From contig PLFB01000129.1 in NCBI GenBank assembly GCA_003137135.1, positions 43,707-84,406 of the forward strand: a stretch of 40,700 bases of DNA, written 5' to 3'. Below, piece after piece: positions 1 through 40,700 of the stretch. The translations under genes and the position numbers were made by a program. The notes under the pieces were generated by a model. The model did no database searches. It saw nothing but the letters and a program-made list of their open reading frames with translations, and had not been told where the DNA came from. Numbering within the stretch: the first letter of the stretch is position 1; every line of letters starts with the position of its first letter. This DNA is from Acetobacteraceae bacterium. Lineage in GTDB: Bacteria > Pseudomonadota > Alphaproteobacteria > Acetobacterales > Acetobacteraceae.

Positions 1-606
1 AATGCCGGCCAGGTCTGCGTCTCACCGACCCGGTTTTTTGTGCATGACCAGGTCTATGACGGCTTCGTCGATGAGTTTGCCGCGGGCGCCGCGGGCTTGA
101 AAATTGGCAGTGGTTTGGACGCGTCGATACAGATGGGACCGTTGGCAAACAAAAGGCGGCTGGATGCGATTGAAGGCTATGTGGCGGATGCGACGGCGCG
201 CGGGGCGAGGCTGGCCGCCGGCGGCCAGCGCGCCGCCAATGACGGTTTCCTTTACCCGATGACGGTGCTGGCCGAGGTGCCGCCGAATGCGCGCGCCATG
301 CTGGAAGAGCCATTTGGCCCGCTGGCGCTGATCTCGCGGATCAATAGCCTGGACGAGGCAATCGCGCGCGCCAATCAGGTCGAATTCGGCCTTGCCGCTT
401 ACGCGTTCACCGATTCCGCAAGCGTTGCGGCACAAATCTCCGACGAACTCGAATGCGGCAGCCTGTCAATCAACCATTACACCTCATCATTTCCCGATGT
501 CCCGTTCGGCGGGATCAAGGATAGCGGCTATGGGCGAGAAGGCGGCACGGAGGGGCTGAATGAGTATACGTTTTCGCGCAGCGTTACGCAGCAATGGCGG
601 TCTTAG
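1..606 (+). CDS. Aldehyde dehydrogenase family protein, C-terminal part (5' end lies outside window)
   Basis: Open from base 1 in frame (NAGQVCVSPTRFFVHDQ...), catalytic-Cys motif GQVC, then EEPFGPLALI and FGGIKDSGYGREGG motifs typical of ALDH C-termini. Confidence 0.93.
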   Translation, partial: NAGQVCVSPTRFFVHDQVYDGFVDEFAAGAAGLKIGSGLDASIQMGPLANKRRLDAIEGYVADATARGARLAAGGQRAANDGFLYPMTVLAEVPPNARAMLEEPFGPLALISRINSLDEAIARANQVEFGLAAYAFTDSASVAAQISDELECGSLSINHYTSSFPDVPFGGIKDSGYGREGGTEGLNEYTFSRSVTQQWRS

Positions 607-609
607 GAG

Positions 610-1377
610 CTATACGAACCAGCGCCCGCCATTAACCAATATTGTCTGCCCGGTGATGAATCGGCCTTCCGCGCTGGCGAGCAATGCGACCATCGCGCCG
701 ACATCCTCGGCCTCGCCAACAAAACCCACGGGGATGGCGGCCATGGCTTTTTTGGCCTCTTCGCCCGCACTCTGGGCGAGCGCCCTGGTCATGATTGGAC
801 CGGGGCAGACGGCGTTGACGGTGACACCGTGCGGCGCGAATTCGCGAGAGATCGAGCGGCTGAAACCGATAATGCCGGCCTTCGCCGCAGCATAGTCATG
901 GCTGCCGACCGGGCCGATCAGCGCCGATTCCGAGGCCATGTTGATGATGCGGCCATGCCCGCGCGCCACCATGCCGGGCGCGATGAGCCTGGTGAAGCGC
1001 ATGGTCGTGAACAGATTAATTTCGATAACAAAACGCCAGACATCCTCGCTCGATTCCAGGAACGTGGCTTTGCGTTCCCGCGCCCCTTGGCCGACATTGT
1101 TCAACAAGATATCGATCGGGCCGAGCTCGGCTTCCGTCCGTTCCACGGATGCGGTGATCTGGGCGAGATCGGTGCAATCGGCTTCGACCGTCAGGACGCG
1201 GGCGCCGAGCATTTCCAGTTCGGCGCGGGTTTCCGCCAGGGCGACTACCTCGCGGTCGATCAGCGCGATGCTGGCCCCTTCCGCGGCGAAGCGCAGCGCG
1301 CAGCCTTTGCCGATGCCGTTCGCGCCCCCGGTGACCACGGCGATCCTGCCCTCAAGTCTTTTCATGAGATCAGGCAA
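610..1377 (-). CDS. SDR family oxidoreductase
   Basis: TGGANGIGKG nucleotide-binding motif, NNVG, YAAAK catalytic motif, C-terminal ITGQTILVNGG. Confidence 0.92.
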   Translation of the reverse strand: MPDLMKRLEGRIAVVTGGANGIGKGCALRFAAEGASIALIDREVVALAETRAELEMLGARVLTVEADCTDLAQITASVERTEAELGPIDILLNNVGQGARERKATFLESSEDVWRFVIEINLFTTMRFTRLIAPGMVARGHGRIINMASESALIGPVGSHDYAAAKAGIIGFSRSISREFAPHGVTVNAVCPGPIMTRALAQSAGEEAKKAMAAIPVGFVGEAEDVGAMVALLASAEGRFITGQTILVNGGRWFV

Positions 1378-1431
1378 GCAGCGTGGCCAGGCGCGCGCAA
1401 GTGAGTTTTCCGGGCGTTACATGAATTGACT

Positions 1432-2340
1432 TCATGCCGCCTCTGGCGGTGCGGAATCTTGCGCGAGTTTGAGGACATTTTGGACCAGCCGGCTGGGCTC
1501 GCCGGCGCGCCGCATCAGGGAAATCGTCGAGGTGATGGCGGTGTCGATATCCCTGTATACGACCTGCGGCAGCATAAAGCTGCTAACGCAGGCCGGCAGC
1601 ACGGACACGCCGAGACCCGAACCGACGAAGCTGACGGCGGTCTGCCAGCCGGGGACTTCCTGCTGGATCCGCGGCGAGAAGCCGGCAGCGCGGCACATGG
1701 CGATAATCTGGTCGCTATTGCGCGAGGTGCGGTCGCGCGGGAACAGGACGAAATTTTCCGCGGCCAGGTCTCGCAGTTTCAGCCGGCCTTTACCCTTGGC
1801 ATAGCGGTGGCCGGAAGGCAGCACCGCGACATAGGGTTCCTTGGCGAGCGGCAGGAATGCGAATTTTGGGTCCGCAATCAATTCGCGCGCGATGGCGGCG
1901 TCGATCCGCTCCGATTCCAGCGCCTCGGACAGCGCGTCGGGCAAAAGCTCAAACAAATTGACATGAATGCCCGGCAGCCGCGCGCGCAGCCGGCCCAGAA
2001 TCACCGGCAGGATCTGAATGGCGGTGGTGGCGGTAAAGCCGAGGTTCAGCACGCCGGCCTCTCCCTTACCGGCCTGCCGCGTTTTGGCCAGGCCCAGCGC
2101 CGCGTCATCGAGCAGCCTGCGCGCCAGCGCCAGCAGGGTAGCACCGGAATCGGTCAGCCGCACGGCCCGCGTGTCGCGATCAAGCAATGTGTGGCCGATA
2201 AAGGTTTCCAGTCGCTTGATCTGCTGGCTGAGCGGCGGCTGAGACGTGCCCAGGCGCAAGGCGGCCCGGCCGAAATGCAGTTCCTCGGCCACCACGGCGA
2301 AGGCGTAAAGCTGGCGGAGTTCAAGTTGCGGCCGGTCCAT
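1432..2340 (-). CDS. LysR family transcriptional regulator
   Basis: N-terminal HTH MDRPQLELRQLYAFAVVAEELHFGRAALRLGTSQPPLSQQIKRLE; start placed at the internal Met (2340) rather than the 619-aa extended ORF. Confidence 0.93.
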   Translation of the reverse strand: MDRPQLELRQLYAFAVVAEELHFGRAALRLGTSQPPLSQQIKRLETFIGHTLLDRDTRAVRLTDSGATLLALARRLLDDAALGLAKTRQAGKGEAGVLNLGFTATTAIQILPVILGRLRARLPGIHVNLFELLPDALSEALESERIDAAIARELIADPKFAFLPLAKEPYVAVLPSGHRYAKGKGRLKLRDLAAENFVLFPRDRTSRNSDQIIAMCRAAGFSPRIQQEVPGWQTAVSFVGSGLGVSVLPACVSSFMLPQVVYRDIDTAITSTISLMRRAGEPSRLVQNVLKLAQDSAPPEAA

Positions 2341-2353
2341 ATATATCTTTGAT

Positions 2354-2365
2354 GATATGAATATC
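2354..2365. promoter_or_regulatory. Short palindrome GATATGAATATC in the AT-rich LysR/PhyH divergent spacer; candidate LysR operator
   Basis: GATAT-GA-ATATC inverted repeat in the 2341-2409 intergenic region between divergent genes. Confidence 0.35.
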
Positions 2366-2409
2366 GGTAGAATATATATTGGACGGTCAAAAGTCCATCG
2401 GATACAGGG

Positions 2410-3360
2410 ATGACAATAACTCAGGAGGAAAAAATGCTGTTGGAAGATACCAGGATGCTGTCGCCCCAACCACGCGACGTGATGAGCGAGGCGGAAGTCG
2501 CGCATTTCAATGAAGCCGGCTTTGTCGTGCCGAAAGTCGGTCTGCCGGCGCAGGACGCGGCCTATATGCGCGCGACCGTGGAGCGCGTCTTTGCCGATAA
2601 TCCCGGCTGGGCCGGTATCATGCGCCAGCCCCATGTGCCGATCCGCCCCGGCCAGCTTGAAGGCGTTGTGGGCGGCGAGGATATTTTCAAAATTGCCGTG
2701 CACCCGGTGATCATCGCCGCCGCGCGCCGGCTGATCGGTGAAAACCTGATCCTTTGGGGCGGCGAGATTTTTGCCAAGCCCGGCGGCATCGGCATGCGCA
2801 CGCCCTGGCACCAGGATTGCTACAACCCGGCGATCAAGGCCGGTCCGGGCCGGCCATTCCCCCGCAGCGTCATGCTCTGGATCGCGGTGGATGATGTCGG
2901 CCTGGATAATGGCTGCCTGCGCTTCATCCCCGGCAGCGGCAAGAACGGCAAGCTGAACTATATCCAGCGCGAGAAGAGCAGCGATCTGCTGAATTTCGAG
3001 GTTGATGGGCTGACCATCAACGAGGAGGACGCGGTCAACGGCGTGCTGCCCTCCGGCCAGTATTCGTGCCATGATTTGTTCGTCGTGCACGGCGCCAATG
3101 CCAACACATCGGGCCGCCGCCGCGCCGGTCTGACATTCCATTACATGGCCGCCGAGGATGCGTATGACCGCAGTTTTGGCGCGGCGAAGGGTTCCTCCGG
3201 CGACCGCAAGCCGGCGCCGCTGGCGGACCGGCCGATCTGGCTGGTCCTGGGCGAGAACAAAAACCCGGTGAATGATTTTGTCACCGGGCACCAGAATCTG
3301 GAGGATCTGGACGAGTTGGCGGAAGCAACCAGGCGCCGGCTGACGCCGCTATTTGGTTAA
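2410..3360 (+). CDS. Phytanoyl-CoA dioxygenase (PhyH) family Fe(II)/2OG oxygenase
   Basis: HxD motif in TPWHQDCYNP, distal His and Arg in FVVHGANANTSGRRRAGLTFHYM; LWIAVDDVGLDNGCLRFIPGSG. Confidence 0.88.
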   Translation: MTITQEEKMLLEDTRMLSPQPRDVMSEAEVAHFNEAGFVVPKVGLPAQDAAYMRATVERVFADNPGWAGIMRQPHVPIRPGQLEGVVGGEDIFKIAVHPVIIAAARRLIGENLILWGGEIFAKPGGIGMRTPWHQDCYNPAIKAGPGRPFPRSVMLWIAVDDVGLDNGCLRFIPGSGKNGKLNYIQREKSSDLLNFEVDGLTINEEDAVNGVLPSGQYSCHDLFVVHGANANTSGRRRAGLTFHYMAAEDAYDRSFGAAKGSSGDRKPAPLADRPIWLVLGENKNPVNDFVTGHQNLEDLDELAEATRRRLTPLFG

Positions 3361-4739
3361 GTCGCTTTCGTGCCGCCGCGGGTTGCACTGACCGCGGCGC
3401 CGATGACGGCGATGGCGGCGGCGGCGTCCAGGGACAGGCTGGCGCCGCCGCTTGGCGCGAAGCCAAGCAAAAAGGCGACAAATGCGGCGCCGATGGCCTG
3501 GCCGAGCACCCGGGCCGTCGCCCCCACCGTGCTGGCGCCGCCGCTGCGTGGTTTTGGCACTGATCCGATCTGGGTGGCCGAATTCGGCGGTAGAAACAGG
3601 CCGTAGCCGAACCCGCAAAGCAGCATCCGCCAGATGATGTTCCACACCGCGGCGCCCGCCGGCAACGCCGCCAGCGCCACAAGCCCCGCGGCCAGGAGCA
3701 ACAGACCGGCGCTGGCAAGTTTTTCGGGCGCCGCGCGCCGCGCCAGCCGGCCGGCAAACGGCCCCATGATGCCAACCATGACGGGCCATGGCGTGATCAG
3801 CAGCCCGATGGCGGTCTGGTTACGGCCGATCTCATGGAACAGAAACGGGATCGCCACATAGGCCATCAGCTGCGCCATAGAGGACAGAAAGGTGGTGCTG
3901 ACCGAGAGGGTGAACAGCCGGATCCTGAACAGATCGACCGGCAATAACGGCGCGGCACGTTTGCCCTGCCGACGGACCAGAAGGACGCCAAGGCAGAAGC
4001 TGAGCGCAACTTCGCCGGCCGCGATGGCGGTACCCTGGCCGTGGCCGGCGGCGTCAATCCCCAGAGCCAGCAGGCCGAAAACGGCGGCGCTGAGGGCGGC
4101 GCTTGCACCATCGAACGGATTCTTGCTCCGCGGAAACGCCGGCAGAACACGGCTGGCAATGATGAGGGTAAACCCGCCGATCGGCACATTCACCGCGAAC
4201 AGCCAGGGCCAGCTGGCGACCGAGAGAATGCCGGAAGCGACGGTGGGCCCGGCGGCAAGCGCAATGGCCACCACCAGCGTATTGCGGCCAATGCCCGTTG
4301 TCAGGTCCCGGCTTGGGTAAATACCCCGCAGCATGGCGTTGGTGACCCCGAGAATGCCGGCGCCCCCAATGCCCTGCGCGAAGCGCGCAAGGGCGAGCAT
4401 GGCAAGGCTGTGCGACAGCGCGCAGGCCAGCGAGGCGGCGGTAAAAATGATCAGGCAAACCCGAAAAACCCGATCATGACCATGGATGTCCCCCAGCGCG
4501 CCGAGCACCAGAAGCGACATGCAGACCGAGAGCTGATAGGCGTTGACGATCCAGATCGAGCCGGCAGGGGAGATGTGGAGCACCGTCACGAAGGTCGGCA
4601 GCGCGACATTGGCGATCGTGCCGTCCATCACGCTCATCACGATGGCAAGCCCGATCGCCAGATGCGCCCAGTAACGGCGTGGCGCGGCGAGACCGTCGGT
4701 GAAGCTGTCCGGCGGGGCCAAAGCCGGGGCTGCCGTCAT
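3357..4739 (-). CDS. MFS transporter, DHA2-like drug/H+ antiporter family
   Basis: Multiple hydrophobic helices; MSVMDGTIANVALPTF motif, RFAQGIGGAGILG; start placed at MTAAPALAPP (4739), not the extended 590-aa ORF. Confidence 0.88.
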   Translation of the reverse strand: MTAAPALAPPDSFTDGLAAPRRYWAHLAIGLAIVMSVMDGTIANVALPTFVTVLHISPAGSIWIVNAYQLSVCMSLLVLGALGDIHGHDRVFRVCLIIFTAASLACALSHSLAMLALARFAQGIGGAGILGVTNAMLRGIYPSRDLTTGIGRNTLVVAIALAAGPTVASGILSVASWPWLFAVNVPIGGFTLIIASRVLPAFPRSKNPFDGASAALSAAVFGLLALGIDAAGHGQGTAIAAGEVALSFCLGVLLVRRQGKRAAPLLPVDLFRIRLFTLSVSTTFLSSMAQLMAYVAIPFLFHEIGRNQTAIGLLITPWPVMVGIMGPFAGRLARRAAPEKLASAGLLLLAAGLVALAALPAGAAVWNIIWRMLLCGFGYGLFLPPNSATQIGSVPKPRSGGASTVGATARVLGQAIGAAFVAFLLGFAPSGGASLSLDAAAAIAVIGAAVSATRGGTKAT

Positions 4740-4747
4740 TCCGGCGG

Positions 4748-5485
4748 TCAACTGGCCAGGATCCCACCGTCGACGACGAGCGGGTGGCCGGTGATGAACC
4801 TGGCCTGATCGGAGCACAGCCACAGCACGGCGGCGGCGATGTCTTCGGCGGCGGCAACCGGGCCGGTCGTACCCGGCGGCGGCGCCACAACGCCGGCGGT
4901 GGCGCGGGCCAGCATGGGCGTATCCACCGCGCCGGGACAGATCGCGTTGATCCGGATATTTTCTCCGGCATAGCGCGTCGCGGCGGCCTTGGTCATGCCG
5001 ATGACGGCGTGCTTGCTGGCGGTGTAGGCGAACGCGCCAACGCCGGTAAGGCCGGCGATGGAGCCCATGTTGACGATCGCGCCGCCGCGGCGCCGCATTT
5101 CCGGGATCTGGTATTTCATGCCGAGCCACACGCCTTTGGCATTGACCGCCATCACGCGGTCGTACCGCGCCTCGTCGAAATCATCCTGGCCGGGCCGGCC
5201 GCCGCTGATGCCGGCATTGTTGAAGGCAATGTCGAGCCGGCCATAGGCGCCAACCGTGCGCGCCACCGCCGCGGCGGCGTCCTCGGCAAGGCTGGTATCG
5301 GCGCGAATCGCCAGGCTGGTGCCGCCCGATTGCGTAATGATCGCGGCGGTTTCCTCGGCGGCCTCCCGCGCAATATCCGCCAGCGTGACGAGCGCGCCCG
5401 CCGCCGCGAAGGCGCAGGCGGTCGCGCGGCCGATCCCGCTGCCCGCCCCGGTCACCAGCGCGACCTTGCCGGCGAAAAACGCCAT
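4748..5485 (-). CDS. SDR family oxidoreductase
   Basis: VTGAGSGIGRATA, NNAGISGG, YTASK, ITGHPLVVDGG. Confidence 0.92.
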   Translation of the reverse strand: MAFFAGKVALVTGAGSGIGRATACAFAAAGALVTLADIAREAAEETAAIITQSGGTSLAIRADTSLAEDAAAAVARTVGAYGRLDIAFNNAGISGGRPGQDDFDEARYDRVMAVNAKGVWLGMKYQIPEMRRRGGAIVNMGSIAGLTGVGAFAYTASKHAVIGMTKAAATRYAGENIRINAICPGAVDTPMLARATAGVVAPPPGTTGPVAAAEDIAAAVLWLCSDQARFITGHPLVVDGGILAS

Positions 5486-5491
5486 CAGGCT

Positions 5492-6262
5492 TCAAATATG
5501 GATGGCATAGCCGCCATCAACCGTGATCGACGCGCCGGTGATGAAGTTGGCGGCGCGGCTGGCGAGAAATACGGCGGCGCCGGCCACATCCTCTGGCTGG
5601 CCAATGCGGCCGGCCGGCGTCCGCGCCCGTTTTGCATCAAAAGCGCCCGGCCGTTCCGCCTCGGCGCCCCGGGTCATATCCGATTCGATATAGCCCGGCA
5701 GGAGGGCGTTGACCTGGATGTTGTCGGCACCCCAGCTGACGGCGAGGGACCGGGTAAGCTGCAGGATGCCGCCCTTGCTGCACGCATAGGCAGCCCCGGC
5801 AGCGGTGCCGAAAAGCGCGGCGAGCGAGCCCATATTGATGATCTTCCCGCCATTCTGCCGCCGCATCGCCGGGTAGGCGGCCTGGGCGCATAGAAACGCG
5901 CCGGTGAGGTTGATGTCCAGCACCGCCTGCCAATCGGCCAGCGCCGTATCCTCCGCGCGGCTCGCGCGCATGATACCGGCATTATTGACGAGAATATCCA
6001 GCCTGCCGAACCGCGTCTCCGCGCCGCGGACCATCGCCTGGCAGGACTCCGGGCTGGTGACGTCGGTGGCGATGAACGCGGCGCGCGGACCAAGGCTGGC
6101 GGCCATCCGCTCCCCGGCATCGGCATCGCGCGCGGCGATGACGATCGCAGCACCGGCTTTGCCCAGCGCTTCGGCGATGGCAAAGCCAATGCCGCGATTG
6201 CCGCCGGTGACGATGGCGACGCGGCCGGCCAGGCTGAAAGCCTCCAGCCCTTCAGTCGACAC
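5492..6262 (-). CDS. SDR family oxidoreductase, likely GTG start overlapping the P450 stop
   Basis: VTGGNRGIGFAIAEALG, NNAGIM, YACSK, ITGASITVDGG. GTG at 6260-6262 lies inside the P450 3' end; the longer ORF start at 6331 would overlap the P450 by 80 nt. Confidence 0.88.
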   Translation of the reverse strand: MSTEGLEAFSLAGRVAIVTGGNRGIGFAIAEALGKAGAAIVIAARDADAGERMAASLGPRAAFIATDVTSPESCQAMVRGAETRFGRLDILVNNAGIMRASRAEDTALADWQAVLDINLTGAFLCAQAAYPAMRRQNGGKIINMGSLAALFGTAAGAAYACSKGGILQLTRSLAVSWGADNIQVNALLPGYIESDMTRGAEAERPGAFDAKRARTPAGRIGQPEDVAGAAVFLASRAANFITGASITVDGGYAIHI

Positions 6263-7499
6263 GCAGGGGGACCGCTTTCGGGGCGCGCTCTTTCGGGCCG
6301 CCAACGACTTCGGGCCGGAAATCCGGGTCACTCAGCCGCAGGTGCTGGAATCGGGAGATCACGGCGCCCACCGCGATGCGCGCCGATAGTTTCGCCAGGG
6401 TGGACCCAATGCATCGATGCACGCCGGCGCCGAAGGACAGATTTTCGCGCGGCTGGGTGCGGCGAAGGTCGAAACGGCAAGGGTCCTCGTAAACCCGCGG
6501 GTCATAATTGGACGCGCCTTCCACCATGATGACCGGCATGCCCTCCTTCAGCTCCAGCCCCGCGAAATTGAAATTTTTGGTGGCATAGCGCAGCGCCGTC
6601 CAGCCCACCGGGTCGGTGCGCAGGGATTCCGCGAGCGCGCCGTTCAGCCCGGCGGCATCTGCTCGCGCCAGCGCCAGCTGCTCCGGGTCTCGGCAAAGCC
6701 GCCACAGCGTCCAGGCGATGTAGGTGACGATGGAGCTGAATCCGCCGGCATAGAGAATTATGAAGGTGGCGTAGAGTTCCGGCGTGGTGATTTTCCCGGC
6801 ATCGTCATGGGCGCCGATGATGTGACTTACCAGATCATCCTGCGGCTGGGCGCGCCGCGCCGCAATCAACGAATCGCAATAGGCCTGGCCCGCGTTCCAG
6901 ACCTTCAGAAATTCCTCAGGCGCGGGGGAGCCGGGCGGCAGGCGCGCATAGGCCGAAAGGCCATCGGAAATGCCGGTGAAGACCTGCCAATCTTGCTCGG
7001 GCAGGCCGAGCAATAGCCCGAGCAGCGTATGCGCCGAAACCCGCCGGCCAAAATCCGCCACCGCGTCAAAAGCGCCGGCCGCGGCAATCTCGTCCAGCAG
7101 GGTTCCCACATAGGCTTTGATGCCCGCTTCCACCGCCGCCAGGCGGCGCGGGGAAAATGCCGGCGCCAGCAGCATCCGCAGCCGCGTATGCGCCGGCGGG
7201 TCGTTATCCGTCACGACCGGCAGGCCTTGCCAATAATAGTATTTTTCCGTTCCCGGCCAAGGGCGCTTCACATTGCTGAACCGCTCATGATCCTCAAAGG
7301 CGATTTTCGCGTCTTCGTAGCGCGTCACGACCGCTTGCGGCGCGCCGCCCACCTCGACAAAAAACGGTGGCGTTGTGGCCCATTCCATCCAGATCGCGCC
7401 GGGGTCGTATTTAACGGCGCTGCTCCACAGATCGATGGTCTTGAGCTTGGAACGGTCGAAGACGAGCCGGGTATCCTGTTCCAGAAGAATATCGTCCAA
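6252..7499 (-). CDS. Cytochrome P450 (P450-1)
   Basis: Heme-binding LSFGAGVHRCIGSTLAKL (FxxGxHxCxG), K-helix ESLR (ExxR), PPAHTRLRMLLAPAFSPRRL. Confidence 0.96.
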   Translation of the reverse strand: MDDILLEQDTRLVFDRSKLKTIDLWSSAVKYDPGAIWMEWATTPPFFVEVGGAPQAVVTRYEDAKIAFEDHERFSNVKRPWPGTEKYYYWQGLPVVTDNDPPAHTRLRMLLAPAFSPRRLAAVEAGIKAYVGTLLDEIAAAGAFDAVADFGRRVSAHTLLGLLLGLPEQDWQVFTGISDGLSAYARLPPGSPAPEEFLKVWNAGQAYCDSLIAARRAQPQDDLVSHIIGAHDDAGKITTPELYATFIILYAGGFSSIVTYIAWTLWRLCRDPEQLALARADAAGLNGALAESLRTDPVGWTALRYATKNFNFAGLELKEGMPVIMVEGASNYDPRVYEDPCRFDLRRTQPRENLSFGAGVHRCIGSTLAKLSARIAVGAVISRFQHLRLSDPDFRPEVVGGPKERAPKAVPLRVD

Positions 7500-7755
7500 C
7501 GCAGCCTCCGGGATGTTCCTTGGCGGGCGCGACCCGCGGGCAGAACGCTCGTTTTGCGCAGGTTAACCTTTTCCCTGGTGGCGTCACGCGAATAAGCGTC
7601 ATCGCGGCATGACCAAAAATGGCTGGTCCGGCAGCTCTTCCACCGGTATCAAAAATTCGCAACGCCGTTTGCCAGATGTTTGACAGGCTCCCCAAACGTG
7701 TCCGCAGAGACAGGCAAACGCGCTTTGCAAAGCCGGCCGGCTGGGGAGACGCGAT

Positions 7756-9117
7756 TTGCCGAAACAAATCATACTGAATGCATTCGAAACAAATGCGCCT
7801 GGCTTCACGCCCCCCGGACAATGGACTAACCCTCGCGACCGCGCGGTAAATTATCTCGATATCGAACATTGGGCCGATCTGGCGCGGCTGCTGGAACGCG
7901 GCAAGTTCGATGGCGTGTTCATCGCCGATGTCCTCGGCAATCTTGATATCTACGGCGGTAATGCGGACGCGGCCATCCGCTCCGGCGGCTGGACGCCATG
8001 CAATGATCCGATGATGCTGGTGCCGGTGATGGCGGCGGTAACCAAACATCTTGGCTTCGGTATCACCGGCAATCTCTCCTACGAACAGCCCTATATGTTC
8101 GCCAGGCGCATCTCCACGCTGGACCATCTGACCAAGGGAAGGCTGGGCTGGAACATCGTCACCGGCTATCTGGACAGCGCCGCAAAAGCCTGCGGCTTGC
8201 CGGCGCAACTGCCGCATGCGGAGCGTTACGAGGCGGCGGAAGAATACATGTCAATCATGTACCAGCTATGGGAAGCCAGCTGGGAGGATGGCGCGGTAAT
8301 CCGCGACCGGGAACGCAAAATCTACGCGCTTCCGGAAAAGGTGCATAAAATTTCGCACGCAGGCCGTTACTACAAGCTGGAAGCGATACACCGCAGCGAA
8401 CCCTCGATCCAGCGCACGCCCGTGCTCTATCAGGCCGGGTCCTCCGGCGAGGGCCGCGCCTTCGCGGCGCGGCACTGCGAATGCATCTTCGTCTCCGGCC
8501 AAAGCAAATCCGGCGCGCGGGCGATCACTGAAGATCTGCGCCGCCTCGCCGCCGAGGCAGGGCGCAACCCCGGGGATTTGAAAGTGGTGGTGGACGGGCT
8601 GACGGTGCTGGGCGAGACGTCGGCGGAGGTGCAGGAAAAACTCGCAGAGCATTCGCGCTACCTTTTGCCGGAAGGTTCGCTCGCCATGATCAGCGCCGCA
8701 ACCGGCAACGATCTCGCCAAACATGGTCTGGATACGCCGCTCAGCTTCGTGAAGAACGAATCCAACAACTCGACCGCCGAGGGGCTGACCAAACGCAATG
8801 AGGGCGTTGTGTGGACGCCGCGTAAAATCGCCGAGCACCTGCACTCAGGCCGCGGCGCCATCTTCGCCGGCACGCCTGCGCAGGTGGCCGATGAGATGGA
8901 AGACTGGATCGATTCAACTGGCGTGGATGGCTTCAACCTCTCGCGCGGCATCAGCTTCGCGACCTTCGATGACGTGGTGAATATGCTGGTGCCCGAATTG
9001 CAGCGCCGCGGCCGCTACAAGCTGGATTACGCCAAGGGGTCGCTGCGGCAGAAGCTGATGGGACATGGTGGCCCGCGCTTGCCCAAGGATCATCCAGCGC
9101 AGGGGTATCGGAGGTAG
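7756..9117 (+). CDS. LLM class flavin-dependent monooxygenase, NtaA/SnaA/DszA-like
   Basis: ILNAFETNAPGFTPPGQWTNPRD, LGFGITGN, DHLTKGRLGWNIVTGYLDSAAKACG, YQAGSSGEGRAFAARH. TTG start in the supplied ORF. Confidence 0.9.
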   Translation: MPKQIILNAFETNAPGFTPPGQWTNPRDRAVNYLDIEHWADLARLLERGKFDGVFIADVLGNLDIYGGNADAAIRSGGWTPCNDPMMLVPVMAAVTKHLGFGITGNLSYEQPYMFARRISTLDHLTKGRLGWNIVTGYLDSAAKACGLPAQLPHAERYEAAEEYMSIMYQLWEASWEDGAVIRDRERKIYALPEKVHKISHAGRYYKLEAIHRSEPSIQRTPVLYQAGSSGEGRAFAARHCECIFVSGQSKSGARAITEDLRRLAAEAGRNPGDLKVVVDGLTVLGETSAEVQEKLAEHSRYLLPEGSLAMISAATGNDLAKHGLDTPLSFVKNESNNSTAEGLTKRNEGVVWTPRKIAEHLHSGRGAIFAGTPAQVADEMEDWIDSTGVDGFNLSRGISFATFDDVVNMLVPELQRRGRYKLDYAKGSLRQKLMGHGGPRLPKDHPAQGYRR

Positions 9118-9141
9118 GAGGCAGCCAGAGTCTTTCTCGGC

Positions 9142-9921
9142 TTACGTGTATTTCGCCGGCCGGCGCTCACGAAACGCGGCGACGGCCTCCAAATGTTCGG
9201 CAGTGCCGCCGGTCTTCGTATGGTTGATGGCCTCCAGGTCAATGATTTCGGCCAGCGTCATGGTTTCGGCGGCAAGCAGGTTTTGCTTGATATAGCCGTA
9301 AGCGGCTCTCGGCCCAGCGGCGAGTTGCGTTGCAAATGCCCAGGTTTCGGACTGCAGCTTGTCGTCATCGAAAACCCGGTTAACCAGGCCGTAGGCTTCG
9401 GCCTGCGCGGCGTCGATAATATGGCCGAGGAGATAAAGCTCGCGCGCCCTGGCGGGACCAATCAGGCGCGTGAGCAGCGCGCTGCCGCCGAAATCGCCCG
9501 AGCGCGCGACCTTCACATAGGCGGTGGTGAACCGGGCGGAGCGGGCGGCGAGGCGAAAATCGCAGGCGGTGGCAAGAGCAAGCCCGGCCCCGGCGGCTAC
9601 GCCATTGACCATCGCGATGGTGATTTTCGGCATCGCGTGAAGCAGCATCGCGATGCCACCCCACCGGCGCAGATTGCCGACTCGTTCGTCGAAACCCTGC
9701 GCCGCGATATGGTTCATCTGTTTGACATCGCCGCCCGCGCAAAAAGCCTGGTGCCCCGCGCCGGTCAGGATGACCACGGCAACCCGTTGGTCGCGCTCGA
9801 TTTCGGTGAGTGCCGCTAGCAACTCATCGCACAGCGCGCCATTGATGGCGTTGCGGCGGTCCGGCCGGTTGATCGTGAGCGTCGCGACCCCTTCCGCCGC
9901 CGAACGGATCAGGTCCGGCAT
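9142..9921 (-). CDS. Enoyl-CoA hydratase/isomerase (crotonase) family protein
   Basis: LTINRPDRRNAINGAL, GAGHQAFCAGGDVKQM, MVNGVAAGAGLALATACDFRLAA; start placed at MPDLIRSA, downstream of the ferredoxin stop. Confidence 0.92.
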   Translation of the reverse strand: MPDLIRSAAEGVATLTINRPDRRNAINGALCDELLAALTEIERDQRVAVVILTGAGHQAFCAGGDVKQMNHIAAQGFDERVGNLRRWGGIAMLLHAMPKITIAMVNGVAAGAGLALATACDFRLAARSARFTTAYVKVARSGDFGGSALLTRLIGPARARELYLLGHIIDAAQAEAYGLVNRVFDDDKLQSETWAFATQLAAGPRAAYGYIKQNLLAAETMTLAEIIDLEAINHTKTGGTAEHLEAVAAFRERRPAKYT

Positions 9922-9943
9922 CGCCGGCTCGGCATTACGCAGT

Positions 9944-10270
9944 TCAGATGCTTTGCTGCTCGGGGGTATGAACGACCAAGCCATCCAGCGCGTCTGACAC
10001 CAAAATCTGGCAACTCAGCCGGCTCCCTGGTTTGCGTTCGGAAACCGTGCCCTCCAGCATCTCATCTTCATGCTCAGTCATCGGCGTCAGCTTGTCGGCC
10101 CAGGCATCGTCCACATACACATGACAGGTGGCGCAGCTGCAAAAGCCGCCGCATTCGCCGATGATACCGCCGACGCCGCCCTGCGTCGCGCCGAACATGA
10201 CGCTCTCGCCGGGTTTGATCTCGACAGTTGACTGGCCGCCGTCATGGGCGATGAAAGTGACTTTGGGCAT
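9944..10270 (-). CDS. 2Fe-2S ferredoxin, adrenodoxin/putidaredoxin type
   Basis: MPKVTFIAHDGGQSTVEIKPGESVM, cluster motif CGGFCSCATC (C-x5-C-x2-C) and later RLSCQI. Confidence 0.93.
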   Translation of the reverse strand: MPKVTFIAHDGGQSTVEIKPGESVMFGATQGGVGGIIGECGGFCSCATCHVYVDDAWADKLTPMTEHEDEMLEGTVSERKPGSRLSCQILVSDALDGLVVHTPEQQSI

Positions 10271-10555
10271 GATTCCATCCAATTAATTTTGTGCAGGCGG
10301 ACGCTGCGCCACGCCAATAGAAGATTCGCGTGGGTTTGCAACATCGCGCCGGAACGTGGGCCGTGTTTGCTATGAAAAATGCTGGTCAACGAGCGAATTT
10401 TCATGGGATTTGGATGAGTTCGGTTCATGAAGCCCGCGGATTTGCAGGCGGTGCGGGCCCCAAGCGGTGACAAGCGCGCGATTTCGGCGTTGCGGCTGGT
10501 TTGACATCGCGCTGGCGGCGGACGGAAATCCAGGCAGAGCGGAACGAGGGATGAT

Positions 10556-11473
10556 ATGGAGCAAACGATGGCGAATGCTGGCGTTGAAGGCAAGACCGTG
10601 ATCGTGACCGGAGCAGGGCGCGGCATCGGCCGGGACATTGCGCTGCTGATGGCCCGGCACGGCGCGCGCGTGGTGGTGAATGATCTGGGCGTGAGCCTGA
10701 CCGGCGAACCCGGCGGCGATTCGCCGGCGCGCGAAACCGTGGCAGAAATTCTCGCCGCGGGCGGACAGGCGGTTGCGAATGAAGACAGCGTCGCGGAGTG
10801 GGAGGGCGCGCAAAGTCTGGTGGCGCTGGCGGTGGAAACGTTCGGCGGCCTTGATGCCGTTATCAATAATGCCGGCATCATCAGGGAGGTTGCGTTTCAG
10901 GACACTTCGCCGGCGGACTTTGACCGCACGGTGAAGGTTCATCTGTACGGCAGTTTTTATGTCGCGCGCGCAACTGCCCCACACTTCATCGCGCAGAAAT
11001 CGGGCGCGTATATTCATATGACGTCGAGCACGGGCTTGATCGGCCGGCGCAATCTTTCGGCCTATGCGGCGGCGAAAATGGGGATCGTAGGCCTGATGCG
11101 CTCAATCGCGCTGGACATGGCGGCCTATGGCGTGCGCTCCAACTGCATTTCGCCGGCCGCCGCCACGCGCATGTCGCCGGTTCGCGCCAGCGCCGAGAAG
11201 GACGAGGCATTCCGCGCCCGCGTCCGCGGCGACCAGGTCGCGCCGCTCGCGCTGTTCCTCGCCAGCGACGCGGCGGCCGCGATAAATGGCCAGATCATCG
11301 GCGTGCGCCGAAACGAGCTTTACCTCTACAACCAGCCGCGGCCGGTTCGCACATTACACCGGGCGGAAGGCTGGACAGTGGAGGCGCTGGCCGCGCAACT
11401 CATCCCCGCTTGGGGGCCAAGCTTCGTGCCCCTGGAAGAAACGCAAAACGTCTTCGCCTGGGACGCGATTTAG
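10556..11473 (+). CDS. SDR family oxidoreductase, about 300-aa type with C-terminal extension (3-hydroxyacyl-CoA dehydrogenase-like)
   Basis: VTGAGRGIGRDIALLMARHGARVVVNDLG, NNAGIIRE, YAAAK. Confidence 0.9.
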   Translation: MEQTMANAGVEGKTVIVTGAGRGIGRDIALLMARHGARVVVNDLGVSLTGEPGGDSPARETVAEILAAGGQAVANEDSVAEWEGAQSLVALAVETFGGLDAVINNAGIIREVAFQDTSPADFDRTVKVHLYGSFYVARATAPHFIAQKSGAYIHMTSSTGLIGRRNLSAYAAAKMGIVGLMRSIALDMAAYGVRSNCISPAAATRMSPVRASAEKDEAFRARVRGDQVAPLALFLASDAAAAINGQIIGVRRNELYLYNQPRPVRTLHRAEGWTVEALAAQLIPAWGPSFVPLEETQNVFAWDAI

Positions 11474-12408
11474 GCTGGCAGCCAGCGCGCCAGCGCCGCA
11501 ATGATTTGCCGCATCGCCGCCTGGCTTTGCGGGTGGTCCGGCGACCTGGTGATGAAGCCATGCGCCATGCCGGGATAGCATATGCTGGTCGCCTCAACCC
11601 CTGCCGCGCGCAGCTTTGCGCCGTATGCCATCCCTTCATCGCGCAGCGGGTCGCACCCGGCGGTCAGGATCAAAGCAGGAGGTAGGGCGCGCAGATCGGC
11701 TTCGTGTAGAGGGGCGACGAGAGGGTTGCGCGGGTGAATGCCCGCCGGCAGGTACTGGGGTAGGAACCAGGCCATCATCCGCGCGGTCAGCAATGGCCCT
11801 TCAGCGTTTTCGCTGTAGGAGGGCTGGGACATACTCGTGTCGCAAATCGGGTAGGCGAGGAGCAGAAATTTGATTGTGGGACCGTCGCGGTCGCGCGCCA
11901 GAAGGGTCACGGCGGCGGCAAGGTTGCCGCCCGCGCTGGACCCGCTAATGCCGATGCCGCCCGGATTGGCGCCGATCTCAGCACCTTGCGCTTGCAGCCA
12001 GAGCAGTGCCGCGTAGGCATCTTCCAGGCCGGCCGGAAATTTATGCTCCGGCGCCAGGCGGTACGCCACTGACACGATGACGATATCGGCCCGCCGGCAG
12101 GTCGCATGGCAGCGCGCGTCGTCATTGCCGATCGAACCGCCCACCCAGCCGCCGCCATGCAGGTGCAGCAAAACATTGTGAACGCCTGAAGCGGCCGGGC
12201 GATAGACGCGGACCGGGATAGGATGGCCCTGCGGCCCGGGAATAGCCCGGTCCTCAACCAATGCCGCCTCGCCGGGCGGCGGCGTGTAGGGCGGTCTTTT
12301 CGGGCGCAGAATCGCCAGCGCCTCGGCCAGCGGCAATTCATCGAGTTTTGGCGCGTTCAGCGTCCCTTCTGCCCGAAATTGCGCTTCCTGAAGCGGGTCA
12401 AGCCGCAT
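11470..12408 (-). CDS. Alpha/beta hydrolase, hormone-sensitive-lipase-like esterase
   Basis: HGGGWVGGS oxyanion motif, GISGSSAGGNLAAAV nucleophile elbow, GMAHGF. Start ATG at 12408 overlaps the BVMO stop by 11 nt. Confidence 0.92.
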   Translation of the reverse strand: MRLDPLQEAQFRAEGTLNAPKLDELPLAEALAILRPKRPPYTPPPGEAALVEDRAIPGPQGHPIPVRVYRPAASGVHNVLLHLHGGGWVGGSIGNDDARCHATCRRADIVIVSVAYRLAPEHKFPAGLEDAYAALLWLQAQGAEIGANPGGIGISGSSAGGNLAAAVTLLARDRDGPTIKFLLLAYPICDTSMSQPSYSENAEGPLLTARMMAWFLPQYLPAGIHPRNPLVAPLHEADLRALPPALILTAGCDPLRDEGMAYGAKLRAAGVEATSICYPGMAHGFITRSPDHPQSQAAMRQIIAALARWLPA

Positions 12409-14047
12409 CGCCGTCCGCTCGTCCGAAGGCAAAACCCTCATAGCCGCCGTCAGCGACGGCGCGACAAATTTCAGTATAGCGGTCCAGCCCGCCCACGTAG
12501 GGCATGAAGACCCGCGAGCCGTCATCCTGGTTGACATGCACCATGTAGTTTTTCACGCCGAGCCGCAGGAGCTTGGAAGCGGCTTCGGCAACGGATTTTG
12601 TCCAGGCCGCCTGCGCCGCAGGCTCGGGTTCTACGGTGGAAAAACCATTTTCCTGCGTATGGGCGATCAGGCCGGCGGTGAAGTTCACATGCTCCTCGTT
12701 CATCAGCACCATATTGGCGAGCACCGAGGGGCTGCCGGGGCCGGTGAGTATAAACAGGTTCTTGAAGCCGCATGTCATCAGGCCGAGCATCGTGCGGGGC
12801 CCGCGATCCCAGTGCGCCGTCGGCGTTTCGCCACGCTCGTTGCGGATATCCACCTGGTCGAGCGCGCCTCGAAAGGCGTGGAAGCCGATCGCAAAAACGA
12901 TCAGGTCAACCTCGTAATGCGCTGTTTCGGTCTGAATCCCGGTTTCGGTGATGCGCCGGATGGGATCGCCGCCGATATCCACCAGCGTGACATTTTCGCG
13001 GTTATAGGTGGCGTAATAATCGGTATCCACGCAGAGCCTGCGCGACCCAATCGGGTGGTCATACGGGCAAAGCCGCTCCGCGACTTCCGGGTCCTTGACG
13101 ATGTTGCGGATTTTGCCGCGCACAAAATCCGCAACCGCGTCGTTGACCTGCTGGTCAATCCCCTGGTCGGCAAAAACGCGGTTCATGCCCTGGCCGCCCA
13201 GCGCCCATTGCCGCTCCAGCCGGTCCTGCCGCTCCGCCGCGCTATATGCGGCAAACGGCAAAGCCGGTCCCAGATTGCTGGAGATCGCGGCCCGTGTCTG
13301 CAGCAAGGCGCGCCGCCGCCCCGGCACATCGGCTGCGGCTTCGCGGCATTTGCCGGCATCGAGCGGCCCATTGCGGGCCGGCACTGAAAAATTGGGCGAA
13401 CGCTGAAACACGGTGAGGTGGCTGGCCTGTTCGGCCAGAACCGGGATGGCCTGCACGCCGGTCGAACCGGTGCCGATGACCGCGATGCGCCGCCCGGCGA
13501 GCGTCACCGGCCGCTCCGGCCAGTGCGAGGCCTGCACCCATTCGCCCTTGAATGCGGCCAGCCCCGGAAAATCCGGCGCCCGCGCGGCGGAAAGATTGCC
13601 GGTGGCCATCACCAGAAAACGGCAGCTCAACTGCAGCCCGGTACTGGTTTCCACCGTATAGCGCGCCGCCTCAGGCAGCCATTGGGCGCGGCTGAGTGCG
13701 GTTTCGAACAGGATTTTGCGCCGCAGATCGAAGCGTTCGGCCACATGGTTCAGATAGGCCAGGAGTTCGGGCTGGCCTGCATAGCGCTCCGTCCAGTTCC
13801 AGTCCTGATAGAGCTCCGGCGAGAAAAAATAGCAATAATCGAGGCTTTCCACGTCCACGCGGGCGCCGGGATAGCGGTTATGAAACCACACGCCACCGAC
13901 GCCGGATGCCTGCTCCAGCCCCAGAACGGATAGCCCCAGCTGGCTGAAGCGGTACAGCGCGTACAGGCCGCCAAGCCCGGCGCCGACGACGATCACGTCA
14001 TAGGCGGTCTGGCGGCTTGTTTGCGTGTCTGTGGCCTGGGCTGACAT
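12398..14047 (-). CDS. FAD-dependent monooxygenase, Baeyer-Villiger (type I) -like
   Basis: DVIVVGAGLGGLYALYRF, GGVWFHNRYPGARVDVES, BVMO-fingerprint-like FKGEWVQASHWP, second Rossmann IGTGSTGVQAIPVLAEQ. Confidence 0.92.
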   Translation of the reverse strand: MSAQATDTQTSRQTAYDVIVVGAGLGGLYALYRFSQLGLSVLGLEQASGVGGVWFHNRYPGARVDVESLDYCYFFSPELYQDWNWTERYAGQPELLAYLNHVAERFDLRRKILFETALSRAQWLPEAARYTVETSTGLQLSCRFLVMATGNLSAARAPDFPGLAAFKGEWVQASHWPERPVTLAGRRIAVIGTGSTGVQAIPVLAEQASHLTVFQRSPNFSVPARNGPLDAGKCREAAADVPGRRRALLQTRAAISSNLGPALPFAAYSAAERQDRLERQWALGGQGMNRVFADQGIDQQVNDAVADFVRGKIRNIVKDPEVAERLCPYDHPIGSRRLCVDTDYYATYNRENVTLVDIGGDPIRRITETGIQTETAHYEVDLIVFAIGFHAFRGALDQVDIRNERGETPTAHWDRGPRTMLGLMTCGFKNLFILTGPGSPSVLANMVLMNEEHVNFTAGLIAHTQENGFSTVEPEPAAQAAWTKSVAEAASKLLRLGVKNYMVHVNQDDGSRVFMPYVGGLDRYTEICRAVADGGYEGFAFGRADGDAA

Positions 14048-14093
14048 GAATCTCCGGTCCAAGAACCGCCTGGATAATCATCGTGCCGGAACC

Positions 14094-14124
14094 AGCCTAG
14101 CCCGCACAGCTGCTGCGGCAGGCT
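14094..14124. other. Imperfect inverted repeat in the BVMO/ABM-protein divergent spacer
   Basis: AGCCTagccCGCAcagctgcTGCGgcAGGCT: outer AGCCT/AGGCT and inner CGCA/TGCG arms. Confidence 0.4.
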
Positions 14125-14215
14125 ATTATTTGTTATCCGCCGATGAGAACTGGTCGTTTGACGGGACGCGCGGCGCGGCCTCGTTTGCCCACTACGCATC
14201 GAAAAGGGGAAGCGA

Positions 14216-14500
14216 ATGGCCACGTCAGTCGTCAAGATATTCGTCAAACAGGGGCAGGAAGCGGCGTTTGAGGCGATTATCCGCTGCCTGGTGGAAGCCA
14301 GCAACGCCAATGAGCCCGGCATTCGCTTTTACCAGGCATTCCGCGGCGCCGCGGAGGGTGAATACTGGATGCTGGAAGCATTTGACGGTCCCGACGCGTT
14401 GAAGGCGCACACGGCCAGCGATCATTTCAAGGCGATGCGCGCCGATCTCGGCGCATGCTTCGACCGGCCCCCCGAAATCCAGCGCCTCGCCGACCTTTAG
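14216..14500 (+). CDS. Small ABM-domain (antibiotic biosynthesis monooxygenase/YgiN-like) protein
   Basis: 94 aa; VVKIFVKQGQEAAFEAIIRCLVEAS...EPGIRFYQAF...EYWMLEAFDGPDALKAHTASDHFK pattern of ABM dimeric alpha/beta barrel proteins. Confidence 0.82.
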   Translation: MATSVVKIFVKQGQEAAFEAIIRCLVEASNANEPGIRFYQAFRGAAEGEYWMLEAFDGPDALKAHTASDHFKAMRADLGACFDRPPEIQRLADL

Positions 14501-14542
14501 ACGTTCGCCACGGGCATAAAATAGGTTTGACTTTCTGGAAAA

Positions 14543-14574
14543 CGGAATGCTATACGGAATGCATAACGTAATGC
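14543..14574. promoter_or_regulatory. Three 12-bp-phased CGNAATGC repeats; candidate operator upstream of the hydrolase/LLM operon
   Basis: CGGAATGCtataCGGAATGCataaCGTAATGC; units at 14543, 14555, 14567. A close copy occurs at 39258-39289. Confidence 0.65.
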
Positions 14575-14666
14575 AGACCGTAACTGGTCATTCTGGGTGG
14601 AATTAACTGTCGCGGCCGCATCGCCGCTCTAAGACCAAGTCAGCTGCCACAAGCGAGGTTTCGTTC

Positions 14667-15485
14667 ATGTTTATATCTCCCCTTCCCGAGACCAGGATTG
14701 TCGCGGGCCAGCAGGTTGAAATCCTGATCCGCGGCAAAGGCCAGCCGATTCTGTTCCTCCATGCCGGCCACGGCTTTGAGCCGGATGATCCGCTGGTTAC
14801 CGCGCTTTCGAAGCATTATCGGGTTTACGCGCCGTCGCATCCGGGGTTTGGCGCCTCTGACAGGCCAGATTATGTCAACAGCGTCGAAGACCTCGTTTTC
14901 TTCTATCTCGATCTCATCGAACAGCTGAATTTGCGCGATCTGATCGTGGTCGGCGTTTCATTCGGCGGTTGGCTGGCGGCGGAGCTGGCCACGCGCGGCA
15001 CCGGGCGGATCGCCAAGCTGGTGCTGATTGACGCGGTAGGCGTGAAATTCTCCGGCCGCGAGACGCGCGATATCGTCGATATCTTCTCGACCACGATCGA
15101 GGAAATTCCCAGCCTGTTCTTTAATGATCCGGCGACGGGGCTAAAAACCTTCGGCGGTCTGGACTTTCAGAGCATGACCCTCGAATCCGCGACCCGATTC
15201 GCCCGCAACCGGGAATCCATACTTCTCTTCGGCTGGTCGCCTACGCTTTATAACCCGAAATTGTTGCGCCGGTTGCACCGGGTGCATGTACCGGTGCTCG
15301 TGCTGTGGGGTGGGTCCGACAAGGTGGTCTCGACCAGCTACGGCAAGCAGTACGCCGCAGCTTTCGAGCACGGCGTGTACCGGGAAGTGCCGGCGGCCGG
15401 ACATTACGGATATCTCGAAAAACCGGCTGAATTCGCCGCCGAAGTGATCGGTTTTCTCGAAACAAAATCGCCGGCCGCACTCTAG
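14667..15485 (+). CDS. Alpha/beta hydrolase fold protein (C-C hydrolase-like)
   Basis: FLHAGHGFEPDD, VGVSFGGWLAAELA nucleophile elbow, late AAGHYGYLEKP catalytic His. Confidence 0.9.
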   Translation: MFISPLPETRIVAGQQVEILIRGKGQPILFLHAGHGFEPDDPLVTALSKHYRVYAPSHPGFGASDRPDYVNSVEDLVFFYLDLIEQLNLRDLIVVGVSFGGWLAAELATRGTGRIAKLVLIDAVGVKFSGRETRDIVDIFSTTIEEIPSLFFNDPATGLKTFGGLDFQSMTLESATRFARNRESILLFGWSPTLYNPKLLRRLHRVHVPVLVLWGGSDKVVSTSYGKQYAAAFEHGVYREVPAAGHYGYLEKPAEFAAEVIGFLETKSPAAL

Positions 15486-15506
15486 CGCCGAGAAGGAGAG
15501 CAAAAA

Positions 15507-16685
15507 ATGGAATTCTGGCATTTCTGCGAACAATCGATGCATCCGGCATGGGACAAAATTGATGGTCCCACCAAGGTGCTGGTCGATAACCGTTTCTGCG
15601 ACCCTGAAGTCGCTCACAAGCTCTACAACCGTTATCTCGACGAATGGGTGATCGCCGATCAGCTCGGCTTCAATATTTTCGTAAATGAACACCATGCTTC
15701 GGCGAACTGCATGTCGGCGTCCTGCCTGCTGACCTTGGCGATTCTGGCGCGGCAGACGAAGAACGCCCGGCTGCTATGCCTGGGTGTGCCCGTCACAAAC
15801 CGTACCGACCCGTACCGTGTTGCCGAAGAACTGGCGATGATCGACGTGATTTCCGGGGGGCGGCTGGAGATCGGCCTGGTGAAAGCCTCGCCGTTCGAAC
15901 TTGCGATGTCAAACCAGAGCCCGGCGCGGATCATGGATCGCTACTGGGAGGCGCATGATTTCATTGTCAAGGCGCTGACCCATCAGGGTGCGCCGTTCAG
16001 CTGGGAAGGTGAGTTTTATAACTACCGTAACGTGAATGTCTGGCCGCGTCCCTTCCAGCAGCCGATGCCGCCGATGTGGATTACCGCATCCGGGCCGACG
16101 ACCGGGCGCAAGATCGCGCAGCTCGGCTATGTCATGGCCACGTTCTTCAACGGCGCCGGCACCAAGCCATTATACGACGCCTACAAGGATGAGTACCGCA
16201 AGACGCATGGCAAGCCGGCGCCGATCGACCGCTTCGCCTATCTCGCAATGGTCGTCTGCGGCCGGACCGAGGCTGAGGTGCAGGAGCGGGTGGAGAAGGT
16301 AAAGCCTTACCTGGAAGTGCAGCCGCGCACGCCAAAGGCCTGGTCAAACCCGCCGGGCTACGAGAATGTCGAAATGAACGCGCGTGCGCTGAATTCCGGC
16401 GTTACCGGGCGGATCAATTTCGGCCTGCCGGCCAACCCGACGCTCGCGGAAATGGCCGAAGGCGGCATTCTGTTCGCCGGCACGCCGGACCAGCTTTACG
16501 AGCAGATGGTGAAGTTCAGCGACCGTTGCGGCGGCATTGGCCGGATGCTGATGCTCAGCCAGGCGGGCTATCTCTCGCATGACGAAACCGTCGATACCAT
16601 GCAGCTGTTTGCAGCCGAGGTGGCGCCGCGTCTGCGCGAATATGCGCGGGCGAAAAATGAGGAAATTGTGCAAGCGGCGGAGTGA
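15507..16685 (+). CDS. LLM class flavin-dependent oxidoreductase
   Basis: NIFVNEHHASANCM, LGVPVTNRTDPYRVAEELAMIDVISGGRLEIGLVKA, late GGILFAGTPDQLYEQ; luciferase-like fold hallmarks. Confidence 0.9.
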   Translation: MEFWHFCEQSMHPAWDKIDGPTKVLVDNRFCDPEVAHKLYNRYLDEWVIADQLGFNIFVNEHHASANCMSASCLLTLAILARQTKNARLLCLGVPVTNRTDPYRVAEELAMIDVISGGRLEIGLVKASPFELAMSNQSPARIMDRYWEAHDFIVKALTHQGAPFSWEGEFYNYRNVNVWPRPFQQPMPPMWITASGPTTGRKIAQLGYVMATFFNGAGTKPLYDAYKDEYRKTHGKPAPIDRFAYLAMVVCGRTEAEVQERVEKVKPYLEVQPRTPKAWSNPPGYENVEMNARALNSGVTGRINFGLPANPTLAEMAEGGILFAGTPDQLYEQMVKFSDRCGGIGRMLMLSQAGYLSHDETVDTMQLFAAEVAPRLREYARAKNEEIVQAAE

Positions 16686-16747
16686 ACGTAGCCGAACCGC
16701 AGATGGTTGGCCAAAGATTGTGTTTCATGCCAGAGGGATGAAAACCG

Positions 16748-17986
16748 ATGCTGTTAAAAGTTGAAAATGGTCCTGAGGAGAGCGTCATGTCACAGATCAA
16801 GCTACGTCATGGTGTGTTTGTCGCACCTCTCCACCCGGTTGACGAAGATGCGAATTCGGTGATCCATCGCGACCTCGAACTGATGGAGTGGCTCGACAAG
16901 CTCGGCTATGACGAAGCCTGGATCGGCGAGCATCATTCCGGCGGATGGGAGACCATTTCGTCTCCAGAACTTTTTATCGCCGCCGCGGCGGAGCGAACCC
17001 GCCAGATAAAATTCGGCACCGGCGTAATTTCGCTGCCCTATCATCAGCCTTTGATGGTGGCTAACCGCATCATCCAGCTCGACCACCAGACCCGCGGCCG
17101 GGTGATGTTCGGATTTGGTCCTGGGCTGCTGGTATCGGATGCCGAAATGCTGGGGATCGAGCCGCATACTCAGCGCGACCGCATGGCGCAATCGCTGGAC
17201 GTCATCCTGCGGCTGCTGGCGGGTGAGACAGTAACCGAAAAGACTGAATGGTATGAGCTGAGAAACGCGCAGGTGCATCTTCTGCCCTATTCGCGGCCGC
17301 GGCCCGAAATTGCGGTGGCGAGCGCGGCAACGCCTTCGGGCGGCAAGCTGGCCGGCAAATATAATCTTTCCATGCTCTGCGTCGCCGCGACGGACCCGAG
17401 CGGCGGCTATAATGTTCTCGATATCAACTGGAATTTTGCCTTGGAGACGGCCAAGGAATTTGGCAACACGCTGAGTCGTTCGAACCTTCGGCTGATGGGG
17501 CCGATGCATATCGCCGAGACGCGCGCGCAGGCGCGGGAGAATGTGCGCTGGGGATTGCATAAGTACATCGAATACGCCCGCACGATCACGCCCGGCCGAT
17601 TCGGGGATTTTGGCGACCGCGACCCGGTGGATGTGATGCTCGATGCCGGACATGTCGTCATCGGCACGCCGGATGACGCGGTCGAGGTTTTGAAGAAGCT
17701 GCAAGCCAAGCAGGGCGAATTCGGAGCTTTCCTGCATCAGGCGCATGACTGGGCGAACTGGGAGAACACGAAGCGCTCTTACGAATTGTATATTCGGTAT
17801 GTTGCGCCGCATTTTAACGGCACGAATGCGAACCGTGAAAAATCCTATGACGACTGGAAGGAAAACTCGGTCGCCTACAGCTCAAAAATGGGTGCTGCTG
17901 CCAAGGCGACGCTGGAGAAATACGGCGCGACTGCCGGATTGGAAGCCGGGCGCAAGACCGGGATGATCGGCGCCAAAGCCGGGTGA
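16748..17986 (+). CDS. LLM class flavin-dependent monooxygenase, limonene-1,2-monooxygenase-like
   Basis: LRHGVFVAPLHPVDED, DEAWIGEHHSGGWE, GTGVISLPYHQPLMVANRIIQLDHQTRGRVMFGFGPG. An internal ATG (MSQIKLRHG) is an alternative start. Confidence 0.87.
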   Translation: MLLKVENGPEESVMSQIKLRHGVFVAPLHPVDEDANSVIHRDLELMEWLDKLGYDEAWIGEHHSGGWETISSPELFIAAAAERTRQIKFGTGVISLPYHQPLMVANRIIQLDHQTRGRVMFGFGPGLLVSDAEMLGIEPHTQRDRMAQSLDVILRLLAGETVTEKTEWYELRNAQVHLLPYSRPRPEIAVASAATPSGGKLAGKYNLSMLCVAATDPSGGYNVLDINWNFALETAKEFGNTLSRSNLRLMGPMHIAETRAQARENVRWGLHKYIEYARTITPGRFGDFGDRDPVDVMLDAGHVVIGTPDDAVEVLKKLQAKQGEFGAFLHQAHDWANWENTKRSYELYIRYVAPHFNGTNANREKSYDDWKENSVAYSSKMGAAAKATLEKYGATAGLEAGRKTGMIGAKAG

Positions 17987-18192
17987 AACGGCCTTGGCCG
18001 CGATCACAGGGCGGAGCGGCGTTCCAATTGGTCATTGTGGCACAACAAAAAATACGGCCGCGCCTGCCGGAGAGTGATGCGCGGATACGACAAATAGGTT
18101 AGCTTAGGCCAAAACCATTGACACGAACACCTTCGTAGATTTCAGGGGTTTGGCGGCCTGCGGGAAGGGGCGTTCCATGATTAGAATGAAAG

Positions 18193-19371
18193 ATGATGAA
18201 GCAAAAGACTGACAGGCAGCGCCAAGCATGCCGGTTGCGCCTGCGCATGCCGGGCGTGATATTGCCGCTGCTCGCTGGCATTGCCCCGGCGGCGTTGATG
18301 ACATGGTCTGCGCCGTGCGTGGCAGCGCCCACGAATGCCGCATCATTCGACAGTGATCCTTTGGTGGCGCCGTCCATCGCGGTTTTGCATCCTGACCAGG
18401 TTGTGCTTGAAACCGTGACCCTGGCCGGCCCGCGGCTTGTAGCCGGCGGCGAGCATGGCGTCATCATCGTCTCGGATGATTACGGCGCGCAATGGCGCCA
18501 GGTTTTTTCTCCCGTAGATGTAACAATTGATCAGATCAGATTTGCTGATGCACGGACCGGCTGGGCAGTTGGGGATTTTGGCGTCGTGCTGAAAACGCAG
18601 GATGGCGGGCTGACCTGGACCAAACAGCTGGACGGGGTGCAAGCCGCGAACTTGATGCTGATCAACGCCGAGGCGATCGCAGCGGCCAATCCAACCGACC
18701 CGGTGGCAGCGAAGCGGGTAAGACACGCCAAACTCTTTGTCAGCGACGGTCCCGACAAACCGTTTTTTCTTGTGCAGATTTTTGATGCGTTGCACCTGCG
18801 GATCTACGGCGCCTACGGCATGGCGTTCGAAACCCTTGATGGCGGCGCACATTGGGCGGATTGGAGCAGCCATATCACCGACCCTGGTCATCTGCATCCG
18901 TACGGTCTGGTCGAGACGGCCGGAACGATGATCTTTGCCGGCGAGCAAGGCATGCTGTTGAGCGGTCCGGCCGCCGGCCCGATTCAGCCGATGACCACGT
19001 CGCCTTATGACGGGAGCTTTTTTGGCATTCTCCAAACGCCAAGCGCCGGCCTTGTCGCCTATGGTCTGATGGGCAGTGTTTATGAAAGCCGGGACCAAGG
19101 TGCTACCTGGACGCAGGCAGTCAATCCATCATCATCAACGATCAATTGCGCCACTCTGAGCTTCGACGGTAAAATCCTGATCGGTGATTGGGATGGCAAT
19201 GTTTCGCAAGTTGAGGGCGCCAAGGTGGTGCCGACCGGCACGAATGCCGGATTTCCCATCTCTGATATGCTGGAGGCGCCGGATCAATCGCTCATCCTTG
19301 TCGGCATCAGCGGTGTGAAGCGCTTTCCGCCGGCTGTGTGGCGTGCCGCATTGACGGGACCCAAGAGCTGA
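18193..19371 (+). CDS. Ycf48/BNR-repeat-like predicted secreted beta-propeller protein
   Basis: Hydrophobic N-terminal signal-like segment; repeated DYGAQWRQVF / ARTGWAVGDFGVVLKTQDGGLTWTKQ / DGGAHWADWS / SRDQGATWTQA motifs. Confidence 0.85.
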   Translation: MMKQKTDRQRQACRLRLRMPGVILPLLAGIAPAALMTWSAPCVAAPTNAASFDSDPLVAPSIAVLHPDQVVLETVTLAGPRLVAGGEHGVIIVSDDYGAQWRQVFSPVDVTIDQIRFADARTGWAVGDFGVVLKTQDGGLTWTKQLDGVQAANLMLINAEAIAAANPTDPVAAKRVRHAKLFVSDGPDKPFFLVQIFDALHLRIYGAYGMAFETLDGGAHWADWSSHITDPGHLHPYGLVETAGTMIFAGEQGMLLSGPAAGPIQPMTTSPYDGSFFGILQTPSAGLVAYGLMGSVYESRDQGATWTQAVNPSSSTINCATLSFDGKILIGDWDGNVSQVEGAKVVPTGTNAGFPISDMLEAPDQSLILVGISGVKRFPPAVWRAALTGPKS

Positions 19372-21773
19372 TGGACGTCCAACTCGCACCACGGCCGGAA
19401 TCGGCCCGGCTTTCCGCAACGCGGCTAGAGGATTTTGACTATCAGTCCGGTTCGCTGGTTGAACGGCTGCTGTTCAACTGGCGCCCCGTCATTCTCGCCA
19501 TTTGCTTTGTCATCACAGCACTTCTCGGCTGGCAGGCCGTGCAGATACGCATCAACGCCAATTTTTTCGACGGCATTCCGACCAAGAATCCCTACATGGT
19601 CAATTTAATTGCGCATTATGATGACCTGTCGCAGCAAGGCAACACAGTCAGGATCATCGTCGAAGCCAATAGCGGCACGGTTCTGAACCCTCGCTATCTG
19701 CAAACGCTGCAGAACATCAACACGGAAGTTTCGCTGCTGCCGGGCGTTGATCGCGGCAACATGCTCTCGCTCTGGGCGCCGACTGTGCGATGGACGGCGG
19801 TAACGCAAGACGGGTTTGACGGCGGCACGGTGATACCGGATGATTACAACGGTTCAGCCGCCTCGATCCAGGCAGTTCAGAACAATCTCTTTCATTCCGG
19901 CCAGATCGGCAAGCTTGTCGCACCGGATTTCCGCTCGAGCGTGATTGTCGTGCCACTACGCGATGTGGTCGATGCGCGGGGTACGCCGATCAGCTATGGC
20001 GCGTTCTCGCGGCAGCTCGAAGACCTCCGCAAGAAATATGCGGCACAGGGTGTGACCATTCACATCACCGGGTTTGCGAAAGTCGTCGGCGACATCATCA
20101 ACGCGACGCCGGAGATTGCGCTGTTCTTCCTTGTGTCGATCATCATCACCGCGGGGTTCCTGTTTTCCTACACGCATTGCCTGCGCAGTACCTCGCTTGT
20201 CGTATTCTGCTCGCTGATTGCCGTCGTCTGGCAGCTCGGCCTGGTGGTGCTGCTCGGCTTCGAGCTTGACCCTTATACCGAGCTTGTGCCGTTCCTGATC
20301 TTTGCGATCGGCATGAGCCATGGCGCGCAGAAAATGAACGGCATCATGCAGGATATCGGCCGCGGGACACCCCGGCTAATCGCGGCACGCATGACCTTCC
20401 GCCGGCTTTTCATGGCGGGGTTTTCAGCACTGATCTGCGATGCCGTTGGCTTTGCGGTGTTGAGCATCATTCCCATCGTCTCGATCCAGCACCTCGCGAT
20501 CATCGCGAGCCTTGGGGTGTCGATCCTGATTTTCACCAATCTGATCCTGCTGCCAATCTTTCTCAGCTACACAGGTGTAAAAGCCTCGGCTGCGCAGCGG
20601 GCATTGCATGCGGAGGAGCGCGCCTCTATCGGCACGCATTTTCTCTGGGACATTCTCGGCAAGCTTACGGCAAGGCGCTGGGCCATCGCGGCAATCGCCG
20701 TGGCCGTCCTGCTTGCGGGCATCGGCTATAAGGTGAGCGAGAACTTGCAGGTTGGCGACCTCGGCCGGGGCGCGCCCGAACTGCGCGCGAATTCGCCCTA
20801 TAACCAGGATAATGCCTACGCCACCACGCATTACGGCGCGAGCACGGATGTGTTCGTGGTAATGTTCACCTCACCCCCTGGCCAGTGCACTGCGTACGCC
20901 ATGCTGCGCACGATGGACCAGGTGGAATGGGCGGCATCGCAGGTGCCTGGCGTCGTCTCCACCGAATCACTGGCAGCGGCCGCGCGCTATCTGATGATTG
21001 AGATCAACGAGCAGAATTTCAAATGGTTCGATTTGCCCAGGAACCAGTATTCGCTCGATTCCGTAACGGCGACCGGAACAATGGGGTTGTCCAATGACAG
21101 TTGCACGCTCAACCCCCTGCTGATCTACCTAAGCGACCACAAGGCCGGCACGCTGCTGCGCCTTACATCGCGGCTGAAAACCACGATGGCAATGATCTCA
21201 CCGCCGGCCGGAACGCAAATTTTATTGGCCGGCGGCAGTGCGGGCATCGCGGCGGCGACGAACGACACGGTCAAATCCGCGCTCAATCAAATGTTATTCT
21301 GGGTATATGGGGCGGTAACACTGCTGTGCCTCATCGCGTTCCGGTCCTGGCGCGCGGTGCTTTGCGCAATTTTGCCCCTTATCCTGACATCCATTCTCGC
21401 CGAGGCGCTGATGGTCGCACTTGGGATCGGCGTGAAAGTGGCGACCTTGCCGGTGGTTGCCCTCGGTGTCGGCATCGGCGTCGATTACGCCCTGTATGTG
21501 CTCTCCATCGTTCTGGCGCGGCTGCGCGCTGGCGAATCGCTTTACAGCGCCTACCGGCAATCTTTGATGTTTACCGGCCGCGTTGTGCTGCTCACGGGCT
21601 TCACGCTTGCCACAAGTGTCGCGATGTGGGTGTTCTCGCCGATCAAATTCCAGGCGGATATGGGGCTGTTGCTGTCGTTCATGTTCATCTGGAACATGAT
21701 CGGCGCGCTGGTTCTGCTGCCGGCGCTCGCTCATTTTCTGCTGAAGCCAGCGGCAGCAAGACGTTACGGATGA
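19371..21773 (+). CDS. RND superfamily transporter, MMPL/HpnN-like
   Basis: About 800 aa with repeated multi-helix bundles; FAIGMSHGAQKMNGI and GVGIGVDYALYVLS intramembrane motifs. ATG overlaps the upstream TGA (TGATG). Confidence 0.92.
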   Translation: MDVQLAPRPESARLSATRLEDFDYQSGSLVERLLFNWRPVILAICFVITALLGWQAVQIRINANFFDGIPTKNPYMVNLIAHYDDLSQQGNTVRIIVEANSGTVLNPRYLQTLQNINTEVSLLPGVDRGNMLSLWAPTVRWTAVTQDGFDGGTVIPDDYNGSAASIQAVQNNLFHSGQIGKLVAPDFRSSVIVVPLRDVVDARGTPISYGAFSRQLEDLRKKYAAQGVTIHITGFAKVVGDIINATPEIALFFLVSIIITAGFLFSYTHCLRSTSLVVFCSLIAVVWQLGLVVLLGFELDPYTELVPFLIFAIGMSHGAQKMNGIMQDIGRGTPRLIAARMTFRRLFMAGFSALICDAVGFAVLSIIPIVSIQHLAIIASLGVSILIFTNLILLPIFLSYTGVKASAAQRALHAEERASIGTHFLWDILGKLTARRWAIAAIAVAVLLAGIGYKVSENLQVGDLGRGAPELRANSPYNQDNAYATTHYGASTDVFVVMFTSPPGQCTAYAMLRTMDQVEWAASQVPGVVSTESLAAAARYLMIEINEQNFKWFDLPRNQYSLDSVTATGTMGLSNDSCTLNPLLIYLSDHKAGTLLRLTSRLKTTMAMISPPAGTQILLAGGSAGIAAATNDTVKSALNQMLFWVYGAVTLLCLIAFRSWRAVLCAILPLILTSILAEALMVALGIGVKVATLPVVALGVGIGVDYALYVLSIVLARLRAGESLYSAYRQSLMFTGRVVLLTGFTLATSVAMWVFSPIKFQADMGLLLSFMFIWNMIGALVLLPALAHFLLKPAAARRYG

Positions 21774-21887
21774 CTTCCAGTCATGGCGTCCGGTCCAAAT
21801 TTCCATTTGCGTAAATAGCAAATCAACCCGTAGAAAAAGGCTCACGATTCACAAATAAGAATTCGGTTTTTGGGGACGATAAAAGCA

Positions 21888-23564
21888 ATGAAACAAAATC
21901 ACCAGTCTTTTGCAGCGAAGCTTTCGTATCGCGCCCGCCGCGCCCGGTTTTTGAAGCGCTCTCTGCTCGCCAGCGCCACGGGGCTTGCATTCACGGCATT
22001 CGGCGGGCAGCGGGCTTCAGCGTTTCCGATTTCCACGCCCGTTCCGGGCCTTACCATCACCCTGGACAATACGGTGGAGGTCAACATCCTCGGCCGCACC
22101 GAGCAGAGCAGCCCGGATTCGTTCGACAATCCCAACGGGGATGATGTCGCGCAGAATTTCCGGCATTTCCTCTCGGCGGAGCGTATCGATCTGGATAGCG
22201 GCCTAGACGTGAAATACGATAATTTCGGCTTGCGCATTTCCGGCGCGGCCTGGGAAGATTTTAGCTACGACCAGAACAACAGCAACGCGTCGCCCGGCAC
22301 GATCAACTACAATAGCAGCAAATCAGACTCTTTCTCGCGCGCGGCCGACGGTCTGGCGGGCCACCGCGTCGAGCTTGATGATGCGTTCACCTTCGGGTCA
22401 TTTGGCATTGGCGATTCCACCTTGTCCTACCGTGCCGGCCAGTTCGTGCAAATCTATGGGCAGAGCCTGCTGCTGGCGGCGGAGGGCATTGGCGGCGTGA
22501 TGAACCCGATCGACGGCATCCGCGCGCAGATTTTGCTGAACCCGCAATCGCGCGACATTTTCATGCCGACCCCGCAAATTTCGGTTGTGGAACAGCTCTC
22601 CAACGGCCTCGCCTTCAGCGGCTATTACAAGCTCGGCTGGCGGGCGACAAGAATTCCGCCCTCTGGCTCGTATTTCAGCCCCTCCGATCTGTATGGCCCT
22701 GGTGCGACGAAACTTTTCCTCGGCGGCGGCGCGTTTTTCGGCCGCCAGAACGATATCCGGCCCAATGGCGGCGACAAGCAGTTTGGTGTCCAGATCCAGG
22801 ACAGTTTTTTCAACGACGATTTCGCCCTGCACTTCGTTAATTTCGATGCTTATGCACCCGAGGTCTATATCCACCCCGGCGCCGGCTTCAATCCATTGAC
22901 GGGACAGGTCGGCACTTATCAGTTCGTCTATCCGCGGGATGCGCAGTTGTTCGGCGCGAGCTTCTCCGCGAGCCCGACCTTCGGATCCTACCCGGTAAAC
23001 TTCGGCGTCGAAATCTCCGAGCGGCATCACGAAGGCCTCGTCACGAGTGGCAGCGTGGCGCCATCGGCCGCCAGCAACCAGAGCAATGTGTTTTATCCGG
23101 TTGGCGATGTGGCCCACGGCCTGGTTTCTTTCATCTATGCCTCGCCGCCGCTGCCAATGATCCGCTCCGACCAAGCCTCGGTGACCGCCGAATTCGGCGC
23201 CAGCAAGCTGCTTTCGGTATTCGAGAACAAGGCCAATCTCTACGCCAAGACCGAGGGTCTGGCGGTGGATGGGACGATTGACCTTGGCCTCAGCTACTTT
23301 GACATCTATCCGGCGGTCGACATGGCGCCGGCACTCGGCATTTCCTATGCCCCGCTCGGCAACTCCCCAGAAGGCTATTTCGTGCATGGCGGTGGATCAT
23401 TGTCGCTGGCCGATACGTTCACTTTGAACAAGGTCTATAATCTCACCATCCAGTACCGGCACTATGTCGGCACCTTGAAGAGCACGCTGGGTGGCGCCTC
23501 CGATCCAAGCCAGACATTATACGGCAAGGACTTCATCGGGCTAGAAGCCGATACCTCATTCTAA
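21888..23564 (+). CDS. DUF1302 family predicted outer-membrane protein
   Basis: Signal-like N-terminus ending RASAFPI; alternating beta-strand pattern and C-terminal ...DFIGLEADTSF; position next to DUF1329 and RND genes. Confidence 0.8.
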   Translation: MKQNHQSFAAKLSYRARRARFLKRSLLASATGLAFTAFGGQRASAFPISTPVPGLTITLDNTVEVNILGRTEQSSPDSFDNPNGDDVAQNFRHFLSAERIDLDSGLDVKYDNFGLRISGAAWEDFSYDQNNSNASPGTINYNSSKSDSFSRAADGLAGHRVELDDAFTFGSFGIGDSTLSYRAGQFVQIYGQSLLLAAEGIGGVMNPIDGIRAQILLNPQSRDIFMPTPQISVVEQLSNGLAFSGYYKLGWRATRIPPSGSYFSPSDLYGPGATKLFLGGGAFFGRQNDIRPNGGDKQFGVQIQDSFFNDDFALHFVNFDAYAPEVYIHPGAGFNPLTGQVGTYQFVYPRDAQLFGASFSASPTFGSYPVNFGVEISERHHEGLVTSGSVAPSAASNQSNVFYPVGDVAHGLVSFIYASPPLPMIRSDQASVTAEFGASKLLSVFENKANLYAKTEGLAVDGTIDLGLSYFDIYPAVDMAPALGISYAPLGNSPEGYFVHGGGSLSLADTFTLNKVYNLTIQYRHYVGTLKSTLGGASDPSQTLYGKDFIGLEADTSF

Positions 23565-23679
23565 CGGTCTGAATAGTGAAATCAGGTCATCTTGATATTC
23601 TAAAATATTGGGTCCTGGTTCGGGGAAAAATTGGATAGAAACGGCGTTGAGTCGCGAAAACGAAGATGGGAAAGCGTCA

Positions 23680-25038
23680 ATGAAACTTAAACTCACTCTC
23701 TTGGCCGCCACCGCCAGTATGCTGGCATATCAGCCGTCACCGGCGCGCGCACAGGTCACGGCGGCGCAGGCCGCACAGCTTGGCACTACGCTCACGCCGC
23801 TCGGCGCGGAAATGGCAGGTAATGCCGATGGCAGCATTCCCGCCTGGACTGGCGGCGTCTGCACGATGAACCTGGCCAGCGGCGATAACGGCAACATCCC
23901 GCCAGTGTTCGCCAACGAACAGAAGCTATTCACGATCGATGCGTCTAATGTCAGCAAGTATGCCGATAAGCTAACCCCGGGCGAGATCAAAATGATCACC
24001 ACGTTCCAGGGTTTTCACATGGATGTGTACCCGACGCACCGCACCGGCTGCGCGCCGCAATGGGTTTACGATAATGTTAAAAAGAACGCGCTTACATCCT
24101 ACATGAAGGGTGACTATCCGTTTGGATTTGCTGGCGGCATTCCGTTCCCTATTCCGCAGAATGGCGAGGAGATCGTCTGGAACAGCAATACCGCATGGGC
24201 CGGCCAGGATACGTCCGACGAGGTCAGCAACTATATCGTGCCGTTCAACCATTCGCCCATTTTGACCTCCACTACCTATGTCACCTATTTCAAGGATCTT
24301 TATCAGCCGGGCGTCACGACCGCCAATTATGACGGGATTTATACCCGCGACGAAAGCCAGGTCTCGGCGCCCGCAAACCGCGTCGGCGAAGTATACGATT
24401 CTTTCCAGCCGACATCGACACCGCCGCTCGATTATCGCGTCTGGGAGTATCTGGTCGGCCAGCGCCGGCTGCGTCTTGCACCAAATATCGGCTACGACGG
24501 CGCCTATCCCGATTGCGGCGGTCTCATGGATGCTGATGAAATCTACGTGTTCAACAACAAGCCGGACCATTACGACTGGAAACTTCTGGGCAAAAAAGAA
24601 ATCTACGTTCCCTATAACGAGAACGGGGCCTCTCTGCTGCCGGACACCAGCCAGCTGCTCGGGCCACAATTCCTGAATCCGGACCATATACGTTGGGAGC
24701 TTCACAGGGTCTGGGTCGTTGACGCCACGGTGCGTTCCGGCTTTCGCAATTTGATCGCGCACCGGACAGTCTATGCCGATGAGGACACATGGAGCTTCGT
24801 TCTCGCGGATGAATATGACAGCGCGGGAAATCTGGTGAAGTTCAACTCCATCCTGCCGATGGTCGACCCCGCGATTCCCGCCGTGCCCTTTATCACGACG
24901 GCGCTGTATGACCTTCACGGCGGCGGCTACTGCATGTTCCAGCTTCCTGTCGGCCCCAACCAATGGATCCTGAAAAACTCGGACAAACCCGTATCCGCAT
25001 TCGATCCGCAGCAGATCGTCAACAGCGCTGCGGATTGA
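23680..25038 (+). CDS. DUF1329 family predicted exported protein
   Basis: Signal peptide MKLKLTLLAATASMLAYQPSPARA; LGTTLTPLGAEMAGNADGSIPAWTGG start typical of DUF1329; VWEYLVGQRRLRLAPNIGYD. Confidence 0.9.
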   Translation: MKLKLTLLAATASMLAYQPSPARAQVTAAQAAQLGTTLTPLGAEMAGNADGSIPAWTGGVCTMNLASGDNGNIPPVFANEQKLFTIDASNVSKYADKLTPGEIKMITTFQGFHMDVYPTHRTGCAPQWVYDNVKKNALTSYMKGDYPFGFAGGIPFPIPQNGEEIVWNSNTAWAGQDTSDEVSNYIVPFNHSPILTSTTYVTYFKDLYQPGVTTANYDGIYTRDESQVSAPANRVGEVYDSFQPTSTPPLDYRVWEYLVGQRRLRLAPNIGYDGAYPDCGGLMDADEIYVFNNKPDHYDWKLLGKKEIYVPYNENGASLLPDTSQLLGPQFLNPDHIRWELHRVWVVDATVRSGFRNLIAHRTVYADEDTWSFVLADEYDSAGNLVKFNSILPMVDPAIPAVPFITTALYDLHGGGYCMFQLPVGPNQWILKNSDKPVSAFDPQQIVNSAAD

Positions 25039-25148
25039 TCCGAACAGGCGTGGCTACAGACCCCGCCTTCACCTGACCCAGCTTGACCGGCTTATTGATC
25101 CGGTGTTCCAGTTACTTTTCAAGCAAGCCTGCTCTGAAAACAAATAGA

Positions 25149-25173
25149 CCTGGACGATTCCACATCGTCCAGG
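25149..25173. terminator. Perfect 10-bp hairpin, candidate bidirectional terminator
   Basis: CCTGGACGAT-tccac-ATCGTCCAGG; T-rich tract downstream on both strands. Confidence 0.6.
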
Positions 25174-25211
25174 CCTAATTTCTTGCGCAACTTGCATGGC
25201 TGTCGCGTTCT

Positions 25212-25250
25212 CGAAGGTCGTGATAAGTTTGTCACTCATCACGACCTTCG
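25212..25250. terminator. Perfect 13-bp inverted repeat followed by TCTCTTTT
   Basis: CGAAGGTCGTGAT-(13 nt)-ATCACGACCTTCG-TCTCTTTT. Confidence 0.6.
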
Positions 25251-25278
25251 TCTCTTTTGACCAGCAATTTAATGGTTC

Positions 25279-25303
25279 AGGTGAATCGGCTCCCGATTCA
25301 CCT
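25279..25303. terminator. Perfect 11-bp hairpin, 3-nt loop, just past the LysR 3' end
   Basis: AGGTGAATCGG-ctc-CCGATTCACCT. Confidence 0.55.
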
Positions 25304-25318
25304 CCAGGCCATATTTCG

Positions 25319-26272
25319 CTATGCTGCGCGGCTTTGCACCTGCGCCGCATCACTTACATCCAGCGCCCTGAACGTTTTGACCAGCCAGTTCTTGAAAGCA
25401 CCAACCTGCGGCACATCCCGCCGCTCGTGTGGAATGGTGAGATAGTAACCAAGATCACGATGCAGCACGGTGTCGAATGGTTCGAACAACTGCCCCTCGG
25501 CGATTTCCCGGGCAAAGTAGGGCCGCTGGGCGATGACGATACCAGCGCCGGAAATCGCGGCCTGATAGGCAACGCTAAGCTCTTCAAACATCATGTTATC
25601 CTTGGCAACGATGCTTTCGCCTTTCACACAGGCGAGCCAGTCTGGCCAGTCATTGCGGCGGAAATCCTGATGTAGAAGCACATGGTCCTTCAGGATTTTT
25701 GGCGAATAGGGCCGCTTGGCTGGGTCGAGAAGTTTCGGGCTGCAGACCGGCCGCAGCTGGTCGTGAAACAACAGCGTGCTTTCAACGCCGCGCCACTGGC
25801 CATGGCCATAGCGAATCCGCACATCTTCCTGGCTGCGGCTCAGTTCCACCGAATCGGTCCCGGACACAAGCCGGACTTTCACCTTGGGATGCTGCACCTG
25901 AAAATTGGCCAGGTTGGGAAGCAGAAAACCAATCATGAAGCTGGTATAGGTTCTCACGGTCAGTATCGAGGCGCTTTTCTGCCCACGGAACTCAGCAGTG
26001 GCAGCACCTAGACGATCGAATATATCAGTCAACCGGTGAGCAAGCATGTCGCTCTTTTCTGAAAGCAGCAGGCCATTATGACAGCGCTCAAAAAGCGGCT
26101 CACCCATATAGTCCTCCAGCGCCTTCACGGACCGGCTGACCGCACCTTGCGTCACGCAAAGCTCATCGGCCGCCTGCGTGAAACTGAGGTGCCTTGCCGC
26201 GGCTTCGAAAGCGCGCAAGGGGTTAAGCGGCGCGATACGCCGTGCTGATCTCGCATGTGGATCTTTATCCAT
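25319..26272 (-). CDS. LysR family transcriptional regulator, GcvA-like
   Basis: APLNPLRAFEAAARHLSFTQAADELCVTQGAVSRSVKALEDYMGEPLFER; start at MDKDPHARSARR with GGAGGA upstream. Confidence 0.93.
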   Translation of the reverse strand: MDKDPHARSARRIAPLNPLRAFEAAARHLSFTQAADELCVTQGAVSRSVKALEDYMGEPLFERCHNGLLLSEKSDMLAHRLTDIFDRLGAATAEFRGQKSASILTVRTYTSFMIGFLLPNLANFQVQHPKVKVRLVSGTDSVELSRSQEDVRIRYGHGQWRGVESTLLFHDQLRPVCSPKLLDPAKRPYSPKILKDHVLLHQDFRRNDWPDWLACVKGESIVAKDNMMFEELSVAYQAAISGAGIVIAQRPYFAREIAEGQLFEPFDTVLHRDLGYYLTIPHERRDVPQVGAFKNWLVKTFRALDVSDAAQVQSRAA

Positions 26273-26502
26273 TTTTTCCTCCTGGGTTGGTAACGCCTTA
26301 TTTGCGCTCCCGATGTTTCCGGTCCCTAAATCACCTTCGAAACCCGCAAGCCTCGATGAACGCGTCTTTCGCACGCCATTACATTTCTTGATGGGTATGA
26401 GCGTACTGCATACGCCATCCCCCTGCAAATATTATGATATAGGGGCGGTATGAGGAAAACTCATCGTATGGCCGGGCGTCCCGCACCCGGCGCGCCCGGC
26501 GG

Positions 26503-27282
26503 TCAAGGTGCCGCGAGAACGCCGCCATCCACGGCTAAGGTATGACCCGTAATATAGGAGGCGCGTGGCGAGCAGAGCCAAAGCACGGCCTCGGCCGCCT
26601 CCTCCGGCTGGCCGAGCCGGCGCATGACGCGCGTTTTGGCGACATTTCGCTTGCGCTCTTCATCTTCGCCCAGCCCCTTGGCCAGCATGGGCGTCTCGAT
26701 TCCGGCCGGCGCGATGGCGTTGATCCGTATGCCGAATGGCCCGTTTTCCGCCGCGCCAATGCGCGTCAGCGCCACGATTCCGGCCTTGCTGCTGGAATAG
26801 GCCGCCGAATTCAACACGGTGCGGAATGCGGTGACTGAAGTCGTGTTCACAATCGCGCCGCCGCCGTCCTGCCGGAGCATTTGCTGTATCTCATGCTTCA
26901 TGCAGAGAAATACGCCTTTGAGGTTGACGGAGAGCACGCGGTCCCAGGCTGCTTCCGCCATGTCCGCGATCGCCACTTCCTGCACCAGCGTACCGGCATT
27001 GTTATGCGCGCAATCCAGCCGGCCATACCAGGAGACGGTTTTTTCAACCATGTTTTCAACCGACGCATTGTCGGCAACATCCACCTGCACGAAACGCGCC
27101 TTTCCGCCCGCGGCCAATATATCCGAAACCGTCTTTTGCCCGTCGGCCTCGGCGATATCCGCCACCACAACCGCGGCACCCGCGCGGGCAAACCCAAAGG
27201 CCGTCGCGCGGCCGATTCCTGTCGCGGCCCCGGTGACAAGCGCAACCTTGCCTGAAAACTCCCCGTCGGCAGCGCCGCTCAT
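26503..27282 (-). CDS. SDR family oxidoreductase
   Basis: VTGAATGIGRATAFGFARAGAAVVVADIAE, NNAGT, YSSSK, ITGHTLAVDGG; start overlaps P450 stop (ATGA). Confidence 0.93.
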   Translation of the reverse strand: MSGAADGEFSGKVALVTGAATGIGRATAFGFARAGAAVVVADIAEADGQKTVSDILAAGGKARFVQVDVADNASVENMVEKTVSWYGRLDCAHNNAGTLVQEVAIADMAEAAWDRVLSVNLKGVFLCMKHEIQQMLRQDGGGAIVNTTSVTAFRTVLNSAAYSSSKAGIVALTRIGAAENGPFGIRINAIAPAGIETPMLAKGLGEDEERKRNVAKTRVMRRLGQPEEAAEAVLWLCSPRASYITGHTLAVDGGVLAAP

Positions 27283-28502
27283 GAGAGTTTCAGCGGCATC
27301 GACCGCAAGCCGCGTTCCTTCGGTCCGCCGACGATGTCAGGCCAGAAATCCGCATCCGCCAGGTGCAAACCTGGAAAACGCGTCACCACCTCCTGCACCA
27401 CAATTTTTGCGGTCATCTTGGCCAGGAGCGAGCCGATGCAGTGATGGAACCCATGGCCAAAGGAAACCAAGTCCTGCGGCTTGCGCGTGATGTCAAAAAC
27501 CGTCGGGTTCTCGAAGATCGTCGGGTCATAATTCGGCGCCGAGCTGATCAGGTGGATCGGCATGTTTTCAAAAAATCGCAGGCCGGCATATTCAAAATCC
27601 TGCGTTGCCCAGCGCAATGTCGTCCAGGCATTGGTATCCAGCCGCACCGATTCCGCAACCGCCGCCGGCACCAGCGAGAGATCATTTTGCAGTAGCTTGA
27701 GCTGGGCCGGATCCCGGCAGAGACGCCAGAGCGTGTAGGATGCGGTGTTCTGAATGCCGCCAAACCCTGCAGTAAACAGCACCAGCATCGTCGCGAACAT
27801 CTCCTCGGTGGAAACCCGCCCTTCCTGCTCGCCGGCCGCGACGATCTTGCCGATCACGTCGTCTTTCGGCGCCCGCCGCCGCGCCTCGATCAACTGCCCG
27901 CAATATTTATAGCCCTCATCCCACGCGTCCAGATAATCCTGTGGCGGCCCCTCGCCCGGCGCAAGATTGTTGAATGCCGCCATGCCCCGCGCAATGCGAA
28001 CGAAAATCGGCCAGACATCCTCCTCCAGATCAAGGCAGAGGCCGAGCAGGATGTACGCAGCAAGCGGATGCGTCAAATCCGTCACGACATCGAACTCCAC
28101 ACCTTTTTCGGCAGCGATGCCGAGCCGTGCCGAAACGAAATCCTGAATCTGGGTTTCCATGGTTGCCAGCTTGCGGGCGGAAAACGCCGGCGCCATCAGC
28201 CGCCGCAGGCGTATCTGCGTCGGCGGGTCGCTATCGGTGATAATTGGCAGACCGCGATAGTAATAAAATTTTTCCATGCCCGGCCATTTGCGCTTGCTGC
28301 TGGAAAAACGCTGGTAGTCTTCATAAGCCGGTTTCTGGTCCTCATAGCGCGTCATCACCGCCTGCGGCAGCCCCGCCACCATCACGTAGAACGGCGCCCG
28401 CCGCGACCACTCGACCAGATACGCTTCAGGGTGCCGTTTCACATCGCCGAACAAATCGGCATCCACCACTTTGGCCTCATCGAAGCTAAACCCGTCGGGC
28501 AT
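27279..28502 (-). CDS. Cytochrome P450 (P450-2)
   Basis: Heme motif VSFGHGFHHCIGSLLAKM, K-helix ESVR, PPTQIRLRRLMAPAFSARKL. Confidence 0.96.
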   Translation of the reverse strand: MPDGFSFDEAKVVDADLFGDVKRHPEAYLVEWSRRAPFYVMVAGLPQAVMTRYEDQKPAYEDYQRFSSSKRKWPGMEKFYYYRGLPIITDSDPPTQIRLRRLMAPAFSARKLATMETQIQDFVSARLGIAAEKGVEFDVVTDLTHPLAAYILLGLCLDLEEDVWPIFVRIARGMAAFNNLAPGEGPPQDYLDAWDEGYKYCGQLIEARRRAPKDDVIGKIVAAGEQEGRVSTEEMFATMLVLFTAGFGGIQNTASYTLWRLCRDPAQLKLLQNDLSLVPAAVAESVRLDTNAWTTLRWATQDFEYAGLRFFENMPIHLISSAPNYDPTIFENPTVFDITRKPQDLVSFGHGFHHCIGSLLAKMTAKIVVQEVVTRFPGLHLADADFWPDIVGGPKERGLRSMPLKLS

Positions 28503-28762
28503 GAATCGTGTTTCCTAATTTCATCAGCGTTGCACCACGAAAAAGCCCCGGGCAGAACCAGAATTTTGCGGATTCGAATAGCAGATTTTTGTCTGGTCGT
28601 GTTCACTGGCCGCCCTATTTTTTCTCAATATGTTATGCAATCGGCGCGCTTTTACCGCTACCCTTTAATAATCGTGTGTCACGCCGTCGCGTCCCCACAT
28701 TGCTCCGCCTTTGCCCGCTGCACCTGAGCGGCTATTGAAAAACTGATGAGATACGGAGGAAA

Positions 28763-29710
28763 ATGGAAATGATGAAAGCGGTGCTGGTTCATGAATACGG
28801 CAATCCGGCCGCCATGCGCGTCGAACAAACTGGCATACCCAAGCTCCAGCCCGACGAAATTCTGGTCCGCGTGAACGCGGCCAGCGTCAACCCCGTGGAT
28901 TGGAAGGTCTGTGACGGCATGTTGAAAGACAAACTGCCGATGGCGATGCCGTTCATCCCCGGCGGGGATTTTTCCGGAACGGTCGCCGCAACGGGCAGCG
29001 AGGCCGCCGGCGTCACGATCGGCATGGCGGTTTTCGGCATGACGAGCACACCGGGTTACCGCGCCGGCGCCTTCGCGCAATTCGTCGCCGTAAACGCGAA
29101 CCATGTGGCCGCCAAACCCAAAACCCTAAGCCATGAGGAAGCCGCCGGCGTGCCACTCGCAGCTCTCACCGCCTGGCAGGCCGTGTTCGACCGCGCCGGC
29201 CTGCGCGCCGGGCAAAAAATTCTGATCCATGCCGGCGCAGGCGGCGTCGGCAGCTTTGCCATCCAGTTCGCACGCGCGGCCGGGGCCATCATCACCACCA
29301 CAACCTCGGCGGCGAATACGGGCTACGTCCGCGCCCTCGGGGCCGATGAAGTCATCGACTACCGGGCGCAAAATTTTGGAGATGTCGGGCGGAATTTCGA
29401 CGCCGTCATCGACCTCATCGGCGGCGAAACGCAGGAACGCTCCTACGCCGTGCTGCGGCCCGGCGGCGTTCTGGTAAATGCGTGGGGCGCGATCATGCAG
29501 GACAAGGCAGAAGCCGCCGGCGTGCGCGGCGTCAAGGTCGCGGTCGAGCCGGATGCCAATCAGCTAAGCAAAATTGCCGAACTGATCGATGCGGCCAAGG
29601 TTCGCGTCGCAGTCGCCAAAGTTTTCCCGCTGGCCGATTGCGCCGCGGCACTTGATGAGAGCCGCACGGGCCATGTGCGGGGCAAGATTGTTTTGACGTT
29701 GGAAAGTTAA
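28763..29710 (+). CDS. NADP-dependent MDR oxidoreductase (quinone oxidoreductase-like)
   Basis: VNPVDWKVCDG, IPGGDFSGTVAATG, ILIHAGAGGVGSFAIQFARAAGA. Confidence 0.93.
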   Translation: MEMMKAVLVHEYGNPAAMRVEQTGIPKLQPDEILVRVNAASVNPVDWKVCDGMLKDKLPMAMPFIPGGDFSGTVAATGSEAAGVTIGMAVFGMTSTPGYRAGAFAQFVAVNANHVAAKPKTLSHEEAAGVPLAALTAWQAVFDRAGLRAGQKILIHAGAGGVGSFAIQFARAAGAIITTTTSAANTGYVRALGADEVIDYRAQNFGDVGRNFDAVIDLIGGETQERSYAVLRPGGVLVNAWGAIMQDKAEAAGVRGVKVAVEPDANQLSKIAELIDAAKVRVAVAKVFPLADCAAALDESRTGHVRGKIVLTLES

Positions 29711-29712
29711 GC

Positions 29713-30747
29713 TTACAATCCTGGCACCAGCACGGCGCGCCCGCGCAACCGGCCACTATCCAAACGTTCATAAGCATTCAAAACGTTTTCAAAACTGACT
29801 TTTTCCACATCCGGCTTGATCAGACCGGATTGCGCAAGTTCCAGCACTTCATACAGCTCGTCCAGCGTACCGGCATAAGGAACCGTCACGGAAGAATCGC
29901 GCGCCATCTCATGAAACCGCACCTGCAGCGTGCCGCCCGCAACACCGATGATTTTCAGCTCACCGCGCCGGCCCAGGATTTTCGCGCCCAGCGCAAGCGT
30001 GACATCATTGCCCACCATATCCAGCACCAAAGCGGCACCCAGCCCGCCGGTGATGGATTTAATGCGTTCCGCCGCCTCGGGCCCGGCGAGCACGGTTTCA
30101 TGCGCGCCCAATTCCCGCGCATGTTGCAGCTTATCCGCATTGTTATCCACGGCGATGATCCGGGCAGGCGTTAGCGCGCGGAGAATTTGAATCGCGATAT
30201 GCCCCAGCCCGCCAATGCCGATAAGCACGGCGGAACTCCCCGGCGCCAGCCGCGCGTTAGAATCCTTGATGGCATGATAGGTCGTCAGCCCCGCGCACAT
30301 CAGCGGCGCGGTGGCCACGGGGTCAAGGCTGCCGAGTGCCACGAGATGCCGCGGGTCATCCACCAATATGTAATCCGCCATGCCGCCGTCATGTCCGGCG
30401 CCGGGACCTGCGAATTGCTGCTCACAGATATTCTCATGCCCATGCGCGCAGCGCGCGCAATGCCCGCAGCCCCACGGAAAATACAGCGCATAGGCATCCC
30501 CTTCGCGCAATTTGCTCACGCCGGACCCGACCGCGTCAATCCATCCCGTCGGCTCATGGCCCAGCGTCAGCGGCAGCGGAAAATACGAAGGCTTTGCATG
30601 AATGACCGAAAGGTCCGAATGGCAAAGGCCGGAGCCGGCAGTCCGCAGCCGCACCTGGCCGGGGCCCGGTTCGGGGACCGGCACTTCGCGGATCACCGGC
30701 ATCTCGCCCGCTTCCACCACCTGCAGCGCGCGCATGGTTTTGCTCAT
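29713..30747 (-). CDS. Zinc-dependent NAD(P) alcohol dehydrogenase
   Basis: GLCHSDLSVI, LGHEPTGWIDAVGSGV, structural-Zn CGHCARCAHGHENIC, IGIGGLGHIAIQIL. Confidence 0.94.
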   Translation of the reverse strand: MSKTMRALQVVEAGEMPVIREVPVPEPGPGQVRLRTAGSGLCHSDLSVIHAKPSYFPLPLTLGHEPTGWIDAVGSGVSKLREGDAYALYFPWGCGHCARCAHGHENICEQQFAGPGAGHDGGMADYILVDDPRHLVALGSLDPVATAPLMCAGLTTYHAIKDSNARLAPGSSAVLIGIGGLGHIAIQILRALTPARIIAVDNNADKLQHARELGAHETVLAGPEAAERIKSITGGLGAALVLDMVGNDVTLALGAKILGRRGELKIIGVAGGTLQVRFHEMARDSSVTVPYAGTLDELYEVLELAQSGLIKPDVEKVSFENVLNAYERLDSGRLRGRAVLVPGL

Positions 30748-30771
30748 TTAACGAATTCCCTGTTAGTCAAC

Positions 30772-32280
30772 TCAGCCAGTTACATCCACATACACAGTCT
30801 TCGTCTGCGTGTACGCATCCATCGAATGCGGTCCAAGCTCCCGCCCGTAACCGGACTGCTTGTAGCCGCCAAACCCGGAAATCGGATCAACCTTCAAATA
30901 CGTATTCACCCACACTGTGCCGGCCTTCAGCGCCCTCGCCACGCGGTGCGCGCGGCCGACATCCTTCGTCCACACCGCCGCGGCCAGGCCATAGACGGTG
31001 TCATTGCCCTGCAGCACCGCATCGTTTTCATCCTTGAACGGAATCGCCGCGGCGACCGGCCCAAAAACCTCCTCTTGCGCAATCCGCATCCCGTTCGTCA
31101 CACCAGTATACAGCGTCGGCTTTACAAAATACCCCTTGCCGCCGAGTGTGCCGGCGCCAACCGCAACATGCGCGCCATCGGCCTTGGCGACATCGAAATA
31201 CGATGTAACGCGCTCGAACTGTTCGGCCGAAACCACCGGCCCCATCGTTGTGGCGGGGTTGAACGGGTCGCCGACGGTGAAATGTGCCGTATAGGCGGCA
31301 ATTCGCGCCGCCACCTCGTCATAGATTTTCTCCTGGATAAAAATGCGCGTACCGGCAACGCAAATCTGGCCAGAGAGGAAACAGAACCCGCCGACGCTCG
31401 CCGCCACCGCCTTGTCGATATCGGCATCGGCAAAAATCACGTTCGGCGACTTGCCGCCCAGCTCCAGGCTGACGCGTTTTAAGTTTACCGCGGCGGCGCG
31501 CGTGATCATCTTGCCGACGGCGGTGGACCCGGTAAACGCCACCTTGTCGATATCCGGATGCTCGGAAATCGCCGCCCCGGCCGTCTCGCCAAACCCGGTC
31601 ACGATATTCACCACGCCCGGCGGAAATCCCGCTTCCAGAATCAGCTCGCCGAGCCGGATCGTCGAGAGTGGGGTCTGCTCGGCGGGTTTCAGGATGCAGG
31701 TATTCCCCGCCGCCAGCGCCGGCGCCAACTTCCAGCTGGCACTCGAAATCGGCCCGTTCCACGGCACAATCAGACCGCACACGCCCAGCGGCTCGCGCAG
31801 CGTATAGTTGAAGAAAGCCGCGTCCGACGGGTTGGTTTCGCCGTAAATTTTCGTGGCCCACCCAGCATAATATTCGAATGTCTGGGCGCTCGCCAGCATC
31901 TGGCCGCGCGTCATCGCCAGCGGCGTGCCATTATTAAGCGTCTCCAGCTGCGCCAGTTCTTCGGCATTCTCCGCAATCAGCCGGGACAGTTTTAGCAAAT
32001 ACCCGGCGCGCTGGTGCGGGCTAATCCCGGCCCAGTTCGGGTTCTCAAATGCCTTTCGCGCCGCCATTACCGCATCATCGATATCAGCCTTCGCGCCGGA
32101 AGCAGCATGGCCGATCACCTCCTCGGTCGCTGGATTGACAGCCGCAAAAGTCTCGCCCGAATGCGCCGCCACCCATTTCCCGCCGATCAGCAAGTGTTTC
32201 GCGCCGCCCGTCAGAAAGGCGCGTGCGCCCTCGCCAAGCTGCACTGCCGAAGCGGGGTTTTTGCCGGCATCGCCATCCAT
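30772..32280 (-). CDS. Aldehyde dehydrogenase family protein
   Basis: VPWNGPISSASWKLAPALAAGNTCILKPAEQTPL, FTGSTAVGK, ELGGKSPNVIFADAD, catalytic SGQICVAGTR. Confidence 0.96.
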   Translation of the reverse strand: MDGDAGKNPASAVQLGEGARAFLTGGAKHLLIGGKWVAAHSGETFAAVNPATEEVIGHAASGAKADIDDAVMAARKAFENPNWAGISPHQRAGYLLKLSRLIAENAEELAQLETLNNGTPLAMTRGQMLASAQTFEYYAGWATKIYGETNPSDAAFFNYTLREPLGVCGLIVPWNGPISSASWKLAPALAAGNTCILKPAEQTPLSTIRLGELILEAGFPPGVVNIVTGFGETAGAAISEHPDIDKVAFTGSTAVGKMITRAAAVNLKRVSLELGGKSPNVIFADADIDKAVAASVGGFCFLSGQICVAGTRIFIQEKIYDEVAARIAAYTAHFTVGDPFNPATTMGPVVSAEQFERVTSYFDVAKADGAHVAVGAGTLGGKGYFVKPTLYTGVTNGMRIAQEEVFGPVAAAIPFKDENDAVLQGNDTVYGLAAAVWTKDVGRAHRVARALKAGTVWVNTYLKVDPISGFGGYKQSGYGRELGPHSMDAYTQTKTVYVDVTG

Positions 32281-32412
32281 GGTTCGTCTCCTGGTTTATT
32301 TGCCCAGCTAAAGGCATGCAGTTCTGCTTTCAATGAACCACTCGTTGTCAGTTCAAGCGCGCCCAGGCGGCGCGCCACAAGCCACATTTTTGTATGCGAC
32401 AATGACGCAGCC

Positions 32413-33267
32413 TCATTCGAACAGCTTTATGACGCTTGACGTGTCCCATGCGCCGCCGCCTCGCGCCTGTAATTGCGCATAGCCGCCGCCCGCCAGGCCG
32501 AGTATCGGCAGGCTGGCGCCCAATGCCTCCGCCTCCGCCAGCGCCTGATTGATATTATTGATGGCGAGATCAACCGTGAAACTCGCCGGCAGATGCGCGC
32601 CGGAAACCATCGCCGGGCCCTTGTGTTCAAGCAGATAAGACCGGCTGGAGCCCGCCATCAACACCTCGATCAGCCGATCCATATCCAGCCCCGCGCGCTT
32701 ACCGAAGGCAAGCCCTTCGGCAAGCGCATGCCCCATGCCAACGCCGCAAATCACATTCACCAGCTTCGTCATATGCCCGGCGCCCACCGGCCCCATATGG
32801 CGGATCGTGCCGGCATAGCTTTGCATCATCGGCGCCGCCCGCGCGAAAACCCCGGCATCGCCGCCGGCCATGATGCCGAGATTGCCGGCAACCGCCCCCG
32901 GCACACCGCCGGTGACAGGCGCGTCCAGAACCCCAACGCCGCGCGAATGTGCCTCGGCAGCCAGTTCGCGCGCAAACCCCGGCGTCCCGGTTGCGTGATC
33001 AACCAAAATAGCGCCCTCACGCAGATGCGGCAGAATGTCACCGGCGATCCCGCGCGTCACGGCGATATCGGCAAGGCAGGTGAAGACGATCTCTGCTCCC
33101 GCCACGGCATCCAACGCCGTATCTGCAAGGCGGCCGTTATATTCGCGCCGCCATCGCAAGGCGGTCTCGTGAGTTCTGTTATAAACCGTAAGCTCGTGGC
33201 CCGCCCGCGCCAGGTGCCCGGCCATCGGAAACCCCATTTTGCCGAGACCAATGAAAGCGGCCTTCAT
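32413..33267 (-). CDS. NAD(P)-dependent beta-hydroxyacid dehydrogenase (3-hydroxyisobutyrate dehydrogenase-like)
   Basis: AAFIGLGKMGFPMAGHLARAGHELTVYNRT, DAPVTGGVPGAVAG, GAGHMTKLVNV. Confidence 0.94.
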   Translation of the reverse strand: MKAAFIGLGKMGFPMAGHLARAGHELTVYNRTHETALRWRREYNGRLADTALDAVAGAEIVFTCLADIAVTRGIAGDILPHLREGAILVDHATGTPGFARELAAEAHSRGVGVLDAPVTGGVPGAVAGNLGIMAGGDAGVFARAAPMMQSYAGTIRHMGPVGAGHMTKLVNVICGVGMGHALAEGLAFGKRAGLDMDRLIEVLMAGSSRSYLLEHKGPAMVSGAHLPASFTVDLAINNINQALAEAEALGASLPILGLAGGGYAQLQARGGGAWDTSSVIKLFE

Positions 33268-34425
33268 CTACCGTAAGGCCCGGAAAAATTCGCGCAAATC
33301 CTGCACCAGAATTTCGGGCTCCTCCATCGGCACAAAATGCCCGCCGGTCTGCGCCACATTCCAGCGTTTCAAATTATAATACCGTTCCGCCCAGCGCCGT
33401 GGCAGCTTCACGATATCCTTCTCGAACAGCAACACCGCGGTGGGCGCCTCAACCACAGGCTGGCGGTCATGGGACGGTACCCACGGGTTGCGTTTGGCCT
33501 CCGCGTAAAACCGTGCCGAGGTGCCCATACTCTGCGTCACCCAGTACAAGGTCATCGTTGTACACAAATCATCCTTGCTGAAGCGCCGCTCAATCTCGCC
33601 ACCGCAATCACTCCAGCGCCGGCGTTTTTCCAGAATCCAGGCGCAAAGCCCAGCCGGCGAATCGTTCAGCCCATAGGCAAGGGTTTGCGGTTTCGTGCTC
33701 TGCAGGCGCGAATACGCGCTTTCCTGTTCCAAAAACGCCGCATTGCCGGCTGCCCAGCCCTCCTCGCCCGGCCCGAACATCGACGCATCGGGCATGTTGC
33801 CGCTGATCATGCCCAAAGGCCCGGCCAGGTGCACATGAACACCCAGCGTCTTCGCGGCGTACTTATGACCAAGCTGCGCGGTGACGAACGCGCCAAAATC
33901 CCCGCCCTGCGCCGCAAATTTTTCGTAACCCAGGCGCTGCATCAGGCTCACCCACATATCCGCCGTGCGCGAAAAATTCACGCCCGGCCTGGTCAGCGGC
34001 GTGGAAAATCCGAAGCCGGGCAGGGAGGGTATGATAACATCAAACGCGTCCGCCGCATCCCCGCCAAACGCAGCCGGGTCTGTCAACGGCCGAATCACTT
34101 TCTGCAAATCCCAGAACGTCCACGGCCAGCCATGCGACATGATCAGCGGCATCGGCTTCGGCCCGCGCCCGCGTTCATGGATGAAATGAATCGGCAGTTC
34201 GTCAATCACGGTCCGAAAATGCGAAAAGTCGTTCATCGCCCGCTCATGCATCCGCCAATCATAGTCTGCCGCCCAATATCGCAAAAGCTCCTGCAAATAA
34301 GCGCCGTTCGTGCCATACTCCCAGCCATCATTGCCAAAATCCGCCGCCAGCCGCGTGCGCCGCAACCGCGATTTCAAATCATCCAGCACCTCATCCGCAA
34401 TATCGATCCTGAACGGTTCGATCAT
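33268..34425 (-). CDS. Epoxide hydrolase, EHN-domain alpha/beta hydrolase (copy 1)
   Basis: LPIHFIHERGRGPKPMPLIMSHGWPWTFWD, AQGGDFGAFVTAQLG nucleophile Asp, QTGGHFVPMEEPE. Confidence 0.93.
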   Translation of the reverse strand: MIEPFRIDIADEVLDDLKSRLRRTRLAADFGNDGWEYGTNGAYLQELLRYWAADYDWRMHERAMNDFSHFRTVIDELPIHFIHERGRGPKPMPLIMSHGWPWTFWDLQKVIRPLTDPAAFGGDAADAFDVIIPSLPGFGFSTPLTRPGVNFSRTADMWVSLMQRLGYEKFAAQGGDFGAFVTAQLGHKYAAKTLGVHVHLAGPLGMISGNMPDASMFGPGEEGWAAGNAAFLEQESAYSRLQSTKPQTLAYGLNDSPAGLCAWILEKRRRWSDCGGEIERRFSKDDLCTTMTLYWVTQSMGTSARFYAEAKRNPWVPSHDRQPVVEAPTAVLLFEKDIVKLPRRWAERYYNLKRWNVAQTGGHFVPMEEPEILVQDLREFFRALR

Positions 34426-34427
34426 CG

Positions 34428-35594
34428 TCAGCGCCGGAACGGCCGGAAAAACGCCCTGATATCCTCGGCCAGCGCGCGCGGCTGTTCCATCGCCGCAAAA
34501 TGCCCGCCGCGTGGCATTTCCGTCCAGCGTTGCACATCATAAACCCGCTCCACCCATTCACGCGGCGGCACCGCAACTTCGCCGGGGAAGGAAGCAAATC
34601 CAAGCGGCGGCAGAATGCGTTCGCCGGCGCGAAACATCAGCGGCGTCGCCTGCGCCTCCTTGTAAAGCCGGATGGCGGAGGTAATCGTTTCCGTAAACCA
34701 ATAAACCGAAACATTCGTCAGCAACGCGTCCAGCGGAACCACCGATTCAATATCCCCGTCACAATCTGCAAGCATACGGAACTTATCAATCAGCCACGCC
34801 GCCAGCCCCACGGGCGAATCATTCAGCCCGTAGCCGAGCGTCTGCGGCCGCGACGCATGAATCCCGGTATGCGTACTCGCCCCATGCGCCGCCTGCGCCG
34901 CCATCCGCGCGCAAAACGCCATTTCTGCCTCCGTGAGCGCCGGGTCCGCCCCGCCCACCGGCGGCTGAAGCGAGCCGGGAATCCAATTCAAATGAATGCC
35001 GCTCACCCGCTCAGGGAATAATCTGGCCAGCCACGTCGAAACAGTCGCCCCCCAGTCACCGCCCTGCACCCCGTATGCCTGGTATCCCAGCCGCGCCATC
35101 AGCGCCGCATAAATCTCCGCCATGACCAGCGGTGTCATGCCCGGCGCCACCGGCCGGTCCGAAAACCCATAGCCCGGCATCGAAGGCACGATCACATCAA
35201 ACGCATCCCGCGCATCGCCGCCAAACCGCGCCGGATCGGCCAGCAGCGGCACAATGTCCAGCATCTCGACAAAGGATCCCGGCCAGCCATGCGAAATGAT
35301 CACCGGCATCGGCGCTGGCCCCACGCCCCGTTCATGAATGAAATGAATAGCCCCGCCGTTTATTTCAGTCTTGAACTGTGCCAGCCGGTTGATGCCCGCT
35401 TCCGCCGCGCGCCAGTTAAACCCCTCGCGCCAGTAATCCGTCATCCGCCGCAGCGTCGTCATGTCGGCGCCATAGGCCCAGGGTTCCGCCGCAAGCTCAT
35501 CCGGCCATCGCGCCGCCGTCAGCCGCCGGCGCAAATCGTCCAGCGAGGAGCCTTCAATATGGACGGAGAATGGCGTGACCGGGACGTGTTCCAT
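34428..35594 (-). CDS. Epoxide hydrolase, EHN-domain alpha/beta hydrolase (copy 2)
   Basis: AIHFIHERGVGPAPMPVIISHGWPGSFVEMLD, VQGGDWGATVSTWLA, RGGHFAAMEQPR. Confidence 0.94.
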   Translation of the reverse strand: MEHVPVTPFSVHIEGSSLDDLRRRLTAARWPDELAAEPWAYGADMTTLRRMTDYWREGFNWRAAEAGINRLAQFKTEINGGAIHFIHERGVGPAPMPVIISHGWPGSFVEMLDIVPLLADPARFGGDARDAFDVIVPSMPGYGFSDRPVAPGMTPLVMAEIYAALMARLGYQAYGVQGGDWGATVSTWLARLFPERVSGIHLNWIPGSLQPPVGGADPALTEAEMAFCARMAAQAAHGASTHTGIHASRPQTLGYGLNDSPVGLAAWLIDKFRMLADCDGDIESVVPLDALLTNVSVYWFTETITSAIRLYKEAQATPLMFRAGERILPPLGFASFPGEVAVPPREWVERVYDVQRWTEMPRGGHFAAMEQPRALAEDIRAFFRPFRR

Positions 35595-35750
35595 TTTTTT
35601 CAGAACCTAGCATGCGAGGCCGCCGCGAACCTGCAAACCATATTTTGGCATGTCGCCGTGACCGCGCCATTTCCGTCATGCCAGGCGCAGAAAATTTCGG
35701 TTGCGGCACGGCCGCTGCCGCGTGACTGAATATACCGGCCAGGAAACAGC

Positions 35751-36506
35751 ATGTTCGACTTTACAGGCAAACGCGTCATCATAACCGGCGGCAGCCGCGG
35801 CATCGGCCGCGCCATCGCCCTCGGCTTCGCCCGCGCCGGCGCCGCCGTTTCCATCTGCGCGCGAGACGCCGCCGCGCTGGAAGCCACCCGGCAGGACCTC
35901 GCCCACCACGCCACCGCCCACGCCGCCACCTGCGATCTCTCCAACGCCGAAGCCATCACGCACTACATTGCGGAGGCCGCCGCCGCACTCGGCGGCATCG
36001 ATATTCTGGTCAACAACGCCTCCGGCTTCGGCCGCGCGGATGACGAGTCCGGCTGGCATACCGCCTTCAATGTCGACCTGATGGCGCTTATCCGTGCCTC
36101 CCACGCCGCCGAACCCTGGCTGGAACGCGCCGCGCCGCACGGGGTCATCATCAATATCGGCTCCACCGCGGCCACCCGACCCTCGACAAAAGCCCCCGCC
36201 TACGGCGCCATCAAAGCCGCGATAAAATACCACACCGCCACCCAGGCCGCCCTGCTCGCCAAGCGCAACATCAGGGTAAACTCCATTGCCCCTGGCTCCG
36301 TCACGGCACCCGGCCATTTCTGGGAAACCCGCAAAGCCGCCGGCGACCCGTCATACCAGGAGGCCATCGCCACGATACCCGCCGGCCGCCTCGGCGAAGC
36401 GGACGAAATCGCCGACACGGTGCTCTTCATGGCCTCCCCCGCCGCACGCTGGGTTTACGGCCAGACCTTGATCGTCGATGGCGGCCAGACCTTGTTCGGT
36501 GGATAA
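35751..36506 (+). CDS. SDR family oxidoreductase
   Basis: ITGGSRGIGRAIALGFARAGA, NNASGFG, YGAIK, VYGQTLIVDGG. Confidence 0.92.
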   Translation: MFDFTGKRVIITGGSRGIGRAIALGFARAGAAVSICARDAAALEATRQDLAHHATAHAATCDLSNAEAITHYIAEAAAALGGIDILVNNASGFGRADDESGWHTAFNVDLMALIRASHAAEPWLERAAPHGVIINIGSTAATRPSTKAPAYGAIKAAIKYHTATQAALLAKRNIRVNSIAPGSVTAPGHFWETRKAAGDPSYQEAIATIPAGRLGEADEIADTVLFMASPAARWVYGQTLIVDGGQTLFGG

Positions 36507-36512
36507 CGCACC

Positions 36513-37283
36513 ATGACCGAGGCCAGAATTCTCACCGAGACACGCGGCGCCACATTGATCGTCACCATCAGCCGCCCGGACCGTCGCAACGCAATGGATG
36601 CCGCGGCGGCTCACGAAATCGAACGCGCCTGGGACCGGCTGGACGACGATCCCACCCTGCTTGCCGGCATCATTACCGGCGCGGGTGGCGTCTTTTCCGC
36701 CGGCGCGGATTTGAAAGCCGCGGCTTCAGGCCAGCCCCCGGCGCGCACCGCCAAACGCGGCTTCTTCGGCACCATAAGCCAGCCGCCGCAAAAACCCATT
36801 CTCGCGGCGGTCGAAGGCGACGCATTCGGCGGCGGCTTCGAACTCGCTTTGGCCTGCGACCTCATCATCGCCTCGCAAAGTGCGAGGTTCTGCCTGCCCG
36901 AATGCCGCCGCGGCGTGCTGGCGGTTGCTGGCGGCGCCGTGCGCCTGCCTACCAAAATCCCCGTCAACATCGCGATGGAAATGGCCCTGACCGGCGCTCC
37001 CCAGCCCGCCGCAAGGCTTTACGCCCTTGGCCTCATCAACGTGCTTTGCGCGCCAGGCGAAGCACTCGCCACGGCCCTCAGCCTCGCCAACACCATCGCC
37101 GCCAACGCCCCGCTCGCGGTCGCCGCCGCCAAGCGCGTGGTCCAGGCCGCCGCTGCCTCAAGCGAGTCCGCCGGCTGGACGCGGCAACAGCCGGAATGGG
37201 ACCATTTGCGTGGCAGCGCCGACTACCACGAAGGCATCGCCGCCTTCGCCGAAAAGCGCCCCCCGCAATGGCGCGGCCAATGA
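36513..37283 (+). CDS. Enoyl-CoA hydratase/isomerase (crotonase) family protein
   Basis: VTISRPDRRNAMDAAA, GAGGVFSAGADLKA, VEGDAFGGGFELALACDLIIAS, IAMEMALTG. Confidence 0.94.
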   Translation: MTEARILTETRGATLIVTISRPDRRNAMDAAAAHEIERAWDRLDDDPTLLAGIITGAGGVFSAGADLKAAASGQPPARTAKRGFFGTISQPPQKPILAAVEGDAFGGGFELALACDLIIASQSARFCLPECRRGVLAVAGGAVRLPTKIPVNIAMEMALTGAPQPAARLYALGLINVLCAPGEALATALSLANTIAANAPLAVAAAKRVVQAAAASSESAGWTRQQPEWDHLRGSADYHEGIAAFAEKRPPQWRGQ

Positions 37284-38305
37284 CACCCATCCCCACCCGC
37301 ACGATGGCCGAACTTAACCGCTGGCACGTAACCTACACCGAGGCCGCGCTGGAGCCGGATCTGCCGATCATCGACTCCCACCACCACATGTGGGACCGCC
37401 CGCCGGAGCGCTACGCCCTGGACGAACTGCTCACCGAGTTTGTCTCCGGCCACAACATCCGCGCCAGCGTCTTCGTGGAATGCACGGCTATGTTCCGCGC
37501 CGACGGGCCGGAAGCGCTGAAACCCATCGGCGAGACCGAATATGTCAACGGCGTCGCCGCCGCCAGCGCCAGCGGCATTTACGGCCCGTCGCGCCTCTGC
37601 GCCGGCATCGTTAGCTATGCCGATCTCACCGCCGGCGAAGCAGTCCGCCCCCTCCTGGAAGCCCATACTCGCGCCAGCCCCCGTTTCCGCGGCATTCGCC
37701 AGCAGGCCCAGCATGACCCCGTACTCGGCAGTATGGCCCGCCGCCGCCCGCCGCCTGGCCTGCTGAAAAACCCCGAATTCCGCGCCGGCTTCGCGGCCTT
37801 GGCCCCGCTCGGCCTGAGTTTCGACGCCTATCTCTATTTCACCCAGCTGGACGAGCTTCATGACCTGGCAAAAACCTTCCCGGACACGACGATCATCCTG
37901 AACCACGCCGGCACGCCCCTCGGCATCGGCCCCTATGAAGGCCACCGGCAAAATGTCTTCAAAACCTGGTCCGAAAGCCTGCGCCGCCTGGCCGGGTGCC
38001 GCAATGTCTCGCTGAAAATCGGCGGCCTCGGCATGACCCTCTGCGGCTTCGGCCTGCATGAACGGGAGATGCCACCAAGCTCCGATGACCTGGCCGAGCT
38101 CTGGCGCCCCTATGTCGAGGTCTGCATCGACGCCTTCGGCGCCACCCGTTGCATGTTCGAAAGCAATTTCCCCGTGGACAAGCAATCCTGCGGCTATCCC
38201 GTCCTCTGGAACGCCTTCAAGAAATTATCCGCCACAAGATCTGCTGAGGAGCGTACGGATCTGTTCAGCGGCACTGCGCGGCGCGTCTACCGGCTTGACC
38301 TCTAA
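37280..38305 (+). CDS. Amidohydrolase family (amidohydrolase_2) TIM-barrel protein
   Basis: IIDSHHHMWDRPPERYALDELL, IILNHAGTP, CMFESNFPVDK. ATG overlaps ECH stop (ATGA). Confidence 0.9.
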   Translation: MTPIPTRTMAELNRWHVTYTEAALEPDLPIIDSHHHMWDRPPERYALDELLTEFVSGHNIRASVFVECTAMFRADGPEALKPIGETEYVNGVAAASASGIYGPSRLCAGIVSYADLTAGEAVRPLLEAHTRASPRFRGIRQQAQHDPVLGSMARRRPPPGLLKNPEFRAGFAALAPLGLSFDAYLYFTQLDELHDLAKTFPDTTIILNHAGTPLGIGPYEGHRQNVFKTWSESLRRLAGCRNVSLKIGGLGMTLCGFGLHEREMPPSSDDLAELWRPYVEVCIDAFGATRCMFESNFPVDKQSCGYPVLWNAFKKLSATRSAEERTDLFSGTARRVYRLDL

Positions 38306-39108
38306 AACAACGCAATCGGCCTAATCGGCGACCCCGTGCCCCCCTGTATCCGCAACGGCAGCGCGCAGAACATGAATTCATACACGCCCTCTTTCGCCAA
38401 CTCATCCAGCCGCAGATTTTCGATAATGTTGATCCCCCGCCGCACCATCAACTCCACATGCGCCGGCATATCCGAAGGCCGCCGGTCATAAGCGAACGTG
38501 TCGGACCCGGTCACGCGAATGCCCTGCTCGCCGAGCCACACCGCCGCCTCCCGCACCGGCCCCGGCCCGCCATCGAACACCCCGACATAGCGCCGATGAT
38601 CGCCCCAATAACGCTCCCAGCCGGAGCGTATCAGCACCGCGTCGCCGGCGCGGATTTCCACGGCTTCGCGCCGCGCCGTCTCCGCCAGTTCCTCGCTCGA
38701 AATGCCGTGGGCCGGCGGCAGGCTTTCACCGCCGTGCAGCAGCGTCACATCCAGCAACACACCCCGGCAGAAAATCGGCGCAACCGTCTCAATCCCGTGC
38801 TCACGATACCCATCCCGCCGATCCGCCACCGCTTCCGCCTGCCGTTCCGGAAACACCACGCCGCAGCACGCGATATGGTTCAGCGCATCGATATGCGTGC
38901 CGTTATGGCTGCCCATCGTGAACATATCGCTGGACGCCGAAACATCCGACCCGCCAAGCCGCGAATCGCCATGCAGCTTCGTCAACCGGAACATGAAAGG
39001 CGGATGATTCGGACTATACGGCATGTCCTCATTCATCACATGCCCCAGTTCAACAATCCTCCCGGCCGAGACGATGCCACGAAAATCCTCAAGCCAAGCC
39101 GTCGCCAT
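38302..39108 (-). CDS. Cyclase family protein (kynurenine-formamidase-like metal hydrolase)
   Basis: Metal-binding MGSHNGTHIDALNHIAC (HxGTHxDxxxH), RIVELGHVMNEDMPYSPNHPPF. Confidence 0.92.
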   Translation of the reverse strand: MATAWLEDFRGIVSAGRIVELGHVMNEDMPYSPNHPPFMFRLTKLHGDSRLGGSDVSASSDMFTMGSHNGTHIDALNHIACCGVVFPERQAEAVADRRDGYREHGIETVAPIFCRGVLLDVTLLHGGESLPPAHGISSEELAETARREAVEIRAGDAVLIRSGWERYWGDHRRYVGVFDGGPGPVREAAVWLGEQGIRVTGSDTFAYDRRPSDMPAHVELMVRRGINIIENLRLDELAKEGVYEFMFCALPLRIQGGTGSPIRPIALF

Positions 39109-39257
39109 TCTTGCTCACCAAAAATCCGAAGGTGACATTAACGCATTCGCGGGCGGAAGGTCCGGCACGATAATTTTGCCGGGTCGTGATGAAGATTGCA
39201 CATGCACGTTCCAAATCTTGCAAGCCCGCAGAGCGTAATTCTGGTTGACGCCTTATT

Positions 39258-39289
39258 TGTAATGCTATACGGAGCCCATAACGAAATGC
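39258..39289. promoter_or_regulatory. Second copy of the 12-bp-phased repeat element, upstream of the CoA-ligase operon
   Basis: TGTAATGCtataCGGAGCCCataaCGAAATGC; 26 of 32 positions identical to 14543-14574 by hand alignment. Confidence 0.65.
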
Positions 39290-39368
39290 AGATCACCTTC
39301 GCCGCCGAGACGAGGGATTCGGGCGCGAATACAGACTAACTCTGACGACATGTTATGGAAACCCCTCG

Positions 39369-40514
39369 ATGATGCTGCTGGAACATCACGCCAAGGAACT
39401 GCTCGCGCAAGCCGGCGTCCCGGTACCCGAAGGCATTCTCGTCACTGACTCCAAAGCCGCGCATTTCGCTTTTCCCTGCATAGCGAAGGCGCAGGTGCCG
39501 GTCGGCGGCCGCGGCAAGGCGGGCGGCATTCTGAAAATCAACACAGTGGCAGACGCCCAGCCCATCATCGAGCGGATCCTCGGCCTCACCATCCGCCACC
39601 ACCCGGTCCGCGCCTGCCGGCTTGAAGCGCTGGTGGACGAAGCCGCGGAGGCCTATTTCAGCCTGGCCTTCGATGCCGATACCGGCACAATCAGAGTTTT
39701 GATGGCGGCGGAGGGCGGCGTGGACATCGAATCGCCGGAAATGCGCGCCAAACTTCTGCAAGTTTCAGCACCCCCCGCCGAAGACTCCGCGCAAGCGGCG
39801 GTTGAAACCTTGCTCCCGTCTTTGCCACCAGCGATGCGCGCCGCCATGCGCGAAGCGGCAGTGCGGTTGATTCCATTGTTTTTCGCCCGCGAAGCCGTCC
39901 TCATCGAAATCAATCCCCTTTTCATCCTGGCCGATGGCGGCTGGATCGCCGGCGACGCGAAAATCATCACCGATGACAATGCCTTGCCGCGCCAGCCCGA
40001 ACTGCGCGCGCTGATCGAGCACTATCCAACACTCTACCCCGAAGCCGCGCTGAAACTCGCCCAAGGGTTCGACTTTGTGCGGCTCGATCCGGAAGGCGAT
40101 ATCGGCCTCGTCACCACCGGTGCCGGCCTCAGCATGCAGCTCGTCGATGAAATCATCCAGCGCGGCCATCGGCCTTTCAATTTTTGCGACATCCGCACCG
40201 GCGGCTTCAAGGGCGATCCCTCACGCCTGATCCAGGTTCTCAAATGGGTCGCCTCCGGCCCGAAAGTCCGCTCGATTCTGATGAATTTTTTTGCCGGCAA
40301 CACCGATCTCGCCGAACTCGTGCCGCTGATTCTGCAGGCGCTCGAAGCCGTCCCGCAATTGCGCCAGCCAATCACCCTGCGCATGACCGGAAACGGGCTG
40401 GACGCCGCGCGAAAAATTCTCGCCGCATCCGGCAACCCAATTCATGTCGAAACCGATCTGGAATGCGCCGTCGATCGCGCGCTCGCGGATGCGAAGGAAT
40501 CGCAAAATGGCTGA
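39369..40514 (+). CDS. Succinyl-CoA synthetase beta-subunit-like ATP-grasp protein (ADP-forming acyl-CoA ligase)
   Basis: LLEHHAKELLAQAGVPVPEGILV, GGRGKAGGI, LIEINPLFILADGGWIAGDAKI, DIRTGGFKGD. Confidence 0.9.
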   Translation: MMLLEHHAKELLAQAGVPVPEGILVTDSKAAHFAFPCIAKAQVPVGGRGKAGGILKINTVADAQPIIERILGLTIRHHPVRACRLEALVDEAAEAYFSLAFDADTGTIRVLMAAEGGVDIESPEMRAKLLQVSAPPAEDSAQAAVETLLPSLPPAMRAAMREAAVRLIPLFFAREAVLIEINPLFILADGGWIAGDAKIITDDNALPRQPELRALIEHYPTLYPEAALKLAQGFDFVRLDPEGDIGLVTTGAGLSMQLVDEIIQRGHRPFNFCDIRTGGFKGDPSRLIQVLKWVASGPKVRSILMNFFAGNTDLAELVPLILQALEAVPQLRQPITLRMTGNGLDAARKILAASGNPIHVETDLECAVDRALADAKESQNG

Positions 40515-40700
40515 TGCTTTCCTCGCACATGACATTCCGGTGCTCGTCCAGGGCGCCACCGGCCGTTCCGGCCGCAGCCAGACCGCGCAGATGGTGGCCT
40601 ACGGCACCAACATCGTCGCCGGCGTCTCCCGCCGCGACGACCCGGAAGTAAAAATCCCCCTGTTCAAAACCTGCGCCGAGGCGGTGCGCGAAACCGGCGC
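40507..40700 (+). CDS. Succinyl-CoA synthetase alpha-subunit-like protein, N-terminal part (truncated by window end)
   Basis: ATG at 40507 overlaps the beta gene; MADAFLAHDIPVLVQGATGRSGRSQTAQMVAYGTNIVAGVSRR matches the CoA-binding domain pattern. Confidence 0.88.
   Translation, partial: MADAFLAHDIPVLVQGATGRSGRSQTAQMVAYGTNIVAGVSRRDDPEVKIPLFKTCAEAVRETG

Follow-up and report, generated by a model that had tools for sequence, protein, structure and literature searches.

A 38-bp element with the features of an operator occurs three times on one contig of an Acetobacteraceae MAG, and in other genomes it recurs before orthologous genes and in association with a tandem pair of IclR-family genes. Judged from sequence, it is highly likely that these sites are the operators of one regulon, with IclR1 and IclR2 as its predicted regulators and with the mechanism proposed below. 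The window analysed here is a stretch of 40,700 nucleotides, covering positions 43707-84406 on a contig of 109,765 bases (G000:C247) in a 4.2-Mb MAG of 285 contigs. Two copies of the element, E1 and E2, lie within the window and the third, E3, lies beyond its end (Table 1).

The first-pass annotation had described near-identical 32-bp copies 25 kb apart, both followed directly by AGA, the second lying 80 bp before the ATG at 39369. This description holds: the E1 32-mer CGGAATGCTATACGGAATGCATAACGTAATGC (14543-14574) and the E2 32-mer TGTAATGCTATACGGAGCCCATAACGAAATGC (39258-39289) are identical at 26 of 32 positions. In the best register, shifted by three bases (14546-14577 against 39261-39292), the gap-free identity is 28/32. 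When the two intergenic regions are aligned locally, the score is 24, whereas 3000 dinucleotide shuffles average 9.9 and never exceed 18 (Gumbel p ~1e-6). The flanks fall outside the alignment. A common 12-bp phasing had been claimed as well; the 12-bp self-match is strong in E1 (20/26), which also has a palindrome match of 13/19, but not in E2 (11/26). As it is strong in one copy only, the 12-bp direct repeat was rejected as a description of the element; what the genomes have in common is a degenerate inverted repeat of 38 bp.

Table 1. Features in and beyond the window. Coordinates are window positions unless a locus (L009) is given.
Feature	Coordinates	Strand	Basis and remarks
TTGACT-N18-TATACG, putative E1-operon promoter with its -10 inside E1	14527..14556	+	Read from sequence, inferred
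Operator copy E1, two tandem dyads, 38 bp	14543..14580	+	Precedes hydrolase-LLM operon; relatives-only matrix 31.2, contig's top score
Alpha/beta hydrolase, first gene after E1	14667..15485	+	Pfam PF12697/PF00561; relatives' orthologs 58-64%
Luciferase-like monooxygenase LLM1	15507..16685	+	Pfam PF00296; orthologs 80-84%
Luciferase-like monooxygenase LLM2	16748..17986	+	Pfam PF00296; orthologs with own operator in G100, G102-G106
Rest of presumed E1 operon: YCF48-like, MMPL transporter, DUF1302, DUF1329	18193..25038	+	Pfam; grouped by direction and spacing
GcvA-like LysR gene	25319..26254	-	Orthologs 59-68% in six relatives; absent from G107, G509
TTGACG-N15-TATACG, putative E2-operon promoter with its -10 inside E2	39245..39271	+	Read from sequence, inferred
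Operator copy E2, 38 bp	39258..39295	+	Precedes CoA-ligase operon; relatives-only matrix 17.1, contig's third (next 10.6)
ATP-grasp/CoA-ligase beta subunit, SucC-like, first gene after E2	39369..40514	+	Pfam PF08442/PF00549, NCBIfam
IclR2	L009:3330-4220	-	HTH_IclR 45.3 bits, IclR_C 46.8 bits
IclR1	L009:4163-4984	-	HTH_IclR 42.0 bits, IclR_C 83.9 bits

A scan of the whole contig with a matrix built from E1 and E2 located E3 at contig positions 89140-89181, 4.7 kb past the window end. Its score with this seed matrix is 30.1, and the best place on the contig that overlaps no copy scores 3.7. E3 sits between IclR1 and a divergently oriented flavin reductase gene of the HpaC/RutF type; IclR1 is followed by the second IclR gene and then by a P450 gene. 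Is the element a dispersed repeat, as the first-pass annotation had considered? A pattern specific to the E1/E2 pair matches the 4.2-Mb genome only twice with up to three mismatches, so it is not. The genome-wide search with the three-site pattern agrees, returning exactly three perfect matches, all on the window's contig, and one further match with three mismatches, which is at background level. The pattern search found no true copy in 99 sampled relatives, including 37 congeners, and the same 99 genomes hold no close ortholog of LLM1 (best 46-47%).

With a matrix built from relatives only, the three copies rank first on their own 110-kb contig, E3 with a score of 25.5. The chance maximum for this matrix was 15.9 in 12 simulated contigs of the same composition and 20.9 in simulated sequence of intergenic composition. 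Taken alone, E2 is borderline with this matrix, as it falls within the chance range for AT-richer sequence; it is supported mainly by its likeness to E1 and by where it lies.

Across genomes, the aligned sites form a 38-bp near-palindrome, with TGTTCTGTAATATGGAATA as its left half and TATTCCATATTACAGAACA as its right half, and the consensus contains two tandem dyads of the IclR group-1 type with centres 19 nt apart. The group-1 dyad, as given in the published survey, is composed of TTYCRY, three A/T positions and RYGRAA (consensus WTTYCRY-W3-RYGRAAW), and the centres of tandem dyads are spaced by 18-22 nt, a range that includes the spacing seen here (PMC8222616). Over 24 sites, the fit of the two dyads to this consensus averages 12.9 and 12.8 of 17, against a contig background of 6.3 (sd 2.0). 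The dyads of the own genome are degenerate, with fits of 12 and 12 in E1 and 11 and 11 in E2.

Orthologs of LLM1 at 80-84% identity were found by a named-genome scan with LLM1 alignment in seven genomes (G100 to G106): a Niveispirillum MAG, a Rhodospirillales MAG, several Sphingomonadaceae MAGs, a Sphingopyxis MAG, and Sphingomonas sp. AOB5. Several of the genomes compared are MAGs. In six of these seven relatives the seed matrix places sites 5' of LLM2 or of the hydrolase-LLM1 operon, and the refined matrix adds the seventh. The matrix that picked out these training sites was itself seeded with E1 and E2, and only the two distant genomes discussed below, G107 and G509, are fully held out. An SDR-CoA-ligase operon is seen in four relatives, with a clear site in G105 and G106, a weak one in G104, and none in G102. 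The three sites lie between the LysR gene and this operon, and in G100 a site stands before the LysR gene, which is probably itself a regulon member in the relatives. Sites also precede an aldehyde dehydrogenase gene (G104, G105), a PhyH-like gene (G104, weak), and an FMN-reductase-like gene (the Niveispirillum MAG). A RibB-like (DHBP synthase) gene, recognised by eye, often heads the hydrolase-LLM1 operon under the operator (L177:6965-7810, L045:8380-9156, L044:1831-2628, L043:8463-9155). Some of the labels RibB, FMN reductase, PhyH, SDR, and aldehyde dehydrogenase were read by eye from sequence rather than assigned by a family search.

Since sites precede both gene sets in these genomes, the LLM/hydrolase genes are linked to the CoA-ligase genes outside the window's MAG as well. 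The earlier inference that a shared operator joins the hydrolase/LLM operon to the CoA-ligase operon is thus supported, and the conservation check suggested with it gives sites before LLM2 or hydrolase-LLM1 orthologs in seven relatives and before the SDR-CoA-ligase operon in three of four, one of them weak.

Which protein would bind these sites? IclR1 and IclR2 both exceed the gathering cut-offs (22 for HTH_IclR and 24 for IclR_C) and lie at window-equivalent positions 43624-45278, ~2.9-4.6 kb outside the window. An IclR1 ortholog (52-59%), each time with an IclR2 ortholog (46-52%) directly after it, is present in six of the seven close genomes. The exception is G101, a 3.4-Mb fragmented MAG in which the site is present and no IclR1 ortholog was found. 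The co-occurrence in the six close genomes is not decisive, because LysR orthologs occur in the same six; it is the distant loci that decide.

The distant set comprises 73 loci (1.25 Mb) with LLM1 homologs at ~45-52%. Two sites in this set score at least 20, and both are in L099, which also has the only IclR1/IclR2 pair among the 73 loci (35% and 33% identity). The two sites flank the pair, and one of the two separates IclR1 from a divergently oriented hydrolase-LLM1 operon. The genome of L099, G107, has a second LLM1-like copy (L060) away from the IclR pair, and this copy is without a site. A search for IclR1 homologs in the 49 genomes of the distant set revealed one further genome, G509 (42%). 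Its locus served as a held-out prediction from IclR1: it has the tandem pair and a site scoring 27.0 directly 5' of hydrolase-LLM1, plus a site scoring 17.9. For the other 47 of the 49 genomes, the site scan was confined to LLM1 neighbourhoods. IclR1 was not found in 401 genomes of the G106 family beyond the three already known, and an IclR1 query against the named collection gave no match. Operator and IclR pair are thus associated in the own genome, G100, G102-G107, and G509, which makes eight genomes besides the own one, two of them distant. A clear operator at the promoter of IclR1 itself was absent from most close relatives (G102-G106) in the matrix scan.

The first-pass annotation had proposed two LysR proteins as candidates for the regulator. 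Its shared operator is supported, whereas the data point to the tandem IclR pair, which the element tracks, rather than to either LysR. Binding of the operator by the GcvA-like LysR, with activation or repression of the pathway, is favoured by the presence of its orthologs in the six close genomes that hold the IclR pair and by the sites that adjoin its gene in G105, G106, G100, and, weakly, G104. Inspection of the consensus also finds T-N11-A, a common feature of LysR sites, in each dyad, so that dyad geometry alone is not decisive against LysR; the IclR consensus implies the motif equally. However, in G107 and G509 the operator and the IclR pair occur without a LysR ortholog (best 37% and 30%), which leaves the LysR unsupported as the regulator. 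Moreover, the own genome has no copy at its LysR gene, and the overlap with the -10 suits a repressor better than the classical LysR activator site, which is located near -65. Regulation by this LysR is therefore regarded as quite unlikely. It is also improbable that a regulator encoded elsewhere binds the element and that the IclR pair is just a co-regulated neighbour. The IclR proteins are identified by association, most close relatives show no operator at IclR1, and G101 has a site with no IclR1 found, all of which would suit such a regulator; against it, the association extends over eight genomes, two of them distant, and the dyads match the published IclR consensus.

Could E1 and E2 be similar core promoters that have a -10 region in common and no shared regulator? 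Both matched stretches include the putative -10 TATACG, with TTGAC upstream. Yet the 28/32 identity reaches well downstream of the -10, and in the relatives the 38-bp inverted repeat tracks the IclR pair, while other LLM1 loci, including L060 of G107, are without it; this explanation is very improbable. The chance that the similarity is fortuitous, or that of a dispersed repeat, appears negligible. By an estimate made before the comparison was confined to intergenic DNA, 26/32 alone would be nothing unusual if every pair of positions in the window is considered, but the p-value for the intergenic regions, the third copy, the recurrence before orthologs, and the lack of any other copy in 4.2 Mb all speak against it.

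Under the preferred reading, regulation by the IclR pair, each 38-bp operator with its two tandem dyads would accommodate a pair of dimers or a single tetramer along one DNA face. Inspection by eye shows that each own-genome copy covers a TATACG or TACACG hexamer with TTGAC 15-18 nt upstream, and that in L099 the site next to the hydrolase-LLM1 operon lies over the TATAAT of a promoter reading TTGACA-N16-TATAAT. A strict sigma-70 consensus scan found no promoter at either E1 or E2, so the promoter placement is best regarded as putative. All three own copies would overlap the -10 of a promoter of the TTGAC...TATACG type, and bound IclR would keep RNA polymerase off it. The presumed inducer, a substrate or intermediate of the pathway, would release IclR from E1, E2, and E3 and so jointly switch on the hydrolase-LLM operon, the CoA-ligase operon, and the flavin reductase, respectively. 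In this most likely scheme the IclR pair represses and a pathway compound lifts the repression at all three sites together; the binding protein may be IclR1, IclR2, or both. IclR1 may also control itself, because E3 lies between IclR1 and the reductase. A more tentative suggestion, and on balance a doubtful one, is that IclR1 and IclR2 work together as a hetero-oligomer at a single 38-bp operator, with the inner boxes read by one protein and the outer boxes by the other. If so, the pathway, in which RibB/flavin reductase, the LLMs, and the CoA-ligase step are co-regulated, could be under the control of two ligands.

Because a flavin reductase is co-regulated here, and RibB-like and FMN-reductase-like genes in relatives, the arrangement suggests that the LLMs use reduced flavin, although genes for F420 biosynthesis (fused CofGH, CofE, and CofD) are found on the same contig at L009:10287-16652 (window-equivalent ~50581-56946), ~5-11 kb past E3. 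Past the window end, the E2 operon continues with genes for a CoA-ligase alpha subunit and an enoyl-CoA hydratase (ORFs and Pfam, L009). The E1 operon includes the YCF48-like/MMPL/DUF1302/DUF1329 cassette, and sphingomonad relatives appear to carry TonB-dependent receptors near the module; a swap of uptake systems between the own E1 operon and the sphingomonad relatives is possible. The window also holds two adjacent epoxide-hydrolase paralogs (33268-35594), each with EHN and abhydrolase domains, in which a 188-nt stretch is 73% identical. None of the 37 congeners has a close LLM1 homolog, yet orthologs at 80-84% exist in the Niveispirillum MAG and in sphingomonads. The island may have been acquired horizontally, or the contig may have been mis-binned, and the GC content of 62% does not discriminate between the two.

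The analysis provides a candidate regulator, operator, and regulon for a degradation pathway of alphaproteobacteria that appears to be uncharacterised (LLM monooxygenases, hydrolase, CoA ligase, and flavin reductase) and is common to the window's MAG, Niveispirillum, and several Sphingomonadaceae. Sphingomonas sp. AOB5 makes the regulon testable in a strain rather than in a MAG. The finding also offers a concrete case for the question of what role neighbouring IclR paralogs play. A literature search for tandem IclR pairs, paired-IclR operators, and IclR-controlled LLM regulons found no direct precedent; the parts are of known kinds, and a description of the regulon itself was not found in that search.

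How does the system compare with those already known? The tandem operators of IclR group 1 (Suvorova and Gelfand 2021, PMC8222616) are alike in their TTYCRY-W3-RYGRAA dyads, their tandem centres 18-22 nt apart, and their position at catabolic promoters. By contrast, the present operator is accompanied by one neighbouring IclR paralog pair, the own copies are degenerate with ATGC as the left outer box, and a regulon of LLM monooxygenases, flavin supply, and CoA ligase was not found in the passages of the survey consulted. PcaU, PobR, and PcaR of the beta-ketoadipate pathway likewise have multi-box operators over catabolic promoters, although the PcaU and PobR boxes quoted in the same survey, TTTGTTCGATWATCGMACAMA, differ in sequence from this operator (PMC8222616). 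The best NCBIfam match of IclR1 is to the PcaR/PcaU/PobR family TIGR02431 at 106.4 bits, and IclR2 reaches 52.5; membership was rejected, as both are far under the cut-off of 284.75.

PheR of Sphingobium sp. SHPJ-2 is an IclR-family repressor of a catabolic operon for a hydrophobic compound in a sphingomonad, and its 44-bp footprint, bound cooperatively, is comparable in length to the 38-bp site (PMC13273656). It differs in that one regulator serves an operon for an aromatic dioxygenase, with the core GCAACG, and the available part of the report notes no tandem IclR partner (PMC13273656). Although they belong to another host and another gene set, the diketocamphane monooxygenases of the CAM plasmid, described as flavin-dependent, two-component, and lactone-forming, are comparable in kind to the LLMs that are co-regulated here with a flavin reductase and a hydrolase (PMC6352141).
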